64,000 bases of DNA from Phycisphaerae bacterium (lineage in GTDB: Bacteria; Planctomycetota; Phycisphaerae; Phycisphaerales; UBA1924): assembly GCA_030429705.1 (NCBI GenBank), contig JAUIES010000001.1, positions 1,612,001-1,676,000 of the forward strand, given 5' to 3'. The position numbers were made by a program, and so were the translations under genes. The notes beneath the pieces are model-generated. The model did no database searches. It worked only from the letters and a program-made list of their open reading frames with translations, and was not told where the DNA came from. Positions 1 to 64,000 of the stretch are shown piece after piece; position 1 is the first letter of the stretch, and every line of letters starts with the position of its first letter.

Positions 1-1
1 C

Positions 2-1585
2 CGAATGAGGCGCATCGAATCGGCGCTCTATCAGGCGGTCCTGACCGGAGGCGGAGCGCCGTCCATGCGTGGGTTCGTCGAGCGCATTCGGGAAGCCAAG
101 GTGCCCATGGTGGGGGTCGTGTTGACAGACCCGGATGATGCCGGCTGGGCGGGCGGGCTTGCGCTCGCAGCCGGACATGTGCAGCCGATCGGGTTCGTCG
201 AGAGCCCGGGTCGGCTGAATGTGCGCCTCGAGCAGGACGCACTGGCAACGATCGAAACCAACGCGCGGGCATTTTGTGACGCGGTTGAACTGTCTTGGGC
301 TGAACCGATCGATGAAGTTGATGCAATCACACTCGCGTTTGATTGTCCGGTCAAGGCTGCCTCGGGCAAAGGGGGAAACGATGTCGTCGCCACGACCGAC
401 GCGCTCGGTCGACTGACACCCGGTTCGGCGCAGCGGTGGGCATGGACCGGGCAGTTGGTTTGCACCGATGAAGCCCGGACCGTCTATCAGGCGATGTGCA
501 GTTTGTTTCTGGCTTATCACTCTGCATGGATTTTCGACAGTTACCAGAGCGGCACAGGCTGGAGTCAGTTTGATGGCACGCTTGCCAGCGAGAAACTGAT
601 CGGTTCAGACTGGACCACCACCGTTTTCGACGCGCCAAAACAGGATCTGACGACATGGCGGGCAGCCAGCGCCCGTGGGATCGATGCCGGGCTCATCTTG
701 GTCAATTCCATGGGCAATCCTGATTTCTTCAGACTTGTGAATGACGATGCTTACCCGGGCGATGTGCCGCTCTTGCGTCAACCGGCTGGCGTGCATTTTG
801 TGCACTCGTTCTCCGCTGCCCGGCCTGCATCACTGGACACGGTTGCCGGCCGATGGATCGAACACGGGGCGTACGCCTACCTCGGGTCTGTGCAGGAACC
901 GGGGCTCAGCGGGTTTGTCGCCACGCCGATCGTGGCTGAGCGATTAGCGGGGGGGTTTCCGTTCGGTTGTTCCGTCAGGCATCGATCCGAACCATGGAAA
1001 CTGGCAGCCCTGGGCGATCCACTCGCGACCTTCCACGCAACAGGGGTACGGGTCGAGGATGCATGCCCTTTGCCTGGCACACGCAGCGTCGAAGAGTCAG
1101 CCCGCTCAGCCGTACGAGAGGAGAAGTTTGCTGACGCGATTCGAGATTTCATGCTAGCTGGGCAAACCGAATCGGCGGCTCGACTTGCGACAGGCCTCCT
1201 TGAAGAGCAGTCGCGTGCGTTCGATGCGGCGCTCGCTCGCGCGTCACTCCTGCCACTATTTCTTGCCGGCCGTCCGGAGCATGTCTTCGCCTGTTTCTCA
1301 AAACTAGATCATCAAGATCAACAAGATCCCTTGTTGCTCGACGCGTTGTGGCACACCGGTCGGCTGCGGGTGTACGCCGATGAAGCGGTGTTGGACTTGC
1401 TCAGAATGCACCTGCGTCCCGGGCAGGAAGCCGAGGATGCTGTCGAACTGTCCGACGCGTGGACGCACCTGCGCAGCGGATCGTCAGCCGTGGGCATGCT
1501 GCAGACAGTTCGTCAGACAACCTCAAACAAACGCGACCATCGGCGACTTGATAAGAAAATCAAGTCGCTGTTGGGTGGCGGATAA
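2..1585 (+). CDS. Unknown protein, left end cut by window (C25/caspase-like tail?)
   Basis: The frame is open from the first complete codon, so the N-terminus probably lies outside the window; an ATG at 5 is the first visible one. There is no signal peptide or membrane segment in the visible 526 residues. A block in the middle of the visible part (PLLRQPAGVHFVHSFSA, then W-I-E-H-G-A-x-A-Y-L-G-S-V-Q-E-P, then GDPL) resembles the end of caspase-fold/C25-like domains, where an SxxEP strand and a GDP turn close the domain. This resemblance is from memory of the family and weak. The last 150 residues look helical and may be TPR-like. The stop is followed by a short gap and an FMN reductase on the same strand. 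Coding status is well supported by length and codon pattern; function is not known. Confidence 0.75.
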   Translation, partial: RMRRIESALYQAVLTGGGAPSMRGFVERIREAKVPMVGVVLTDPDDAGWAGGLALAAGHVQPIGFVESPGRLNVRLEQDALATIETNARAFCDAVELSWAEPIDEVDAITLAFDCPVKAASGKGGNDVVATTDALGRLTPGSAQRWAWTGQLVCTDEARTVYQAMCSLFLAYHSAWIFDSYQSGTGWSQFDGTLASEKLIGSDWTTTVFDAPKQDLTTWRAASARGIDAGLILVNSMGNPDFFRLVNDDAYPGDVPLLRQPAGVHFVHSFSAARPASLDTVAGRWIEHGAYAYLGSVQEPGLSGFVATPIVAERLAGGFPFGCSVRHRSEPWKLAALGDPLATFHATGVRVEDACPLPGTRSVEESARSAVREEKFADAIRDFMLAGQTESAARLATGLLEEQSRAFDAALARASLLPLFLAGRPEHVFACFSKLDHQDQQDPLLLDALWHTGRLRVYADEAVLDLLRMHLRPGQEAEDAVELSDAWTHLRSGSSAVGMLQTVRQTTSNKRDHRRLDKKIKSLLGGG

Positions 1586-1636
1586 CATACATTGACCCGG
1601 CGACGAAAGAGTCGCGCGTTTTGAACGGAGCACACA

Positions 1637-2206
1637 ATGGCAAAGATTCTCGCATTCGCAGGCAGCGCCCGGAAGGGTTCATACAACAAGCAACTCGTCG
1701 CCGTTGCAGCCGAGGGCGCTCGTTTGGCCGGGGCAGATGTCACCGTTGCGGACCTCGCTGACTACCCAATGCCGATCTTTTGCGAAGACCTCGAAGCACG
1801 CGAAGGCCTGCCAGAGACCGCGCTCAAGTTTCGCGAACTGATGAAACAGAGTGACGGCTTGTTGATCGGGAGTCCCGAATACAACAGTTCGTTCAGCGCC
1901 TTGCTCAAGAACACGATCGACTGGGCCTCCAGGCCGCGCGAAGGCGAGCAACCACTTGAGTGTTTCCGAGGCAAGGCCGCAGCTCTGGTCGGCGCGTCAC
2001 CAGGGTACTTTGGTGGCTATCGCGGGTTGCAACAGGTGCGATACCTGCTGGGCAATATCGGCGTTGTCGTCTTGCCTGACATGTTCAGTTTGCCAAAGTG
2101 TCACGAAGCATTCGCAGATGATGGCTCAATGAACGACACCAAACAGCAGGCATCAGCCCACGCGATCGGAAAGTCACTCGCTGATTTCTGCAGCCGATCG
2201 TCTTGA
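1637..2206 (+). CDS. NAD(P)H-dependent FMN reductase / quinone reductase
   Basis: A flavodoxin-fold oxidoreductase of the SsuE/ChrR/ArsH-like NADPH-dependent FMN reductase family. The N-terminal phosphate loop for FMN is visible as FAGSARKGSYNK (residues 6-17), and the second signature SPEYNSSFSALLKNTIDWAS (about residues 74-93) is the classic family motif that contacts the isoalloxazine. Length 189 aa is normal. Such enzymes reduce free flavin, quinones or metal oxyanions in the cytoplasm with NAD(P)H. The start has a GGAG about 10 bases upstream. It is convergent with lgt, whose stop lies within a few bases of this stop. The physiological substrate cannot be told. Confidence 0.9.
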   Translation: MAKILAFAGSARKGSYNKQLVAVAAEGARLAGADVTVADLADYPMPIFCEDLEAREGLPETALKFRELMKQSDGLLIGSPEYNSSFSALLKNTIDWASRPREGEQPLECFRGKAAALVGASPGYFGGYRGLQQVRYLLGNIGVVVLPDMFSLPKCHEAFADDGSMNDTKQQASAHAIGKSLADFCSRSS

Positions 2207-2207
2207 A

Positions 2208-3302
2208 TCACGATGGCGCAGATTCTGACGCAGCGGCTTTCGATCGCGATGCCCACCCGCCAAACTTGGGTCCGCCGCGTCGGATGACGACCGTGAGGAT
2301 CGTCGCACCAGCGAGGATCATGAGCACACTCAACCACTGGCCTCGGCTGAGACCGAGGATCTGTTGGACCGCGAGTTGGTCGTCAGGCAGACGATAGAAC
2401 TCGGTCACGATGCGCAGCACGCCATAGGTGATCAGAAACCAGCACCCGACCACGCCGGGCAAGCGAGGCTTGCGCCAAATGACCCAGAGCACGATGCCAA
2501 GGATGAGTCCTTCGGCAGCCGCCTGATACAGTTGCGATGGGTGTCGGGCAGCCAGAAGCGGTTCGAGCTGGGCTGCCAGGTCGGCCGAGCCGTTTTGCAG
2601 GCGCGAGATCATGGTCTCGATCGCAACGGATTCTGGTTCATCGGGCAATCGGTGTGCTTCGATCAGGCGCGAGAGTTGGATCGATTGTTCGGGAGTTAGG
2701 TCTGGTGCGTGACCGGTGAGCAGTTCCTGCGGGAATCGGACCGCCCACCACGGTGCGACCTCGCCCGGCAACGCAACGATTCGGCCGAGCAGTTCGCCGT
2801 TGACGAAGTTGGCGATGCGGCCGAACAACATGCCGAACGGCACCAGGAACGCCGCGATATCCATGACATGCAAGGGGGGGCATCGGCCTTCAAAAGAACC
2901 TTCATCATTTTTGAAGCCGCGGCTGACGCGCCACGACACCAGCATCACACCCAGAATACCGCCATGGCTCGCCATGCCGCCCCGGTTGATCATCAGCATG
3001 CCCCAGAATGGGATATTGGGTTCAAAGGTGATAAACAGGTCTGGCGCATAAAACAGGCAATAGCCAAGCCGTCCGCCCGCGATGACACCGATCGCCATCA
3101 TCATCATGAAGTCTTCAACGCGTGCGAGTGGGATGCAGACCAGATTGCGTTTGGCGAGTTGCCGTAATGCCAACCATGCGACGAAGAGCCCGGCGAGGTA
3201 CGACACCCCGTACCACTGAATCGACAGCCCGAACAGGTTGAAGAGAACCGGCGAGATGTCGTGCATCCAGCCGCCGAGGTTGTGGGCAGCGAGACTGATC
3301 AC
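2208..3302 (-). CDS. lgt: Prolipoprotein diacylglyceryl transferase
   Basis: Inner-membrane enzyme that transfers diacylglyceryl from phosphatidylglycerol to the lipobox cysteine of prolipoproteins, the first step of lipoprotein maturation. Family marks: GGRLGYCLFY (residues 76-85), SHGGILG with the conserved His113, and GRIANFVNGELLGR (161-174) with Arg162, the Lgt signature. Several hydrophobic segments are clear. At 364 aa it is about 70 longer than E. coli Lgt; the extra is a hydrophilic insert at about residues 195-250, just before the conserved HPSQLYQA block. The start is a GTG overlapping the stop of the tatD gene (GTGA), so the two are translationally coupled. LspA, the next enzyme of the pathway, is at 37.0 kb. 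Confidence 0.95.
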   Translation of the reverse strand: MISLAAHNLGGWMHDISPVLFNLFGLSIQWYGVSYLAGLFVAWLALRQLAKRNLVCIPLARVEDFMMMMAIGVIAGGRLGYCLFYAPDLFITFEPNIPFWGMLMINRGGMASHGGILGVMLVSWRVSRGFKNDEGSFEGRCPPLHVMDIAAFLVPFGMLFGRIANFVNGELLGRIVALPGEVAPWWAVRFPQELLTGHAPDLTPEQSIQLSRLIEAHRLPDEPESVAIETMISRLQNGSADLAAQLEPLLAARHPSQLYQAAAEGLILGIVLWVIWRKPRLPGVVGCWFLITYGVLRIVTEFYRLPDDQLAVQQILGLSRGQWLSVLMILAGATILTVVIRRGGPKFGGWASRSKAAASESAPS

Positions 3303-4105
3303 GCTCCGCCCTCGCCGAGTTCGACTGCGGGAATGCCGAAGAAGCGTTCGGTATTTGCATTGATCTGCTGCAAAAATTCGGCGTTTGGCGTGTCACGCAA
3401 GTTTGCGAGGAAGTCAGCGGTGTGCCGAGCAAAACCGGGCATGCAGGGTCGAACGCCGCGCTTGGGTTCGGGTGAAAGAAATGGTGCATCTGTTTCGACC
3501 ATGATTCGGTCAGGTGGCACGAGCCGTGCGGCCTCGGCGGTGGCTTTGGCGTTGCGATAGGTGACCACGCCGGTGAATGAGACCATGGCACCAAGGTCAA
3601 GCACCATGCGCAGTTCGTCTGGTCCTGCTGTGAAGCAATGGAACACGAACCGTGAGCCATCGATGCGGGTTTCGCGAAGGATTGGGATGAGATCGGCAAA
3701 TGCTTCGCGGCAGTGCAGCACGATCGGAAGGTCAATGCCGTCGTCAATGCACGATTCAATGAACGCCAGGTGTTCGGCCAGAACCGGGTCTTGCACTCGC
3801 CGCGGCGGGCGGGCATGATGATTGTCGAGCCCGAGTTCGCCCCAAGCGACGCACTTGTCGTGCTGCGCCAGACGCTTGAGCAGTTGCCAGTCATGCGGCG
3901 CCTGATCGGCGTACAACGGATGCACGCCGGCGGTAAACCAGACATGTTCATGGTGTTCAGCAACCAGCATCGAGGCTTCAGCATCATGTGACGATGTCGA
4001 AATCGTGATGGCGCCTGTCACGCCCATCTGCCGCGCTTCAGCCAGAACCTCGTCGATTCGACCGGCATAGTCGGGAAAAACCAGGTGGCAGTGTGTGTCG
4101 ATCAT
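3299..4105 (-). CDS. tatD: TatD-family metal-dependent hydrolase (DNase)
   Basis: TIM-barrel amidohydrolase-superfamily protein of 268 aa, the usual TatD length. The N-terminal metal-binding motif is DTHCHL (residues 3-8), with GELGLDNH in the middle, VLHCREAF and FHCFTAG as later metal/His motifs, and ETDAPFLSP near the C-terminus, all diagnostic of TatD. Family members are 3'-5' exonucleases/DNases acting in the cytoplasm in DNA repair. First gene of a two-gene minus-strand unit with lgt, overlapping it by four bases. A divergent secreted transglutaminase-like gene begins 59 bases upstream. Confidence 0.92.
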   Translation of the reverse strand: MIDTHCHLVFPDYAGRIDEVLAEARQMGVTGAITISTSSHDAEASMLVAEHHEHVWFTAGVHPLYADQAPHDWQLLKRLAQHDKCVAWGELGLDNHHARPPRRVQDPVLAEHLAFIESCIDDGIDLPIVLHCREAFADLIPILRETRIDGSRFVFHCFTAGPDELRMVLDLGAMVSFTGVVTYRNAKATAEAARLVPPDRIMVETDAPFLSPEPKRGVRPCMPGFARHTADFLANLRDTPNAEFLQQINANTERFFGIPAVELGEGGA

Positions 4106-4164
4106 GCGGCAAGACGATAGCCTTCTCGTGCGCAGGTTTGGTAGGATGATCGCAAGGAGAACCC

Positions 4165-5643
4165 ATGTTCACGCGACGGCTGTTTCTTTCAGTGATGGTG
4201 GTTCTCGTTGCCTGTGCACAATCCGTGTTCGCAGGGGACGAGGTTCGAGAGCGGTGGTTTGTGCTCGAGATGATGGGTGAGCGATCCGGCTGGATGCACG
4301 CGACCGTCGCAAAGAACGAGGAGCAGATTGTTTCCACCGACAGAATGCTCATCGAACTCAACCGAGCCGGGCAAACGATCAAACTGATCATCGAAACCAC
4401 CTTTACCGAGACACCCGACGGCAAGCCGATCTCGACATCGGTTTCAAAGTCGTTTGGTGGTCCGACGACAGTGACCACTTATACCTTCCGTGACTATGGC
4501 GTACATGAGAAAACGGTTGCCGACGGGCGTGTCACAGAAAACACACACCCACCCATCGAGGGTGTGTGGCTGACACCCAGGGCTGCAGATCTGTACCTCG
4601 CCAAGCGCCTGGCAGCACGAGCGGACAAAATCACCGTCCGCACCATTGATGCAACGACGCAGTTGCAACCTCTGATGATGACCTACACCGATTTCGAGCC
4701 GACCACGCTTGAGTTGCTCGGCCGAACGGTCAAAGCCGTCCGATGTAAAGTGGTCAACAGCCTGACACCGACGATGTCGTCCGTCGAATACATCGACGAT
4801 CGCGGCGAGGTGTTGCAAAGTGAAACCGATTTTGGCGGCATGACGATCAAGATGATGGCAGCCGACAAAGATCTGGCGATGTCAGACATTGATGCTCCTG
4901 AGATGATGACCGAGCTGTTTATCAAGCCCGATCGTGATATCCCCGGTGCCCGCACGCTCAAGGGCGCGACTTACCTGCTGACCGTACCGGATGGCGAGAT
5001 CGCCGATGTGCCAACAACCGGTTCGCAGCGGATGGAGCGCATCGATGATCGCACAATTCGAGTGCATGTCGATGCGCAGACATTTACACCTGCGGGAAAG
5101 GTGGATATTGCATCGTTCACCGAGTCAACATCCATGCTTGACACGCGCGACGAAGTGGTGATTGATCTTGTCAAACGAGCGCTCGACGGCGTGACTGAAG
5201 ATCCAGTCAAACGGGCTGAAGTTCTGCGGCGGTTCGTGTACCGCCATGTGCGCACCAAGAGCCTCGGCGTCGGGTTTGCAAGCGCGAGCGAAGTCGCGCG
5301 GAGCTGCGAAGGGGACTGCACCGAACACGGCACATTGCTCGCAGCCATGCTACGGGTTGACGGCATACCGTCGCGGGTCGTCAGCGGGCTTGTCTATGTC
5401 GATTCATTTGCTGGCGCTGAATCTGTCTTTGGGTATCACATGTGGACGCAAGCGTTGCTGACCATCGAAGGCGAGCCACGGTGGGTCGATCTCGACGCAA
5501 CCCTGCCGGGGTCACTCGACTATGACGCGACACATATCGCACTGGGCATGAGCGCTTTGCGAGACGGCGAAACCATCAATGGCCTGCTGCAGATCGCGCC
5601 CCTGATGGGTCGATTGCAGATTGCAGTTGAATCACTTGATTGA
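4165..5643 (+). CDS. Secreted transglutaminase-like (cysteine peptidase fold) protein
   Basis: A signal peptide is visible (MFTRR then a hydrophobic run ending at SVFAGDE, cleavage about residue 24). The C-terminal 150 residues form a transglutaminase-like domain: RSCEGDCTEHGTLLAAMLR with catalytic Cys385, GYHMWTQALL with His425, and WVDLDAT with Asp442, giving the Cys-His-Asp triad in the right order and spacing. The first 330 residues are a beta-rich region without a domain I recognise. Family members act as papain-like peptidases or cross-linking enzymes in the envelope; the substrate here is unknown. The stop is close to the start of nnrD (about 10 bases), suggesting cotranscription, although the two functions are unrelated. 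Confidence 0.85.
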   Translation: MFTRRLFLSVMVVLVACAQSVFAGDEVRERWFVLEMMGERSGWMHATVAKNEEQIVSTDRMLIELNRAGQTIKLIIETTFTETPDGKPISTSVSKSFGGPTTVTTYTFRDYGVHEKTVADGRVTENTHPPIEGVWLTPRAADLYLAKRLAARADKITVRTIDATTQLQPLMMTYTDFEPTTLELLGRTVKAVRCKVVNSLTPTMSSVEYIDDRGEVLQSETDFGGMTIKMMAADKDLAMSDIDAPEMMTELFIKPDRDIPGARTLKGATYLLTVPDGEIADVPTTGSQRMERIDDRTIRVHVDAQTFTPAGKVDIASFTESTSMLDTRDEVVIDLVKRALDGVTEDPVKRAEVLRRFVYRHVRTKSLGVGFASASEVARSCEGDCTEHGTLLAAMLRVDGIPSRVVSGLVYVDSFAGAESVFGYHMWTQALLTIEGEPRWVDLDATLPGSLDYDATHIALGMSALRDGETINGLLQIAPLMGRLQIAVESLD

Positions 5644-5653
5644 CGAGGTATCC

Positions 5654-6604
5654 ATGTTCGATCGCGTCGATCAACTGCCGTTGCTGCCTGCTCGACCGAC
5701 GAACGGACACAAAGGCTCATTCGGATCTGTCCTTGTGATCGCCGGGTGCGTGCACGGACGGCGCATGATTGGTGCAGCAAGTTTGGCAGCGAATGCAGCC
5801 GCTCGCGGGGGGGCAGGATTGGTCAGGCTCCTCGCTCCAGAGCCGATCTGCGATACGGTCGTGGCGGCTTCGATGCATGCGACCGCCACCGCGCTGCCTG
5901 TTGGCGCCGATGGCGCTCTCGATGAACAACCCGCGATTCAAAAGTTTGATGCCGAGACGGCGTTGGTCCAGTCGCTCGTCATCGGTCCTGGCATGGGTGA
6001 CGGGCGCGCTGTCGAAAGCCTCAGCGTGCGGGCGGTTCAGCAAGACTTGGTACCCGTCGTCGTCGATGCCGATGCGTTGAATGCACTTGCTCGGCTGCCA
6101 GATTACGCACAGGAAATCCGTGGCCGAGTCGTATTGACTCCACACCCGGGCGAATATCGCCGGCTCGCAGCCACGCTCGGGATTCGCCACGATCCGACTG
6201 ATTCATTACAACGCGAAGCGGCAGCCGGGGAACTCGCACAACGGCTCGGGTGCATCGTCGTCCTCAAAGGCGCGGGCACCGTCGTGTCTGACGGCCATCG
6301 CAGTTGGGTCTGTTCGCGCGGGCACCCATGTCTCGCTACGGGTGGCACAGGCGATGTGCTCGCCGGATTGATCGGTGGACTGATTGCCCAGTTTGCGCCG
6401 CCAGTGATTTGTGTGCCCGGTCAGATTCAACCAGCGATCGGTCTCTTCGAACTCGCGTGCATCGGTGTTCAAGCGCATGCGCTGGCGGGCGAAGCATGGG
6501 CGGACGCATCAGGAGCAAGTGCCGGGTTGCTCCCGATGGAACTCTGTGATCTCATTCCGGCTTCGATTGAGTCGATGCGGGCACGCTGCGACGATCACGG
6601 TTGA
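5654..6604 (+). CDS. nnrD: ADP/ATP-dependent NAD(P)H-hydrate dehydratase
   Basis: Ribokinase-fold YjeF C-terminal-domain protein that repairs damaged, hydrated NAD(P)H using ADP or ATP. The motifs are NGHKGSFGSVLVIAG at the N-terminus, VLTPHPGEYRRL in the middle and ATGGTGDVLAGLIGG near the end, which holds the nucleotide-binding and catalytic Asp. The upstream in-frame ATG at 5621 overlaps the preceding gene; I chose 5654 because GAGGT lies about five bases before it and the protein then starts where the family does. Only the dehydratase half is present: the NnrE epimerase domain that is often fused in front is absent here. The 3' end overlaps the convergent nitrilase gene by about 50 bases. 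Confidence 0.9.
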   Translation: MFDRVDQLPLLPARPTNGHKGSFGSVLVIAGCVHGRRMIGAASLAANAAARGGAGLVRLLAPEPICDTVVAASMHATATALPVGADGALDEQPAIQKFDAETALVQSLVIGPGMGDGRAVESLSVRAVQQDLVPVVVDADALNALARLPDYAQEIRGRVVLTPHPGEYRRLAATLGIRHDPTDSLQREAAAGELAQRLGCIVVLKGAGTVVSDGHRSWVCSRGHPCLATGGTGDVLAGLIGGLIAQFAPPVICVPGQIQPAIGLFELACIGVQAHALAGEAWADASGASAGLLPMELCDLIPASIESMRARCDDHG

Positions 6605-7532
6605 CGCTGAACGCAAACACATCCGGCCTGGCGTAGTGACCCGCAACATCAAGCGTCATTGACATGCGATCGATCAACCCGAGGTCGAGATCCGCAACAA
6701 ACACTGATTCTTCATCCGGCTTCGGCTCGACCAGGTACGAGCCATCAGGAGCGATGATCGAACTCCCGCCACGCAAACAAAGATCGTCGGGCCCAAGATT
6801 GTGGGCGGTCAACCCCCCCGGAAGATCGCACGCTGGCATGATCTGCCCGATCGCAAGCACAAAGCAACGGCCCTCGAATGCATACTGACGGCTCGCAATC
6901 TGGTGCATCTCGTGGGCGGTCGGCCAGACAGCGATGTGGATGTCTTCGCCAAACTCATGAAGCGCCTGCCGGGCGTGCGGCATCCAGTGTTCCCAACACA
7001 CCAGACTCCCAACGCTGATCTCGCCCGCCCCCTCAACCGATGCACGCACCGGTTCGAGACCCGCGCCATCGCCATGGCCCCAGATCAGCCGCTCGGTGAA
7101 GGTCGGGACAAGTTTGCGATGATGACGCGTGAGCGAGCCATCAGGCGCAAAGGTGAGAAGTGTGTTATAGAGCGTGCCTCGGCCCAGACCGTGGTCCACG
7201 CGTTCACTCGCTCCGACCACGACAACCGCGCCCGCCAGACGCGCTGCTTCACCGATACGGGCGGTGTAGTCACTGGGCACGACCAGACTATTGCGCCGGT
7301 ATTTCTCAAATGCAGCAAGGGTGGGGGGGTGATTCCACAAGCCGGCCTCGACGCACGCATCAATCCATGCCGGGTAGCCGGGAATGGAAGTCTCTGCGCA
7401 GGCAATGACGCGAGCACCTTGGCTGGCGGCATTGGCGATGTTGTCGCAGAGTTGTGTGATACACGCGTCGAGCCCGGCGGGGTCCGGCCTCGCCTGCACG
7501 ACCGCTGCGCGAATTGTTCCTCGATTGGTCAT
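6552..7532 (-). CDS. Nitrilase / carbon-nitrogen hydrolase
   Basis: Nitrilase-superfamily enzyme of 326 aa that hydrolyses nitriles or amides through a cysteine thioimidate intermediate. The Glu-Lys-Cys triad is visible: CAETSIPGYP with Glu47, HHRKLVPTFTERLIWG with Lys140, and SLVCWEHWMP with Cys179. The CWE(H/N)xxP context and the GYPxW after the Glu are typical of true nitrilases (aliphatic/aryl branch) and not of amidases, which is inference from motif style. It follows a DinB-like gene on the same strand by 21 bases and overlaps the end of nnrD on the other strand. Cytoplasmic; substrate not predictable. Confidence 0.9.
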   Translation of the reverse strand: MTNRGTIRAAVVQARPDPAGLDACITQLCDNIANAASQGARVIACAETSIPGYPAWIDACVEAGLWNHPPTLAAFEKYRRNSLVVPSDYTARIGEAARLAGAVVVVGASERVDHGLGRGTLYNTLLTFAPDGSLTRHHRKLVPTFTERLIWGHGDGAGLEPVRASVEGAGEISVGSLVCWEHWMPHARQALHEFGEDIHIAVWPTAHEMHQIASRQYAFEGRCFVLAIGQIMPACDLPGGLTAHNLGPDDLCLRGGSSIIAPDGSYLVEPKPDEESVFVADLDLGLIDRMSMTLDVAGHYARPDVFAFSVNRDRRSVPASTQSKPE

Positions 7533-7553
7533 CAGCGTCCCTTTGGAGCAGAT

Positions 7554-8081
7554 TTACATCGCAGAGCCAAGCCCGAACACGCGGCGCCAGGTGCTCACCT
7601 GCCCGAAGTGCATCATGGCGTGGTTGTTGTACAGGAAGTTGCTCATGATACCGATGGTCGGGAACACTTCCGAAAATGTCCCGCCCGCCGGATTCGGCTT
7701 GTCAAACTGCTCGTGCGAGTACGCGCTGATGATCGCCAGTCCGGCCCGGCTCCAGTCGGTATACGCGCCGAGCAATTCGTCCTTACTTGGATAGATGCTG
7801 CAGTCGGGGTCGTGCTTGCACTCGGCTCCAGCCTTGAAGAGATCCTGCCATGCTTCCGGGGGAGTAAACCCGTTCGCGTCGCCGCCCGCAAGCGTCACGA
7901 GCCGCGACGGGTACAGGCTCAAGTGTCCGTACACAAATGCCGGATGACAACAGTCGACCAACTTGCCATCAACGGTGGGCTGACTGGCAAACTCGGATGC
8001 ATCGATGTCTTTGGCAAGAACCTCGCCAAACTCGATGGTTCGTTCAGCACACACTTTGATGATCTGTCCGATCTGACTCAT
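7554..8081 (-). CDS. DinB-like four-helix-bundle protein
   Basis: A 175-aa protein from the ATG at 8081 (an open frame continues upstream but the start is cleanest here, with no long hydrophilic leader). Helical, with conserved-looking histidines at PAFVYGHLSLYP near residue 50 and NNHAMMHFGQVSTWRR near the C-terminus, the positions at which DinB/YfiT-type bundles bind a metal. Family members include thiol- and bacillithiol-dependent transferases as well as many unknowns. Its stop is 21 bases before the nitrilase start, so the two are probably cotranscribed. Assignment to DinB is from helix and histidine pattern only. Confidence 0.7.
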   Translation of the reverse strand: MSQIGQIIKVCAERTIEFGEVLAKDIDASEFASQPTVDGKLVDCCHPAFVYGHLSLYPSRLVTLAGGDANGFTPPEAWQDLFKAGAECKHDPDCSIYPSKDELLGAYTDWSRAGLAIISAYSHEQFDKPNPAGGTFSEVFPTIGIMSNFLYNNHAMMHFGQVSTWRRVFGLGSAM

Positions 8082-8130
8082 GGTTCGACCCTTTCGACTT
8101 GAAGTTTGCCCCCACAGTCTGCTGCCAAGG

Positions 8131-9216
8131 CTATGCCCCGACGAACCGCGCGTATACCGACCGCGCGCGCTCGGGTGACTCGGTCCCGCGAATCTGGGCC
8201 CGTCCATCAGCGAATACTGCGATCCCGATCCGGTCGTTGTCATCGCCTCGCTCTTCGTACAACTCGCCGATGACAAGGTGTTCGGTGTGTTTGAATCGAC
8301 CATGTGGCGCGAGTCGTCGTGCCAGGGCTTCAAGATCCAGACTGGTCGCGCTGCCCGGCGAAACCTGCACCGCACCATGACCACAGAGTGATGTGGTCGT
8401 TGATGCGTCCTTGCGATCCAAAAACGCAAACGACCGCTGGCTGCAACACGGGCACGACGGGTCGCGTGCGTCAGACAGATCCAGCCGCGTGCGATGACCA
8501 CGCCACGCATCAAATGAAAGCAAGGAGCGTTGGACGAGATCCCATCGACCGAGCAGCATTTTCATCGATTCGCAGGCTTGGTAACCCGCAACGATGGAAA
8601 CCACCGGCCCGAGGACGCCGGCGGTATCGCAGGTCGGCTGTGAACCGGGGGACGGCGGATCAGGAAAAAGACAGCGCAAACACGGAAATCGGGTGCCTGC
8701 TTGAGGCGGGATAATCGGCATCGCCATCGCCGAAGTACCAACCACGCCCGCATACATCAGAGGCAACGCCATCTTGACCGCAAGATCGTTGACGAGATAC
8801 CGCGTCTCAAAGTTGTCTGTGCCGTCGATCAGAACGACGGGGTGCGCCGATGGTTGTTCGCGCTGTAACTGCTGCACGAGGCGTTCAGCACTCGACGAGA
8901 AATCCGCGACGACCGCGTTGAGTGTGATTGCGCTGTTGACCCGTTCAAGCCGTTGCTTGGCAGCCAGGGCTTTGGGTGTGTGTTCTGCTGCATCGTTTTC
9001 GTCAAAAAGAACCTGCCGTTGGAGGTTGGTGCGCTCCACAATGTCCCGGTCGATCAGGGTCAGCACGCCCACACCCGCTCGTGCAAGCAGATCCGCGACG
9101 GTGCAACCCAGAGCGCCGCAACCGATGATGATCGCATGGCTTTCATGCAATCGGCGTTGACCAGTCTCACCAAAGTCGGGGAGAAGCATCTGCCGGTGAT
9201 ATCGATCAAGCGCCAT
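8131..9216 (-). CDS. ThiF/MoeB-family E1-like adenylyltransferase
   Basis: E1-like enzyme that adenylates the C-terminus of a ubiquitin-like sulphur carrier (ThiS or MoaD). The start at 9216 gives the family N-terminus ([16 protein letters not shown]). The Rossmann loop is [10 protein letters not shown] (residues 30-38), followed by [18 protein letters not shown] with the ATP-binding Asp/Arg/Asn, and [14 protein letters not shown]. Two Cys pairs, CLRC and CPCC, can form the structural zinc site of this family. The C-terminus (about 100 residues) is not a rhodanese domain. No sulphur-carrier or thi/moa gene is nearby, so thiamine, molybdopterin or another pathway cannot be decided. It is divergent from thyA. 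Confidence 0.88.
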
Positions 9217-9308
9217 GCATAAGGGTAGATCCGCTCTTCGCCTCACATTCCAGACCAATGTCTGAACAATCCCGATGCCTCGATTCGGAAGGTCGATACA
9301 CTCAACCC

Positions 9309-10103
9309 ATGCACCAGTATCACGATCTTCTCAAACGCATCCTCAGCGAGGGTGTCGATAAGTGCGACAGGACCGGAACCGGCACACGCAGCGTCTTCGG
9401 GCACCAAATGCGGTTTGACCTCGCAGACGGATTCCCGCTTGTCACCACCAAAAAACTGCACATTCGATCGATCATCTATGAACTTTTGTGGTTCCTGCGA
9501 GGCGACACCAATATCAAATACCTGCAGGACAATGGCGTACGCATCTGGGATGAATGGGCAGACGAATCAGGTGATCTCGGCCCGGTCTACGGCCATCAGT
9601 GGCGCAGTTGGCCGGCACGCGATGGCGAAACCATCGACCAGATCTCGGCGGTTGTCGATCGCATTCGCACGGACCCCGATTCGCGTCGACTGATGGTGAC
9701 CGCATGGAACCCGGCAGATGTCGATCGCATGGCGCTCCCGCCGTGCCATTGCCTGTTCCAGTTCTATATCGCCGACGGCCGCCTCTCCTGTCAGTTGTAT
9801 CAGCGCTCAGCCGATGCCTTCCTTGGCGTCCCCTTTAACATCGCCAGTTATGCGTTGCTGACTCATATGGTCGCGCAGGTCACCGGCCTGACACCCGGCG
9901 ATTTCGTGCACACCTTCGGCGATGCCCATCTTTACAGCAACCATTTCGAGCAGGCCGCCGTGCAACTGACGAGGTCGCCAAGAGACCTGCCCAAACTCGT
10001 GGTCGATTCACAGGTGAATGATCTGTTCGCGTTTACCTTCGAAGATTTCACCATCGAGGGGTATGACCCGCATCCGCACATTCGTGCACAAGTCGCTGTC
10101 TAA
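9309..10103 (+). CDS. thyA: Thymidylate synthase
   Basis: Converts dUMP to dTMP with methylene-tetrahydrofolate as carbon donor and reductant. From the ATG at 9309 the protein has 264 residues, the same as E. coli ThyA. The nucleophile is Cys146 in [10 protein letters not shown], with the upstream [11 protein letters not shown] arginines that bind the dUMP phosphate, and [20 protein letters not shown], the dUMP-binding segment. An upstream in-frame ATG at 9258 would add 17 residues not seen in the family and is rejected. No dihydrofolate reductase gene is adjacent. It starts 92 bases from the divergent ThiF-like gene and is followed by murQ after 35 bases. Confidence 0.97.
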
Positions 10104-10138
10104 GACGATTCAGTCATCGGTCGAACAGGAACACCTCC

Positions 10139-11038
10139 ATGTCGGTACCCGATCGAAGCCACCTCACAACAGAGCAGCGCAACCCGCAATCGATGAACCT
10201 GCACACGCTGGATGTTGCAGCCTGTGTCGCGTTGATTGTCGCGGAAGACCGGGCGATTTTGCAGTGCATGCAGCGTGCACAACCCGCGTTGACAGCCCTG
10301 ATCGAGGCTGCCGAGCCCGGGTTTGTCGCAGGTGGACGGTTGATTTATCTCGGAGCGGGAACCTCAGGGCGACTCGGCGTGCTCGATGCGTCGGAGGCGC
10401 CGCCGACTTTCCAGGTCGAACCGGGTCGCGTGGTCGGCATCATCGCTGGCGGAGACCGGTCCCTTCGCCAGAGCAGTGAATCGCGCGAAGACGAATGGGA
10501 AGGCGCACACGAGTCCTTGACCGACCTCGACCTGCAACCCAAGGACACCGTGATCGGCATCGCAGCGGGCGGGACCACGCCGTATGTCCTGGGCGGCCTC
10601 GAGTTTGCGAGTCACGCCGGTGCGTTGACCGGAATGGTTGTCGCCACCCCGATCGAACCGCCATCGTTTGTCGATCAACTGGTGGTTCTTGAAACCGGGC
10701 CTGAGGTCGTCACCGGGTCGACGCGTATGAAGGCGGGCACCGCGACCAAAATGGCGCTCAACACCATTTCGACGACGCTGATGGTCCGCGAGGGGCGTGT
10801 TTTCGAAAACCTGATGGTCGATCTGCGAGCAACGAACGCCAAACTCCGTGACCGGGCGGCTCGCATCTTGACAACCTTGACCGGCCTACCTCGAAGTGCA
10901 GCGTTCGACGCGCTCGATCGCGCCGAAGGGTCCGTCAAACTCGCAGTCCTGATGTACCGGCTCGACATCGATGTGGTCGAAGCGCAGGATCGTTTGACAA
11001 CGTCAAACGGTCGGCTGGATGAGGCGCTCGGCGCATGA
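10139..11038 (+). CDS. murQ: N-acetylmuramic acid 6-phosphate etherase
   Basis: SIS-fold lyase that cleaves the lactyl ether of MurNAc-6-P to GlcNAc-6-P and D-lactate in peptidoglycan recycling. Diagnostic blocks: LTTEQRNPQSMNLHTLD at the N-terminus, LGAGTSGRLGVLDASEAPPTF (residues 71-91) with catalytic Glu86, and GSTRMKAGTATKMALN, the MurQ signature. Length 299 aa is normal. AGGA lies about ten bases before the ATG. A good rho-independent terminator follows. The gene points to MurNAc in this organism's metabolism, fitting the ftsI, rsmH and LysM genes at 14-18 kb. No PTS (murP) or anhydro-MurNAc kinase gene is adjacent. Confidence 0.95.
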   Translation: MSVPDRSHLTTEQRNPQSMNLHTLDVAACVALIVAEDRAILQCMQRAQPALTALIEAAEPGFVAGGRLIYLGAGTSGRLGVLDASEAPPTFQVEPGRVVGIIAGGDRSLRQSSESREDEWEGAHESLTDLDLQPKDTVIGIAAGGTTPYVLGGLEFASHAGALTGMVVATPIEPPSFVDQLVVLETGPEVVTGSTRMKAGTATKMALNTISTTLMVREGRVFENLMVDLRATNAKLRDRAARILTTLTGLPRSAAFDALDRAEGSVKLAVLMYRLDIDVVEAQDRLTTSNGRLDEALGA

Positions 11039-11042
11039 CAAA

Positions 11043-11077
11043 TCGCCCGCCAGTCGGCCTGGCGAGCGACTTGTTTT
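11043..11077 (+). terminator. Rho-independent terminator after murQ
   Basis: Stem CGCCAG / CTGGCG with a TCGGC-type loop, extended by outer TCGC/GCGA pairs, followed by CTTGTTTT. It starts five bases after the murQ stop codon. Confidence 0.7.
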
Positions 11078-11111
11078 CAATTGTCGAGCGCCGTCCGTAC
11101 TGAACGACGGT

Positions 11112-11390
11112 TTACTTCACGCCCGGGACAGCGGCACTCCATCGTGTGGCGTTGCCGCTGAGGGTGGGGTGATTTGCATGGTCGGTCCATGCATTGCGCC
11201 CCCCGGACTGTTCACCTCGCTTTCGACTGGCGTTTCTGCTTGCGAGATACGCGCGCTCTATGTGTCGTGAGCGAGGTCGATCGGTTCTGCGTGGGTTCGC
11301 AGCATCGACGACGCGGATGAGGATGACGACCGTTGCTTGAACGGCCACGACGCCAAGGTTGGCAGCGAGAACGATGAGTTGATCGCGCAT
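11112..11390 (-). CDS. Small putative membrane protein (92 aa)
   Basis: Unrecognised. The reason to call it is the translation start: GGAGGAG lies six bases before the ATG, one of the strongest ribosome binding sites in the window. Residues 1-27 form a hydrophobic segment (LIVLAANLGVVAVQATVVILIRVV), followed by an Arg/Asn-rich polar tail, so a single-span or exported small protein is plausible. It lies downstream of a terminator that would end the transcript of the 45-residue gene on the same strand, so it needs its own promoter or read-through. The polar tail could be partly non-coding in origin; the frame is shared by no similar gene in the window. Confidence 0.5.
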   Translation of the reverse strand: MRDQLIVLAANLGVVAVQATVVILIRVVDAANPRRTDRPRSRHIERAYLASRNASRKRGEQSGGRNAWTDHANHPTLSGNATRWSAAVPGVK

Positions 11391-11420
11391 GGATAGCTCC
11401 TCCTGCGCCGGTAGCGCAAG

Positions 11421-11460
11421 TTCAAAAACGAAAACCCCGAAGGCACGAGCCTCCGGGGTT
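11421..11460 (-). terminator. Rho-independent terminator behind the 45-residue gene
   Basis: Read on the minus strand: AACCCCGGAGG, a six-base loop, CCTTCGGGGTT, with one internal mismatch, followed by TTCGTTTTT. It lies 28 bases after the stop of the small gene at 11489-11626 and before the ribosome binding site of the next small gene. Confidence 0.75.
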
Positions 11461-11488
11461 GATCAGTTACAGAAAAAACTGGTCTGCC

Positions 11489-11626
11489 TTACATCGGAGG
11501 CACTTTCAAGTTCAAATTGTCATTGGTATCGATGCCGGCGCGTTCGCCAAAGAGTTGACCGTAATCACAGTCCACCTGCGGCGAAACCTGGTTGGCAGTC
11601 GCATTGCGTTGGGTTGTGTGCTTCAT
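11489..11626 (-). CDS. Small protein (45 aa) with strong ribosome binding site
   Basis: Unrecognised 45-residue frame, too short for most gene finders. GGAGGTG sits four bases before the ATG, and a rho-independent terminator follows, so the unit looks like a complete small transcript. The product begins MKHTTQRN and ends KVPPM, is hydrophilic, has a single cysteine (Cys20) and a DTNDN stretch, and shows no membrane segment or signal peptide. A perfect small hairpin (GCCGGA/TCCGGC) lies just upstream of the ribosome binding site. It could be a leader peptide for the 92-residue gene downstream or a free-standing small protein; nothing in the sequence decides between these. Confidence 0.5.
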   Translation of the reverse strand: MKHTTQRNATANQVSPQVDCDYGQLFGERAGIDTNDNLNLKVPPM

Positions 11627-11638
11627 CAGTCACCTCCT

Positions 11639-11653
11639 GCCGGACCATCCGGC
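11639..11653 (-). promoter_or_regulatory. Short hairpin in the 5' leader of the 45-residue gene
   Basis: GCCGGA-CCA-TCCGGC, a perfect six-base stem with a three-base loop, located immediately upstream of the GGAGG of the small gene. It could shield or present the ribosome binding site. No known riboswitch fold is recognised. The remaining bases up to 11810 hold no further signal I can support. Confidence 0.35.
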
Positions 11654-11810
11654 GATGTGTAGAGCGAGCAAGTTAGCAAGTCTTCGGTCTGAAAACAACT
11701 CTTACTTTGCTCATTTGTTGCCATTTGTGGAAGAAAATCAAAAATTTCATCCAACTGGTGTCTCAAACTCGCTTGCGAGACTCGGTCGATCTGAAATCAT
11801 TGCCGAGGAG

Positions 11811-12956
11811 TCATTGGTTCGTGGTGGGGGCCGGCCACCCATCGCGCAAGAACAACCCATTCTCATGGAAGCGTTCGCCATCGGCCTCGATCGACCCGCC
11901 TTGCCTCAGATCGCACACCATGTCCCAGTGCAGCCCCGATTCGTTGGTGCTGCCGCTCTCGGGGTATCCCGCCCCGCAGGCCGCGTGGAAAGTCCCGCCG
12001 ATTTTCTCGTCAAAGAGTGTGTTCTTGCTGAACTCGGTAATGCCATAGTTGGTCCCGATGGCGATCTCACCCATGGTGCGTGCGCCTTCATCCTGATCGA
12101 GCATCGCGATTAGAAAATCTTCCCCCTTCGAAGCAGATGCATCGACCACTCGTCCCCCCTTGAAGACAAGACGAACGCCCTCAACCTCGCGCCCGTTGTA
12201 CACAGCCGGGAATGAATAGTTGACATGTCCATCTGCGCCCTGCGGCCCGGCAAACACTTCGCCATCAGGAAAGTTTTCTTGCCCGGCGCAGTTCACCCAG
12301 ATCCCGCCGTCTACATTGACGCGCAGATCAGTCCCGTCGTGACCATCGCGTGCGGGTGCTTGAAAGTGGACTTCTTTCTTGCCTTGCAGGTATTCGCGCA
12401 CACGCTCTTGCCGCTCAAACACTTCCTCCCAGGCTGCGACCGGATTCGGCAGGTGCAACAGCCCCGCACGAAACACAAAATCGGCATACTGAGACAGACT
12501 CATCTCGGCATCCTGCGCCGAAGCATGCGTCGGAAACTGGGTCCCGACCCATCGCAACGATCCCTCCGCAGCCCGCGCCAGAAACCGGGCCATCAGGTCT
12601 TTGCGTGCGGCCCGGCTTTTCGCGAGTCGAGCCGGATCGACAGCCCCGAGGCTTTTCGTATTCACATCCGCCCACACGCCGATGTAGGCATCCACGGTTT
12701 CATTGCAGTGATGCTCGATGGGCGACACATACGCCAGTTGCTCATCAGAGCCGTCCATCAGCATGGCATCCGTGAGTTGTTCCGACCGAGCCGTCCAGAA
12801 AGGGTGCCCTCCCGCCTGAAGGACGCGATCAAACACTGCTGCAACAAGTGGCATGCCCGATGGATCTGACCGAATCTCCACGAGATCACCCTTTTTGATG
12901 CGCGTCGAGTACCGGACCAGAATGTCGGCGAGTTTGTCGAGTCGTGGATCATGCAT
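11811..12956 (-). CDS. M29-family metallo-aminopeptidase
   Basis: Aminopeptidase of the M29 (AmpS/PepS/thermophilic aminopeptidase) family, removing N-terminal residues from peptides in the cytoplasm with two metal ions. The 381-aa length is slightly short of the usual 400-410. Metal and active-site blocks are in the expected order: NFPDGEVFAGP with the first Glu, MGEIAIGTN with the second Glu, GGTFHAACGAGYPES with a His and Tyr, and LHWDMVCDLR with His-x-Asp. The N-terminus (DKLADILVRYSTRIKKGDLVEI) is also typical. A single gene with its own promoter region upstream, where the Skp-like gene diverges. Confidence 0.9.
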   Translation of the reverse strand: MHDPRLDKLADILVRYSTRIKKGDLVEIRSDPSGMPLVAAVFDRVLQAGGHPFWTARSEQLTDAMLMDGSDEQLAYVSPIEHHCNETVDAYIGVWADVNTKSLGAVDPARLAKSRAARKDLMARFLARAAEGSLRWVGTQFPTHASAQDAEMSLSQYADFVFRAGLLHLPNPVAAWEEVFERQERVREYLQGKKEVHFQAPARDGHDGTDLRVNVDGGIWVNCAGQENFPDGEVFAGPQGADGHVNYSFPAVYNGREVEGVRLVFKGGRVVDASASKGEDFLIAMLDQDEGARTMGEIAIGTNYGITEFSKNTLFDEKIGGTFHAACGAGYPESGSTNESGLHWDMVCDLRQGGSIEADGERFHENGLFLRDGWPAPTTNQ

Positions 12957-13043
12957 CTGTATACCTCCGTCAGTCTGCCTTGGTTAAGGCCCTACACTCC
13001 GTCGGACTTTACACGAAAACGACCAACTATGGAGTGATCGATC

Positions 13044-13727
13044 ATGCGCGGATTCGAACGAGCAGCAGCAGTGGTTTTTCTGGGAGCGGTGGCATTCGGA
13101 GCCTTGGCTGTAGCCACCGGAGCTGGCAATCGCAGCGTTCAAGCCGATGCCCCCTCAGCAACCGTGGACGCGTTCAAACTTCTTCAGGAACTCTTGCAGA
13201 CAACCGAGTACGCCGAACCGCGTGATACCGCGCGCGAAGCAGCCCTCGCCGAACTCGCGGCGGTCGAAGCCGACATCCAACGCATGAGCCAGGAACTGCA
13301 ACTCATCCCGCAGACTGAGCAAGCCCGCGGCCAGGCGCTCTATCAGCAATTGCAACAGCGTCAGCAAGCCTATCAAGGCATGAGTCAGCAGAAATCGGCA
13401 GAGTTTATGGAGTTCAGCGGCGAGCAAGCAGCAGCGGTCTACAAACGCATCCATGAAGCGGTCGATATCGTCGCCGAACGCGAAGGGTATGGGATGGTCT
13501 TCTCAACCCAAGCCGGTGGCGATCTTGAAATCACCAACAGCCTCAACGCGGTCACACAGGGCATCATGTCGCGGCCACTCATGCGGTTTGCAATGGAACA
13601 CGATCTGACCGACCGTGTCCGCGAAGAACTCGGCTACGAAGTGCCGGTCATTGAAGAACCGGAAGCAGAAGTCACACCAACCGCCGAGCCCACCATTCAA
13701 CCAGCTGAAGGCGGCGGTCAGCCCTGA
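13044..13727 (+). CDS. OmpH/Skp-like periplasmic chaperone
   Basis: A 227-aa exported protein with a hydrophobic signal segment at residues 8-27 and a long central coiled coil (about residues 60-150) very rich in Gln, Glu and Ala. The order of signal, short lead strand, long coiled coil and a short C-terminal strand, with YGMVFSTQ-like residues resembling the Skp motif that packs against the trimer core, is that of the OmpH/Skp family of outer-membrane-protein chaperones. The acidic Pro/Thr/Glu tail (residues 200-227) is extra. It converges with lipB and overlaps its 3' end by ten bases. Family assignment rests on architecture. Confidence 0.7.
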   Translation: MRGFERAAAVVFLGAVAFGALAVATGAGNRSVQADAPSATVDAFKLLQELLQTTEYAEPRDTAREAALAELAAVEADIQRMSQELQLIPQTEQARGQALYQQLQQRQQAYQGMSQQKSAEFMEFSGEQAAAVYKRIHEAVDIVAEREGYGMVFSTQAGGDLEITNSLNAVTQGIMSRPLMRFAMEHDLTDRVREELGYEVPVIEEPEAEVTPTAEPTIQPAEGGGQP

Positions 13728-14413
13728 GATCGTTCGTCAGCGTTTTCGAGAAGCGCGCGTTCCAGATTGGCCACCAGGTCTTTTTTGACTTGTTCAATTG
13801 GCGGACAAGTTGCGCCGAGAATCTCGTGCAAACTCGTCACGGGTCGACCGGCGAGTCCGCACGGGACGATCGTCGCAAAGTGTGACAGGTCGGTCGTGAC
13901 ATTCAGCGCGAGCCCATGCAGCGTGATCCACCGCTGCACGCGAACGCCCAACGCACACACTTTGGCTGCTGGCCTGCCTTGGTCAGGTTGCACCCACACG
14001 CCCGTAGCCTCCGGGTCACGCTCGCCGGTCAGCCCGTACGCCGCGATGGTCTCGATCACAGCCTGCTCCAGCCGCCGCATGTATTCGTGCAAGCGAAGCC
14101 CAACCGCGTTCAGGTCGATGATCGGATAGACGACAAGTTGCCCCGGACCGTGATAGGTGATGTCGCCACCCCGGTTCGTGTGTTCGACAGCAATACCAAG
14201 TCGTTCAAGGGATTCAGGCTGCGCGAGCAGATGGTCGGCGACACCTGGTTTGCGTGTGATGGTCACGACTGGGTCGTGTTCGACGAGCAGAATCCTGCCT
14301 TTGATCGGTGAACCGGTCTCACGCGAAGCGAGAACTTCAGCGTGATGCTCTTGTTGGGCGACAAAAGCCTCGGCATACGCCAAGCGTCCAAGATCGACGA
14401 CGGAAAGTACCAC
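13718..14413 (-). CDS. lipB: Octanoyl-[acyl-carrier-protein]:protein octanoyltransferase
   Basis: Moves octanoate from ACP to lipoyl domains of 2-oxoacid dehydrogenases and GcvH, the first step of endogenous lipoylation. The signature RGGDITYHGPGQLVVYP is at residues 81-97, the catalytic Lys is Lys151 in AAKVCALGVRVQRWITLHG, and the acyl-accepting Cys is Cys185 in IVPCGLAGRPVTSL. The 231-aa length is normal. The start is a GTG at 14413, 46 bases after the ftsI stop; no better ATG exists in frame. It is the last gene of the minus-strand rsmH-ftsI run. No lipA is seen here. Confidence 0.95.
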   Translation of the reverse strand: MVLSVVDLGRLAYAEAFVAQQEHHAEVLASRETGSPIKGRILLVEHDPVVTITRKPGVADHLLAQPESLERLGIAVEHTNRGGDITYHGPGQLVVYPIIDLNAVGLRLHEYMRRLEQAVIETIAAYGLTGERDPEATGVWVQPDQGRPAAKVCALGVRVQRWITLHGLALNVTTDLSHFATIVPCGLAGRPVTSLHEILGATCPPIEQVKKDLVANLERALLENADERSQG

Positions 14414-14458
14414 GGACTCGATGATACGCGATGCATGCGAAGAGGTGACCAGCGCCGT

Positions 14459-16543
14459 TTAGCCGCCAGATGCCAGGTCCGATTGAGGCATGTCCGGATC
14501 GACGCCGAGGTATCGCAGCGACCGTTCCATGACCCGTCGAACCACCGGGCCTGCGACCCACGAGCCGTACGCATGACCAATACGGACCAGTTCTGGTGCC
14601 GGGTCGTCGATAATGACCAGTACAACCAAACGGGGTTCATCGAATGGAGCGCCCGCGATAAAACTCGAGTTGTACTGCTTCTCGAAATAGCCTCTCCCAT
14701 ACTTCGGAAGACCATAACCGGGCGGCGGCGAAACTGCGATCTTTGATGTGCCCGACTTCCCGAACAGGCGGTAGTTGGCTTCGACCGGATTCTCGACCGT
14801 CCGCTCACGGTTGGCATCCATCCGTTTGGCGACCCCTTCGATCGTCGCCCGGACACGCAACGCCGTCTCTGGGTCGTAGACCCGTTCGACGAGATTGCCG
14901 ATCGGGTCATCGGCGCTTTGTGCGGTGAGCCGGACCTGTGGCATGGTGCCCGCCAGGTCGCCGCTGCGTGCAAAAGCGCTAAACGCCCGAACCATCTGGA
15001 TCGGCGTGACACCGATCTCATATCCGATTGAAACGGATGTTTGCGTGTATTCAGTCCAGTCGCGTGCATTAGTAACCAGGCCTGTTGCTTCGCCCGGGAG
15101 CCCGAGTCCGGTGGGCGAGCCGAACCCGAGGTTGTGAACCAGGTTCCTCAGGTCCTTCTCCTCGAGTCGTTCAGCAACCTGCGACATGCCGATGTTGGAA
15201 GAAAACAGGAGCACTTCATCCCACGACAACTCGGCGCGGCGTGTGACATCCGCCAAACGCCTGCCGTAAGGCGTGCGGTAGTTGCGCGCATCGGCAATCT
15301 GGATCTTCTCAGTGTCACCGAGCAAACCGGCAGCGTGCGCGCGAGCCCACACGAACGGCTTGAAGGTCGAGCCGGGTTCATAGATGTCTTCCACGCAGCG
15401 ATTGCGACCGAGTGCCGGGTGAATCGCCCGCTTCGGATCTTGCCGAACAACCTGATACCTCGGCCAGTTTTCATGATCAGGGTCGACTTCGGGTGCTGGT
15501 CCGTTCGCGTTCTCTTCACCGAGTTTGATGAACGGGAACGGCTCGGCTTCGACATCGGTAACGATCTCGTCCACCATCGCCAGGACTTCGCCGCTTGCCG
15601 GATCGAGCATGATCAGGCGACCACCGGCCGCTCCGGCATCGGTGATCCCGCGGCGAAGTTCATCGAGCGCGATGCGTTGAAGTTCAAGATCGATTGACAG
15701 GCGAATGTCGTCGCCGCGAACCGGGTTCTTCCAATCGCCGCTGCCCACCCAGAGCGGACGGCCGCCATCATCGCGCACATAGCGCACCAAACCGGGTTCG
15801 CCATGCAGTTCTGTGTCAAATGTGATCTCGGCTCCGAGCAAACCGACATGCCCGAACCCGACCTTACCGATCAAACCCGCTGCGGTTGCGTCGCCTGGAT
15901 AATCACGAACAGCCACACGGTCGAACGACACGCCGGCAATGCGAAGCAGCCGCACAGCGTTCGCGGTCTCCAGATCGACGAGTGGCTTGAATGGCAGGTA
16001 CCGAATCATCGGGGGCGGCGAACCGGCTTCCGAAGCCCACGCGGTCAGTTCCTGCCCCGTATCGTCGCGCGGCGGCGGCGTCAGACCGACCTGCTGAAGG
16101 AAACGACCGAGTTTTGTCTTTGGTGGTTCGTCCGCCGATCGGTCCGGCGCGTTCCACTCATCGAGCATGCGCCGACGAATATCGTTTTCGCCCAGCGTCG
16201 TGATGATTCGACTGCCGAGTTCAGCCATCGGGAGACCGGTTACTTCGGCCAGTTGGACGATCGCCCGGTCGGGCTCGCTGGGAAAGGTCACCGGGTCGAT
16301 CACAAGTCGGTATTCAAATCGCGAGGTTGAAACGACTCGCCCGCGTCGATCGCGCAGATCACCTCGGATCGGTTCGACCTCCCACGAACTCGTCCGATCA
16401 TCAACGAACTGAGCAAGTTCTGTTGGCGGATGGGTTTGCAGAATGATGATGCGCGTCGTGACCGCGCCCAGGACCACCATGAAACCGGCAGCACACAACA
16501 CGCCGACGACACCGGCCCGTCTTTGGGGTTGTGGGTCGCTCAT
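14459..16543 (-). CDS. ftsI: Penicillin-binding protein, FtsI/PBP2-like transpeptidase
   Basis: Class B penicillin-binding protein that cross-links peptidoglycan at the septum. Residues 11-35 are a membrane anchor; the PBP dimerisation domain follows, with the family GDLRDRRGRVVSTS at 61-74; the transpeptidase domain has the nucleophile in GSTFK (Ser392, Lys395), SSN at 448-450 and KSGTS at 596-600. All three motifs have the right spacing; the third has Ser in place of the usual Thr, as in many PBPs. Length 694 aa is somewhat long. Its ATG overlaps the stop of the FtsL-like gene (ATGA). Position behind rsmH and an FtsL-like gene argues for FtsI and not for the elongation enzyme PBP2. Confidence 0.93.
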   Translation of the reverse strand: MSDPQPQRRAGVVGVLCAAGFMVVLGAVTTRIIILQTHPPTELAQFVDDRTSSWEVEPIRGDLRDRRGRVVSTSRFEYRLVIDPVTFPSEPDRAIVQLAEVTGLPMAELGSRIITTLGENDIRRRMLDEWNAPDRSADEPPKTKLGRFLQQVGLTPPPRDDTGQELTAWASEAGSPPPMIRYLPFKPLVDLETANAVRLLRIAGVSFDRVAVRDYPGDATAAGLIGKVGFGHVGLLGAEITFDTELHGEPGLVRYVRDDGGRPLWVGSGDWKNPVRGDDIRLSIDLELQRIALDELRRGITDAGAAGGRLIMLDPASGEVLAMVDEIVTDVEAEPFPFIKLGEENANGPAPEVDPDHENWPRYQVVRQDPKRAIHPALGRNRCVEDIYEPGSTFKPFVWARAHAAGLLGDTEKIQIADARNYRTPYGRRLADVTRRAELSWDEVLLFSSNIGMSQVAERLEEKDLRNLVHNLGFGSPTGLGLPGEATGLVTNARDWTEYTQTSVSIGYEIGVTPIQMVRAFSAFARSGDLAGTMPQVRLTAQSADDPIGNLVERVYDPETALRVRATIEGVAKRMDANRERTVENPVEANYRLFGKSGTSKIAVSPPPGYGLPKYGRGYFEKQYNSSFIAGAPFDEPRLVVLVIIDDPAPELVRIGHAYGSWVAGPVVRRVMERSLRYLGVDPDMPQSDLASGG

Positions 16544-16857
16544 GGCGTGTCTCCAGCTGTCGGTGATTCAGCGGGTCGATCAGAATCGTTTTGTGCTGCC
16601 TCGTCTGACACTTCGTCGAGCATCGTCTCTTCGTCTGCAGAGAGCCCGGCTTGTGTCGCGAGCGCTTCGATGCGCTCGGGTGTGATCCGCTCGGCAATCT
16701 GCGCGTGCAGCGTCAGCAATCGTTCATCCTCGCGGGCGATGCGAAGTTGCGCTTGTGCGAGTTCGTGAGCAGCCTGGAGCCTCGCTTGGCGCATCGCGAG
16801 CAGCCCACACGCGGTGAGCCCGATCGCCACGATGATGATCGCCAGTTTCGCAAACAC
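16540..16857 (-). CDS. ftsL: FtsL-like small bitopic division protein (candidate)
   Basis: A 105-aa protein with a membrane segment at residues 4-22 followed by a coiled coil (about 25-75; repeats such as LAQAQLRIAREDERLLTLHAQ) and an acidic Glu/Asp/Ser/Thr tail. FtsL homologues keep almost no sequence, but this architecture, the size and the place between rsmH and ftsI are those of ftsL. The stop overlaps the ftsI start by four bases, so translation is coupled. The acidic tail of about 25 residues is unusual. In a phylum where some members lack FtsZ this would be a useful marker of an FtsL-type partner; the name is inferred from synteny and shape. Confidence 0.65.
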   Translation of the reverse strand: MFAKLAIIIVAIGLTACGLLAMRQARLQAAHELAQAQLRIAREDERLLTLHAQIAERITPERIEALATQAGLSADEETMLDEVSDEAAQNDSDRPAESPTAGDTP

Positions 16858-16869
16858 GACGCGCGTCTC

Positions 16870-17739
16870 CTAACGGGGCGGCAAACGAAGAACGCGTCCT
16901 GCAAAAATCTCGTCAGCGTCGTCAATCTTGTTGAGTTTGAGGATCTCGTCAGCCCGTTTGACAGTGCCGAGGTAGGTCTGCGCGATTTCGGAAAGCGTGT
17001 CGCCTTCCTTCACGGTGTAAGTCTTCGGCGATCCAGTCGGTACATCCGACTTCCGCGTGGTCGGTGACTGCGTTGAGTCGCTGGTCGCAGGGATGCGAAG
17101 CGTGGTGCCCTCGCGGACTGACCCGTCTTTCCCGACGCGGTCGCTGTTCAAGGCCGCCAGTTCGGGCCAGCGTGTCGGAGAACCAAGGAAACGATCAGCG
17201 ATCTTCGACAAAGACTCATTCTTTTTGACGACATATCGCGTGAACGACTGCTTCGGCTGCGGCGGTTGCGACCAGTCGTTCTTCGGTTCAGGCTTCTCCG
17301 ACTCGATCGTGTCGTCATCCGAAATGCCGAACGGCTGCCCCTGACTGATGTTGATCGGTTCAAAGTCGTCATTCGGAGCGGGTTTTTCGGGCGCTTCCTC
17401 AGGCGTACCTGCCGGAGGGTGTGTCGGTCGATTGACGCGAGGTGTCTGGTCCCAGTCGTTTGACCGGCGGATCGATCGGTCGTCAATGACCACCGCTGGC
17501 GGGAGGTCGCCGATCGGCGAACCAAACGCCAGCGACTCGATCGGTTCATCGAGTGACGCCGGGCTGAGATGATCGGAAATGAGGATACCGACCACGAGAA
17601 CGAGGGCGAATCCGACGATCAGAGCGAGTTTTTGTTCACGGGTCACGGGCCAGCATCCTTGCCTGCTCGGTGCCAGAGGGTCGAGATTCCAGCCGAACAA
17701 TCCATCCTTGGTTGCGCGGTCGGAGACAGTTGCAAGCAT
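16870..17739 (-). CDS. Membrane-anchored protein with two LysM domains
   Basis: A membrane segment (LALIVGFALVLVVGILIS, near residue 38-55) followed by a Pro/Asp-rich linker and two LysM domains near the C-terminus: YVVKKNESLSKIADRFLG with a Trp-Pro-Glu-Leu turn, and YTVKEGDTLSEIAQTYLG. LysM modules bind N-acetylglucosamine in peptidoglycan. The ATG at 17739 directly abuts the rsmH stop; a GTG at 17645 (residue 32) would place the membrane segment nearer the N-terminus and is a fair alternative. It sits between rsmH and the FtsL-like gene, where other bacteria have no LysM gene, so a wall-binding role in division is plausible. Confidence 0.85.
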   Translation of the reverse strand: MLATVSDRATKDGLFGWNLDPLAPSRQGCWPVTREQKLALIVGFALVLVVGILISDHLSPASLDEPIESLAFGSPIGDLPPAVVIDDRSIRRSNDWDQTPRVNRPTHPPAGTPEEAPEKPAPNDDFEPINISQGQPFGISDDDTIESEKPEPKNDWSQPPQPKQSFTRYVVKKNESLSKIADRFLGSPTRWPELAALNSDRVGKDGSVREGTTLRIPATSDSTQSPTTRKSDVPTGSPKTYTVKEGDTLSEIAQTYLGTVKRADEILKLNKIDDADEIFAGRVLRLPPR

Positions 17740-18678
17740 TCACCCATCCTGCGTGAATGCCAGCGTGCGGAGTTTAGCAGATCTTGCTCGACTGTTCATC
17801 GTCGTTTCTTGCAGTCCAGCAACAATTGGTTTTCTGTTGATGAACTGTGCGTTGTTGCGGTCAACAATCGAGCGGAAGGTGTGCTTGATTGGCCGGTCCT
17901 CAAGACTGTGAAACGAGATCAATGCCAATCGTGCGGTGGGGGCGAGCCAGGTCGGCGATTGTGACTGTCGATCGATCGCTGCGAGCAGCGACTCCAGATT
18001 GCCGATTTCATCATTCACCGCGATCCGCAGCGCCTGAAAAGTCCGCGTCGCCGGGTGAATGCGCCCATGCCGAGCCTTGGGCGGATAGGCACCACGCACA
18101 ATGTCCGCCAGACGAGCGGTGGTGGTGATGGGTTCTTGTTCGCGTGCTCGAACGATCGCTGCTGCAATGCGTCGGCTCAGACGCTCTTCACCGAAGCGAT
18201 AGATCAGATCGGCCAGGTCCGATTCGGGGGTTTCAGCGATAATGTCGGCTGCCGAAGCAGCAGCTGTGGGATCCAGCCGCATATCAAGAGGCCCGGCCCG
18301 TTGAAAACTGAGCCCTCTGGAAGGATCATCCATTTGATTCGAGGCAAATCCCAGATCCGCGAGGAGTAGATCTACGACGATGCCGCGCTCTGCCAGTTCA
18401 CTCGCTGCCCACGCAAAACTCGCGTGAATCGCGACCACCGACGCTGAATCGGGGTCATCGGGTCGCAGCGCTCGTCGAACCGCTGTTTCAGCCAGCGCGA
18501 GATTGCCAGCGTCAAGATCGAACAGCACCACACAGCCGTCCTGGCCGATCCGTTCGGCGATTGCGCACGCGTGCCCGCCCAAGCCGGCGGTCAGGTCAAC
18601 GAGCGTCTGCCCTGGCTTCGGGTCCAAAGTCTCGAGCACTTCGTCAAGGAGAACCGGAATGTGGGCGGGATCGGGCAC
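17740..18678 (-). CDS. rsmH: 16S rRNA (cytosine(1402)-N4)-methyltransferase
   Basis: The former mraW: SAM-dependent N4-methylation of C1402 in 16S rRNA. Signature blocks are HIPVLLDEVLETL at residues 6-18, LVDLTAGLGGHACAIAE (27-43) with the SAM loop, GFASNQMDDPSRGLSF in the middle, and FHSLEDRPIKHTFR near the C-terminus. The 312-aa length is normal. First gene of the minus-strand envelope cluster with the LysM gene, an FtsL-like gene, ftsI and lipB, spaced by zero to 46 bases. mraZ, mraY and the mur ligases, which flank rsmH in most bacteria, are not in this window. Confidence 0.96.
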   Translation of the reverse strand: MPDPAHIPVLLDEVLETLDPKPGQTLVDLTAGLGGHACAIAERIGQDGCVVLFDLDAGNLALAETAVRRALRPDDPDSASVVAIHASFAWAASELAERGIVVDLLLADLGFASNQMDDPSRGLSFQRAGPLDMRLDPTAAASAADIIAETPESDLADLIYRFGEERLSRRIAAAIVRAREQEPITTTARLADIVRGAYPPKARHGRIHPATRTFQALRIAVNDEIGNLESLLAAIDRQSQSPTWLAPTARLALISFHSLEDRPIKHTFRSIVDRNNAQFINRKPIVAGLQETTMNSRARSAKLRTLAFTQDG

Positions 18679-18700
18679 AGATCAGGGTATGGAGGGCGAC

Positions 18701-19504
18701 TCACCGCAACGAGCGGCCCGGTCGCAACAATGAACGCAACGCTCCGAGCATCCACGCTCGTCTCGGCCTGGACATGAGCGACGCAAACCGAATCGTGTTG
18801 TCGGCCTCGATCAGCAGGCAAGGCTGATGCTCGTCATTTTCTGTCCAGGTCGTCTTGCCCATCTGGACCGCGGTGAGGCGTTCGGTATCAAAGCGCCGCC
18901 TCCACCCGATCGGGCCGACACCTGTAAAGACTGTCCCACGCTGACCTTGAAGCCGAACTTCGCACCGCCCGAATGCGGCGGTCAGGAACCAACCGAGAAG
19001 GGCAGCCCCGACCAAAATGAACGGCGTGAGAAACAGCCACATGAACAACAACCCGCCCACCGAGTTGAACATCCCGCTCGATCCTTGACTGCCCGAAGGC
19101 TGCGGAAACCAGGACGGCACTGATCCATAAATCTGATGGATCGTGCCAGCGAGCGCAATCACAACGAAAACAGAGACAATCCCGTTCCAAAAGCCACAGA
19201 TGAACAAGGCTCCGATCACGGAACCCGTTGATCGACACCGAGCGATCACACGCGTCACATCGCCATCGTCTCTGAACACACACCCCGCGGGCGGATCGCC
19301 AAGGTCAACCAGTCCGGTTTCTGCCCGGGTTTCTGCATCGGCGAGGATATCCGCGAGTCGAGAGAGTGACCCGCACGCTCGACAAAACGCAACACCTTCA
19401 GCGACATTGACATCGTCGGCGGGAATGTGTTTGGAACAAGTCAGGCAGTGTACAATTGCCACACCTGCATCATACCGAAATGTTTCACCACGATGCGCGC
19501 TCAT
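18701..19504 (-). CDS. Membrane protein with N-terminal zinc ribbon, unknown function
   Basis: A 267-aa protein. It opens with two CxxC knuckles, CLTC and CRAC (about residues 20-45), then a linker, two strong membrane segments (about 95-118 and 150-175, the first beginning GALFICGFW), and a C-terminal region with an IGWRRRF then VQMGKTTW pattern that could be a small beta domain as in bacterial PH-like domains. This order, zinc ribbon then membrane spans then beta domain, is the same as in the PH-domain gene at 56444. It is the gene upstream of rsmH, 22 bases away. No ribosome binding site stands out; GTG starts just downstream are possible. Confidence 0.6.
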   Translation of the reverse strand: MSAHRGETFRYDAGVAIVHCLTCSKHIPADDVNVAEGVAFCRACGSLSRLADILADAETRAETGLVDLGDPPAGCVFRDDGDVTRVIARCRSTGSVIGALFICGFWNGIVSVFVVIALAGTIHQIYGSVPSWFPQPSGSQGSSGMFNSVGGLLFMWLFLTPFILVGAALLGWFLTAAFGRCEVRLQGQRGTVFTGVGPIGWRRRFDTERLTAVQMGKTTWTENDEHQPCLLIEADNTIRFASLMSRPRRAWMLGALRSLLRPGRSLR

Positions 19505-19564
19505 GCACGATCGTCACCGACGCATGCTTGTTCGCGAGCCTTGCAAGCGTGCAGATCGCGCGGT

Positions 19565-20491
19565 TTATCCGTCGTCGCTCCACCGGTACGCATCAATGAC
19601 CGCCTGTTCGCCTTCTTTACCGCCCTTGCTGTTGCCGTGTTCCATGCCGAGGATGCCGGTAAACCCGCGATCGCGGATGTGCTTGAAGATGTTGCGGTAG
19701 TTGATTTCGCCGGTTGTCGGTTCTTTTCGGCCGGGATTATCACCAATCTGGAAGTAGCCGATCTCTTCCCAACATGAATCAATGTTCGGGATGAGATTGC
19801 CCTCGGTGATCTGTTGGTGATAGATGTCAAAGAGGATCTTGCACGCCGGGCTGTTGACACCTTTGCAGATGGCGTACGCCTGCGTCGATCGCTGCAGATA
19901 CACACCAGGGTGATCGCGATACGGGTTCAGTGGTTCAAGCGCCATGACCAGTCCGTGCGGCTCGAAAATATCGGCTGCCAACCGAAGTTGTTCGATGCAG
20001 TTGGCCATCTGCAGTTCCGGATGCAGGCGATTGTGCTCGGTGCCGCAGACAACCGTCATCCAGGTTGCGTTGACGCGTTTAGCGACTTCCACACTCTTGC
20101 GACACTCATCGAGAAACTGGTCTCGAAGTGCCTTGTCACGGGCTGCGAACGATGTCTTCCATGCGGTCCCCATGTTGACGACAAACACGCCCATGCGCAT
20201 ATCAAGGCGTTCCATGGCCTTTGCGATTTTGGTTTGCTGTTCGACGCTCCGCCCGGCCATACCGTTGTCTTCCCATGCGGTGAAGCCCTGCTCAGCAGCG
20301 AACTCAAGTTGTCCGACATCGTCGCCCCCGTGCTGGCTGAACATGCCAAAGTGCGGGGCATACGCCGATTTGAACGGAGCCTGCGATGTGACACCTGCCG
20401 GTGACCTTCTCGTCGAAGCAGAAGCGATGCCCGTCGCAGCAGCCACACCGGCGACACCCGCGACACCTGAAATAAACTCTCTGCGTTCCAT
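19565..20491 (-). CDS. Tat-exported hydroxypyruvate isomerase-like TIM-barrel protein
   Basis: A 308-aa protein with a short Tat-type leader (RREF, then a Gly/Val/Ala hydrophobic run), followed by an AP-endonuclease-2-like TIM barrel. Features that match the hydroxypyruvate isomerase/sugar isomerase branch: HFGMFSQ, QGFTAWEDNGM, VNMGTAW, and late in the chain LEPLNPYRDHPGVYL with metal-binding Glu, LFDIYHQQ with Asp/His, and the GMEHG turn. It is the last of a minus-strand run of carbohydrate enzymes (22-24 kb). Separated from the oxidoreductase gene by 133 bases that contain a large inverted repeat. Substrate unknown. Confidence 0.8.
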   Translation of the reverse strand: MERREFISGVAGVAGVAAATGIASASTRRSPAGVTSQAPFKSAYAPHFGMFSQHGGDDVGQLEFAAEQGFTAWEDNGMAGRSVEQQTKIAKAMERLDMRMGVFVVNMGTAWKTSFAARDKALRDQFLDECRKSVEVAKRVNATWMTVVCGTEHNRLHPELQMANCIEQLRLAADIFEPHGLVMALEPLNPYRDHPGVYLQRSTQAYAICKGVNSPACKILFDIYHQQITEGNLIPNIDSCWEEIGYFQIGDNPGRKEPTTGEINYRNIFKHIRDRGFTGILGMEHGNSKGGKEGEQAVIDAYRWSDDG

Positions 20492-20523
20492 GCGATGCTC
20501 CTGTAAATTTCAGATATCTTCAT

Positions 20524-20601
20524 GAGCCGCGCCCGAAAGGAAGCGGTTTCTTTGATTCGCGCTCACCGATGGTTCAGACCGCTTCCTTCCGGGTGCGGCT
20601 C
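20524..20601. repeat. Inverted pair of 24-bp REP-like elements
   Basis: Left arm at 20524-20547 starts GAGCCGCGCCCG and ends AAGGAAGCGGT; right arm at 20578-20601 is its reverse complement with 22 of 24 bases agreeing. The loop is 30 bases. The two arms sit between two same-strand genes, which suits a repetitive extragenic palindrome pair (BIME-like) and also a strong mRNA hairpin. I recall this GAGCCGCxCCCGxAAGGAAGCGG core as frequent in planctomycete intergenic DNA, but cannot verify it here. Confidence 0.65.
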
Positions 20602-20607
20602 GTTGAG

Positions 20608-20623
20608 TCAATCGTTTGATTGA
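20608..20623 (-). terminator. Small hairpin just behind the oxidoreductase gene
   Basis: TCAATC-GTTT-GATTGA, perfect six-base stem, immediately downstream of the stop of the Gfo/Idh gene on the minus strand. Lacks a T run, so termination is doubtful; may stabilise the 3' end together with the adjacent large inverted repeat. Confidence 0.3.
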
Positions 20624-20624
20624 A

Positions 20625-21902
20625 TCACACAAACTTGGTCTTGCCGGGCACCGCCACAGGGCGCACGGGCATCGGTCCGAACGCATAACGGGCCGGAGAG
20701 AGATCAAGATCGGCATTCAAAGCCGCTTCATAGGTCATTTCTTGACCGCTGTAGGCGCTCATGCGACCCAGGATGGCGGTCATGGTGCTTTCGGCGACGC
20801 GTTGCGCTTCGTTGATGTGATAGCCGTTGGTGATGCCTTCGATCAGGTTGGCATGCTCGACGACATAGGGGTTTGGTGCTCGGCCCTCAAACTTCCATTC
20901 GTTCGCTCCGGTCAGGCGTGACGCGCCGTGATCGAGAAAAGCCGAACCATTTGTTCCCTGAATGAACTCTTCCACGCGGCTGGCGCACCCGTCGATCTGG
21001 CGGCACATGCTCGTCATGCGTCCGCCGTCGGCGTATTGAAACTCGATCGCGAAGTGGTCAAAGATGTTGCCATATTCCCAGCCCGTGCGAACCTGACGAC
21101 CGCCCATCCCGATCGCTTTGACCGGAGGTCCGCCGAATGCCCAGTTGCAGACATCAATATTGTGGATGTGCTGTTCACAGATATGGTCGCCGCTGAGCCA
21201 GGCGAAGTACAGCCAGTTGCGGATCTGCCATTCCATGTCAGAATACTCGGGTTTGCGGGCGTGCATCCACAGCCCCCCCTGATTCCAGTAGCAGTTCGCG
21301 CTCACCGGTGTACCGATCGCGCCGTCGGCGATCCGTTGCATGGCTTCAAGATAGATAATGTGGTGGCGACGCTGCGTACCCGATACAACGCACAGATTCT
21401 TTTCGTCGGCGACTTTGCCCGCTTCGATCACGCGGCGAATGCCCGCCGGATCGACTGCGACCGGTTTCTCCATGAACACATGCTTGCCCGCAGCGACGGC
21501 TGCCTCGAAATGAATCGGGCGGAAGTGGGGCGGCGTCGCCAGAATGACATAGTCGATGTCTTTGATCGCCAGCAACTGCATGTATGCGTCAAACCCAGAG
21601 AACAGATGGGCTTCATTGACCTGCACGCGGTCCTTGAACGGCTCCTGTCCTTTCAAGTTGGCGTGGCTACCCGTCAGGCGGTCGGCGAAAATGTCGGCCA
21701 TGGCAACGATGTGCACCGCCGGGTGGGCCTGCATCGCGTTGACCGCAGCACCCGTGCCGCGACCGCCGCAACCGATCACACCGACGCGAATCTGCTCCGA
21801 ATCCTGCCGCCGTGCGGCAAACGCCATCGGCGAGATTGCGGCCGCAGCGGATGCGGCAGCGGTCGTGCGGACAAAGTCTCTACGGGTCACCGGCGTTTTC
21901 AT
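20625..21902 (-). CDS. Tat-exported Gfo/Idh/MocA-family oxidoreductase
   Basis: NAD(P)-dependent sugar oxidoreductase of 425 aa with a Tat leader: TRRDFVRTTAAASAAAAISP at residues 5-24. The Rossmann loop VGVIGCGGRGTGAAV follows (about 40-55), then YVILATPPHFRP and the Gfo/Idh signature HVFMEKPVAVDPAG, with catalytic Lys in EKP. The second half has NWAFGGPPVKA, as in the exported planctomycete Gfo/Idh group. Such proteins often act on periplasmic sugars or polyols. It lies 121 bases after the isomerase gene, in a probable minus-strand unit with the SUMF1-like lipoprotein and two TIM-barrel enzymes. Confidence 0.88.
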   Translation of the reverse strand: MKTPVTRRDFVRTTAAASAAAAISPMAFAARRQDSEQIRVGVIGCGGRGTGAAVNAMQAHPAVHIVAMADIFADRLTGSHANLKGQEPFKDRVQVNEAHLFSGFDAYMQLLAIKDIDYVILATPPHFRPIHFEAAVAAGKHVFMEKPVAVDPAGIRRVIEAGKVADEKNLCVVSGTQRRHHIIYLEAMQRIADGAIGTPVSANCYWNQGGLWMHARKPEYSDMEWQIRNWLYFAWLSGDHICEQHIHNIDVCNWAFGGPPVKAIGMGGRQVRTGWEYGNIFDHFAIEFQYADGGRMTSMCRQIDGCASRVEEFIQGTNGSAFLDHGASRLTGANEWKFEGRAPNPYVVEHANLIEGITNGYHINEAQRVAESTMTAILGRMSAYSGQEMTYEAALNADLDLSPARYAFGPMPVRPVAVPGKTKFV

Positions 21903-22023
21903 CGCTCGCTCCTTCGTTTCCCCGCACGGGTCTCGGGCGGGAATATGTTGTCATATCGACCAGCACGCTGTTCAAATCATCGATTCAACAACGACAGGCT
22001 TCGTATGTAAGAGATTAGCAGAT

Positions 22024-22953
22024 TTAGGCATTGAGCACACGGTCCATGCGCCGGGCGATATCCGTCAGGCGGGCGAGGTCGCCGCCGCCGACTTCGGCTG
22101 CAGCCCAGCCGCGGTACCCGATGCTATCGAGCGCCTGCCTGACCTCCGGCCAATCGCAATCATCGCCGTCGTCACCAATCTCAACGCCGAACCCCTTCCA
22201 AAGCCCTTCGTCGTTTCGCCTCGATCGACTGAACGCTTTGACATCCAGTTTAAAGATGCGATGCCCGAGGGCTTCGATCCAGTGTGCCGGCCAGCCATAG
22301 TTGACGATATTGCCGATATCAAAATGCCACCCCACAAGGTCGCTCTCAAACGCATCCGAATATTGTGCCGCTTCGAGCGGACTGAGCAGGAAGTTGTTCC
22401 ACACATTCTCGAACGCAATCTGAATGTTCAGATCTGTCGCCAGCGGCAAGACCTTGCGGATTTCTTCCTGCGATCGCCGGTACGCATCGGCGTACGACAC
22501 ACCTTTGTTCACAACCGCCGGCACAAGCAACACCGAGGTGCCGCCAAAACTATGGCAGTCACGAATCGCGGTCTCAAGCCCGGCCACCCCGCGGGCGCGG
22601 ACGGCTACGTCCGGGTGACTCAAAGTGTCGCGCCAGTGCACAGAATCGACCACACCCGGGACTTCCAGACCGGTCGCATCCTTGGCAGCCTTGACATCAT
22701 CTGCGGTAAACGCACCCGGGCTGTCGAGTTCGACCCCGTCATACCCCGCGCGCTTGGCGATCTCAAACTTCTCGGTGAGCGACGAGCCTTCGCTGATCAT
22801 CCCGATTTTGAGCGCTTTCTTGACGCGCGGCCCCTTGGCCCAGCTGCGTGTGTGCGACCCGACCGAAGCAAGGACCGAACTCGCAGCCGCCGCCGCTCCA
22901 ACCGAGGCAACAAATGTTCGGCGGGTCATGTTCAACTCGATTGGCTCATTCAT
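22024..22953 (-). CDS. Tat-exported sugar phosphate isomerase/epimerase-like TIM-barrel
   Basis: A xylose-isomerase-like TIM-barrel protein (AP-endonuclease-2 family) of 309 aa from the ATG at 22953, chosen because GGGAGAG lies just upstream and the Tat leader (TRRTFVASVGAAAAASSVLA, from about residue 10) then stands near the N-terminus. Internal motifs: IGMISEGSSLTEKFEIAKRAGYDGVEL near the start, IAFENVWNNFLLSP with metal-binding Glu, GWHFDIGNIVNYGWP with His/Asp, and KLDVKAFSR. Metal-dependent aldose-ketose isomerase or epimerase by family. The start overlaps the stop of the SUMF1-like gene (ATGAATGA), hence translational coupling. Substrate not predictable. Confidence 0.85.
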   Translation of the reverse strand: MNEPIELNMTRRTFVASVGAAAAASSVLASVGSHTRSWAKGPRVKKALKIGMISEGSSLTEKFEIAKRAGYDGVELDSPGAFTADDVKAAKDATGLEVPGVVDSVHWRDTLSHPDVAVRARGVAGLETAIRDCHSFGGTSVLLVPAVVNKGVSYADAYRRSQEEIRKVLPLATDLNIQIAFENVWNNFLLSPLEAAQYSDAFESDLVGWHFDIGNIVNYGWPAHWIEALGHRIFKLDVKAFSRSRRNDEGLWKGFGVEIGDDGDDCDWPEVRQALDSIGYRGWAAAEVGGGDLARLTDIARRMDRVLNA

Positions 22954-24157
22954 CGATCTCTCCCTTCGGTGCGTTGACGGTTTCGTCATCGCAAATGATC
23001 CGCAACCCAACCCAACTCGCATCGCTGAGCCACCAAGGGCTCTTCGGAATCTGGGGATCGGTCATGTTCCATTCCCAGTCTTGTTCAGCCACACTGAAAG
23101 CGGTCGAGTCTTCCGGCGTGCTGTAGTACGAGCCGCCGCAAGCGACGAACCCCTGACCATCCATCGTCAGACACCACTCCATCACATTGCCTTCGACATC
23201 AAACATGCCAAGAGCGTTTGGGCGCTTCTGGCCGATGGGCTGGGTTTTGTCGGGTGAGTTGTTTTCGGTCCACGCATACGCGTCGATCAGGTCGGCGTTG
23301 TCGCCGAACGAGTAAGGGCCCTCGCTTCCGGCAAGAGCAGCAAGACGCCATTCGGCAATCGTCGGCACCCGATACTTGCGACCGGTTTTCGCGCTGAGCC
23401 ATTCACAGAACTTGGTCGCGCCCTGTGTCGTCATGCTGATCGCCGGGTAGCCGCCGTGTCCAAACCCGCGATCCGGCGGAATGTACGGGCGACTGGGGCG
23501 ACTGACCGCATCGGCTTTCGCGTTCACCCCTTGCTCGTCAAGATTGAACACATAAATGTCGTACATGTCCCAGCTCAGTTCTGTTGTTGCAATCCAGAAC
23601 GACTTGACCTCAACCGTTTGTTCGTTGCCTTCGTCGTCGAGTACAGTCACAGCCCCCCCAGGCACCTGCACCATCTCGTAGCCCACAGCAGTCCCGGGTA
23701 CGGTCCGCTTGACCACCTTGCCCTTGGGTGCGTTGGTGGTGGTCCCTGCATCAGGCGTGCTGTCAGACGGCGGCGGGCCATCCTTCGGGCGCGGCATGAT
23801 CTCCTCAATCACGGGCGGGTCGATGGACGCACCTTGAACGCGCGTCGGCGCTTGTGGCGATGGCTCGCGAGCCTGCGCTTCATGCAGTGTGACATCGCGC
23901 GGCGCTCCAGACTCATTTGTCCGGGTCTCGAGATCATGAGGGTGCACCTCCTGCGTTCCATCCGATGTGTGATCGCCGCCGTGTCGTTCGCTCTGCCCGG
24001 TCACCGGTTGGCTGCGCTCGACTGACCCGCTGTCGTGTCTGTCCGAGGTGCTGTGGACACCGTGTTTGTGTCCGCACCCCGCTACGCTCATGAGTCCGAC
24101 CAAGCCGAGCGTAATCAGGGAGGCCTGCGTGGTGCGATTGAACATTCTCAAATTCAT
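22946..24157 (-). CDS. SUMF1/formylglycine-generating-enzyme-like lipoprotein
   Basis: From the ATG at 24157 a 403-aa protein with a lipobox (LMSVAGC, Cys27), a polar His/Ser/Asp/Glu-rich linker to about residue 160, and a C-terminal FGE-sulfatase domain: MVQVPGGAVTVLDDEG, FWIATTELSWDMYDIYV, PAISMTTQGATKFCEWLSAKTG, RVPTIAEWRLAALAG, YSFGDNADLIDAYAW, GMFDVEGNVMEWCL and SWVGLRII. This is the usual SUMF1-domain pattern, but the paired active-site cysteines of true FGE are not obvious, so it is probably a structural or binding variant, common in planctomycetes. It leads the minus-strand sugar-enzyme unit. The 5' end overlaps the divergent apbE start region. Confidence 0.8.
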   Translation of the reverse strand: MNLRMFNRTTQASLITLGLVGLMSVAGCGHKHGVHSTSDRHDSGSVERSQPVTGQSERHGGDHTSDGTQEVHPHDLETRTNESGAPRDVTLHEAQAREPSPQAPTRVQGASIDPPVIEEIMPRPKDGPPPSDSTPDAGTTTNAPKGKVVKRTVPGTAVGYEMVQVPGGAVTVLDDEGNEQTVEVKSFWIATTELSWDMYDIYVFNLDEQGVNAKADAVSRPSRPYIPPDRGFGHGGYPAISMTTQGATKFCEWLSAKTGRKYRVPTIAEWRLAALAGSEGPYSFGDNADLIDAYAWTENNSPDKTQPIGQKRPNALGMFDVEGNVMEWCLTMDGQGFVACGGSYYSTPEDSTAFSVAEQDWEWNMTDPQIPKSPWWLSDASWVGLRIICDDETVNAPKGEIDE

Positions 24158-25127
24158 ACTTCCTCTTCTCATGCTGTGTAGCCTTTCGACACCAGCCTGC
24201 GGCACGGTCCAAAATCTCGTCCGATTTGAGTTTAGCCGAATCGTGATGGGGACCAGCGCCCGAATTGTTTTTTACGCCCAAGACGAGCCGCAGGCCCATG
24301 CAGCCGCCAACGCCGTCTACCAACGATTGAACGAACTCGACGCAGTCATGAGCGACTATCGACCGGATTCCGAACTCATGGTGCTGTGTCGAGCAAGTGT
24401 GGGGAAGCCGCACAAGGTCAGCAAAGATCTGGCACATATCCTCGCCCGATCGGTCGATCTCGCAGAGCGCACCGACGGCGCGTTCGACCCGACCATCGGC
24501 CCCGTCGTCAGGCTCTGGCGCGAGGCGCGCAAGTCGGTCGAGCGGCCAAGCGACCATGAACTTGCCTCAGCACGGGCGTCGGTCGGGTACAAGAAACTCT
24601 CAGTGGATGAACAGGCGCAGACGGTCACGCTGCAGGTACCGAGCATGCAACTGGACCTCGGCGGGATCGGCAAGGGTTGGGCCGCGGACGAAGCGATCAA
24701 AGTGTTGGCCGCTCGAAGTATCGACCGAGCGCTCATCGATTTCGGCGGCGACCTGACGGCTTCCGGACCGCCGCCGGGGCACGATGCGTGGCGTGTGCAG
24801 ATCGACACGGGGCTCAAGTCTGACGACGCGATCGGGCCGAAGGAGAGTGCGGTTGATCTCGTGCATGGGGCGGTGGCGACCTCGGGCGATGTCGAGCAGC
24901 ATGTGGTCATTGATGGCGTGCGCTACAGCCACATCATCGACCCGCGAACCGGTGAGCCGGTCACCCGGGCGACCGCGGCGACCGTGACCGCGGAGACTGG
25001 TTTGCTGGCGGATGCGCTGGCCAGCGCGGCGTGTGTGCTGGGGGGGAAGAGCGAAGTTCTTGATCGTCGGTTTGAAGGTGTGGCTGTCTCCGTCGTGCAG
25101 TCAAAACCCGATCAGGATGATCCCTGA
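24129..25127 (+). CDS. apbE: FAD:protein FMN transferase
   Basis: ApbE attaches FMN from FAD to Thr/Ser of exported flavoproteins such as NqrB/C and RnfG. Visible: VMGTSARIVFYA, ALIDFGGDL, DLGGIGKGWAADEAI, AVATSGDVEQ (flavin and Mg sites) and SHIIDPRTGEPV, the most diagnostic block. The first 20 residues include a hydrophobic leader (ILKFILPLLMLCSL) with an A-C-G that could be a lipobox, consistent with periplasmic ApbE. I prefer GTG at 24129 or 24132 because GGGAGG lies five to eight bases upstream; the ATG at 24048 has no such site. This makes the 5' end overlap the divergent SUMF1-like CDS. No Nqr or Rnf gene is adjacent. Confidence 0.85.
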   Translation: MVRLNILKFILPLLMLCSLSTPACGTVQNLVRFEFSRIVMGTSARIVFYAQDEPQAHAAANAVYQRLNELDAVMSDYRPDSELMVLCRASVGKPHKVSKDLAHILARSVDLAERTDGAFDPTIGPVVRLWREARKSVERPSDHELASARASVGYKKLSVDEQAQTVTLQVPSMQLDLGGIGKGWAADEAIKVLAARSIDRALIDFGGDLTASGPPPGHDAWRVQIDTGLKSDDAIGPKESAVDLVHGAVATSGDVEQHVVIDGVRYSHIIDPRTGEPVTRATAATVTAETGLLADALASAACVLGGKSEVLDRRFEGVAVSVVQSKPDQDDP

Positions 25128-25150
25128 GCCACTGGGTCGAGGATTTTTTG
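25123..25150 (+). terminator. Possible terminator behind apbE
   Basis: An imperfect stem (CCTGA...CC ACT GG...TC..AGG) overlapping the apbE stop, followed by ATTTTTTG. Interrupted pairing makes it a weak call. Confidence 0.4.
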
Positions 25151-25252
25151 TTTAATGTCCGATCGATCGGGGGAATAGGTGAAAGGCGTAAATAGTTGTT
25201 GTAACATATATATCAAGCAATGCGAACCAAAACGCCAAACGAAGGAGCAGTT

Positions 25253-25969
25253 GTGACGACCAACCAAGCGAATATCGACATCAGGAAAGCCAGCGAGCGC
25301 GGCACCACCGACATCGGCTGGCTCAAGAGCCACCACTCCTTCTCGTTCGGGCAGTATCACGACCCCGCCAACATGGGGTATCGGTCACTTCGCGTGATCA
25401 ACGATGACATTGTGAGCCCGGGCCGGGGGTTTGGCACGCATCCACACCGCGAGATGGAGATTATGACCTGGGTGCTGAGCGGCTCACTCATGCACGAGGA
25501 CAGCACGGGCAGCCGCGGTGTGATCGTGCCGGGCGAGTTGCAAGCCATGAGCGCCGGACGCGGCATTCGTCACAGCGAAATGAATCCGTCCAAGACCGAT
25601 CCTGTGCATTTGCTGCAGATCTGGATCGAGCCTGACACCGCTCGGCTCGACCCGGGCTATCAACAGCGTGCGTTTGCAAAGGCTGGCCGAGCGAATCAGT
25701 GGCAGGTCCTGGCGAGCACTGATGGTCGCGCCGAATCGCTCGTCATTCATCAGTCGGCGGTTTTATCTGTGACTGAACTGGAGGCCGGCGCGACGATACA
25801 GTGTCCTAGCCGATCATTCCCCTTCGGGTACCTCCATATCGCAACCGGGCGTGTTCGTTTCGGAAACCGAGACCTGGAAGCAGGCGACGCGTTGGATATT
25901 GAGGGCGAAGGTGCGCTGCATCTGCAAGCCATTGAAAACGCTCAAATTTTGTACTTCGATCTCAAGTAG
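25253..25969 (+). CDS. Pirin-family bicupin
   Basis: A bicupin of 238 aa. The first cupin has GFGTHPHREMEIMTWVLSGSL with the metal-binding His-x-His and Glu, and GRGIRHSE; the second (from about residue 150) has weaker cupin strands, as usual for pirins. N-terminal LKSHHSFSFGQYHDPANMGYRSLRVINDD is diagnostic. Some bacterial members (YhhW) have quercetin 2,3-dioxygenase activity; the cellular role is otherwise unclear. GTG at 25253 is chosen because GAAGGAG lies five bases before it; an ATG at 25220 has no such site. An AT-rich stretch at 25200-25215 may hold its promoter. The 110 bases behind it hold nothing I can call. Confidence 0.9.
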   Translation: MTTNQANIDIRKASERGTTDIGWLKSHHSFSFGQYHDPANMGYRSLRVINDDIVSPGRGFGTHPHREMEIMTWVLSGSLMHEDSTGSRGVIVPGELQAMSAGRGIRHSEMNPSKTDPVHLLQIWIEPDTARLDPGYQQRAFAKAGRANQWQVLASTDGRAESLVIHQSAVLSVTELEAGATIQCPSRSFPFGYLHIATGRVRFGNRDLEAGDALDIEGEGALHLQAIENAQILYFDLK

Positions 25970-26081
25970 CCTCGCGCTACAGGATGTCGTCTGCATACCC
26001 CTTCAGCATTCGGTCATGGGCATCCATCGTTGAAGGCGACTCAACTCTCTCGGTAGCTGGCTTGCGCAAGTCTCGACCTAT

Positions 26082-28904
26082 TCAGCGAAACAGGCTCGGT
26101 ATCCACCGGGGAAGCGGACCCATCCCAAAATCAGATCGCAGACCCTGTTCCGCTCGCAGGAGCAACGGTTCAGCAGCATCCACCTGCCCCATCGATAAGA
26201 GTGCTTGCCCGAGCGTGTCGGCAAGGCGGAGTGAAACACGATCACCAGGACCAAGCCCTTGCCGAGCGGTCAGTTCAACTGCGACAAGTTCGTCGATGAC
26301 ATCCGCAGCGTCCCCCAGTTCGATATGACTGACACACCACAGCCGAAACGCTTCAAGTCGATCTCTCGACAGCGGCCGATCAGGTTGAATGCGCGTCGCG
26401 AGATCGATGGCATTTGATGCCGTCTCCCGGGCTTGTGCAAACGACCCAAGTCGAATCAACGCATGCGTCGTGCCGAGCGCAGCCGAGATTCTGTATTTGA
26501 TGTAGCGATCTAAGAGCGATTTGGTTTGTGGTTCGTCAAGATCAACCATCGCGGACGCAGCCATGCTGTCGATGCGTTCGTACATACGCAATGCGTCGGC
26601 GTATCGTCCCCCTGCCATGTCAATCGCTGCGATCTCCCGAAGCGCACTGAGGAACTGGTGTTGTTCCGCGCCAACAGACGCCTCTACAAAAGTACGATAA
26701 GCGTTGACCGACACGCGTGCTTCGTCCAGTCGGCCGCGATGTAGATAGAACGAGCCGAGCGCGAACTGGGCGTCCGCCGTTTCGCCGTGCGATGAACCAA
26801 GAATTTCGATCGATTTTTCAAGCGATTCGAGAAGCAGCCGCTCTGCTTCATCATATCGGCCTTGCTTCTCGTAAATGCCCAAAGCCAAATGACGCTGCGC
26901 GCGCACAAGGCTCGCTCGTGCTTTGGGATGACCCTGCTTGAAGATCTCGATAGCCTCGAGCAGGTGCTCTTCGCCGCTGTTGAAACTACCCAGAGTCGTC
27001 TCGACAGCACCGATATTGAAGAGCGCCCACCCGGTCTGCGCATGTCCCTCGCCAAAAACGCCACACAACCCCGCATATGCACGCTCGTGGTAAGGAATCG
27101 CTTCACTCGCGCGTCCGAGGCGGTAGAGCGTGTTTCCGATCTGATCGAGCGCGTACCAGGCGCGGCTGCTATCCGGGCCATACGCCGCCAGAGATTCGTT
27201 GTGAAATGATTCAAAGATCGCCAGGCACTCTTCCAGCCGAAAGTTCTCTTTTAGCATCTCGCCGTAGGTCCATTTGATATCGAGCCGATCCGCGTCATCG
27301 TTCGGGCGGGTCGTCTGGTAGTAATCGTGGGTCCACTCGATGTGTTCGAGCGCCAACGGCATCCAGCTGAGTTCGTAGTAGGTATTCCCAAGAATGAGCC
27401 TCACGCGAGCCTCGACTTCGGGCTCTTCGCTCAGAGCTCCCGCATCGAGTCGCTCGGTCGTGGCTGCGAGCACATCGAGCATGGTGACATCCTGCCCGTT
27501 TTCGCCAAGGTCACCCGCAGAGGTCAATACATCCTGAAGAAAGGCCTGAACTGCGTCTGCGATTGCGCGCTGTTCGTCTGCATCAATCGCATTCTGTTGA
27601 GCGCGTGTGCTCGATCGCATGGCGCTCATCGCGAGGGAGATCGACAGACCCGTGGCTGCGACAAGGACCAAGACGAAGAGCGCACTCAGAGAAACTGTGA
27701 GTCGATTTCGCGCCACAAATCGTGACATCTTGTATCGAGCCGACAGCGGCCGAGCGCGGACAGGTTGATTCGTCCGAAACGCTCGCAGATCATCCACCAG
27801 TTCGGAGACAGACTGATATCGCTGAGTGCGATCTTTTGCCATGGCCCGCATGACAATCGCATCCAGATCGCCTTTCAAAGTGCGAGCCAATCCATCCATT
27901 GACAACCCGCACCGCGCCACCACCAGGTCGCTTCGATCATCATCGGTTGCGCATCGAATGTGCTTGACGCGAAGGGACGGCTGCTTCGGCTCGGTCTCAC
28001 ACACGACGCGATCGATTTGCGACGGCAAACTCGTTCCCGACTCGATGTCCAGCGGGCGCACGCCGGTCAGCAGTTCATAAAGCACCGCTCCCAGTGCATA
28101 GACATCAGCACGGGTGTCGATATCGAGTTTGCCCCGCGCCTGCTCGGGGCTCATGTATGCTGGCGTACCCAAAAGTTGTCCGTGCATCGTGTGCGTTGTT
28201 CGGTCAACGCCCGTATCGAAGGTGATCTTGGCGATTCCAAAGTCAATGACCTGCGGCTCCGCCGAGCCGTTGCGATCGACCACCAGAATATTGCTCGGTT
28301 TGATATCGCGATGAATCACCCCCTTGGTGTGCGCATGGTGCACGGCATCGCACACCCGCACAAAGAGACTCAGCCGATCGTCAATCGTGAGTCCGCGCTC
28401 GTTGGCAAACCGTGTGAGTGGAAACCCTTCGATCAAGTCCATCACAAAAAATGGTCGGCCTTGCTCGGTCGCGCCCGCATCAAGAACCGTCGCAATGTTG
28501 GGGTGGTCCAGCATCGCCAAGAACTGTCGCTCAGCGTCAAACCGCGAGATGATGCTTCTCGTATCAAGCCCCGGCTTGAGAATCTTGACCGCGACCGTGC
28601 GGGTAATCGGCGCGAGTTGAGCAGCACGGAACACAACCGCCGATGCACCATCCCCAATTTCTTCAATCAGTTCAAACCGACCTGCAATCAGGTCGCCCGG
28701 CGTAGGTCCGATGGGTGGCTGCGTTTGGACGGGCGAAACCAAAAAAGTTTTCGGATGCGATTCGTCAAATGAGAGTAACTCTTCGACCTCGCTGCGAATG
28801 GCAGGATCATCACAATGGCTCTCAAGAAACGCACACCGATCGCACGCCGGCATATCGACAGCCGTCGAAAAGAGATCCGCAATGACGCTGGCGCGACTAA
28901 GCAT
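26082..28904 (-). CDS. Membrane-anchored Ser/Thr protein kinase with TPR repeats
   Basis: PknB-type kinase of 940 aa. The domain spans about residues 76-375: glycine-rich EEIGDGASAVVF, Lys107 in VAVKILK, HRDIKPSN at 198-205 with catalytic Asp200, DFG at 221-223 and PAYMSPEQ activation segment. One membrane span at about 403-425 follows, then a long helical region of TPR repeats (about 490-940), exported if topology follows the family. An N-terminal cysteine pair (CDRC) precedes a helical lead. The ATG at 28904 lies just before the stop of the sigma-factor gene (ATGCTTAG), so the two are coupled. Together they are the common planctomycete ECF-sigma/kinase pair; the kinase is expected to control sigma activity or its regulon. 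Confidence 0.92.
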   Translation of the reverse strand: MLSRASVIADLFSTAVDMPACDRCAFLESHCDDPAIRSEVEELLSFDESHPKTFLVSPVQTQPPIGPTPGDLIAGRFELIEEIGDGASAVVFRAAQLAPITRTVAVKILKPGLDTRSIISRFDAERQFLAMLDHPNIATVLDAGATEQGRPFFVMDLIEGFPLTRFANERGLTIDDRLSLFVRVCDAVHHAHTKGVIHRDIKPSNILVVDRNGSAEPQVIDFGIAKITFDTGVDRTTHTMHGQLLGTPAYMSPEQARGKLDIDTRADVYALGAVLYELLTGVRPLDIESGTSLPSQIDRVVCETEPKQPSLRVKHIRCATDDDRSDLVVARCGLSMDGLARTLKGDLDAIVMRAMAKDRTQRYQSVSELVDDLRAFRTNQPVRARPLSARYKMSRFVARNRLTVSLSALFVLVLVAATGLSISLAMSAMRSSTRAQQNAIDADEQRAIADAVQAFLQDVLTSAGDLGENGQDVTMLDVLAATTERLDAGALSEEPEVEARVRLILGNTYYELSWMPLALEHIEWTHDYYQTTRPNDDADRLDIKWTYGEMLKENFRLEECLAIFESFHNESLAAYGPDSSRAWYALDQIGNTLYRLGRASEAIPYHERAYAGLCGVFGEGHAQTGWALFNIGAVETTLGSFNSGEEHLLEAIEIFKQGHPKARASLVRAQRHLALGIYEKQGRYDEAERLLLESLEKSIEILGSSHGETADAQFALGSFYLHRGRLDEARVSVNAYRTFVEASVGAEQHQFLSALREIAAIDMAGGRYADALRMYERIDSMAASAMVDLDEPQTKSLLDRYIKYRISAALGTTHALIRLGSFAQARETASNAIDLATRIQPDRPLSRDRLEAFRLWCVSHIELGDAADVIDELVAVELTARQGLGPGDRVSLRLADTLGQALLSMGQVDAAEPLLLRAEQGLRSDFGMGPLPRWIPSLFR

Positions 28905-29505
28905 CGGTGGGGGCCTCGCCTTCCATCGCACGACGAAGCCACGCGCACGCAAAACGCCAATCGCGTTTGACCGTTGAGAGACCAATATCCAATGCCTCGG
29001 CGACCTGCTCAGAGGTGAGTCCTGCGAAGTATCGCAGCATGACGACTTGAGCTGGTCGAGGATGATCAGTTGCGAGTTGTTCGATGACCTCATCGAGTGC
29101 CAAGATCTCATCAATCGGCAACCCTTCGGTCATGTCGGGTATATCCCAGTCATCCGCCGCGACTCGACGCCGATCGCCGCCGTGTTTGACAGCAGATTTC
29201 CGACGAGCCTGGTCAACCAAAATGTTTCGCATGGCTTTGGCAGCAGCCCCAAAAAAGTGCGCACGCCCATGCCAACCAGGATCACGCTCGCCCACAATGC
29301 GCAGAAATACATCATGAACGAGTGCAGTCGGTTGCAGTGTTTGTCCCGGAGGAAGATGAGCAAGCCGATGGGCTGCCAGTCGTCGCAACTCGTCATAGAT
29401 GACGGGCAGGAGGTCTGCAGCCGACTGCTTCTCGGACTCATCGCATTGATTGCACCCGCCACTCGGTCGAGCGTTCGCAGATGTGTTCGGGTCGGATGCA
29501 CACAT
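28897..29505 (-). CDS. ECF RNA polymerase sigma factor
   Basis: Sigma-70-family ECF factor of the planctomycete/acidobacterial group that pairs with protein kinases. Sigma region 2 is LLPVIYDELRRLAAHRL then LVHDVFLRIVGE and the FFGAAAKAMRNILVDQARRK stretch; region 4 helix-turn-helix is LTSEQVAEALDIGLSTVKRDW near the C-terminus. I set the start at 29505, giving 202 aa, because the family begins shortly before the helix of region 2; the frame stays open to 29634, and no ribosome binding site clearly decides. It is coupled to the kinase gene and faces the secreted-protein run at 29733-33624, an attractive but unproven regulon. Confidence 0.88.
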   Translation of the reverse strand: MCASDPNTSANARPSGGCNQCDESEKQSAADLLPVIYDELRRLAAHRLAHLPPGQTLQPTALVHDVFLRIVGERDPGWHGRAHFFGAAAKAMRNILVDQARRKSAVKHGGDRRRVAADDWDIPDMTEGLPIDEILALDEVIEQLATDHPRPAQVVMLRYFAGLTSEQVAEALDIGLSTVKRDWRFACAWLRRAMEGEAPTDA

Positions 29506-29732
29506 ACAGCCTGATTGTCGCGGACCCACCGCCCTGATGCAAGGCCGAATCCAATGATCAGCATGGAAAGCGAGGCAGGACACGCATTGCTCCATCAAAC
29601 CTGGGTCTGCCATCCAATACGAAATTTTGACCACCGATGGACCGCGCTCATGTGCATTTTCGAATTGCCAGCGTGATCACGCAACTGGTCACATGAGAAC
29701 GCACCAGGATCTTGACCACAGGGAGCACAGTG

Positions 29733-31208
29733 ATGAATCGAATACGAACCGGAACAATCGCACTCATTTTGGCGGCAGCATGCGGAGCATCCACGCTCGC
29801 AAGTGACACCGAGTTTACCTACCAGGGCAGCCTGCAGGACGCAGGTGTACCGGCAGTCGGTTCGTATGACATCGAGTTTCGTCTCTGGAGTGCTGCTGCA
29901 GGCGGTTCGATGATCGCTTCACAAACGATCAGCAACATTGCAGTCACCGACGGTCTCTTTCAGGCAGCCCTCGACTTCGGACCTGCTGCGTTCAACAACA
30001 GCGATCGATGGCTCGAGATGGTTGTCGAAGGAACAACCCTGATGCCGCGTCAGCCGGTCACAAGAGCGCCGTACGCGATTCAAACGCGCGGGATTTTCGT
30101 TGATGACGCGGGCAATGTCGGTATCGGTACCACGAGCCCGTCTTCACAACTGACCATGCGCGGACCGGATGTCGATCTGCTCCTCAATTCTCAAGGCGAT
30201 GACTTTGGTCCATCGCTGACTTTCAGAAACACAGCTGGCGGATTGAACACACGAATGGGCAACATCGTGTTCAGTGACAGCAGCCAACTGGCGTCGCTCG
30301 GCTATGTTAAACCACTCTTTGGACCCCAGGGTTTCCAAATCTCTGGTGCTTCATCTGCATTCATGAAGGTGACCGATCTAGGCCTGTTTGGCTTTGGTGG
30401 TGAGTTGAATCCCCAAGCTCTGTTTCACTTTCAGAATGAAGACATCAACCTGAGCAGTTCGCACTACCAACTGATGGACATGGTCATCGAAGCCACGGAT
30501 GCCAGGATGGGTCTCTACAGCACAAATGGTGGAACTTACGGCTCGGTCTTCTCGCTCGGAGAACTCGCGGGAGGGAATCTGGTCGATGCTTGGCATATCG
30601 GGCGAACGACCTCGGGGACAGGCGCAGCAAGTACCCTCTACTTCAAGTACGGCTCAGAGGTCGAACAATCCGCCAACGGTAGCAAGATGGTCATCGCACC
30701 CAACGGTGATGTCGGTATCGGCGTCAGCATTCCAAGCGCCAAACTGCATGTCGACGGCAATGCACGCGTTGATGTGCTCGAAGTTATGGGCGCCGATCTC
30801 GCAGAACGATTCCCCGTCGCGTCAAATGACTTCATAGAGCCCGGTACCGTGCTCGAAATTGATCCCGAAAACCCAGGCTCATTGCGCGTCGCAACCAGCG
30901 CGTACAGCCACCTCGTGGCAGGCGTCGTCAGTGGTGCCAACGGCCTGCCGGCGGGGACCATCATGGGCAATCTGGACGGGCTCGAAGACTCGCCTGCAAT
31001 TGCGCTCTCCGGCCGAGTCTGGGTTCGCTGCGATTCGTCGACAGAAGCCATCCACCCCGGAGACATGCTGACCACGGCGACCACCGCCGGGTACGCCATG
31101 CGAGCGAGCGACCAAACCCGCATCGCAGGTTCAGTAATCGGGAAAGCGATGACGAGCCTCAGAAAGGGCGAAAAGGGTCTGGTGCTCGTGCTCGTCAATC
31201 TCCAGTAA
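29733..31208 (+). CDS. Secreted fibre-like protein (collar/tail-fibre-type repeats)
   Basis: A signal peptide ends near residue 23 (GASTLASDT), then FTYQGSLQDAGVPAVGSYDIEFRLW, a beta domain common in secreted planctomycete and Bacteroidota proteins. After about residue 110 come GNVGIGTTSPSSQL and later GDVGIGVSIPSAKLHVDG, the short repeat units that alternate with beta blocks in trimeric fibre-like (phage-tail-fibre-type) surface proteins. The last 150 residues (ADLAERFPVASNDFIEPGTVLEID onward) look like the conserved C-terminal head of these proteins. GGGAG about eight bases before the ATG at 29733 decides the start. It is the first gene of a plus-strand run of secreted proteins opposite the ECF/kinase pair. 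Confidence 0.75.
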   Translation: MNRIRTGTIALILAAACGASTLASDTEFTYQGSLQDAGVPAVGSYDIEFRLWSAAAGGSMIASQTISNIAVTDGLFQAALDFGPAAFNNSDRWLEMVVEGTTLMPRQPVTRAPYAIQTRGIFVDDAGNVGIGTTSPSSQLTMRGPDVDLLLNSQGDDFGPSLTFRNTAGGLNTRMGNIVFSDSSQLASLGYVKPLFGPQGFQISGASSAFMKVTDLGLFGFGGELNPQALFHFQNEDINLSSSHYQLMDMVIEATDARMGLYSTNGGTYGSVFSLGELAGGNLVDAWHIGRTTSGTGAASTLYFKYGSEVEQSANGSKMVIAPNGDVGIGVSIPSAKLHVDGNARVDVLEVMGADLAERFPVASNDFIEPGTVLEIDPENPGSLRVATSAYSHLVAGVVSGANGLPAGTIMGNLDGLEDSPAIALSGRVWVRCDSSTEAIHPGDMLTTATTAGYAMRASDQTRIAGSVIGKAMTSLRKGEKGLVLVLVNLQ

Positions 31209-31236
31209 GTCACCTATTGCAACCGGAGAACCACCC

Positions 31237-32196
31237 ATGCTTGTGAGCACCATTTGTGTTGCACTCGTTTCGATGAACATGTCCAACAGTGCGTCGCGAT
31301 CAGAGGTTGTCAACCCGCAACCGATCCAGTCTTTCTACTGCCCGGTCGAGCCCATTGGCATTCAGTTTCGTGGCGGCGGCATGATAAACGACGGCTGGGA
31401 CGGACCCGGTCAGGGCTCAACCACGCTCTACTTCCATTTCGAGAACTACTCCGACGACCTCGCGTTTCGAGATCAACGCGAAGCCTGTATCTTCGCGCTC
31501 GCAACCTGGGCAAGCATCGTCCAGATCGACTTCGTCGAAATCGGCGCACCCAACTGGAACAGATCAATCGACTTTCGCTGGGCAAGGGGTAACCACTGTG
31601 CTATTGAGAGTGGCGAGTGTGGCGATGTTGACTGTCCTTTCGATGGCGAAGGAGGTGTGATCGCGCACGCCGGATTCACACCGGGTGCTGCGTCGCAATG
31701 TGTCAGTCCCATGCTCGAAACCTGGGCCGGCAATGTCCACTTCGATGACGACGACTTGTATGAGCGTGACAACGCGGGAGATGGGCTCAGTTTGACATTC
31801 GTTGCGGCTCACGAAATCGGGCACGCACTCGGGCTCGTCCACGATGTGGGTCCGGGCGGGCCGCACATTATGCGCACATCTGTGAATGCCTCGCAAGGGA
31901 TGCAAGCGCCGTCCGCTTCAGATATCGCCCATCTTCAGAGCGGGTACGCTGCAGGAGTCGGCAGCGTGCAAAAACTCGAAGACTCTGGCATTTGGGTCAA
32001 TTCGGCTTTCACTTTCGCGGAAAACGGTCTGCCCGGAAACCCGTTCAACACTATTCAAGAAGCCATCGACGCCATGCCGCCGCAAAACGACGGCATTACG
32101 ATTCATGTGATCGGAGGCCTCTATCCGGGGTCGATCACCTTCGATGAGCCCTGCACCATCACCGCAGAAGTGAACACAGCATTTATCGGTCAGTAA
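31237..32196 (+). CDS. Secreted M10-like metalloprotease
   Basis: A zinc metalloprotease of the metzincin clan (matrixin-like, M10): HEIGHALGLVHD with ligands His192, His196, His202 and catalytic Glu193, and a Met-turn at Met212 (IMRTS). The N-terminus, MLVSTICVALVSMNM, is a short possible signal. A Trp-rich core (GGGMINDGWDGPGQG..TLYFHFEN) and RSIDFRW are shared with the next gene. After the catalytic domain the chain ends in a 75-residue block, beginning GNPFNTIQEAID and ending AEVNTAFIGQ, that resembles the start of a right-handed beta-helix. It is about 60 percent alike to the next gene by eye. Six cysteines suggest disulphides in the envelope. Confidence 0.85.
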   Translation: MLVSTICVALVSMNMSNSASRSEVVNPQPIQSFYCPVEPIGIQFRGGGMINDGWDGPGQGSTTLYFHFENYSDDLAFRDQREACIFALATWASIVQIDFVEIGAPNWNRSIDFRWARGNHCAIESGECGDVDCPFDGEGGVIAHAGFTPGAASQCVSPMLETWAGNVHFDDDDLYERDNAGDGLSLTFVAAHEIGHALGLVHDVGPGGPHIMRTSVNASQGMQAPSASDIAHLQSGYAAGVGSVQKLEDSGIWVNSAFTFAENGLPGNPFNTIQEAIDAMPPQNDGITIHVIGGLYPGSITFDEPCTITAEVNTAFIGQ

Positions 32197-32214
32197 TCCG
32201 GAGGAGATCGAATC

Positions 32215-33186
32215 ATGCGTTTTGCGAGAACGACCTTGCAGGTCATGCTAGTGTGCACGGCCGCGTCGGCCCAACCACTCTCGACACCACAGTACGCCAA
32301 TGCCACGGCACATACTGACGAGGGCGTCCAACATCGGGGGGGACAACCCGGCGGCATGGTCAATGACGGGTGGGATGGTGTCGGGCAGCACGCCACGACG
32401 CTCTACTTCCATATCGAAAACGCCAGCCCGCGCGGGACGCAAGCCGGTCAGCGCACCGCCATGCTCACAGCCCTGCAGACATGGGCGGATGTCGTGCAGA
32501 TCCATTTCGTCGAGACAGCCGTCCCAAATCGCTCTCGTTCCATCGATTTTCGGTGGGAGGCGGGCGAACACTGCGCGAGCGAGCCCGCCGAATGCGGAGA
32601 CCCCGATTGCGTTTTCGATGGGCCGGGTAACCGCTTCTATCACGCCGCGTACCCGCCCGGCGGCAACAGCCCGTGCGGCGGCGTCGCAACCGAACCGCAC
32701 GCAGGGAACATCCACTTCGATATTGATGACGGATTTCAAGAGAACAACGACCCCGGTTTCAACGGCATCAGTCTGGCGCTGACTGCGGCACACTGCATCG
32801 GTCATGCGCTCGGCCTCGGTGACAACACAACCGGCAATCCCGATGCGTTCCGCAGCATCATGGACAATCGAGACCTCAGGTCCCGGTCGCTGTTCTTTCC
32901 GTCTGAAGCCGACATCATTCACATTCAAGAGGGTTACGCCGCAGGCACGGGTTCGGTGACCACACTCGAGGACCAGGGCATCTGGGTCAATGGCTCATGG
33001 CTCGGGGCCGAGTTTGGGACACCGGGCAATCCGTTCGACACCGTCGCAGAAGCGGTCCAAGGTGTACCGCCATTCGCGCCGGATGTTACAATTCACTTGC
33101 TTGGCGGGCAATATCCTGAGACAATCACCATCGCCACGCCTTGTGTGATCACCGCCGAGTTCAGCACCGCCTACATCGGGCAATAG
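32215..33186 (+). CDS. Tandem metalloprotease paralogue with degenerate active site
   Basis: A 323-aa paralogue of the preceding gene, starting 19 bases after its stop, with a clearer signal peptide (MRFARTTLQV to ASAQ). The fold and cysteine pattern match (GGMVNDGWDGVGQ, TLYFHIEN, RSIDFRWEAGEHC, the C-terminal GNPFDTVAEAV and AEFSTAYIGQ). The metzincin motif reads HCIGHALGLGD (193-203): catalytic Glu becomes Cys194 and the third zinc His becomes Asp203; a Met-turn-like SIMD (Met216) remains. The codons at 32791-32823 are intact, not a frameshift. It is therefore probably non-proteolytic, perhaps a binding or regulatory partner of the first copy, or an unusual variant with a Cys or Asp ligand. 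Confidence 0.85.
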   Translation: MRFARTTLQVMLVCTAASAQPLSTPQYANATAHTDEGVQHRGGQPGGMVNDGWDGVGQHATTLYFHIENASPRGTQAGQRTAMLTALQTWADVVQIHFVETAVPNRSRSIDFRWEAGEHCASEPAECGDPDCVFDGPGNRFYHAAYPPGGNSPCGGVATEPHAGNIHFDIDDGFQENNDPGFNGISLALTAAHCIGHALGLGDNTTGNPDAFRSIMDNRDLRSRSLFFPSEADIIHIQEGYAAGTGSVTTLEDQGIWVNGSWLGAEFGTPGNPFDTVAEAVQGVPPFAPDVTIHLLGGQYPETITIATPCVITAEFSTAYIGQ

Positions 33187-33204
33187 ACCCGAAGGAGTAT
33201 CGAC

Positions 33205-33624
33205 ATGCATCGCACGACACTGGTAATAGCCTTCATAGTTTGTATCGCAACAGGCCTCGTCACTGCCAAAGCCGCCGCCCAGCCGTTCACGCTGAACTGG
33301 TACACCATCGATGGTGGGGGTGGCACCAGCACCGGGGGGACTTTTGAACTTTCTGGAACAATCGGTCAACCCGATGCGAGTGGAGCTCTGACTGCAGGCT
33401 CGTTCGAACTCACCGGCGGCTTCTGGGCTGATCTTGGCACCGGCGGTCCGTGCAGCGATGCCGATTTCGTCGAGCCCTTCGGCGTGCTCGACTTTTTCGA
33501 TGTGCTCGAGTTTCTCGGCGCGTTCGCTGCGATGGAATCTAGCGCCGACATGAACAACGACACGGTGCACGACTTCTTCGATGTGCAGTTGTTTCTGCAG
33601 GCGTTCAGCATGGGTTGCCCATAG
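33205..33624 (+). CDS. Small secreted protein with dockerin-like C-terminus
   Basis: A 139-aa protein. Signal peptide to about residue 26 (TGLVTAKAAAQ), a short beta region (FTLNWYTIDGGGGTSTGGTFELSGTIGQPDAS, about residues 28-60) typical of a planctomycete repeat that carries GTSTGGxFELSGTIGQPDA, then a Gly/Pro turn and a C-terminal pair of dockerin-type calcium loops: DFVEPFGVLDFFDVLEFL and DMNNDTVHDFFDVQLFL, ending SMGCP. The FFDV-xx-FL spacing is a planctomycete/Phycisphaera-type dockerin variant. It follows the pseudo-protease by 18 bases and could be a docking partner or a surface-anchoring protein of the same transcript. Confidence 0.75.
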   Translation: MHRTTLVIAFIVCIATGLVTAKAAAQPFTLNWYTIDGGGGTSTGGTFELSGTIGQPDASGALTAGSFELTGGFWADLGTGGPCSDADFVEPFGVLDFFDVLEFLGAFAAMESSADMNNDTVHDFFDVQLFLQAFSMGCP

Positions 33625-33659
33625 TCGCAATGGTCATCGCGTCGGACGGCATTCGTGAA

Positions 33660-34505
33660 TCAACTTCGGCGCGTCCGACGGGTCGCCAGCAGACCGCCGC
33701 TCGCTAAGAGGCCGAGCGTTCCGGGTGCTGGCACCGCGTACACCCAGCGGACATCGTCAAAGCAGAAGCCGCCGTTCCAATCGAGTTCACTCGAGGGAAA
33801 CCGTGTTTCGATGGTCACGCTGGTAAACGAGCCGGTCGGGTCGATGAATCCGCCAAAGCGGGCGTTGGGCTGGGTCCGCGAAGGCCAGTACGGGTTGCCC
33901 CAGTCGCCAAATGACATCGCCCAGTTGATATTGCCATCGAGATAGACCTTGGTGGCGTACCGGTCTCCAAGACCCGCATAGCCGTTGTTCCCTTCCCCGG
34001 TGATGAAGAGTGACAGCGCTTGGACTGGTTGGTCGAAGGTGAATGTGACTTTGTGCAGCCACGGCGTGCCGGTGCGCTGTTCAAAACGCATCACTTGGCT
34101 GCCGCCGGCGGTGGTGTTGAAGCCGTTCACGAGCGCGTAGTTCGGATTCGCCACCGCGGTATCAACCGCGAGCGTGTCTTGAAAGTTCCAGTAGATCCCG
34201 CCGCGTGTCCACATGCGGACACCGGGCGCGATGATGTGCGAGGGTGCATTGGCCCCGAGGGTCATCGACTCGAAATCCACTGTGTGTATGGGTCCGCGCA
34301 ACGCGGCATCATTGAGCCAGTTGGCTTCAGCCGCGAGGCTGTTGGTCGCCCCGGCGATGGAGGGGTTGGTCACACGGTCAAAGCCGTGATACTGCGCGAG
34401 CGCAGCGTCCGCATTCGAGAGCATGAGAAAAGACTGGCAGCAGACGGCGGAGATGAGGACGAAGCGACGCACGCGCGATGTCTGATGTAGGGTGGCGGTG
34501 AACAT
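33660..34505 (-). CDS. Secreted PEP-CTERM protein
   Basis: A 281-aa protein starting at the ATG at 34505 with GGAG six bases before it (a TTG two codons upstream is possible). A signal peptide runs to about residue 35 (SNADAALAQ). The body is beta-rich: TVDFESMTLG near residue 80 and FDQPVQALSLFITGEGNNG resemble the family of exported proteins with a C-terminal sorting signal. The tail is VPAPGTLGLLASGGLLATRRTRRS: a Pro-Ala-Pro motif, a hydrophobic span and an Arg cluster, that is a PEP-CTERM signal of the VPAPGT type, recognised by an exosortase. No exosortase gene is in the window. Confidence 0.85.
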   Translation of the reverse strand: MFTATLHQTSRVRRFVLISAVCCQSFLMLSNADAALAQYHGFDRVTNPSIAGATNSLAAEANWLNDAALRGPIHTVDFESMTLGANAPSHIIAPGVRMWTRGGIYWNFQDTLAVDTAVANPNYALVNGFNTTAGGSQVMRFEQRTGTPWLHKVTFTFDQPVQALSLFITGEGNNGYAGLGDRYATKVYLDGNINWAMSFGDWGNPYWPSRTQPNARFGGFIDPTGSFTSVTIETRFPSSELDWNGGFCFDDVRWVYAVPAPGTLGLLASGGLLATRRTRRS

Positions 34506-34892
34506 GAGCAACTCCAGCAGGACCCGGCCAATTCCGGGCGATCTCTGCAGGTGCTCTGCGCGAGCGAGCCGAATCTCTCAGTTGACGAAGCACGATTCAG
34601 ACCGGGCATGCTGATGAGCGGGCTGGACGCTGCCAGATCGGTGATTCGCTGTGGCCCTGATACCGGAGACGATTCTCAAAACACGCCGATTGTCGAGACT
34701 CCCCAGCCACAACCCGCGATCACGGATACAACAACCGCCCTGCCGGATTCTGAAAGCGGTTTATGACCGAATTGAGGGCCTCGATCAGGTCGGTCGATCG
34801 GGCCATGACACGATCATTCAGGCCTGCAACACGAGATGACAGACCTGCAACATCATGTCATCGGCCTGCGACACACCTCGCGAGACCGGCCC
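34506..34892. other. Non-coding stretch upstream of the PEP-CTERM gene
   Basis: No frame with a good start lies here. It holds the three 21-bp-spaced 11-mers at 34821-34873, an associated inverted repeat and the likely promoter region of the PEP-CTERM gene. A plus-strand frame at 34551-34766 is Ser/Thr/Pro-rich, has no ribosome binding site, and is not called. Confidence 0.5.
34821..34873. repeat. Three 11-mers at exact 21-bp spacing
   Basis: RRCCTGCRACA occurs at 34821-34831, 34842-34852 and 34863-34873, each 21 bases apart, i.e. two helical turns, as expected for sites bound on one face of the DNA. A seven-base inverted pair (GATGACA at 34835-34841, TGTCATC at 34856-34862) sits between the copies. 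Lies about 320 bases upstream of the PEP-CTERM gene, and just after the stop of the minus-strand metallo-hydrolase gene. Confidence 0.45.
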
Positions 34893-35555
34893 TCACGGCC
34901 GACCCGCCTCCACCGGCCGCACATACGGGTTGCTCGCCATCTCGTGCCCGATATTGGTCTCCGCTCCGTGCCCAGGATACACCCGCGTTTCGGGCGGCAA
35001 GGTGTACAACTTCTCGCGAATCGACTGAGCAAGCAGTTCGAAACTTGAACCCGGGAAGTCCGTCCGTCCGATCGAACCGGCAAACAGCACATCGCCCACG
35101 ATCACCACCGGCTCGTGATACAACGAAATACTGCCCGGTGAGTGTCCCGGGGTCGAAAGCACCTTCCACGACTGGCCGCACAAATCGAGTTCTTCGCCGC
35201 CCGACACCGTCCGCTCGGGGTCAGGAGCGGTGATGTGCTGCCCGAGCGATGCGGACAAGTTGGCCTGCGGGTCACTCAACCACGACACTTCTGCCGCCGG
35301 CGCGATGATCGGCACCGGTCCGAGGCGTCGCCTCGCTTCCATCACCCCCGCAATGTGGTCAGCGTGGCAGTGCGTCAGCACGATCGCCTCGATCTCGAAT
35401 TCTTCGGCCCGGTCCAGCAAGGCCTCGGGCTCGAACCCGACATCCGCAATCCAGGCCCGCTTCGAATCAGCATCCGGACGCACCAGCATGCAGTTGGTCA
35501 TGAAGGGCCCGAGTGTGAAACACTCGACGATCGGGCTGTTTGTCGCTTTGGTCAT
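34893..35555 (-). CDS. MBL-fold metallo-hydrolase (glyoxalase II-like)
   Basis: Beta-lactamase-fold zinc hydrolase of about 220 aa from the ATG at 35555. Metal motifs: THCHADHIAG (about residues 61-70), GHSPGS, VGDVLFAGSIGRTDFPGSS with metal Asp, and YPGHGAETNIGHE near the C-terminus. The order and the short length match the YcbL/GloB2-type hydroxyacylglutathione hydrolase-like enzymes. The longer frame to 36083 on this strand overlaps the cupin gene on the other strand and is not used. Diverges from that cupin gene over an 87-bp spacer that holds a TAGAAT-like -10 element. Confidence 0.9.
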   Translation of the reverse strand: MTKATNSPIVECFTLGPFMTNCMLVRPDADSKRAWIADVGFEPEALLDRAEEFEIEAIVLTHCHADHIAGVMEARRRLGPVPIIAPAAEVSWLSDPQANLSASLGQHITAPDPERTVSGGEELDLCGQSWKVLSTPGHSPGSISLYHEPVVIVGDVLFAGSIGRTDFPGSSFELLAQSIREKLYTLPPETRVYPGHGAETNIGHEMASNPYVRPVEAGRP

Positions 35556-35642
35556 GCGACAACTGTAGGTAGAATGGACACAGACGCCACCCGAGCCGGC
35601 GATGAAACTCGGCTCATCGAACGCCAAACAAAAAGGGCACCC

Positions 35643-36011
35643 ATGCTCATCCGCAATATCCACGAAACACCCCGCAAACCCATCGACATGCCCGGCGTCG
35701 AAGGTGCGTCCATGGCCGTCATGGTCGGCCGCGAAGACGGCGCCCCAAACTTCGCCCTTCGTCAGATCCAGGTCGAACCGGGTGGTCACACCCCGCACCA
35801 CAGCCACGACTACGAACACGAAGTCTTCGTCGTCGATGGCTCGGGCACCGTCCTGCTCGAAGGCAAAGAGAACCCAATCCGAGCCGGCGATGTCATTCTC
35901 GTCCCCGCCAACGAGGTGCACCAGTTCAAAGCCGCAACCGGACACGCCCTGCATTTTCTGTGCCTTGTGCCCGTTACGCAGAACTGTGGCGACCCCGTCC
36001 CCGGCAGTTAG
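35643..36011 (+). CDS. Single-domain cupin
   Basis: A 122-aa cupin. The metal motif is HTPHHSHDYEHEVFVVDGSG (two His and a Glu) with a second HQF later, near residue 100, the usual double-motif pattern. AAAGGG lies seven bases before the ATG at 35643; the longer frame upstream (from 35142) overlaps the divergent hydrolase and is not used. Cupins of this size act as dioxygenases, isomerases, or binding proteins; no substrate is predictable. It is followed 52 bases later by the helical-repeat membrane protein. Confidence 0.85.
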   Translation: MLIRNIHETPRKPIDMPGVEGASMAVMVGREDGAPNFALRQIQVEPGGHTPHHSHDYEHEVFVVDGSGTVLLEGKENPIRAGDVILVPANEVHQFKAATGHALHFLCLVPVTQNCGDPVPGS

Positions 36012-36063
36012 TCCAGTCTTTTGCGTCACAGACCCGATGACACTTTGAGCAAGGAGCGCACGC

Positions 36064-37005
36064 ATGACAACCGAGACACGCACACCTCCCTACTGGACCA
36101 TCGGGCTGTATGTGATCCTCGCAGCGGCTTCTGGCGCTGCGCTGTTCTTTGGCACCGATGGCGATGACGCAACCATGACCATGATCGGTGGTCTGGGTCT
36201 GGTCATCACCGCATGCCTCGCGCCGATCGGTATTCGCATGGCGGGTCGCAACGACAGCAATGACGGTGATGGTTCGGCCGGCGTGATCGATGCCTTTGAA
36301 CGACTCGCCGAGCAACAAGCCCTCTCTGACGATGCACGCCGCGTGCTCAATCGTTCGCGCGAACGCGAGTTACTGCGTAAAGCGATCGAAGAGGACATTC
36401 GAGCGGAAGACTGGGACGCTGCGATGGTGCTTGTCAAAGAGCTCGCCGAACGGTTCGGCTATCGCAGCGATGCGGAGGAGTTCCGTACGCGCATCGAAAC
36501 CGCACGCTTTCAGACGGTCGAGCGACGCGTTGATGAAGCGATTCGAAAACTCGATGGCATGATCGTCCAACTGCGCTGGGACGATGCCCGCTTTGAAGCC
36601 GCACGCATCAGTCGTCTCTACCCGGATTCGCCGCGCGTCGAAGGGCTGCGCCACCGGGTCGAACAAGCCCGCACCCGGTACAAGGGTGAACTCGAACGCC
36701 GATTCCTGTTGGCAGCAGAACAGAACGAAGTTGATGACGCGCTCGAACTGCTCAAGGAACTCGACAACTACCTCACCGAAGATGAAGCCGAACCTTATCG
36801 CGAAGTCGCCAAAGGTGTCATTGGTCAAGCCCGCGAAAACCTCGGCGTGCAGTTCAAACTCGCCGTCCAGGACCGACAGTGGCACATTGCAGGCGCCGTT
36901 GGAGATCGCATTATCAAAGAGTTCCCTAACTCACGCATGGCACAAGAGATTCGAGAAATCATCGACAGCATCCGCGATCGGGCCGCGGGCGTCGCTTCAG
37001 GTTGA
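36064..37005 (+). CDS. Membrane protein with helical (TPR-like) repeats, unknown function
   Basis: A 313-aa protein: two membrane segments at about residues 12-30 and 37-58 (IGLYVILAAASGAALFFG and MTMIGGLGLVITACLAPIGI), then a long Glu/Arg-rich helical region. Within it pairs such as DWDAAMVLVKELAERFG, LRWDDARFEAARISRLYPDSPRVEGL and VDDALELLKELDN recur at about 34-40 residue steps, as in TPR-like solenoids. No enzymatic motif is visible. AGGAG lies about nine bases before the ATG. It ends two bases before the convergent lspA stop. Confidence 0.75.
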   Translation: MTTETRTPPYWTIGLYVILAAASGAALFFGTDGDDATMTMIGGLGLVITACLAPIGIRMAGRNDSNDGDGSAGVIDAFERLAEQQALSDDARRVLNRSRERELLRKAIEEDIRAEDWDAAMVLVKELAERFGYRSDAEEFRTRIETARFQTVERRVDEAIRKLDGMIVQLRWDDARFEAARISRLYPDSPRVEGLRHRVEQARTRYKGELERRFLLAAEQNEVDDALELLKELDNYLTEDEAEPYREVAKGVIGQARENLGVQFKLAVQDRQWHIAGAVGDRIIKEFPNSRMAQEIREIIDSIRDRAAGVASG

Positions 37006-37007
37006 CT

Positions 37008-37691
37008 TCAGGAATCGCTCGTCGTCGGCTGGTCTTGCGGTGATGCCGCTGCTTGCGCTGTCGCGCTTGCTCGCTCGTGCGGTCTCGACCAGTTCAGGAT
37101 GAGCAAGATCCCAATCCCGACCAGCAGGTAGAGATCGGCGACATTCGAGACATACGGCCAGACCTCGCGCGATCCGCCAGGCCACGACAGACCAAACGGC
37201 AATCGAAGACCCGGCAGCGGATGAATAAAGTCGCGAACGCACGCAAAGGCGAGGCGGTCGTACAGGTTGCCAATCCCCCCCGCAATGATCAGACCGATCG
37301 CAGCGTGTGCCCATCGGTCCTTGCTCTTCGTCCATGCGCCAAAGATCCATCCCGCAAACCCGAGCGCCAGCACCGTAAAACCGACAAAGAACCACCGTTG
37401 ACCGGCTCCCACACCAAAAACCGCACCCGGATTCAGAACGAGCGTGAACTCAAGCAGTCGGGGGATCGCCACGATCGGTGTGTGACGAGGCACAAGTAGA
37501 TCAAGCGAGTCAGAAGCCATCACCGCAGCGCGATCAATCGAAACCGGTGCGTCGGCGACCTTTGCGAATGCCATCGACTTGCTGACCAGATCGATCGCAA
37601 GCCCGATGATCGTGATGGTTGCGAGAACACACCACGCTCGGGCAGACCGGTACGCCGGTTGTTCCTGAGTTGCACCCGCGTCATCTGCCAC
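37008..37691 (-). CDS. lspA: Lipoprotein signal peptidase (signal peptidase II)
   Basis: Aspartic membrane protease that removes the signal peptide from diacylglyceryl-prolipoproteins, acting after Lgt. Four membrane segments. The DxxSK near residue 35 (LAIDLVSKSMAF), VLNPGAVFG, GGIGNLYDRLAF, VRDFI with one catalytic Asp and SNVADLYLLVG with the other are all in order. The 227-aa length is about 60 above E. coli, mainly an insert at residues 45-75 and a polar C-terminal tail. The ATG lies three bases after the stop of the DksA-like gene, so the two are one transcript. Confidence 0.93.
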   Translation of the reverse strand: MADDAGATQEQPAYRSARAWCVLATITIIGLAIDLVSKSMAFAKVADAPVSIDRAAVMASDSLDLLVPRHTPIVAIPRLLEFTLVLNPGAVFGVGAGQRWFFVGFTVLALGFAGWIFGAWTKSKDRWAHAAIGLIIAGGIGNLYDRLAFACVRDFIHPLPGLRLPFGLSWPGGSREVWPYVSNVADLYLLVGIGILLILNWSRPHERASATAQAAASPQDQPTTSDS

Positions 37692-37694
37692 GGC

Positions 37695-38822
37695 TTACCA
37701 GTTTCCGTTGAACGAGCGGCGTTCGTGCTCGCGGGCGGCTTCGATCGAATATCGAGCCCACGGGATCTCCTGCAAGCGGGCAGCCTGAATGGGCTTGCCT
37801 GTTAACTCGCAGATCCCGAATCGGCCATCGATGATCCGTTGTAACGCATCATCGATTTCCTTGATCATCCGTCGATCAGCAGCCGCCAGGCCGAGCGACA
37901 ATGTCTGGTCCGCACTGTCAGAACCCTGCTCCGCCATGTGCTGGGGAGTGTTGCTCGATCCGCCGGACCCACTCTGAAGAGCTTCTGATTCCAACTGCGA
38001 AACATCACCAACGAGCGATCGTCGTTTGGCAATCAACATCGCTCGGAACTTGTCAAGCTCCCGCTTTTTGAATGGGCTCTTGGTCACGCTGGCAGCGGCT
38101 TTTTCTTTGGTGGTCTTCCGCTTGGAGACCTTCGGACCTGACGGAATGAGTGGGGCTCGCTTGGGTGTCCCCGGGCCAAGCAACTGCGAACCTGAAGGCC
38201 GCACAATCGCAACGACTTTCTTGCGAGTGCTGCGCATCGTCCGCTTCGGCTTCTCAGGGACAACGGTGATGCCTTTGCGGCCGGACTTTCCGGGTGTCGC
38301 CGTGCCTGTCTTGGATGCAGGTGCAGCCGCTGGTTCGGTATCCACCTTCTTGGTGGTCGTTGTCTTGCTCGCAGCCTTCTTTGATGCGACCTTCTTTGTG
38401 GTGACTTTCTTCGTTGTCACTGACTTCTTGGTCGCGGGCTTCTTCGCCGATTTCTTGGTTGTCGACTTCGACGCACTGACCTTTTTGGTCGCACTCTTCT
38501 TGGCCGCGGTTTTGGCAGTTTTTTTCTTCGCCGACTTCTTGGCGGGTGCCTCGGTCCGTGTCACTTTTTTGCCCGCTGCTGCTTTGGCGGTTTTCTTTGA
38601 TGCCGGCTTCTTAGCACTTTTCTTCGCAGGCGTTTTCTTGGTGGTCCCCTGCGACGCGACCTTCTTGCTCGCGACCTTTTTGGATGCCGGCTTCTTCGTG
38701 GTCGCTTTTTTAGTGGTTTTCTTCGTGGTCTTCTTCGACGACGCAGCGCGTGTGGCAGCTGGCTTCTTGGGCGCAGCCTTCTTGGTCGTCTTGGATCGAG
38801 TTGTCGTTGTCTTTTTGGCCAC
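37695..38822 (-). CDS. DksA/TraR-like protein with histone H1-like lysine tail
   Basis: 375 aa from a GTG start at 38822, with GGAG seven bases upstream. Residues 1-160 consist almost wholly of Lys, Ala, Thr and Ser with KK pairs repeated (AKKS, TKKV, SKKA), like eukaryotic histone H1 C-termini and bacterial H1-like tails (Hc1, AlgP). Residues 160-250 are a basic linker, and 250-375 a DksA/TraR C-terminal domain: coiled-coil-like residues and FGICELTGKPIQAARLQEIP then ARYSIEAAREHE. Only Cys338 of the four zinc cysteines is kept; the others are Thr341, Ser359 and Ala362. It probably binds DNA through the tail and the RNA polymerase channel through the DksA part, by inference. Confidence 0.88.
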   Translation of the reverse strand: MAKKTTTTRSKTTKKAAPKKPAATRAASSKKTTKKTTKKATTKKPASKKVASKKVASQGTTKKTPAKKSAKKPASKKTAKAAAGKKVTRTEAPAKKSAKKKTAKTAAKKSATKKVSASKSTTKKSAKKPATKKSVTTKKVTTKKVASKKAASKTTTTKKVDTEPAAAPASKTGTATPGKSGRKGITVVPEKPKRTMRSTRKKVVAIVRPSGSQLLGPGTPKRAPLIPSGPKVSKRKTTKEKAAASVTKSPFKKRELDKFRAMLIAKRRSLVGDVSQLESEALQSGSGGSSNTPQHMAEQGSDSADQTLSLGLAAADRRMIKEIDDALQRIIDGRFGICELTGKPIQAARLQEIPWARYSIEAAREHERRSFNGNW

Positions 38823-39017
38823 GGGATACTCCGAGGGGCGGCTGGAAACCCGAAAAAATCCCGGTTTCCACGCGGGCAAGGGTATTCACCACCCTTGAAC
38901 GGGTCAAAACCGGGACCAAGATTCGCGTGTCACAGCAGTGTCACATCGTCACTTGTCGTACATTGAGCCTGTTCTTAGGCACAATACACCCTAAACAAGG
39001 GGTAATGTTGTCTTCAT

Positions 39018-40568
39018 CTATTCTTCCACAGGCTCTTCGACCGCCGGAGCAGGAACAACGATCCAGTCACCGTCATCCGCGTTGTATCGACCGGGACGCG
39101 TGTTCCGTGGGTCCTCACCTGCGGCACCACCGTCATCATCGCCGTCGCCACCAAGTGAATACAGCGTCGCCCGCCCGTCAATCACCGCGTAACGCAAAGG
39201 CTCCCCGTCGACAGGATCGAGCGGGAGCGCCGGAATCAAACCCGGCACCAGTTGGTCAAGCGACGCAGGCAGCGCCCCGTTGGTCAACTGCCACCGTCGA
39301 ATCGCAATCGCCGCGATCGTTCCGTCCCGCTGTGTATCGATCAGATCAAGACTGTTGACCGCACGGCTTAGTGCAGGCATGAGCATTGTGATCAGGGCGT
39401 ACCGCATCCGTTCGATCGGGTCAGCGCTGAGCAATTCGATGTCCTGCTCAATCTGTCCCATGGCGCCGTCGCGGTCCCAAGGCCGCTGACTTGCAGCTTC
39501 CTCGAACGCCGTCATGAACGACTCGTACTTGTCGGTCAGGTCTTTCCGCGATGCAGCCATCAACACCATCATGGGCGTGGTCAGGTTCTCGAAACTGCCC
39601 GAGCCCATGCCATCGATGTAATTCAACTGCTTGACACCCTCCATCGTCATATGCCCGTCGCCGTTCCCGTTGTCCGAATAGATGCGTTGCACCATGTCAT
39701 AGAAGAACGCGCGTTCGAGCGTCATGTCAAGATCGATGCGGGTCAGTCCGCCATCGTTGGGGGGGTCAAATCGACCATTGGTCATGAAGGCATCCTGCAA
39801 ACGCGCCAGCCGATCGTCATTAAACTGATCCGGATAGGACTCCATCACGCGTAGCGTGGTCTGGCACGCCAGACTCTCGATTGCAACCTGTACCAGTTGG
39901 CCGATCAATGTGCCCGACTCGCGGCTATGAAAAGCAATGTTCAGCATCGCTTCGATGTTTTCGATACCCCGTTCGGTTTCGTCATTTTCCAAAGCCCGGT
40001 GCGTATCGACGACGAGCGTGCGCACAAAGTTCCGCATGGTGCCGAGTTCGGGCAGCAGCACATTGATCAGCATCGGATTCTCTTCAGCCGGTACGACCGT
40101 GTATTGCCCCCCGTACACTTTGGCTTCCGCTGCTGCAATGTCAGGATCGGGGGTCGAAGTGAGCGCTCGCCCGAGCACGGGCTTGCGAGACGCTTCACGC
40201 ACGAGGTCAAGAATGTGCTGTTCATCTTCGAGCCAGGCGACAGCGTCAGGCCATCGTTCCCACCCAGGGTAGATCGGCCATTGATCACTCAGTTCGTCCG
40301 GTAAACGGTGTTCAAGCTGCAGTAGTTTCGCCTGTTTGTACAGCGGCCAGCCGCGATCCCCCTCGGGCGACGACAAGATCGCTTCGTTCATTTCCGCAGT
40401 AAAGTTGCGCGTGATCTTCGGCTGATCAAACAGCCTGATGCCAAACCACCCGACAATCATGCCGACCACCAGAACCGGTGTCAAAACAAGTGCCGCGCAC
40501 CCACGCCGCCGCCTTTTTCGGCGAGCCACATGCCACTGAGCCGCGTCTTCGGTATTCAAGTTGTTCAT
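39018..40568 (-). CDS. Membrane-anchored protein of unknown function (paralogue A)
   Basis: A 516-aa protein with a basic N-terminus (RRKRRRR), one membrane anchor (about residues 26-48) and a long helical ectodomain. Motifs shared with the next gene upstream are KITRNFTAEMNE, GDRGWPLYKQA, REASRKPVLGRALT, ESYPDQFNDDRLARLQ, RIYSDNGNGDGHMTMEG, TQRDGTIAAIAIRRWQLTNGALPASLDQLVPGLIPALPLDPVDGEPLRYAV, LYSLGGDGDDDGG and DWIVVPAP. The last block, LDPVDGxPLRYxxxxGRxxLYSxGxDGxDDGG, looks like the end of type II secretion pseudopilin-like proteins seen in planctomycetes. No function known. It is the last gene of the minus-strand run, 87 bases after paralogue B. Confidence 0.75.
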   Translation of the reverse strand: MNNLNTEDAAQWHVARRKRRRRGCAALVLTPVLVVGMIVGWFGIRLFDQPKITRNFTAEMNEAILSSPEGDRGWPLYKQAKLLQLEHRLPDELSDQWPIYPGWERWPDAVAWLEDEQHILDLVREASRKPVLGRALTSTPDPDIAAAEAKVYGGQYTVVPAEENPMLINVLLPELGTMRNFVRTLVVDTHRALENDETERGIENIEAMLNIAFHSRESGTLIGQLVQVAIESLACQTTLRVMESYPDQFNDDRLARLQDAFMTNGRFDPPNDGGLTRIDLDMTLERAFFYDMVQRIYSDNGNGDGHMTMEGVKQLNYIDGMGSGSFENLTTPMMVLMAASRKDLTDKYESFMTAFEEAASQRPWDRDGAMGQIEQDIELLSADPIERMRYALITMLMPALSRAVNSLDLIDTQRDGTIAAIAIRRWQLTNGALPASLDQLVPGLIPALPLDPVDGEPLRYAVIDGRATLYSLGGDGDDDGGAAGEDPRNTRPGRYNADDGDWIVVPAPAVEEPVEE

Positions 40569-40655
40569 AAGACCTCCGGTGTTTCAGTTCGTACCTGTGT
40601 TGCCCTGCAATGGTTGCGGGGCATCGAGGTCAAGTTGAAAAAAGGCGATGGATGC

Positions 40656-42185
40656 TCAGGGAGTTTCGTCCGCGAACCAGTCAACTGGGGTCTTTAAAGG
40701 GAAAATGACCCAGTCGCCCTTTCTATTGGGCGGAGCACCTGGATAGACATCACCGCCATCCTCGTTTCTCGTTCCTCCGTTGTCGATGTGATCGGCACTG
40801 ATCGAGTAGAGAACCGGATTCGAGTTAACAACTTTGTATCGCATCGGCTGACCATTGATCGGGTCGAGCGGGAGGTAAGGCAGGAACTCGGGAACGAGAT
40901 CGCCGAGTGCGTCTGGGAATGTGTCATATTTCAAACGGTGGCGATACAGCGCGATGACGGCGATCGTGGCATCGTGCTCTGCATTGAGTTGGTCGGCTGC
41001 GGCGATTGCTTTATACCACCCTGGCGTGAATGTCTCGATCCGAAGGATGCCGGGAACAACCGCCATTATCGAGTGATTCGAGTTCAGCGCATCCACGGAT
41101 GTTTGAAAAGAGTCTGGCCGATTCCACGGGTGTCTGGCCGCGTTTTCGTTCAGGAACGGGACAGCCGACTCAAAGTCGGAAATTATTCGTCTTCGGCTCT
41201 TTGGCCCAAATATGGCGACCAACCGTGAAGTAGACCCCAAGTCTTGAAATACCTGAGCGCCCTCAATTGTGAGGTGCCCGTCACCCTGCCCATCGTCGGA
41301 GTAGGCCCTCTGCAAGATATCTTCGAGTATCACCAACTCCGTGTCAAAAGTGGCCACGAAACGAGCGATACCTTGGGTGGCAGTCGAGTCAAGTTGACCA
41401 TGTACCGTGAATGTCTCTTGTAGCCTAGATAACTGCCCTTCATCGAATTGATCAGGATAGGTCTGGATCGAGAAAAGCAAACTCCGGCTGGCAGCCGAAT
41501 CGAGTGCGATCTGGAACAACTGTTCAGAGAACATATCAAGTTGATTGATTTGCACGGACATGCGTAAGAGAGCTTCGCAATTCTCGATGGCTCGATCCGA
41601 GTCCCCCTGTTCCAGAAATACAATCGATTCCAATTTCAGCGCCTTGGTCATTTCTCGAATCATCGAAAGGTGCGCGAGCGAGGCGCCGAACAGCAACGGA
41701 TTCGCAGATGGCGGTGTAGCTGGTTCATGCTTGTACCAGACTTGAAAGTTTGCCTGGTTCAAGTCCGGGTCGGTTGCGTCTGACAACGGCAGCCCCAAGA
41801 TTGGGCGCTTCGATGCCTCGCGCACAAGTGAGAGGGGCTGTTGCATTTGTTCGACCCACAACACAGCGTCAGACCAGTTCGACCATGTTGCAGTTTTAGG
41901 CCAATTGGCCGCTATGGAGTCCGGAATCGGATGATCAGAGGCGGCCAAGATTGCTTCGCGATAGATCGGCCACCCCTTGTCGTACTCGGGGACACCGACC
42001 ATTTGGGAGTTGTATTCAACAGCGTAGTTACGAGTGATTTTTGGATCCTCCAAGATCCGCACCACCAACACACCCACAGGCAACATCACCACCAGCACCG
42101 CCACCAAAATTACAGCGAGGCAACCAAAGCGCTTTCGTTTGCGGCGAGCGACCTGGCCAGTGTCGCCTGTTACCGGTTTGCTCAT
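40656..42185 (-). CDS. Membrane-anchored protein of unknown function (paralogue B)
   Basis: A 509-aa paralogue of the gene at 39018, with the same layout: basic lead (RRKRKR), one membrane anchor (about residues 22-44), helical ectodomain and the C-terminal LDPINGQPMRYKVV, LYSISADHIDNGG and DWVIFP. Other matches are KITRNYAVEYNSQ, YDKGWPIYREA, ASKRPILGLPLS, QTYPDQFDEGQLSRLQ and RAYSDDGQGDGHLTIEG. Similarity covers the full length, though the middle is divergent, so this is an old tandem duplication. It starts 21 bases after the upstream gluzincin-PDZ gene's stop. In both copies the acidic Asp-Gly tail is conserved. Confidence 0.75.
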   Translation of the reverse strand: MSKPVTGDTGQVARRKRKRFGCLAVILVAVLVVMLPVGVLVVRILEDPKITRNYAVEYNSQMVGVPEYDKGWPIYREAILAASDHPIPDSIAANWPKTATWSNWSDAVLWVEQMQQPLSLVREASKRPILGLPLSDATDPDLNQANFQVWYKHEPATPPSANPLLFGASLAHLSMIREMTKALKLESIVFLEQGDSDRAIENCEALLRMSVQINQLDMFSEQLFQIALDSAASRSLLFSIQTYPDQFDEGQLSRLQETFTVHGQLDSTATQGIARFVATFDTELVILEDILQRAYSDDGQGDGHLTIEGAQVFQDLGSTSRLVAIFGPKSRRRIISDFESAVPFLNENAARHPWNRPDSFQTSVDALNSNHSIMAVVPGILRIETFTPGWYKAIAAADQLNAEHDATIAVIALYRHRLKYDTFPDALGDLVPEFLPYLPLDPINGQPMRYKVVNSNPVLYSISADHIDNGGTRNEDGGDVYPGAPPNRKGDWVIFPLKTPVDWFADETP

Positions 42186-42206
42186 ATGCGTGCTCCTGTC
42201 CGGTGT

Positions 42207-43718
42207 TCAATCCCGTTCGCGCAGCGTCACCTTCGTGCTCTTATGCAATCTTCCGCGACGAAACTCAACTGTGATGTTCTGGCCGGGGTGCGTGCCTCCC
42301 AGGAGGCGGATGAGTTCCTGCAGGTCGCGCGTCGGCTTGCCGTTCACGCTCGTAATCACATCGCGCACCCGAAGCCCCGTGTCGCGCCTTGCTTTGGTGT
42401 CGGCAAAACCGACAACAACCGGGCCGTCGCCATCGCCGTTCGACACATCAACACCGAGTTGCACATCAAGATCATCCGCCGACTCAGCCACCATCGGCAG
42501 ATCGCGCACCCACGACCGATAGGCATCGTGCATGTCGTCTGCGTTCATCCCGAGGACTTTTTCGAGCGCTTTGAGTCCATGCGGGTCGTGTTCTGCGTCA
42601 GCCGCATACGCCGCATACCACGCCGCCAGTTTGCCCTGCTCATAGACATAAAGAAAGAAAGTGCGGGCGAGTGCGTACTGCCGTAATGGCCGATTCATCG
42701 AAAAACGCTCATGCGTCAGCGAAGTCAGTTCTTCGATGCGCGGCAGACGCCCGTTCTTTTCCAGCCGCTTGGCAATGTTCGTCCGCCAGGATGGCACCGG
42801 CGTGAACCGTCTGCCCGAGGTGGTGCCATCTTCAACCAATGACGCGAGCCCTTCCTGAATCCAGATCGGTGCCGGCACACCGCGATGTGACATGTCTCGC
42901 CACAAGAGAACATGGAAGAACTCGTGACGAAGGGTGGCGCCAAGATCGCGTGCAACCAGTCGGCGTGCATCGTGGTCATACGCCCCCCCGATCTGACTGA
43001 ACGACCCGCGCGCCGCCGGGCCGAATGTCTGTACAGACCAGTTCATAAACCGTTGCTGATCCGGCAAAGTCACCACAACCCACGGGTCCAGCGCTGCATC
43101 ATCTGTGTTGTTGAGGTCAGGGATCAGACGCCGCGCAAACTCGGCCACTGCCTCTAACTCGACGACCGCCTGATCAGTCGAGACTTCATCATGGTTGGAA
43201 AACACTTCGATTCGGAGTGGCTCGAGCGTTCGGCGTTCGGCGCGCTTGCCGATCCACCTTTCTGCGGCCCCGACGCTGGCTGTGCGATGCGCTTCAATCA
43301 TGCGATCAAAGTTACTGACGAGCGCCTGCACGCGCCGGTCGTCTTGCATCGAGGCAAGACTCGGATCACGCTGCAACTGAAAAACATCGATGAATCCGTT
43401 TTGCAATGCGTCAGTGATGTGGGCCCACGACTCATCCGCATCACCCGCCAGCGCGCGCACACACGCGAGGTTGTAGTGAGCGGTGAAGTTGGTCGGGTCA
43501 AGCAGCGCCTGCTCGGTGAACAAGCGTTCGGCTTCCACCATGTCGCCCGCTTCAAATGCTTTGACACCTTCCGCCTGCAGATCAAGCGAAGTGTTGCGCT
43601 TCTGAATGTGCTCGATCAGGCTCTCAAGCCCTGTGTTCGGTGTCGTGTCCTCGATCTGTGCGACAGCCCCCCCGGCAAGCACAACACCAACCGCAATCAA
43701 CACAACACGATTCATCAT
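42207..43718 (-). CDS. Secreted TPR - HExxH peptidase - PDZ protein
   Basis: A 503-aa protein with a signal peptide (cleavage near residue 20, GGAVA-QIED). Residues 50-140 carry TPR units (AFEAGDMVEAERLF, TAHYNLACVRALAGD). The middle has a gluzincin-type zinc site: RHEFFHVLLW with His265, Glu266, His269 and, 20 residues on, WIQEGLASLVE with Glu289 as third ligand, the pattern of peptidase-MA-like proteins. The C-terminal 80 residues are a PDZ domain (LGVDVSNGDGDGP, GLRVRDVITSVNGKPTRDLQEL). The start ATGATG overlaps the purN stop. It leads into paralogues B and A, whose proteins it may process. Confidence 0.82.
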   Translation of the reverse strand: MMNRVVLIAVGVVLAGGAVAQIEDTTPNTGLESLIEHIQKRNTSLDLQAEGVKAFEAGDMVEAERLFTEQALLDPTNFTAHYNLACVRALAGDADESWAHITDALQNGFIDVFQLQRDPSLASMQDDRRVQALVSNFDRMIEAHRTASVGAAERWIGKRAERRTLEPLRIEVFSNHDEVSTDQAVVELEAVAEFARRLIPDLNNTDDAALDPWVVVTLPDQQRFMNWSVQTFGPAARGSFSQIGGAYDHDARRLVARDLGATLRHEFFHVLLWRDMSHRGVPAPIWIQEGLASLVEDGTTSGRRFTPVPSWRTNIAKRLEKNGRLPRIEELTSLTHERFSMNRPLRQYALARTFFLYVYEQGKLAAWYAAYAADAEHDPHGLKALEKVLGMNADDMHDAYRSWVRDLPMVAESADDLDVQLGVDVSNGDGDGPVVVGFADTKARRDTGLRVRDVITSVNGKPTRDLQELIRLLGGTHPGQNITVEFRRGRLHKSTKVTLRERD

Positions 43719-44320
43719 ATCTGGTGTCCTCCGGGCATCTCAGATTTCGATTCGCACGAACTGACCAGTTGTTGCAATGCCGCTGGATACGCGAGGCATT
43801 CCTCCTTAAACACGCGGTCCGCGAGCGTTTGCACCGAATCACCCGGCAAAACCGGACACCGTCGTTGCAGAACAATCGGTCCGGTGTCAAACCGATCGTC
43901 ACACAGGTGCACCGTACACCCCGACTCCGCACAACCAGCATCAAGCACCGCCCGATGAACACGGTCACCAAACATGCCCGGGCCGCCAAAATCTGGCAAG
44001 AGCGCCGGGTGGATATTGACCACCCGACCGCGCAGCCGCGGGGGGATGTGAATCAGTTTGAGGTACCCTGCGAGCACGATCCAGTCCGCATCAACTTCGC
44101 GTGCGAGCGTGTCAAGATCATCAGCGCTGATCTCGCCCGGCACCACGCGATGATCAATGCCGAGTTCGGCTGCACGATCGATACCCTTGCACGAACGCGA
44201 TGCGATGACACCTGCGATGTGCGCGTCAAGTTTGCCATCAGCGATCGCCTGCGCCAGGTTGACGAGCGTTCTACCGGAACCGGACAGCAGGACCAATAGA
44301 TTCGTCAGGTGTGCTGTCAT
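43715..44320 (-). CDS. purN: Phosphoribosylglycinamide formyltransferase
   Basis: Transfers a formyl group from 10-formyl-tetrahydrofolate to GAR in de novo purine synthesis. The 5' phosphate loop is LLSGSGRTLVNL (about residues 11-22); NIHPALLPDFGGPGMFG holds the catalytic Asn and His, and DDRFDTGPIVLQRR the catalytic Asp, in the usual order. 201 aa is a normal length. Its ATG overlaps the stop of the upstream thioesterase gene (ATGA), and its stop overlaps the next start; so thioesterase, purN and the gluzincin-PDZ gene form a coupled operon. The final about 15 residues are divergent. Confidence 0.94.
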   Translation of the reverse strand: MTAHLTNLLVLLSGSGRTLVNLAQAIADGKLDAHIAGVIASRSCKGIDRAAELGIDHRVVPGEISADDLDTLAREVDADWIVLAGYLKLIHIPPRLRGRVVNIHPALLPDFGGPGMFGDRVHRAVLDAGCAESGCTVHLCDDRFDTGPIVLQRRCPVLPGDSVQTLADRVFKEECLAYPAALQQLVSSCESKSEMPGGHQI

Positions 44321-44715
44321 GGCTTGGAACCATCAGCGCCCTCAGGCAAAATCGGCGTCGGTCGGCAGTGTTCATCGAGCGCGACCAGCGTCATCGTGGC
44401 GCCTGTCACACGAGCAACGCGACCAGACTCAACACGCTCACTCTCGACCTCGATTTCGACTGTCAAGCTGGTCCGGCCGATACGAACCGTGCGGGCATAA
44501 AAACTGACAACATCGCCCACACCCACCGGCGCTTCAAAGTCAACACGCTCAACGGAGGCGGTGACCCAAGTAAACGCGCCATGTCGACGCGCTTCGACAT
44601 AGCCCGCTTGGTCAATGTACGCGAGTATCACGCCTCCAAAAACAGTGCCATAATGGTTGGTATCGTTCGGGCGTGTCACGACACGAAGCGCGAGATTGCG
44701 TGGGTGTTCGGGCAT
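44317..44715 (-). CDS. Acyl-CoA thioesterase, YciA-type hotdog
   Basis: A 132-aa hotdog-fold enzyme, the size of E. coli YciA, from the ATG at 44715; the frame continues upstream for 27 codons but without the family N-terminus. Motifs: NDTNHYGTVFGGVILAYIDQAGYVEARRH, the hotdog helix with catalytic Asn/Asp, TWVTASVERVDFEAPVGVGDVV, and RTSLTVEIEVESE. Hydrolyses acyl-CoA in the cytoplasm. First gene of the coupled unit with purN. Divergent from nadB, 97 bases away. Confidence 0.88.
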   Translation of the reverse strand: MPEHPRNLALRVVTRPNDTNHYGTVFGGVILAYIDQAGYVEARRHGAFTWVTASVERVDFEAPVGVGDVVSFYARTVRIGRTSLTVEIEVESERVESGRVARVTGATMTLVALDEHCRPTPILPEGADGSKP

Positions 44716-44812
44716 CAGGAGAGAGGATAGCCGACGATGTGCGGGGTTGTTTCCAAGCGACGCAGATGTCGCTGCCGCTCGGCGCGGGCTTTGCACCTAC
44801 CGTTGATGGACC

Positions 44813-46477
44813 ATGGGCACTGTTTTTGACGATCGACGCTATCTGATTCCGTTCAGATCCAGCCTGTTGCCGCAGATCTTTACCGATGTGTTGGTGATCG
44901 GTGCGGGTGTCGCCGGCCTGCGTGCCGCGATCGAGGCCGCCGAGCAGGGTGCCGATGTGATCGTGCTCAGCAAGGACTCATTGCGGCTCACAAACACCGC
45001 ATGGGCCCAGGGCGGTGTCGCAGGCGTCTTGCGTGACGATGACTCGACGCGGTCTCACATCGAAGACACCATGGTGGCGGGCGCAGACTTGTGCGATCAG
45101 GCAGCGGTTCGCCTCGTCGTCGAGCAAGGCCCGCCGCTCTTGCACGAGTTGATCGACTGGGGCATGCAGTTTGACAGGTCAGACGCCGGTGAGTTGCTCG
45201 TCGGACGCGAGGGGGGGCATTCCGCCAGCCGCATTTTTCATGCTGGCGGCGATGCAACCGGTGCAGAACTCGAGCGGTGTCTCGCGCGGCGCGTCGAACT
45301 CAACGACAATATCCGTCTATTCGACCAGTGTTTTTCACTTGATCTCATCACCCCGAGCGATGAGCCCGGTGCGCCTGTACTCGGTGCGGTGACGCATCAC
45401 GCACGCTTTGGGTTGCAGATGATCTGGGCCCGCACCACAATCCTGGCGTCAGGCGGCGCTGGGCAGTTGTATCGTGAAACGACCAACCCCAAGCCAGCAA
45501 CCGCCGACGGGCTCGCGATGGCCTACCGGGCGGGGGCGACCCTCGCCGACATGGCGTTTGTCCAGTTTCACCCGACAACGCTCTATCTGCCTGGCGCAAG
45601 TCGAAGTTTGATCTCTGAAGCCGTCCGCGGCGAAGGCGCTCATCTGCTCGATGATGCCGGCGAACGGTTCATGGTGGCCGTGCACCCGCTCGCAGAACTC
45701 GCGCCGCGCGATGTGGTCGCTCGTGCGATCGTGCAACAGATCGCGCAGCAGGGGGGGAAGCATGTCTGGCTTGACTGCCGCCACATTGACGGATTCCAGT
45801 CCCGATTCCCCGGCATCTTTGCCGAGTTGAGTCGATTTGAACTCGACCCGCGACGCGACCTCATCCCGGTCCATCCAGCTGCCCATTACATGGTCGGTGG
45901 CGTGCGCAGCGACCTGCAGGGTCAGACTGATGTCGCAGGGCTCCTCGTCGCCGGCGAAGTGGCATCAACCGGGCTGCACGGCGCCAATCGACTCGCCAGC
46001 AACTCGCTCCTTGAAGGGCTCGTGTTTGGACAGATCACAGGTGCCCGCGCCGCCGAACAGGCGAGAACGAATGGCTCACGCACAGGACCGGTCTCCATCG
46101 TCAGCGATATCCGCCCGTCCGCCCAAGGTGAGATCGACCTTGCAGATGTCTGTTCAAGCCTGCAATCGGCGATGTGGCGCAATGTCGGCATCGAACGCAA
46201 CGGCACCAAGCTCCATGATGCGGTCGATATGCTGACTTTTTGGGCAAGATACACCCTTGACAAGATTTTTGACGAACCGCGCGGGTGGGAAGTGCAGAAC
46301 ATGTTGTTGGCAGGCTCACTCGTCGCACGATCGGCCGAGTGGCGCGAAGAATCGCGCGGCGTTCACACACGAACGGATTACGCCGATGCCGAGCCCCGGT
46401 TCCGCGTCCACGACCTCTGGAGGCGTGGCACGCCGACGCCCGCCACCACGCCACTGGTTGAGGAGGTTCCCGCGTGA
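44813..46477 (+). CDS. nadB: L-aspartate oxidase
   Basis: FAD enzyme converting L-aspartate to iminoaspartate, the first step of de novo NAD synthesis; it belongs to the succinate dehydrogenase/fumarate reductase flavoprotein family. Visible: DVLVIGAGVAGLRAAIEAAEQG (FAD loop), SLRLTNTAWAQGGVAG, GREGGHSASRIFHAGGDATG, FVQFHPTTLY, AVRGEGAHLLDDAGERFM and HPAAHYMVGGVRSDLQG, with the late GLHGANRLASNSLLEGLVFG. The 554-aa length is slightly long. nadA and nadC are not in the window. Its stop overlaps the start of the following lipoprotein gene by four bases. Confidence 0.95.
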   Translation: MGTVFDDRRYLIPFRSSLLPQIFTDVLVIGAGVAGLRAAIEAAEQGADVIVLSKDSLRLTNTAWAQGGVAGVLRDDDSTRSHIEDTMVAGADLCDQAAVRLVVEQGPPLLHELIDWGMQFDRSDAGELLVGREGGHSASRIFHAGGDATGAELERCLARRVELNDNIRLFDQCFSLDLITPSDEPGAPVLGAVTHHARFGLQMIWARTTILASGGAGQLYRETTNPKPATADGLAMAYRAGATLADMAFVQFHPTTLYLPGASRSLISEAVRGEGAHLLDDAGERFMVAVHPLAELAPRDVVARAIVQQIAQQGGKHVWLDCRHIDGFQSRFPGIFAELSRFELDPRRDLIPVHPAAHYMVGGVRSDLQGQTDVAGLLVAGEVASTGLHGANRLASNSLLEGLVFGQITGARAAEQARTNGSRTGPVSIVSDIRPSAQGEIDLADVCSSLQSAMWRNVGIERNGTKLHDAVDMLTFWARYTLDKIFDEPRGWEVQNMLLAGSLVARSAEWREESRGVHTRTDYADAEPRFRVHDLWRRGTPTPATTPLVEEVPA

Positions 46478-47046
46478 AGTGTGTCTTGTTGATGACGATC
46501 GCTGCAACCTGTATCGCAGCAGGATGCCGTTACGAACGCGTCGTGTCATACAACCCGCCCCTGGCGAGCCTGCCCGGCGCCGTCACGCAGACACCGCCTG
46601 TCAGACCCGGCCAACAACCGGGAGCCACCGGCAGCGCGGAAATCGTCATCGAACACGAAGACGGATCGATCGAACTGATTTCCCGCAATGCGCTCCAACT
46701 GCTCACCCATGTCCGCCGATTGATCGGTGCACAGGGCAAAGAGATACCGGAAGCCCGCGACCTCTTTGTTGAACAAATTCTTTCAGAAAAGACGAAACAG
46801 GAGTTCATCGACCGCGGATTCGACCCGGCCGAAGCCTACCTCGAACTGCGCCGCCGCGAGCGTGATGTACTCAAACTGCTGTCTCGCATGCCGATGGGTG
46901 AGTTTACACCGGGGCTTTTCCTCAAGCCGCTCGAAAGGAACGCGTTCCGGCTTGCCGCCCCCCCACGCACTTCCGAAGGATTGAACTGGACTTTTGTCGA
47001 TGTCGTCGTTGAGCGCGGCGTGTGGAAACTTCGCTGGTTCGGGTGA
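46474..47046 (+). CDS. Lipoprotein of unknown function
   Basis: A 190-aa protein with a short signal and lipobox (CIAAGC, Cys18), then a Pro/Gly-rich linker and a helical domain (ALQLLTHVRRLIGAQG, YLELRRRERDVLKLLSRMP) ending in a short beta region (LNWTFVDVVVERGVWKLRWFG). Not recognised. The start is the GTG that overlaps the nadB stop (GTGA), so translation is coupled to nadB, though no functional link to NAD synthesis is evident. It ends six bases before the convergent DinG-family gene. Confidence 0.75.
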   Translation: MKCVLLMTIAATCIAAGCRYERVVSYNPPLASLPGAVTQTPPVRPGQQPGATGSAEIVIEHEDGSIELISRNALQLLTHVRRLIGAQGKEIPEARDLFVEQILSEKTKQEFIDRGFDPAEAYLELRRRERDVLKLLSRMPMGEFTPGLFLKPLERNAFRLAAPPRTSEGLNWTFVDVVVERGVWKLRWFG

Positions 47047-47052
47047 TCGGCA

Positions 47053-49119
47053 TCAGAACGGGTCTTGCTGCTCAGCAGCGATATCAACAATGCGCGTTCC
47101 TTCGGGCAGCGCCTTCAAGAACAACTTGCCATAGCGTTTTGTCGCGATGCGCGGATCCAGGACCACCACGCGGCCGGTATCAGTCTTCGAACGAATCAAC
47201 CTCCCGAATCCCTGTTTGAACCGAATCACCGCCCGAGGCAATGAGTCTTCCATGAACGGGTTACCGCCGCGCTCGGAGATCCGCTCCAGCCGCGCCTCTG
47301 TGAGTGGTCGATCGGGCGGATCAAACGGCAATCGTGTAATGATCACATTGCGCAGCGTATCACCCTGCACATCGACCCCTTGCCAGAAACTCGCCGCGCC
47401 AAACAGCACGCCTCGCTCGGTCGAGCGGAAGCCGTCGAGAATCACCGACCGCGACCCGCCGCGGCCCTGAGTGAAGACTGACATGCCAAGCGAACTGAGC
47501 GGTTCTTCCAGCATGTCGGCGACCGCGTAGAGCAGCCGGAAACTGGTGAACAGCACGAACGCGCCGCCATCAGTCGCCACGATGTGGTCGTGGATGCGTG
47601 AGACGAGTTCCTGCAGATATGCCGGCTCCATTTCGCCCTTTTGCGGCTCGGGCATGGTGCGGTCGATATGCAGTTCAACCTGGGCGGCGTGATCAAACGG
47701 ACTTCCCAGTTGCAGCGTCGTCGCACCCTCGCACCCGAGCCGACTGATCGCGTGGGCAAAAGCGGTCTCCGCTCGTTCGGTTGGTTCGTCGTCGTCGATC
47801 GTGCGCGTCGCGAGCGTCGCACTCGTCAAGATCACACACTGCTCTTTGAACAAGTGCTCACGCAATAGTGGTGCGACATCGATCGGGCTGCACGACAGCG
47901 TCACACGCGGCGGCCCCCCTTGCCGGTGCGAAACTTCGACCCAGTAGCATGACTTCTCAGCGGTCTGCGCTACCAAGGCTTCGGCAGCATCGCCGATCTC
48001 GGCTGCCCGCATGGCGAAGGCGTTGAGTTCGAATCGATCCGCTTCGCTTGTGGTCTCTTCACGAAGCCGACGCAAACGAAGAGCGAGATCATTCATCGCA
48101 GGCGTGAGTGGATTCGCAATCGCATCGGCCCTGCGAATGCGGCCGTTGCGGACATCAGGCTGACGCGACAAATCGATCAGATCATCAAAGAACAGCCGCG
48201 ACGCTTCCTCAGCCTCACCCACCAGTTCGACCGCCCGGTTGACCAGATCGAGATCGATCCCAAGCCGTGTCAACTGAGCAAGATACCCCTTGCGCGTCCG
48301 CCCGTGATACAGCCCGGTTAATAAATGCGACACGCGTCCTTGTGTCAGTGACAATCCGAAGTGATCGGCTGCGACATCTTCGACGCAGTGCGCTTCATCG
48401 AGAATCACATGGTCGTACTTGGGCAAAAACCCGACATCTTGTGATCGCAGCGCAAGGTCGCTAAAGAACAAGGCGTGATTACAAATGAGTAGATTCGCCC
48501 GCTCCATCTCGCGGCGTGCGTTCTGATAGAAACACTGCTCGTTGTTGGGGCAGCGCCGGCCCATGCAGTTGCCAGAGTCTGACTGCACACGATCCCAGAT
48601 GCCGGGGCGTTCGAGTTCAGGCAGCGTCGAGCGCGTGCCATCCTCGGTGTCATATGCCCAGTCTTCAATCACCCGCAGGCTCCGCCGACTTGCCGCATCG
48701 GATAGCAGCGTTTCAGCCCGCTGACTCGCCAGTTTCAGGCGGCGGACACTCAGGTAGTTGCCCCGCCCCTTGACGAGTATGGGCCGAAGCTTTGCCTTGC
48801 CTTCTTCGCTATACAGCCGATCACCGAGGGCCTGCTCGAGCAACGGCAGGTCCTTGGTGATGAGTTGTTCCTGCAACGCGATGGTGTTGGTCGCGACGAC
48901 GACGGTCTGGTTGCTGGCGATGATCCGTTCGATCGCGGGCAAGAGGTAGGCGAAACTTTTGCCAACGCCCGTGCCCGCTTCGATCATTGAGACGCTGCCC
49001 GCCGACATGGCCTGCGCCACCGCATCGGCCATCGCCAGTTGTTCGGGCCGAGACTCGAACCGTCCGCCCAGGGTGGATGCGATCGGGCCGGTGTCTGTGA
49101 GCAGGTCGCGGGCGGGCAT
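47053..49119 (-). CDS. dinG: DinG-family ATP-dependent DNA helicase (XPD-like, Fe-S)
   Basis: Superfamily 2 helicase of 688 aa. Walker A is EAGTGVGKSF (residues 47-56), Walker B is DEAH (241-244), and between them lie four cysteines (185, 190, 196 and 213) that can bind the 4Fe-4S cluster typical of DinG/XPD. The C-terminal half has motif VI-like RVIGRLIR-type residues in the form GFGRLIRSKTDTGRVVVLDPR and GAASFWQGVDVQGDTLRNVIITRLPFDPP, also typical. The lack of an exonuclease domain makes it the DinG/YoaA type. Roles are in DNA repair, replication-transcription conflict and R-loop removal. The start lies in the gap to the DUF3500 gene, which diverges. Confidence 0.92.
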   Translation of the reverse strand: MPARDLLTDTGPIASTLGGRFESRPEQLAMADAVAQAMSAGSVSMIEAGTGVGKSFAYLLPAIERIIASNQTVVVATNTIALQEQLITKDLPLLEQALGDRLYSEEGKAKLRPILVKGRGNYLSVRRLKLASQRAETLLSDAASRRSLRVIEDWAYDTEDGTRSTLPELERPGIWDRVQSDSGNCMGRRCPNNEQCFYQNARREMERANLLICNHALFFSDLALRSQDVGFLPKYDHVILDEAHCVEDVAADHFGLSLTQGRVSHLLTGLYHGRTRKGYLAQLTRLGIDLDLVNRAVELVGEAEEASRLFFDDLIDLSRQPDVRNGRIRRADAIANPLTPAMNDLALRLRRLREETTSEADRFELNAFAMRAAEIGDAAEALVAQTAEKSCYWVEVSHRQGGPPRVTLSCSPIDVAPLLREHLFKEQCVILTSATLATRTIDDDEPTERAETAFAHAISRLGCEGATTLQLGSPFDHAAQVELHIDRTMPEPQKGEMEPAYLQELVSRIHDHIVATDGGAFVLFTSFRLLYAVADMLEEPLSSLGMSVFTQGRGGSRSVILDGFRSTERGVLFGAASFWQGVDVQGDTLRNVIITRLPFDPPDRPLTEARLERISERGGNPFMEDSLPRAVIRFKQGFGRLIRSKTDTGRVVVLDPRIATKRYGKLFLKALPEGTRIVDIAAEQQDPF

Positions 49120-49188
49120 GAACGCATCGTAGGGAAGCGGCCGGCCCGGTCATCGGCAACGCCAGCGCCGGTGTTGTATCATGTCGCC

Positions 49189-50235
49189 ATGCTGATCAAA
49201 CGACTGTCCATCATCACTGTGCTTGCCCTTGTCGCTGCTCTTGTTCACGCGGTGGTCCCCGTGCGGACACCGGTCGAGCGGATCTCGTCGTCGGCCGCCC
49301 GGTTCCTCGCCACCCTCGATGAACAACAGCAATCCTTGACCGTCAAGCCGTTCGACGATGCCAACCGCATGGACTGGCACTTCGTCCCCAAAACCCGCGC
49401 GGGGCTTCGCCTTGATGCCATGACCGACGACCAGCGGCTCGCCGCCCAGGCCCTGCTCCGCTCCACGCTCAGCAGCGAAGGCTATCTCAAGGTCAACGCC
49501 ATCATCGATCTTGAAACCGTGCTGCGCGATCTCGAAATCGCAGGCGGCGGCAGTGGGGCCTCGCGCGTCCCGGGCGCCTACTACCTCACCTTCTTCGGCA
49601 CGCCCGCTCGCGATGTCTGGGCGTGGCGCTTCGAGGGGCATCACCTGTCCGTCAATGTCACCGTCGGCCCGGGCGAGAACCTGTCCGTCACGCCGTTCTT
49701 CATGGGCTCGAACCCGGCGACCATTCCTGAAGGTCCGCGGCAGGGGTTTCAGGTGCTCGCTGATGAAGAGGAACTTGGGTTCGAGCTGCTCGCCTCGATG
49801 ACCGGTCCGCAGCGTTCGCAGGTCATCATCAGCAACACCGCACCGGCCGACATCCTGCTCACCCCCGGCAAGGGGCTCGACACCATCGAGCCAGCAAAGG
49901 GGCTCGCCGCCCAGTTCATGACGGGCGAGCAACGACGGCTGCTCGGCGACCTCATCGCGGTCTATGTCAACAACCTCGAGCCCGAGGCCGCCCGCGTGTG
50001 GCTCGAACGCATCGGTAGCGCCGACCCCGGTGACATTTACTTTGCGTGGATGGGCGGCGATAAACCCGGCGAGGGCCACTACTACCGCGTCCAGGGCCCC
50101 GGCTTCGCCTTCGAACTCGATAACACGCAGAACGGGGCCAACCATGTCCACACCGTGTGGCGCGACAAGGACGGCGATTTCGGGGCGGCGGCATTGGTGA
50201 GGCATCTCCAGGCCGAGCACGGTGGGGGCGGGTGA
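49189..50235 (+). CDS. DUF3500-type exported protein
   Basis: A 348-aa protein with a hydrophobic signal segment (MLIKRLSIITVLALVAALVHAVV). I set the start at 49189, just past the frame that overlaps the dinG gene. Downstream: NRMDWHFVPKTRAGLRLDAMTDDQRLAAQALLRSTLSSEGYLKVNAII, the hallmark of DUF3500, then YYLTFFGTPARDVWAWRFEGHHLSVNVTV and, at the end, HYYRVQGPGFAFELDNTQNGANHVHTVWRD, also in order. The role is not established; the family is common in planctomycetes and fungi, and this last block has a His/Asn/Asp pattern that could bind metal. Confidence 0.88.
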   Translation: MLIKRLSIITVLALVAALVHAVVPVRTPVERISSSAARFLATLDEQQQSLTVKPFDDANRMDWHFVPKTRAGLRLDAMTDDQRLAAQALLRSTLSSEGYLKVNAIIDLETVLRDLEIAGGGSGASRVPGAYYLTFFGTPARDVWAWRFEGHHLSVNVTVGPGENLSVTPFFMGSNPATIPEGPRQGFQVLADEEELGFELLASMTGPQRSQVIISNTAPADILLTPGKGLDTIEPAKGLAAQFMTGEQRRLLGDLIAVYVNNLEPEAARVWLERIGSADPGDIYFAWMGGDKPGEGHYYRVQGPGFAFELDNTQNGANHVHTVWRDKDGDFGAAALVRHLQAEHGGGG

Positions 50236-50295
50236 AGCGGTGTAACCGAACTGGCTTCATTGTTATCGAGAGTATGAGATCGGAGAGAACCAGAG

Positions 50296-50781
50296 TTGTC
50301 ATCATTCTCAGACTTGTTCAAGAGGCATGATAAACCGGTGCCGCCGATCAAAACGATGACGCATTGTCCATGCGGGCATCCCCTTGGCGTGGTCGAGGCG
50401 ACACCCGGCAAGCGTTGTCCAAAATGCAACAAGTTACTGCGGCCACTGATCCATCCGGACACGCCAAACAAGGGTGCTTGGTTTTTTCTCGTTCCTGCAC
50501 TCTCACCCGTGATGGTCATGATCTGGTGCATCGTCGTTGCAGCAAACACCAACCCTGCGAAAGCACAATTGCAAGTATTCGACTCGCATGCGATCGTATA
50601 CAAGTTTGTTTTGTTTCTCGTCAGTTGGCCATCCGCGATCTTGCTCGGAGTGGCGATCGGGCGATATGGAGGGATTGGTACGAAGATCATGTTTGCTGTC
50701 ATCGCGCTCTTCTTTAGCAATATGATCAATGGCTCGGTGTACGGCACAACATATTTGGTTATCAAGAACCTGCTCCCTTAG
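50296..50781 (+). CDS. Small membrane protein with CxC zinc ribbon
   Basis: About 161 aa from a TTG start (an ATG at 50356 would drop 20 residues); a GGAGAG-like site lies just upstream. The opening has CPCGHPLGVVEATPGKRCPKC (two Cys pairs), then three or four hydrophobic segments (LVPALSPVMVMIWCIVVAA, YKFVLFLVSWPSAILLGVAI, IMFAVIALFFSNM). Belongs by look to the zinc-ribbon membrane proteins clustered at 50.3-51.9 kb. Function unknown. Confidence 0.6.
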   Translation: MSSFSDLFKRHDKPVPPIKTMTHCPCGHPLGVVEATPGKRCPKCNKLLRPLIHPDTPNKGAWFFLVPALSPVMVMIWCIVVAANTNPAKAQLQVFDSHAIVYKFVLFLVSWPSAILLGVAIGRYGGIGTKIMFAVIALFFSNMINGSVYGTTYLVIKNLLP

Positions 50782-50796
50782 ATCTCGTGATGAGCC

Positions 50797-51252
50797 ATGG
50801 CAACTTCGCCATTTGAACCTGATACCCCTTCATTCAAGCCGATGGCCTGCATTTGCGGCTACGACCTGACCGGCTTACCCGCGTCCGCAGACGCGCGCTG
50901 CCCGGAATGCGGCGTCTTGGTCGCCGGGCTTTCGCCGCGAACTGGGTTTGTCGAGGGGGGCGGCCGATGGCTGCTCGCGGCGATCGCGGCGTGTTTGTTG
51001 GCAGCGCTCTATATGAACGCACTGCTCGAAGCACCGACGAAGAGTTTGCTTTCGAGCGTGCTCGATTGGTTGGCGGGGCCGGTGGTGTTGCTGTGTCTCG
51101 CGGTGGCGGCCGTGGCGAGCGTGCGGTTCACCAATCGGGCCCGGCCGACGGTCGCGTTCCTGCGCCGATCATCGCTGGCGGGGATGGTCTTCCTGCTGTG
51201 CCTGCTGCTCGGCATCGCCGTGTTCTTCGCCGTTATAGCCATCTTCCCCTAA
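50797..51252 (+). CDS. Small membrane protein with CxCGYDLTGLP zinc ribbon
   Basis: 151 aa. The N-terminal ribbon reads CICGYDLTGLPASADARCPECG, a Cys-x-Cys and CPEC pair of a type seen repeatedly in planctomycete membrane proteins; the CGYDLTGL block is exact in the gene at 51409. Then three hydrophobic segments (LLAAIAACLLAALYM, VLLCLAVAAVASV, MVFLLCLLLGIAVFFAVIAIF). It lies 15 bases after the preceding zinc-ribbon gene. No enzymatic motif. Likely a structural zinc site and a membrane anchor; role unknown. Confidence 0.65.
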   Translation: MATSPFEPDTPSFKPMACICGYDLTGLPASADARCPECGVLVAGLSPRTGFVEGGGRWLLAAIAACLLAALYMNALLEAPTKSLLSSVLDWLAGPVVLLCLAVAAVASVRFTNRARPTVAFLRRSSLAGMVFLLCLLLGIAVFFAVIAIFP

Positions 51253-51400
51253 CCAGTGCAGCCGCTTGTTTGGTCGATGGCGTACTGGTCGCTCTCCCCC
51301 ACCCGCACTCAGGACACTTGGCCGCGGCGTCTGTTGGTGATTCGGCGAGGTCATTGCGTTTGCAGTAAATCGAAACGGACCGGTGGATGAACGCACATCG
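51253..51400 (-). pseudogene. Remnant of a CxCGYDLTGLP zinc-ribbon gene
   Basis: Read on the minus strand, one frame gives IYCKRNDLAESPTDAAAKCPECG, which lines up with CTCGYDLTGLPANAAAKCPECG of the adjacent gene with one residue added. The stretch has no good start of its own and ends without a membrane segment. I read it as a decayed tandem copy of the 51409 gene, but it could also be a short gene with its N-terminal part inside the neighbouring CDS. The match was made by eye. Confidence 0.35.
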
Positions 51401-51408
51401 CCAACGAC

Positions 51409-51855
51409 TTATAGATAGAGCGCTGCGAGCAGTAGCCCAAGCACGAACATCACACCGAAGTAGATGCCCAGACTCACACCAATCTGCCGTACGAGCGACT
51501 TGTCCTCGACCAGAAGCACAACGAGAACGATCAGTGCGGGAATCGAAACGACGAAGAACGAGGCAGCCGTCTCAAACATCACGAGGAGCCCGGCCGAAAG
51601 CGGGTCGTCAAACCCGGGGGTCGAACTGGGTGCGTTGATACCTGAGTACCACACCAGAGCAGGTGTAAACAGCAACGCTACTAACACGCACTTGAGCGGC
51701 CAGAGCACAAGCCGAGGCCGCAGCTCCGCAACCACAGCCCCGCACTCGGGACACTTGGCCGCCGCGTTCGCAGGCAAACCTGTCAAGTCGTAGCCGCAGG
51801 TGCAGGTGGTCACCGCACGCTGAGGCGGCTCGGGTTTGGCTGGTGCAGGGGGCAC
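51409..51855 (-). CDS. Small membrane protein with CxCGYDLTGLP zinc ribbon
   Basis: 148 aa, GTG start at 51855 with a Pro-rich lead. CTCGYDLTGLPANAAAKCPECG forms the ribbon, matching the gene at 50797 in the first twelve residues. Then hydrophobic segments LKCVLVALLFTPALVWYS, LLVMFETAASFFVVSIPALIVLVVLLV, and IGVSLGIYFGVMFVLGLLLAALYL. No other motif is visible. It converges with the gene at 50797 over a 156-base region that holds a remnant of the same kind. Function unknown. Confidence 0.6.
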   Translation of the reverse strand: MPPAPAKPEPPQRAVTTCTCGYDLTGLPANAAAKCPECGAVVAELRPRLVLWPLKCVLVALLFTPALVWYSGINAPSSTPGFDDPLSAGLLVMFETAASFFVVSIPALIVLVVLLVEDKSLVRQIGVSLGIYFGVMFVLGLLLAALYL

Positions 51856-52129
51856 AACGCATGAAGTCTATCGTCGCACAACCGAGCCCACGAGCTAGAG
51901 GCCCGTGCCACCAGGGGGCGTGTCGGCTCGGCGTGCTGGGTCACCGGGCTTCATTGGCGGCGCATCGGCTCAGAGAGTCGATTGACGCGGCTTCAAAGAG
52001 AACGCATCGGCTCGGAGATCCGATCTACCCAATGCCCAATGCCCAATCCCCAATCCCCAATGCCATCCCCGCCGCAATTCCTGCAACGGATCCCCAACAA
52101 CGCGGGTAGACTTGTGCTGGAGGTGCCTC
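51856..52129. other. Intergenic stretch with heptamer repeat
   Basis: No convincing gene. Contains CCCAATG/C heptamers at 52028-52062 and the GGAGGTG ribosome binding site for the EF-hand gene starting at 52130. Confidence 0.5.
52028..52062. repeat. Five tandem heptamers CCCAATG/CCCAATC
   Basis: Five contiguous seven-base units (CCCAATG, CCCAATG, CCCAATC, CCCAATC, CCCAATG) without interruption. The unit resembles CCCCAAT-type STRR repeats described in filamentous cyanobacteria. Located 68 bases upstream of the EF-hand gene, in its 5' leader or promoter region. Confidence 0.75.
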
Positions 52130-53536
52130 ATGAAAGTGGTTGCTGCTGTCGTTGGTGTCATCATTCTCGCGATCGTCATCGCGGTTGTCGCTGTCCCCCG
52201 CTTCACCGGCGGCGGCTCAAACGAGGGCGAAGTGACCAACGCCGAAGGCTCAGGGCTTGAGATTGATCGGGGTGACGGTGCAAACAGCGACGCCGACCGC
52301 GACCCTCCAAAAATTCGGATCGACGACGAAGCCCTCGCCAGACTCGAAGCAGAACTCGAAGCCGCCGAGCCGTATCAGGGCAAGACTGCGGAAGAACGCC
52401 TCGCAGCCGCTTGGGAATGGGTGAACGCAAACCGCGACCCAAACAACCCCTACAACGAACTTGAAGCCAAACTCCTGTCATTGTGGGATGTCATGCTCGA
52501 TGGCGAACAGCAGTCGGCACTTTGGCTGATGAACGCCTCGCTCATCGAGTTTGAAATGACGCGCGCTCTCGACGCCGACGGCGATGGCATCGTCAGTGAC
52601 GAAGAAATGCAAGCCTTTCGAGAAAGCGGTGTCGCGCAGCTCAATGGTATGGAGCACCCCTACCTCGTCGAACGACTCGATACTGACGGCGACGGCGAAC
52701 TGAGTCAGGAAGAAACCATGGCCGTCATGGCCTTGATGAGCGACCAAGGCGCATTCGCAGGTGCCATCGAACGAGCACGCGTCGACAAATGGGACACCAA
52801 CAACGACGGCGTGCTCTCCGACAGCGAACGCGAGGAAGGGCAGGCCGGCGGCGGTGACCACCTCAAAGACATGATCGAACAGCAGATCACAGCATTGGAA
52901 GAAGCCGGCACCTTTGACGGTGAAGACGGCGAAGCACGACGGGCCGAAGTCATGGCTGCCATCGAAGCCCAACTCGGCGATGAAGGCAGCGAGCAAATGC
53001 GACAGATCAACGAAATGATGATCGCCCAAGAACTCATGGAGGCCATGCGCGTTGAGAACATGGACCAGCAAGCCATTCAAGCCGAGATGATGGCCTCGAT
53101 GCCAACCCCCCCTGACTACACCTCATTCGATGCCGACGGCGAACCAGGATTCAGTGAGACCGAGCAAGCCGCATTTGATACCGCCATGGCCGACTATCAG
53201 CAAAAGATCCAGGACTTCACCGCTGATGCAACCAGCAATTACATGCGAGCACAGTTCGAACACGCCGCCGGTCAAAGCGATGCCAATGGCGACGGCCGAA
53301 TGACACCCGATGAGTGGGATGCACGCCTCGACATGCTCCTCGCCGAACGCGATCAACGCCTCTTCCGCCAGTCCTACGACATCGACGGCGACGGCAGCGT
53401 CGGGCAGACCGAACTGACCAACTTCATCGACTGGCACCGCGCCGGAAGCCTCCGGGCCGATTCCAACTACGACGGTACTGTCGATGCCCGCGATCTCGAG
53501 TTCATGATGATCAACTACCAACGCCAGGGCGGATAA
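52130..53536 (+). CDS. Membrane-anchored protein with EF-hand repeats (copy 1)
   Basis: 468 aa from the ATG at 52130, with GGAGGTG just upstream. A membrane anchor (VVAAVVGVIILAIVIAVVAV, residues 3-22) is followed by an acidic linker and a long, strongly acidic helical body. Six EF-hand-type loops of the DxDxDG form are visible: DADGDGIVSDEE, DTDGDGELSQEE, DTNNDGVLSDSE, DANGDGRMTPDE, DIDGDGSVGQTE and DSNYDGTVDARD, the last in the dockerin-like end RDLEFMMINYQ. Copy 2 is 129 bases downstream. The ectodomain is likely a calcium-binding envelope protein. Not secreted free, given the anchor and lack of a cleavage site. Confidence 0.85.
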   Translation: MKVVAAVVGVIILAIVIAVVAVPRFTGGGSNEGEVTNAEGSGLEIDRGDGANSDADRDPPKIRIDDEALARLEAELEAAEPYQGKTAEERLAAAWEWVNANRDPNNPYNELEAKLLSLWDVMLDGEQQSALWLMNASLIEFEMTRALDADGDGIVSDEEMQAFRESGVAQLNGMEHPYLVERLDTDGDGELSQEETMAVMALMSDQGAFAGAIERARVDKWDTNNDGVLSDSEREEGQAGGGDHLKDMIEQQITALEEAGTFDGEDGEARRAEVMAAIEAQLGDEGSEQMRQINEMMIAQELMEAMRVENMDQQAIQAEMMASMPTPPDYTSFDADGEPGFSETEQAAFDTAMADYQQKIQDFTADATSNYMRAQFEHAAGQSDANGDGRMTPDEWDARLDMLLAERDQRLFRQSYDIDGDGSVGQTELTNFIDWHRAGSLRADSNYDGTVDARDLEFMMINYQRQGG

Positions 53537-53665
53537 CCCGGCAGCCGTCTCGCAGGGCCTACAATCGGGGGTACTGACAGTTCTTCGGCGCTTGCCGAAA
53601 CTGTCGGGCCGCAGCGGAGTATGGACTTGGGAGGGTCGGCTCTGATCTGCGGCGAAGGGAGCGTG

Positions 53666-55069
53666 ATGAAAGTCATCATGGGTGTCATCACCGTGTTGGT
53701 GGTCTTGGCGGGTGTCATGCTCTTCGGCGTGCCATCGCTCACCGGTCAGCCTGTCGGCCCAACCCCCCCAATCGCGACCACCGATGACAACGACCCAAGC
53801 CGGGTCGCAAGCGACGATGCAACCTCCGACACAGATCCATCGAGCGCGCCAACGCGCATCCGTATCGACGATGCTGCCCTTGCCAGACTCGAAGCCGAAC
53901 TAGCCAGCGCCGCGCCGATCGCAAAGCAATCAGACCGGGAACGCTACGAAGAAGCACTGGCGTGGGTCCATGAACACCGACCGGCCGATTGGCCGTATCA
54001 GGAATTCGAGGCTCGCTTTCTCGGTACACTCGGTACCATCCTTGATGGCGAACATCGCGCCGCCGGGTGGCTCATGAACCTCGGCCTGATCGAGATCGAC
54101 ATGGTCCGTGCTCTCGATGCCGATGGCGACGGCGCGATCACTTTCGCTGAGATGTACGCCTATAGCCAGGCCGACCTCCGGAATCTTGGCGAACTCGACC
54201 ACCCGTTTCTGCTCGCCCGCATCGACCGCAATCAAGATGGCCAACTCAGCGACGACGAACGATCAATCGTCGATTCGGTCGCGTTTTTTCGAGATGGCGC
54301 GTTCGCAGGCGTGTTCGATCGTGCCATGATCAACGCATGGGACACCGACAATGACGGCGAACTGACCGATGCCGAACGGGACGCCGGGCAGGCCGAACTT
54401 GCCCAGACAAGCGATCCAATCGAACAACTCGAAGCGCAACTCGCTGAGATGGACGCGAACGGCATGTTCGATGGCCCTGATGGACAAGCCCGACGAGCCG
54501 AGTTCGCAGCAAGAATCGCCGAAGAGCGCGAGTCGTTCGAACAAACACAGCAGATGGCGATGATCGAACTGGCACAACCATTGATCGAAGCCATGATCTT
54601 TCAAGACCGCGATCAAGAAGTCGCCGAGAAACCCGTCTTCGTTTCGCCGCAGCCCGACACCTTTGATGCTGACAGCGACGGCATTATCAACGACGACGAA
54701 CAGCGGCAATTCCAGATCGCGACCGACGAATACAACAATGCAAGATCATCAAGCGGCTGGGTGAATGCAAACGACGCGTACCAAGCATTCGCGCGCGACG
54801 CGGCGATGGGCGACACCAACCGCGACGGCCTCTTCACACCCAATGAGTGGGATCTCCACATCGAAACGCTCATCGCACGCCGTGATGCAAAACTCTTCCG
54901 CCTTTCCTACGACCTCGACAACGACGGCCGCGTCGGACAGACCGAACTCACCACCTTCATCGACTGGTACCAGGCAGGCAGCCTCCGGGCCGACTCCAAC
55001 TACGACGGCCTCATCGACGCCCGCGACCTCGAATTCATGATGACCAACTACCAGAATCAAGAGAACTAG
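53666..55069 (+). CDS. Membrane-anchored protein with EF-hand repeats (copy 2)
   Basis: 467 aa from the ATG at 53666, with GGGAG upstream. Same plan as copy 1: anchor (VIMGVITVLVVLAGVMLFG), acidic linker, then seven EF-hand-type loops: DADGDGAITFAE, DRNQDGQLSDDE, DTDNDGELTDAE, DADSDGIINDDE, DTNRDGLFTPNE, DLDNDGRVGQTE and DSNYDGLIDARD. The final 35 residues (VGQTELTTFIDWYQAGSLRADSNYDG) match copy 1 nearly fully; the central part is more divergent. A tandem duplication with one loop gained or lost. Shared RIRIDDAALARLEAELASA-type lead. Function unknown; calcium binding likely. Confidence 0.85.
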   Translation: MKVIMGVITVLVVLAGVMLFGVPSLTGQPVGPTPPIATTDDNDPSRVASDDATSDTDPSSAPTRIRIDDAALARLEAELASAAPIAKQSDRERYEEALAWVHEHRPADWPYQEFEARFLGTLGTILDGEHRAAGWLMNLGLIEIDMVRALDADGDGAITFAEMYAYSQADLRNLGELDHPFLLARIDRNQDGQLSDDERSIVDSVAFFRDGAFAGVFDRAMINAWDTDNDGELTDAERDAGQAELAQTSDPIEQLEAQLAEMDANGMFDGPDGQARRAEFAARIAEERESFEQTQQMAMIELAQPLIEAMIFQDRDQEVAEKPVFVSPQPDTFDADSDGIINDDEQRQFQIATDEYNNARSSSGWVNANDAYQAFARDAAMGDTNRDGLFTPNEWDLHIETLIARRDAKLFRLSYDLDNDGRVGQTELTTFIDWYQAGSLRADSNYDGLIDARDLEFMMTNYQNQEN

Positions 55070-55213
55070 ATCAACAGGTCAACAAGCACCTCCAAGGGCT
55101 TCCCGGTTCATAAAACCCGCAATCTGCGTGGATGAATGTGTGAGTCGTCGTTCATGCCCCAACCCATCCTCTCACCTATCATGCTGTTCGCAACGAATAC
55201 GGAGGATTCCATC

Positions 55214-56374
55214 ATGACCGCGACCGTGACCAAAGGCCTCGAAGGCATCATCGCCGGCGAAACGCAGATCTGCAGCGTTGATCAGGGCCAACTCATCTAC
55301 CGAGGGTACGAGATCCACGATCTCGCTGAAAACGCCACTTTTGAAGATGTCGCCTATGTCCTGCTCGTTGGCACCAAACCAAACGCCGACGAACTGCGCG
55401 CTTTCAAACGCGAACTCGTCGAGATGCGCGCCATCCCCAGCAGCATCATCGATTTCCTCAAGACCGCCAAAGCCCCGCTTGAAGCGGGAACCGCCGTTCC
55501 GATGGATGTCCTCCGCACCGGCGTGTCCATGCTCGGCCACCTCGACGAAGACTGTCAGGACAACTCACCCGAAGCAAACCTTCGCAAGTCCAAGCGATTG
55601 CTCGCCAAGATCCCGACCATCATCGGGCACATGCAGACCATTCTCGATGCCAAACCTCTCGTCGAACCAGACACCGGCGGCGACCCAGAACTCGGGCACG
55701 CTGCAAACCTGCTCTACCTCATGACCGGTGAGCGCCCGAGCGGTGAAGCAGCCCATGTCATGGATGTCAGTCTCATCCTCTACGCCGAGCATGATTTCAA
55801 TGCCTCGACCTTTGCAAGCCGTGTCATCGCGGGCACACTCAGCGACATGCACGGTGCCGTCACCGGTGCGATCGCTGCACTCAAAGGCCCGCTCCACGGC
55901 GGGGCGAACGAAGCCGCGATGGACATGCTCAGCGAAATCCGCCAAGACATCGGCGCAGAAAACGACCCCGAAAAAATCCGCGCCTGGATGCACAAAGCAT
56001 TTGAAGAAAAACGCAAACTCATGGGCTTCGGTCACCGCGTTTATAAGAACGGCGACCACCGCGCACCGATCCTCAACGGCCTCGGCCGAAACCTCGCCGA
56101 GAAAACCGGCGATGCCTTCCTCAAACTCTTCGACCTTGGCGCCGAAGTGCAAAAGATCATGCTCGAAGAAAAGAACATTCACCCGAATGTCGATTTCCCG
56201 TGCGGCATGACTTACTTCACGATGGGCATCCCCGTGCCTCAGTACACGCCCATTTTCGTGGCAAGCCGCATCACCGGCTGGTGTGCGCACATCAGCGAGC
56301 AGCACGCCAACAATCGACTCATCCGCCCGGTTGCCAAGTACACCGGTCCGGCCATGCGTTCGTGGAACGGATAA
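55214..56374 (+). CDS. gltA: Citrate synthase
   Basis: Condenses acetyl-CoA and oxaloacetate, entry to the TCA cycle. 386 aa from the ATG at 55214, with GGAGGA eight bases upstream (the longer frame from 55136 has no such site). The three catalytic regions are GPLHGGANEAAMDML, MGFGHRVYKNGDHRAPIL and NVDFPCGMTYFTMGIP, with two His and one Asp. Length is that of the shorter bacterial citrate/2-methylcitrate synthase group, so 2-methylcitrate synthase cannot be excluded, but no prp genes are near. A single gene. Confidence 0.9.
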   Translation: MTATVTKGLEGIIAGETQICSVDQGQLIYRGYEIHDLAENATFEDVAYVLLVGTKPNADELRAFKRELVEMRAIPSSIIDFLKTAKAPLEAGTAVPMDVLRTGVSMLGHLDEDCQDNSPEANLRKSKRLLAKIPTIIGHMQTILDAKPLVEPDTGGDPELGHAANLLYLMTGERPSGEAAHVMDVSLILYAEHDFNASTFASRVIAGTLSDMHGAVTGAIAALKGPLHGGANEAAMDMLSEIRQDIGAENDPEKIRAWMHKAFEEKRKLMGFGHRVYKNGDHRAPILNGLGRNLAEKTGDAFLKLFDLGAEVQKIMLEEKNIHPNVDFPCGMTYFTMGIPVPQYTPIFVASRITGWCAHISEQHANNRLIRPVAKYTGPAMRSWNG

Positions 56375-56443
56375 CTCGATTCTCCAAACAACAAACGATG
56401 GCCCTGTCCACAGAACAGGGCAATCAAGTTTGAAGGGGTATCC

Positions 56444-57091
56444 ATGATCACGAAACCATGCGACCGGTGCGAACGCACCATCGAGGTCGAAGACAATCGA
56501 GCCGGAGCCAAAGTCGAGTGCCCAAACTGTGGCGACATGAATGTCATGCCAGACGCGCCCGTGCGCACCAAGCCCGCAGGCTCGACCAAACGCCCCGAAG
56601 ACCTCGGCCTCCCGCCCGATGCCGGCCCGGAACAACAGGTCATGCTCGTCCGGCCAGCACTGTTCAGGTCTCGACCGATCTCGTTCAGCCTGCTCACCGT
56701 TCTCGCAGCCACCGGCATCGTGCTCGCTGCGATCCACCTCATCAGCCCGAACACCGTCCCGCAGTGGCTTGCGATCGTCTCCGTTCTGACCGTTCTCGGC
56801 GGCGGCGGCGTCATCGCGTGGTGGTGGATCCAGTGCCTCTCCGCTGCCCTCGAAATCACCAACAAGCGAACTGTGTCGCGAAACGGACTCTTCAGCCGAT
56901 CAACAAGCGAAGTGGTCCATGACAACATCCGCAATGTCCAGGTCGATCAGACCTTCTGGGAACGCATCTGGCATGTCGGAACCGTCGGTATCTCAAGCTC
57001 AGGGCAAGATGGCATCGAGATTCAAATGAAAAAGGTCCCCAAGCCAGGGGAACTGCAACGCACCATTGACCTGTATCGATCATTGGATTGA
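56444..57091 (+). CDS. Membrane protein with zinc ribbon and PH-like (YdbT/bPH2) domain
   Basis: 215 aa. It begins with a zinc ribbon (CDRC and CPNC, residues 6-30), then a Pro/Lys-rich linker; two hydrophobic segments (SFSLLTVLAATGIVLAAIHLIS and WLAIVSVLTVLGGGGVIAWWWIQ); and a C-terminal bacterial PH-like domain: LEITNKRTVSRNGLFSRSTSEVVHDNIRNVQVDQTFWERIWHVGTVGISSSGQDG. This arrangement is the planctomycete version of the DUF304/YdbT family. It is followed after about 90 bases by another small zinc-ribbon protein on the same strand. Role not known; members may shape membrane sites. Confidence 0.85.
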   Translation: MITKPCDRCERTIEVEDNRAGAKVECPNCGDMNVMPDAPVRTKPAGSTKRPEDLGLPPDAGPEQQVMLVRPALFRSRPISFSLLTVLAATGIVLAAIHLISPNTVPQWLAIVSVLTVLGGGGVIAWWWIQCLSAALEITNKRTVSRNGLFSRSTSEVVHDNIRNVQVDQTFWERIWHVGTVGISSSGQDGIEIQMKKVPKPGELQRTIDLYRSLD

Positions 57092-57180
57092 CCACCAATG
57101 GATGGACTTCGCACTCCACATCGGGTTCAATAGACTCGCTCGACCGATCACGATCGCGTCGGCAGCAAGGAGCATCCGCG

Positions 57181-57459
57181 TTGAACTGGTTCCATAAGTT
57201 GAGATTGCGCGTCCTCGCGATACTCCTCGGCGGTATCCTCGCTGCGATTGCGCTCATCAACTTCATGGCTTGGCCTGTCATTCCCGTCGTCGGAGCCGCT
57301 TTCATCACCGTCGCTGCCGTCGTCCACACCGTCACCAATCGACTCGGTAGCCCCGTCTGCTGGGCCTGCGGCACCGACCTCAAAGACCAGCCTACCGGGG
57401 TCTATGGTGCGATTTGCCCGGACTGTGGTTCGGTCAATCAACAAGTCCGCAAAGCCTGA
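57181..57459 (+). CDS. Small zinc-ribbon membrane protein (92 aa)
   Basis: Starts at a TTG at 57181, chosen because AAGGAG lies eight bases before it; the longer in-frame start (57088) overlaps the PH-domain gene and has no such site. Two membrane segments (VLAILLGGILAAIALIN and WPVIPVVGAAFITVAAVVHTV) precede a C-terminal zinc ribbon, CWACGTDLKDQPTG..CPDCG. The CxxCGTDL / CPxCG pattern is the same kind of ribbon as in the 50.3-51.9 kb genes, but placed at the C-terminus. Function unknown. Confidence 0.7.
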   Translation: MNWFHKLRLRVLAILLGGILAAIALINFMAWPVIPVVGAAFITVAAVVHTVTNRLGSPVCWACGTDLKDQPTGVYGAICPDCGSVNQQVRKA

Positions 57460-57576
57460 CCGAATCACGCGCAACCGAGCCTGAACACATCCAGAACGCG
57501 TAAAATCTGGGCCCACGATCTGCTTTCCAAACTGGGCCATATTCCTGTTCACCCAACTGGTCCCTACGATCAGCCC

Positions 57577-58516
57577 ATGTCAGGAACCCAAAAAGTCATA
57601 CTTTGTCCCGGTCAGGGTGCCCAAGCCATCGGTATGGGGCGCGCCTGGGCCGAATCGAGCCGCCAAGCCGCACATGTGTTTGCAGAGGCGGACGAGATCT
57701 TGGGCGATCAACTTGGTGCGCCGATCTCGACCCTCTGTTTCGAAGGCCCGGTCGAACGCCTCAACCAGACCGATGTCAGCCAACCCGCGATCTTCGTCGC
57801 ATCGATCGCGTCTCTGGCCGGCCTGTGTGCCTTGTGGGGTACTTCGATGCCCGAACTCCCACTCGCCGCTGCTGCCGGGCTGAGTCTGGGCGAATACACC
57901 GCACTGTGTGCTGCTGGTGCCGTTTCGTTCGAGGACGGCCTCAAGCTCGTCACCCTCCGTGGCCGCGCCATGCAGGATGCCGCCGAAGCAGTCCCCTCGG
58001 GGATGGTCGCACTCATCGGTGCCGACGAAGCCAAAGCCTCCGAACTCTGTGAAAGAGCTGCGCAGGGTGATGTGCTCGTCCCGGCCAACTTGAACGCACC
58101 GGGACAGGTCGTGGTATCGGGTTCGGCCGCCGCCTGCGACCGCGCCGAAACCATCGCGGGTGAAATGAGCCTCCGGGCCGCTCGCCTGCCCGTTGCCGGG
58201 GCATTCCATTCCCCGATCATGGCGCCCGCCGCCGACCGCCTCCGCAAGGCGCTCGACAAGACCGCCATGAACGAACCTCGAACGACCGTCATGTCGAATG
58301 TGACCGGCAAGCCCCACGCCGCAGAATCAGGCACTACCATCACGCAGTCCATTCGCCAAAGGCTCGTCGAACAACTCACGAGCCCTGTGCGATGGGCAGA
58401 CAACTGTCAATGGCTCGTCGGTCAGCACGCCGAGGCCGACTGGGATGAACTGGCTCCGGGCAAAACACTGGCCGGGCTGATGAGACGCATCGAACGAACA
58501 CGCAAGGTGACAACGC

Positions 58517-58545
<29 letters not shown>
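57577..58545 (+). CDS. fabD: Malonyl-CoA:ACP transacylase
   Basis: Moves malonyl from CoA to ACP for fatty acid synthesis. ILCPGQGAQAIGMG starts the family (PGQG, residues 11-14); the nucleophile elbow is GLSLGEYTALC, where the His usually seen in GHSLG is Leu, a known variant in planctomycetes; GAFHSPIMAPA holds the catalytic His. The 322-aa length is normal. Its end overlaps the start of the proline-rich lipoprotein gene by 29 bases, and fabG follows that gene; so the run is a fatty-acid gene pair around an unknown lipoprotein. acpP is not seen beside fabG, where it would usually stand. Confidence 0.94.
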
Positions 58546-59632
<1,087 letters not shown>

Positions 59633-59662
59633 GCGACTGAAAGCGACAGACAGGAGACAACG

Positions 59663-60427
59663 ATGACGACTAAACAAACGCGGGTGGCATTCGTCACCGG
59701 CGCAAGCCGTGGTATCGGCCGCGCAATCGCCACTCGACTTGCCAAACCCACGACCGAAGGCGGCCAAGGTCGCCATGTCGTTTTGGTCTCACGCAGCGAA
59801 GCACCGCTCAACGATCTCAAGGCCGAGATCGAGGCTGGCGGGGGGGCAGCCAGCGTGCGAGCCTGCGATGTGTCTGATGCAAAATCACTCGCCGATGCGG
59901 TTGAATCTGTCGTCGAAGAATTCGGCCGCCTCGATATCCTCGTCAACAATGCAGGCATCACCCGCGACAACCTCGTCATGCGTATGTCGGACGAAGAGTG
60001 GGACGAAACCATCGATACCAATCTCAAGAGTGCTTTCGTCGCCATCCGGGCCGCTGCCCGCGCCATGATGAAGCAACGCTTCGGCCGCATCTGCAACATC
60101 GCCAGCACCTCGGGCGTGGTCGGTAACGCCGGGCAGGCCAACTACGCCGCATCCAAAGCAGGGCTCATCGGCTTGAGCAAGTCAATCGCCCGTGAACTCG
60201 GCGGCAAAAATATCACCTGCAATATCGTCGCCCCAGGTTTCATCCAGACCGACATGACCGCCGACCTTCCCCCCCAGGTCATCGACCATGTTAAGGCAGC
60301 CATGGCGGTCCGCAACCTCGGCACACCCGACGACATCGCGGCCGCCGTCGCCTATGTCACGAGCGACGACGCAGGCTACCTCACCGGCCAGACCATCTGC
60401 GTCGACGGTGGCATGACGATGTGCTGA
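59663..60427 (+). CDS. fabG: 3-oxoacyl-[acyl-carrier-protein] reductase
   Basis: SDR-family enzyme, 254 aa, reducing 3-oxoacyl-ACP with NADPH. Nucleotide loop TGASRGIGRAIA (residues 12-23), NNAGIT (95-100), catalytic Ser near 148-150 in NIASTSG, Tyr161 and Lys165 in YAASKAGLIGLSK, and the C-terminal PDDIAAAVAYVTSDDAGYLTGQTICVDGGM, standard for FabG. An insert at about residues 28-38 (PTTEGGQG) is unusual. AGGAG lies about seven bases before the ATG. Position behind fabD supports FabG over other SDRs. Confidence 0.93.
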   Translation: MTTKQTRVAFVTGASRGIGRAIATRLAKPTTEGGQGRHVVLVSRSEAPLNDLKAEIEAGGGAASVRACDVSDAKSLADAVESVVEEFGRLDILVNNAGITRDNLVMRMSDEEWDETIDTNLKSAFVAIRAAARAMMKQRFGRICNIASTSGVVGNAGQANYAASKAGLIGLSKSIARELGGKNITCNIVAPGFIQTDMTADLPPQVIDHVKAAMAVRNLGTPDDIAAAVAYVTSDDAGYLTGQTICVDGGMTMC

Positions 60428-60428
60428 C

Positions 60429-60453
60429 CCGGCTACTTGGTTCATCGAGCCGG
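60429..60453 (+). terminator. Weak hairpin after fabG
   Basis: CCGGCT / AGCCGG, six-base stem with a thirteen-base loop, followed by TTTCC. The short T run makes termination uncertain. Confidence 0.3.
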
Positions 60454-60471
60454 TTTCCAGCCCACGGTGGA

Positions 60472-60488
60472 ACGGGCGTCCCGCCCGT
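60472..60488. repeat. REP-like palindrome in the fabG-DinB gap
   Basis: ACGGGCG-TCC-CGCCCGT, a perfect seven-base stem with a three-base loop, in the context GTGGAACGGGCGTCCCGCCCGTCTGATTC. The reverse strand encodes a QTGGTPVPP-like shadow peptide, which I recall as the mark of a repetitive extragenic element common in planctomycete and verrucomicrobial genomes; unverified. Confidence 0.55.
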
Positions 60489-60536
60489 CTGATTCAAAAA
60501 ACACGCGGCCGTCAATGAGGGGCTAGCGAGAACACG

Positions 60537-61037
60537 ATGCTCAACGCCATCGCCAATACGCTCGAACACCAGCGCCGCGACATCCTTGCGATCGCGCGTG
60601 CAATACCTGATGAACCCTGCGATCGTCTTCTTGCGGGCCTCCCGTATTCACCCTGTTGGATTGTCGGCCACCTCTGCCTCGCCGACCGACTCCAAACCGG
60701 AAGCCTCATCGGCGGGCGACGCGAAGCCACCGAGGACGGCCACTTCGAAGAGTTTGGCCCCGGCTCAGACATCTCGCAAGCCCGAGCAAACATGACCGCC
60801 CGCTTCGGCTCATGGTCCGCCGCCATCGATGCTGCAGCCGCAACACATACCGACTTGCTCAAAGCCCTCCGCGCAGCCGACCCCGATCGCCTGTCAAAGC
60901 CCCACCCGATCGAGCCCGTCCGCGCCTATTTCCCCACCCTGGCCGACAACATGGCCTACGCCGTCTGGCACGAAGGACACCACGGCGGTCAACTGCGCGC
61001 GTGGATCCACGCAGCCCGGCACGAAGACGCAATCTAG
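60537..61037 (+). CDS. DinB-like four-helix-bundle protein
   Basis: 166 aa, helical. Histidines at SPCWIVGHLCLADRL (first metal-type His) and YAVWHEGHHGGQLRAW near the C-terminus fit the metal triad of the DinB_2 family. The core NAYAVWHEGHHGGQLR pattern is stronger than in the copy at 7554. Substrate unknown; some family members are thiol-dependent transferases. An intergenic of about 110 bases with a REP-like palindrome separates it from fabG, so it is not clearly part of that transcript. GGCTAGCGAG lies upstream; the ATG at 60537 is the first in the frame. Confidence 0.85.
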   Translation: MLNAIANTLEHQRRDILAIARAIPDEPCDRLLAGLPYSPCWIVGHLCLADRLQTGSLIGGRREATEDGHFEEFGPGSDISQARANMTARFGSWSAAIDAAAATHTDLLKALRAADPDRLSKPHPIEPVRAYFPTLADNMAYAVWHEGHHGGQLRAWIHAARHEDAI

Positions 61038-61119
61038 CAACGGCGGCCCGGCTCGCCGAGCGAAGTGCATTTCTGTCGAAACCCGGCTTTTCTCCGAACC
61101 ACACCAGCGTCACCTATGA

Positions 61120-61770
61120 TTGCTCGTGCCATCTGATCGCTCCGAGCCACGACTCTGGACACTCCGTGATACGCTGCGCCTCGGTATGGGTGTCGTTTCC
61201 TTTGGAAGCATGAGTGTCTTCATTTGGGTTGCTTACCAAGGTGAACAACCAAGCGGGGACCGCGCAGTGTCGACCTTCGTCGCAGTGAGTCTTGTTCTGT
61301 GTGCAGCAGGGTGCGTGTTCATCTGGCTGATCACGAATGTGAACAATGCGATTGGGTTGAGGACCGCTCGCCGCTTGGTCATCGAATTTGAACCTGGCGG
61401 AACATCAACGGGGCAGCGCACGACGGTGATAACGGCCCTACTGGCTGGCAAAAAACTTCAGGGCATCGAAGGCTCGCGATTCAATGTGCTCGTTAGTGAA
61501 CCGCCGAGCGGGTATGGCCGCCGTAAGGCCGCAATATATCTGCGGCCTCAAGAACGACCCGAGTACGAAAAACCGTTCCGTCTGTACGAGTGGGCTCTTC
61601 CCGCCAGGAGTACTGACGCGTTCATCGAGCATCTCGATCGACTTGACTTGCTCGGCAAGGTCACTCGTGAACAGAAGGACCCTTGGCATGGTTTTCCCTC
61701 GATCAGAGAGTCCGTGTTGGTCTCACTCATCCCAATCTTCGCGATGGTCGTCTATGTCTGCTTTGCGTGA
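61120..61770 (+). CDS. Membrane protein of unknown function
   Basis: About 216 aa from a TTG at 61120 (a GTG six bases on is equal). Two hydrophobic segments near the N-terminus (MGVVSFGSMSVFIWVAY and TFVAVSLVLCAAGCVFIWLI) and one at the C-terminus (SVLVSLIPIFAMVVYVCFA), with a mixed region between that contains YLRPQERPEYEKPFRLYEWALPARSTDAFIEHLDRLDLLG. No known motif. Neighbours (DinB, FAD oxidoreductase) give no hint. The start is weakly supported. Confidence 0.55.
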   Translation: MLVPSDRSEPRLWTLRDTLRLGMGVVSFGSMSVFIWVAYQGEQPSGDRAVSTFVAVSLVLCAAGCVFIWLITNVNNAIGLRTARRLVIEFEPGGTSTGQRTTVITALLAGKKLQGIEGSRFNVLVSEPPSGYGRRKAAIYLRPQERPEYEKPFRLYEWALPARSTDAFIEHLDRLDLLGKVTREQKDPWHGFPSIRESVLVSLIPIFAMVVYVCFA

Positions 61771-61821
61771 TGCGGGTTGCTCATCGCACGACGGCTTTTC
61801 AACTCTTGTTACACTCGCCCC

Positions 61822-63810
61822 ATGAATAGACGATCCTTCCTCGCCGCTGGTGCGACCGGCTTTGGTTACTGCGTCCTCATCGATGGGAGGCGTGTCCTCG
61901 CGCGCTCGCCCGCACTCGCCGTTCCGCCGGGCGCACTGCCAAGACCGGGTGGAACAACCCTCTTCGATGAACAAGCCACGCCGCTCGCCGCCGAACCCAA
62001 CATGACCGTCGTCGATGTCACGACCGATGTCCTGGTCTGTGGCGGCGGTATGGCGGGTGTCTGTGCAGCCCTCTCGGCAGCACGCAATGGCGCGAAAGTC
62101 CTACTCGTGCAGGACCGCTCAAGGCTCGGCGGCAACGCCAGCAGCGAGATCAAGATGCACATCGTTGGGGCCGACTGCCACGGCTCGCGGCCCGGCTGGC
62201 GAGAAGGAGGGGTGCTCGAAGAAATCCGACTCGACGATGCAGTGCATAACCCCAACCGCGCCTACGAGATGTTCGATTTTCTCCTCTACGACAAGTGCAT
62301 CCGCGAGCCCAACATCACGCTCCTGCTCGACAGTTCAATCTATCGCACCCAGGTGACCGATGGCAAGATCACGGCCGCGTTCGTGCGCTGCGATAAAACC
62401 GAACACATCTATCGCGTCAAAGCCCATGTCTATCTTGACTGCACCGGTGATTCACGCCTCGCCCTCGAAGCCGGGGCGGACACACGCTACGGGCGCGAAT
62501 CTCGATCCGAGTTCAACGAATCACTCGCGCCAGAAATGGGGGACCGCAAAACCCAGGGTTCGAGCATCCTCTTCACCGCTCGTCAACACGACAAGCCAAT
62601 GCCATACATCGCGCCGCCATGGGTGCGCAGTATCACGGCAGACGATTTGAAACTGCGCAATGTCGGGCGGCACTCCTACGAGTACGGCTTCTGGTGGATC
62701 GAACTCGGCGGCATGTTCGACACCATCCGCGACAACGAACGCCTCCGCTACGAACTGCTTGCCATCGTCCTCGGCGTTTGGAACTACATCAAAAACAGCG
62801 GTGATCGCCCCGATTCAGCCAACTGGGCTCTCGAAACCGTCGGCATGATCCCCGGCAAGCGCGAATCGCGCCGCATCATGGGCGACCATCTCCAAACCCA
62901 GGCTGACTTCGAGGGCGGCTGGAAGAACCGCGACGACGGTGTGGCTATCGGTGGCTGGAATTTCGACGAACACCCCCCCGAAGGATTCGACGCTCCCGAA
63001 AAGCGGCCCTATCGAGCGGTCCGCATGGAAGAACCCTACAACATCGGGCTCGAATCGCTCTATTCACGCAACATATCCAACCTCATGATGGCCGGTCGAA
63101 ACATCAGCAACACCCATGTCGCGTTCACCTCAGCCCGCGTCATGGGAACCTGCGCCTGCATCGGGCAGGCGGTCGGCACTGCAGCCGCCATGTGCGCCGA
63201 GCACGGGCTCTCGCCGCGCGAGTTGCGCACAACACGCATCGCCGATTTACAACAACGGCTCCTCCGAGACGACCAGCCAATCCGCCAGGTCGTCAATACC
63301 GACCCCGCCGACCTCGCCCGCGCTGCAACTGTCACCGCCTCAAGTGTCTTTGAAGGCGGAGAACCATCGCAGGTCCTTTCGGGCTACACCCGCGACCTGC
63401 CCGGAGAATCCAAGAACCGCTGGCGAGCAAAACTCAGCAACGAGAATGACCCGGCAGCTGTCGGCGCATGGCTCGAACTGCAATGGACCGAGCCCCAACC
63501 AATCACCCACATCCAACTCACCTTCGACACCGGGTTTCATCGAGAACTGACGCTGTCAGCGTCAAACCATGTCACCAATCGACAGGTCAAAGGCCCGCAA
63601 CCCGAAACCGTGCGTGACTACCGCCTGATCGGAACGACTGACGATGGAACAAAGGTCACACTCGCCGAGGTCGTGGGGAACTACCAACGCGTCCGCCGCC
63701 ACACTATTCAACCGGTCAACATCGTCGCTCTTCGGCTCGAAGTCCTCGCTGCCAACGGTTCCGGTGAAGCAAGGCTCTTCGAAATCCGCTGCTACGAAAG
63801 TGTCACCTGA
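61822..63810 (+). CDS. Tat-exported FAD-dependent oxidoreductase with discoidin-like tail
   Basis: 662 aa from the ATG at 61822. The Tat leader is NRRSFLAAGATGFG; FAD binding is DVLVCGGGMAGVCAALSAARNGAKVLLVQ (about residues 72-100), followed by RLGGNASSEIKMHIVG, the signature of the FAD_oxidored/PF12831 type found in planctomycetes. Later, RNISNLMMAGRNISNTHVAFTSARVMGTCACIGQAVGTAAA has the second FAD contact. After residue 500 a beta-sandwich-like tail (ATVTASSVFEGGEPSQVLSG, WLELQWTEPQPITHIQLTFD) resembles F5/8-type-C (discoidin) carbohydrate-binding domains. The combination suggests a periplasmic oxidoreductase acting on a glycan or polyol. Substrate unknown. Confidence 0.85.
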   Translation: MNRRSFLAAGATGFGYCVLIDGRRVLARSPALAVPPGALPRPGGTTLFDEQATPLAAEPNMTVVDVTTDVLVCGGGMAGVCAALSAARNGAKVLLVQDRSRLGGNASSEIKMHIVGADCHGSRPGWREGGVLEEIRLDDAVHNPNRAYEMFDFLLYDKCIREPNITLLLDSSIYRTQVTDGKITAAFVRCDKTEHIYRVKAHVYLDCTGDSRLALEAGADTRYGRESRSEFNESLAPEMGDRKTQGSSILFTARQHDKPMPYIAPPWVRSITADDLKLRNVGRHSYEYGFWWIELGGMFDTIRDNERLRYELLAIVLGVWNYIKNSGDRPDSANWALETVGMIPGKRESRRIMGDHLQTQADFEGGWKNRDDGVAIGGWNFDEHPPEGFDAPEKRPYRAVRMEEPYNIGLESLYSRNISNLMMAGRNISNTHVAFTSARVMGTCACIGQAVGTAAAMCAEHGLSPRELRTTRIADLQQRLLRDDQPIRQVVNTDPADLARAATVTASSVFEGGEPSQVLSGYTRDLPGESKNRWRAKLSNENDPAAVGAWLELQWTEPQPITHIQLTFDTGFHRELTLSASNHVTNRQVKGPQPETVRDYRLIGTTDDGTKVTLAEVVGNYQRVRRHTIQPVNIVALRLEVLAANGSGEARLFEIRCYESVT

Positions 63811-63823
63811 ACCCGGTCGCGGC

Positions 63824-64000
63824 TCAGTCAGCAATCGGCCGCACACGATACGAGGCCATCGCTGCGCGAACCTGATCCGCTTCAGCCGTGTCAGGAAACA
63901 GTCGATACCGAGGCGCAACGATCAGTTCGATCGTCTCCGCAGTCACCATGAACAACGACTTGAATGGAAACAACCCCTGCGTCATCGCTGTCAGTGCCGC
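63824..64000 (-). CDS. C-terminal end of a gene running off the window
   Basis: 58 codons plus stop on the minus strand, open to the right edge; the visible end is TAETIELIVAPRYRLFPDTAEADQ followed by a short helix and RVRPIAD. Too little remains to name it. It is not a shadow of the FAD oxidoreductase, since it lies beyond its stop and is convergent to it with a 13-base gap. Confidence 0.6.
   Translation of the reverse strand, partial: AALTAMTQGLFPFKSLFMVTAETIELIVAPRYRLFPDTAEADQVRAAMASYRVRPIAD

Follow-up and report, generated by a model that had tools for sequence, protein, structure and literature searches.

Two tandem genes in the stretch of 64,000 nucleotides analysed here (the window) encode an intact matrixin-type metalloprotease, P1, and a paralogue, P2, that has a degenerate catalytic motif and is very probably a conserved protein without peptidase function. 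We hold, with slightly more confidence than doubt, that duplication of a matrixin-type protease gave rise to P2, that P2 is now maintained as a secreted pseudoprotease, and that it serves as an accessory partner tuning P1 by binding. The narrower claim that P2 tunes P1 by binding is advanced tentatively, with our doubts a little the stronger.

The intact copy, the degenerate copy and their neighbourhood

P1 (31237..32196, forward strand) is an open frame of 319 residues, lying where a preliminary description of the window had placed it, and encodes a secreted-type matrixin (M10) metalloprotease. Its residues 62-237 match the Pfam family Peptidase_M10 (PF00413) above the cut-off (1.1e-21). The catalytic motif HEIGHALGLVHD (31810..31845, forward strand, starting CAC GAA) contains an intact HEIGHALGLVH site, and P1 therefore has the HExxHxxGxxH zinc and base motif of a catalytic matrixin or metzincin. 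Judged by eye, the N-terminus is hydrophobic and has no basic residues.

P2 (32215..33186, forward strand) is an open frame of 323 residues with 54% identity to P1, which bears out its earlier description as a tandem paralogue in an intact frame. It matches Peptidase_M10 with 56.8 bits (cut-off 24; PF00413, 3.2e-15) and is thereby assigned by homology to the matrixin fold family; the match covers residues 61-205 only, and the region after the motif does not lengthen it. The motif reads HCIGHALGLGD (32791..32823, forward strand, starting CAC TGC), and HExxHxxGxxH is absent. The preliminary description saw here a Cys for the catalytic Glu and an Asp for the third zinc His. The Cys is confirmed by its codon, TGC at 32794-32796, while the Asp depends on the alignment: a one-residue gap introduced by MAFFT places Gly at the third-ligand position, and ungapped counting places Asp there, as in the HMIGHALGLQD of a relative (G389). 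Going from GAA to TGC changes all three codon bases, and a simple read error is therefore unlikely; sequencing or assembly error was rejected on this ground and because the Glu is also missing from the same site in two other genera. The start of P2, MRFARTTLQVMLVCTAASAQP, looks by eye like a conventional signal peptide, in line with what had been described. The Met of the Met-turn that was reported together with the signal peptide lies 13 positions after the third ligand by ungapped count, three residues later than in P1, with Phe in the aligned column; the distance is 10 positions in both P1 and the P2 copy of G389. AlphaFold2 models built on three-row alignments had mean pLDDT values of 28.6 (P2) and 28.7 (P1) and were left unused.

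The genome that contains the window (G000; 3.49 Mb, estimated 96% complete) was searched for further relatives. P1 and P2 were the only genes found with P2 as query at E <= 10, and the Peptidase_M10 profile found one further gene above its cut-off (G000:C5:345207, HExxHxxGxxH intact) and eight weaker matches below it.

Both proteins end in a C-terminal module (P1 residues 237-319, 31945..32193; P2 residues 241-323, 32935..33183; forward strand), and related modules in other class proteins likewise end at the C-terminus or close to it. The last ~75 residues of P1 and P2 follow roughly the pattern NPFxTxxEAxx...TIxxxGGxYxxxxTIxxPxTxxAxxGTAxIGQ, and the module recurs in class proteins that are otherwise unlike the protease part (at loci L074, L079, L039, L037, L076, L029 and others). 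Within G000 it was found in P1 and P2 only, at E <= 0.01. Among the matches listed, it ends three residues or fewer from the stop codon in 14 of 16 non-identical cases. The module had no Pfam match at E <= 0.1, and that of P1 had two NCBIfam matches, far below the cut-off. A function in surface sorting or attachment is possible for it.

P1 and P2 lie on one strand in the gene order TF, P1, [P2], D, where the brackets mark a gene that some genomes lack. TF (29712..31208, forward strand), directly upstream of P1, is a secreted-type protein with no assigned family (neither Pfam, at E <= 0.1, nor NCBIfam, at E <= 1, gave a match). A TF homologue precedes P1 in all five other genomes that have that side on the contig, directly upstream in G040, G345 and G175, and in G389 and G341 showing its end at the edge of the contig; the contig of G293 begins inside its first copy. 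D (33205..33624, forward strand), directly downstream of P2, is a small protein of secreted type, in which NCBIfam NF041540 identifies a GC-type dockerin domain (39.3 bits against a cut-off of 29). Homologues of D lie downstream in five of the six other genomes (G040, G341, G389, G293 and G175), and none was found near the cluster of G345. G175 has a second TF-like gene (L018 8730-10223) between P1 and D, the place that P2 occupies in G000.

Divergent from TF lies a gene for an ECF sigma factor (28897..29634, reverse strand; PF07638, 2.9e-50), a candidate regulator, adjoined by a gene for a Ser/Thr protein kinase with TPR repeats (26082..29114, reverse strand; PF00069, 7.7e-36). Homologues occur near the cluster in four of the six other genomes for the sigma factor (G345, G175, G040 and G293) and in five for the kinase (the same four and G341), with the contig of G389 ending on this side. 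The pair is a candidate for signalling control of the protease cluster. The P1-P2 and P2-D gaps are 18 bases each and contain purine-rich, ribosome-binding-like stretches, including GGAGGAG ahead of the P2 start. Promoter and terminator scans at the cluster found no more than in shuffled sequence, so that co-transcription of P1 and P2 is argued from spacing and synteny.

Related copies in other genomes and selection on P2

The search for P2 covered 163 genomes of the family and 181 of a second family to which G175 belongs, together with 400 genomes from the order and 397 from the class, in overlapping sets. Matches over most of P2, at 43-56% identity, were found by these searches in only six other genomes: G040, G341, G345 and G389 of the same family, and G175 and G293 of the second. 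Everything else that these searches matched was weak and incomplete (best 2.6e-12). With the three P2 sequences as a profile, 25 of the 397 class genomes were reached at E <= 1e-5, all of them distant except G000 and G040; the profile of all 11 family members, run against 392 phylum genomes, contributed nothing beyond distant matches in four genomes of a single family at E <= 1e-15. A pattern search of viral contigs was without a match. One further contig locus with the motif stretch of G175 was treated as that genome's own record and counted once.

An intact copy is followed directly by another in both G345 and G389, where the second of the two has AKMIGHALGLQSN and AHMIGHALGLQDN, respectively. 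P2 thus lies directly behind an intact P1 in three of three genomes (G000, G345 and G389), which represent three genera. G040, G341 and G175 have a single intact copy, P1 without P2; G341 shares a genus code with G389, yet lacks P2. The P1 orthologues of G040, G345, G389, G341 and G175 all keep HExxHxxGxxH. G293 has two copies with intact motifs that cluster together in the tree (L022 1-1993), and because both are intact and group together, it seems that tandem duplication occurred at least twice in the family and that one duplicate line alone lost its site.

The three P2 sequences, the sample available among the genomes searched, form one clade with support 99/99, which stays at 99/99 when the motif columns are removed; the tree was rooted on G293 by choice and leaves the P1 branch order unresolved. 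The branches of P2 are longer than those of P1, as would be expected of relaxed constraint.

All three P2 copies, across three genera, are without the catalytic Glu and without the third zinc His. In the order G000/G345/G389, the Glu column reads Cys/Met/Met, the first zinc His column H/K/H, the second H/H/H and the third, as aligned, G/S/D (Asp in G000 if ungapped), and the G345 copy is eroded further than the other two. The motif is intact in all eight P1-type rows of the 11-row alignment. It is also kept in 20 of 20 more distant M10 homologues with a motif-spanning match, among the matches listed, so that its loss is special to P2 among the sequences examined. These 20 leave out the first half-match of L030, as well as four partial matches whose start lies at or beyond profile position 178 (L009, L040, L069 and L071); L040 shows HELGHLWGAHH, and the L009 frame has no such motif.

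The preliminary description had left room for a private error, to be judged by the motif of the orthologues, and the two further copies without HExxHxxGxxH show that the loss of the Glu is not private. A private mutation was accordingly rejected for the Glu, missing in three genera, and accepted for the Cys itself. Loss of catalysis is, as judged from the residues present, conserved in the P2 line, and the Cys is private.

Further sites that set P2 apart from all P1-type rows, besides the Glu and the third His, include the acidic residues at P1 positions 171 (I/L/L in P2) and 176 (Q/K/Q). These positions adjoin the HFD stretch, which in MMPs contributes to calcium binding. The three predicted structural-zinc His (columns of P1 H120, H144 and H168) are kept in every one of the 11 rows, those of P2 among them; they align to the structural-zinc His of karilysin and MMPs, and their role in metal binding is presumably the same as in MMPs. 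The column of P1 Asp130 reads D/I/Q in P2 and holds Val in one P1 row.

The cysteines differ among copies. The motif Cys of P2 (Cys194) is private to G000, with no Cys at its position in the other 10 aligned members of the family. Cys84 of P1 (31486-31488) likewise stands at a position that is free of Cys in the other 10, and both private cysteines occur in one genome, G000. Six mature cysteines are present in eight of the nine P1 and P2 copies outside G293, the exception being P1 of G000 with seven outside the presumed signal peptide; both copies of G293 depart from the six-Cys count and are without the HC...EC cysteine pair. Cys35 of P1 lies near the N-terminus in a short stretch, C-[PDE]-x-[EV]-[PA], found in seven of seven P1-type copies whose N-terminus is available, within a segment that is otherwise poorly alignable. 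It could act like the cysteine switch of MMPs. Two of the three P2 copies lack an equivalent. As a weak idea, we mention that the motif Cys of P2 might replace a lost N-terminal partner.

We characterized selection on P2 by fitting a Goldman-Yang-type codon model with a separate omega on the P2 branches. Because of saturation at synonymous sites, and with some branch lengths at their bounds, omega is bounded and has no point estimate. Compared to the free fit, fixing omega on the P2-clade branches at 0.1, 0.2 or 1 was worse by 9, 32 and 183 lnL units, respectively; omega of 1 was worse by 18 on the G000 P2 tip alone, and on the stem branch of the clade all values tried fell within 1 lnL. In six simulated sets, a true omega of 1 was recovered as 1.10 and 0.82, 0.3 as 0.30 and 0.31, and 0.1 as 0.11 and 0.08; the simulated branches (0.8-1.4) are shorter than those freely fitted to the real data, and these sets check the code rather than the saturated case. 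By region, the P2 clade disfavours omega of 1 against the best value tried by 114 lnL for the catalytic-type domain and by 73 for the C-terminal module; the corresponding figures for the G000 P2 branch are 10.6 and 6.5.

Identities between the three genomes that have both copies locate the relaxation of constraint. Over residues 46-319, identity is 67-68% for P1 pairs and 52-60% for P2 pairs. In the C-terminal module the two sets agree (60-66% for P1 pairs, 61-65% for P2 pairs), and this module is as conserved among P2 copies as among P1 copies. After the motif (206-236), P1 pairs are 55-65% identical and P2 pairs 13-60%, the low end being G000 P2 against the copies of G345 and G389 (13-20%). 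The P2 frames are open in all three genomes, with 295-323 residues.

Neutral decay of P2 was rejected, since the frames are open in three of three and omega of 1 is rejected for both the clade and the G000 branch. The codon comparisons indicate that P2 is under purifying selection, with omega far below 1 and not near 1, the value that the preliminary description had tied to decay. Its claim that P2 is under selection is upheld: the motif is lost in two other genera, in one clade, and neutral evolution is rejected.

The role of P2 and its rival readings

A metzincin without the water-activating Glu and the third ligand is not expected to have peptidase activity, and none is expected of P2 from its residues; weak hydrolytic or other activity may be possible in the G000 and G389 copies, where two His and perhaps an Asp are left. 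The simplest reading that fits the sequences is a maintained non-catalytic protein that would act by binding. Having arisen from a duplicated matrixin-type protease, P2 would fold but not cut. It would be made with P1 from one transcription unit and be brought by the shared C-terminal module to the same place as P1. There it would bind the substrates of P1, as a decoy or holder, or P1 itself, thereby tuning P1. Three genomes have P1 but no P2, which makes P2 more probably an accessory or regulatory partner than an obligatory subunit, and the position of P2 behind P1 in three of three genomes favours a tie between the two.

That tie is denied by the reading of P2 as a stand-alone binding protein or adhesin, linked to P1 through ancestry and operon only, whose emptied cleft and C-terminal module would take hold of an extracellular polymer or surface protein. 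The genomes with P1 alone show that no interaction is required, the C-terminal module is equally conserved in P2 and P1 while the stretch after the motif has fallen to 13-20% identity between G000 and the other two, and a dockerin-domain protein lies in the cluster. However, P2 is found only directly behind an intact P1, which suggests a tie, and we regard the stand-alone binder as unlikely, if well short of implausible. Tying the two more closely than our preferred reading does, an obligatory P1-P2 heterodimer with P2 as its non-catalytic subunit would be quite improbable: to our knowledge, characterised matrixins act without a homologous partner, and P1 stands alone in G040, G341 and G175, so that the two are not jointly present throughout. 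The adjacency of one active-type and one inactive-type gene argues for such a pair, and there is a precedent in the M16B protein TTHA1264, which forms a heterodimer with the product of its neighbour gene, TTHA1265 (PMC12731061).

The preliminary description also offered a new Cys/Asp-based site. An enzyme of a new type that relies on Cys, or on Cys and Asp, or a metalloenzyme that ligates zinc through HHD, would draw on the two His and the ungapped Asp that remain in G000 and G389, and on the Asp third ligand known from the HEXXHXXGXXD Asp-zincins (PMC3890501). The Asp-zincin motif retains its Glu, however, and the P2 site has no conserved alternative nucleophile. Because the Cys is private to G000 and replaced by Met in both other copies, and G345 has Lys for the first His and Ser as third ligand, a shared replacement chemistry is improbable; the Cys-Asp pair, whose conservation had been suggested as a check, is not kept, and we consider a new enzyme very unlikely. 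A decaying duplicate heading for loss is the least probable reading. It would explain the lost catalytic residues, the absence of P2 from G040, G341 and G175 and the faster branches, but not the open frames of 295-323 residues in three of three or the rejection of omega of 1 by 183 lnL (clade) and 18 lnL (G000 P2 branch).

A more specific form of our preferred reading, the maintained pseudoprotease that tunes P1, is speculative and rather improbable as a whole: P2 would be a dedicated, co-secreted pseudomatrixin that regulates a bacterial matrixin, kept beside it at a single surface site through the C-terminal module that both have, with an emptied and reshaped cleft that binds P1 or its substrate and times cutting, and possibly with a Cys194-Cys84 disulfide.

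Comparison with known systems

The best solved match is karilysin, a bacterial matrixin of family M10 (PDB 2xs3/4r3v; 8.4e-18 with the family profile, 3.6e-13 with P2 alone), followed by MMPs. Karilysin shares with P1 and P2 the FDG, AHA and HFD stretches and the motif-helix region. Wild-type karilysin has HExxHxxGxxH, whereas P2 lacks the Glu and the third His; P1 and P2 also have Cys-bearing insertions in the aligned region, and their C-terminal module lies outside the match.

Among metzincins, the pseudopeptidase ADAMs (M12B; ADAM2, 11, 22, 23, 29 and 32) have a substituted HExGHxxGxxH, as P2 does, and binding or assembly roles are described for some of them (PMC11266112). ADAM32 (QMLAL) has Met for Glu, as in two P2 copies. 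Unlike P2, ADAMs are animal multidomain membrane proteins of another family, and no ADAM motif shown in the available part of that review has Cys for Glu; the metzincin pseudopeptidases treated at length there are the animal ADAMs (PMC11266112). Across zincin families more broadly, CLCA included, breakdown of HExxH is frequent and patterned, and decoy or accessory roles have been suggested for the substituted members (PMC3650047). The His-to-Lys substitution reported there is also found in P2 of G345; the frequent Glu replacements are Gln, Leu and Ala, with Cys and Met not named in the portion available (PMC3650047).

The M16B pairs TTHA1264/TTHA1265 and SPH2681/SPH2682 combine a bacterial metallopeptidase with a homologous partner, like P1 and P2, and the partner gene of TTHA1264 is its neighbour, as P2 is to P1 (PMC12731061). 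They differ in belonging to another family with an HXXEH motif and in that the pair is the active form (PMC12731061), while P1 often occurs without P2. The Asp-zincins and snapalysin (M7, DUF1025; HEXXHXXGXXD) have Asp at the third-ligand position (PMC3890501), but their motif retains the catalytic Glu that the P2 copies lack (Cys/Met/Met), and the Asp of P2 is not conserved, being Ser in G345.

No title or abstract opening on a tandem bacterial pseudomatrixin was found within a partial coverage of the literature. As far as these sources extend, animal metzincin pseudopeptidases, widespread HExxH breakdown and M16B pairs are already known, and what is added here is an adjacent pair of an active-type and a putatively dead matrixin. 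The cluster joins both bacterial copies in one place, with substitutions that vary by genus, and occurs in natural genomes with and without the dead copy. Because both kinds of genome exist, the role of a metzincin pseudoenzyme is testable as P1 versus P1 with P2.
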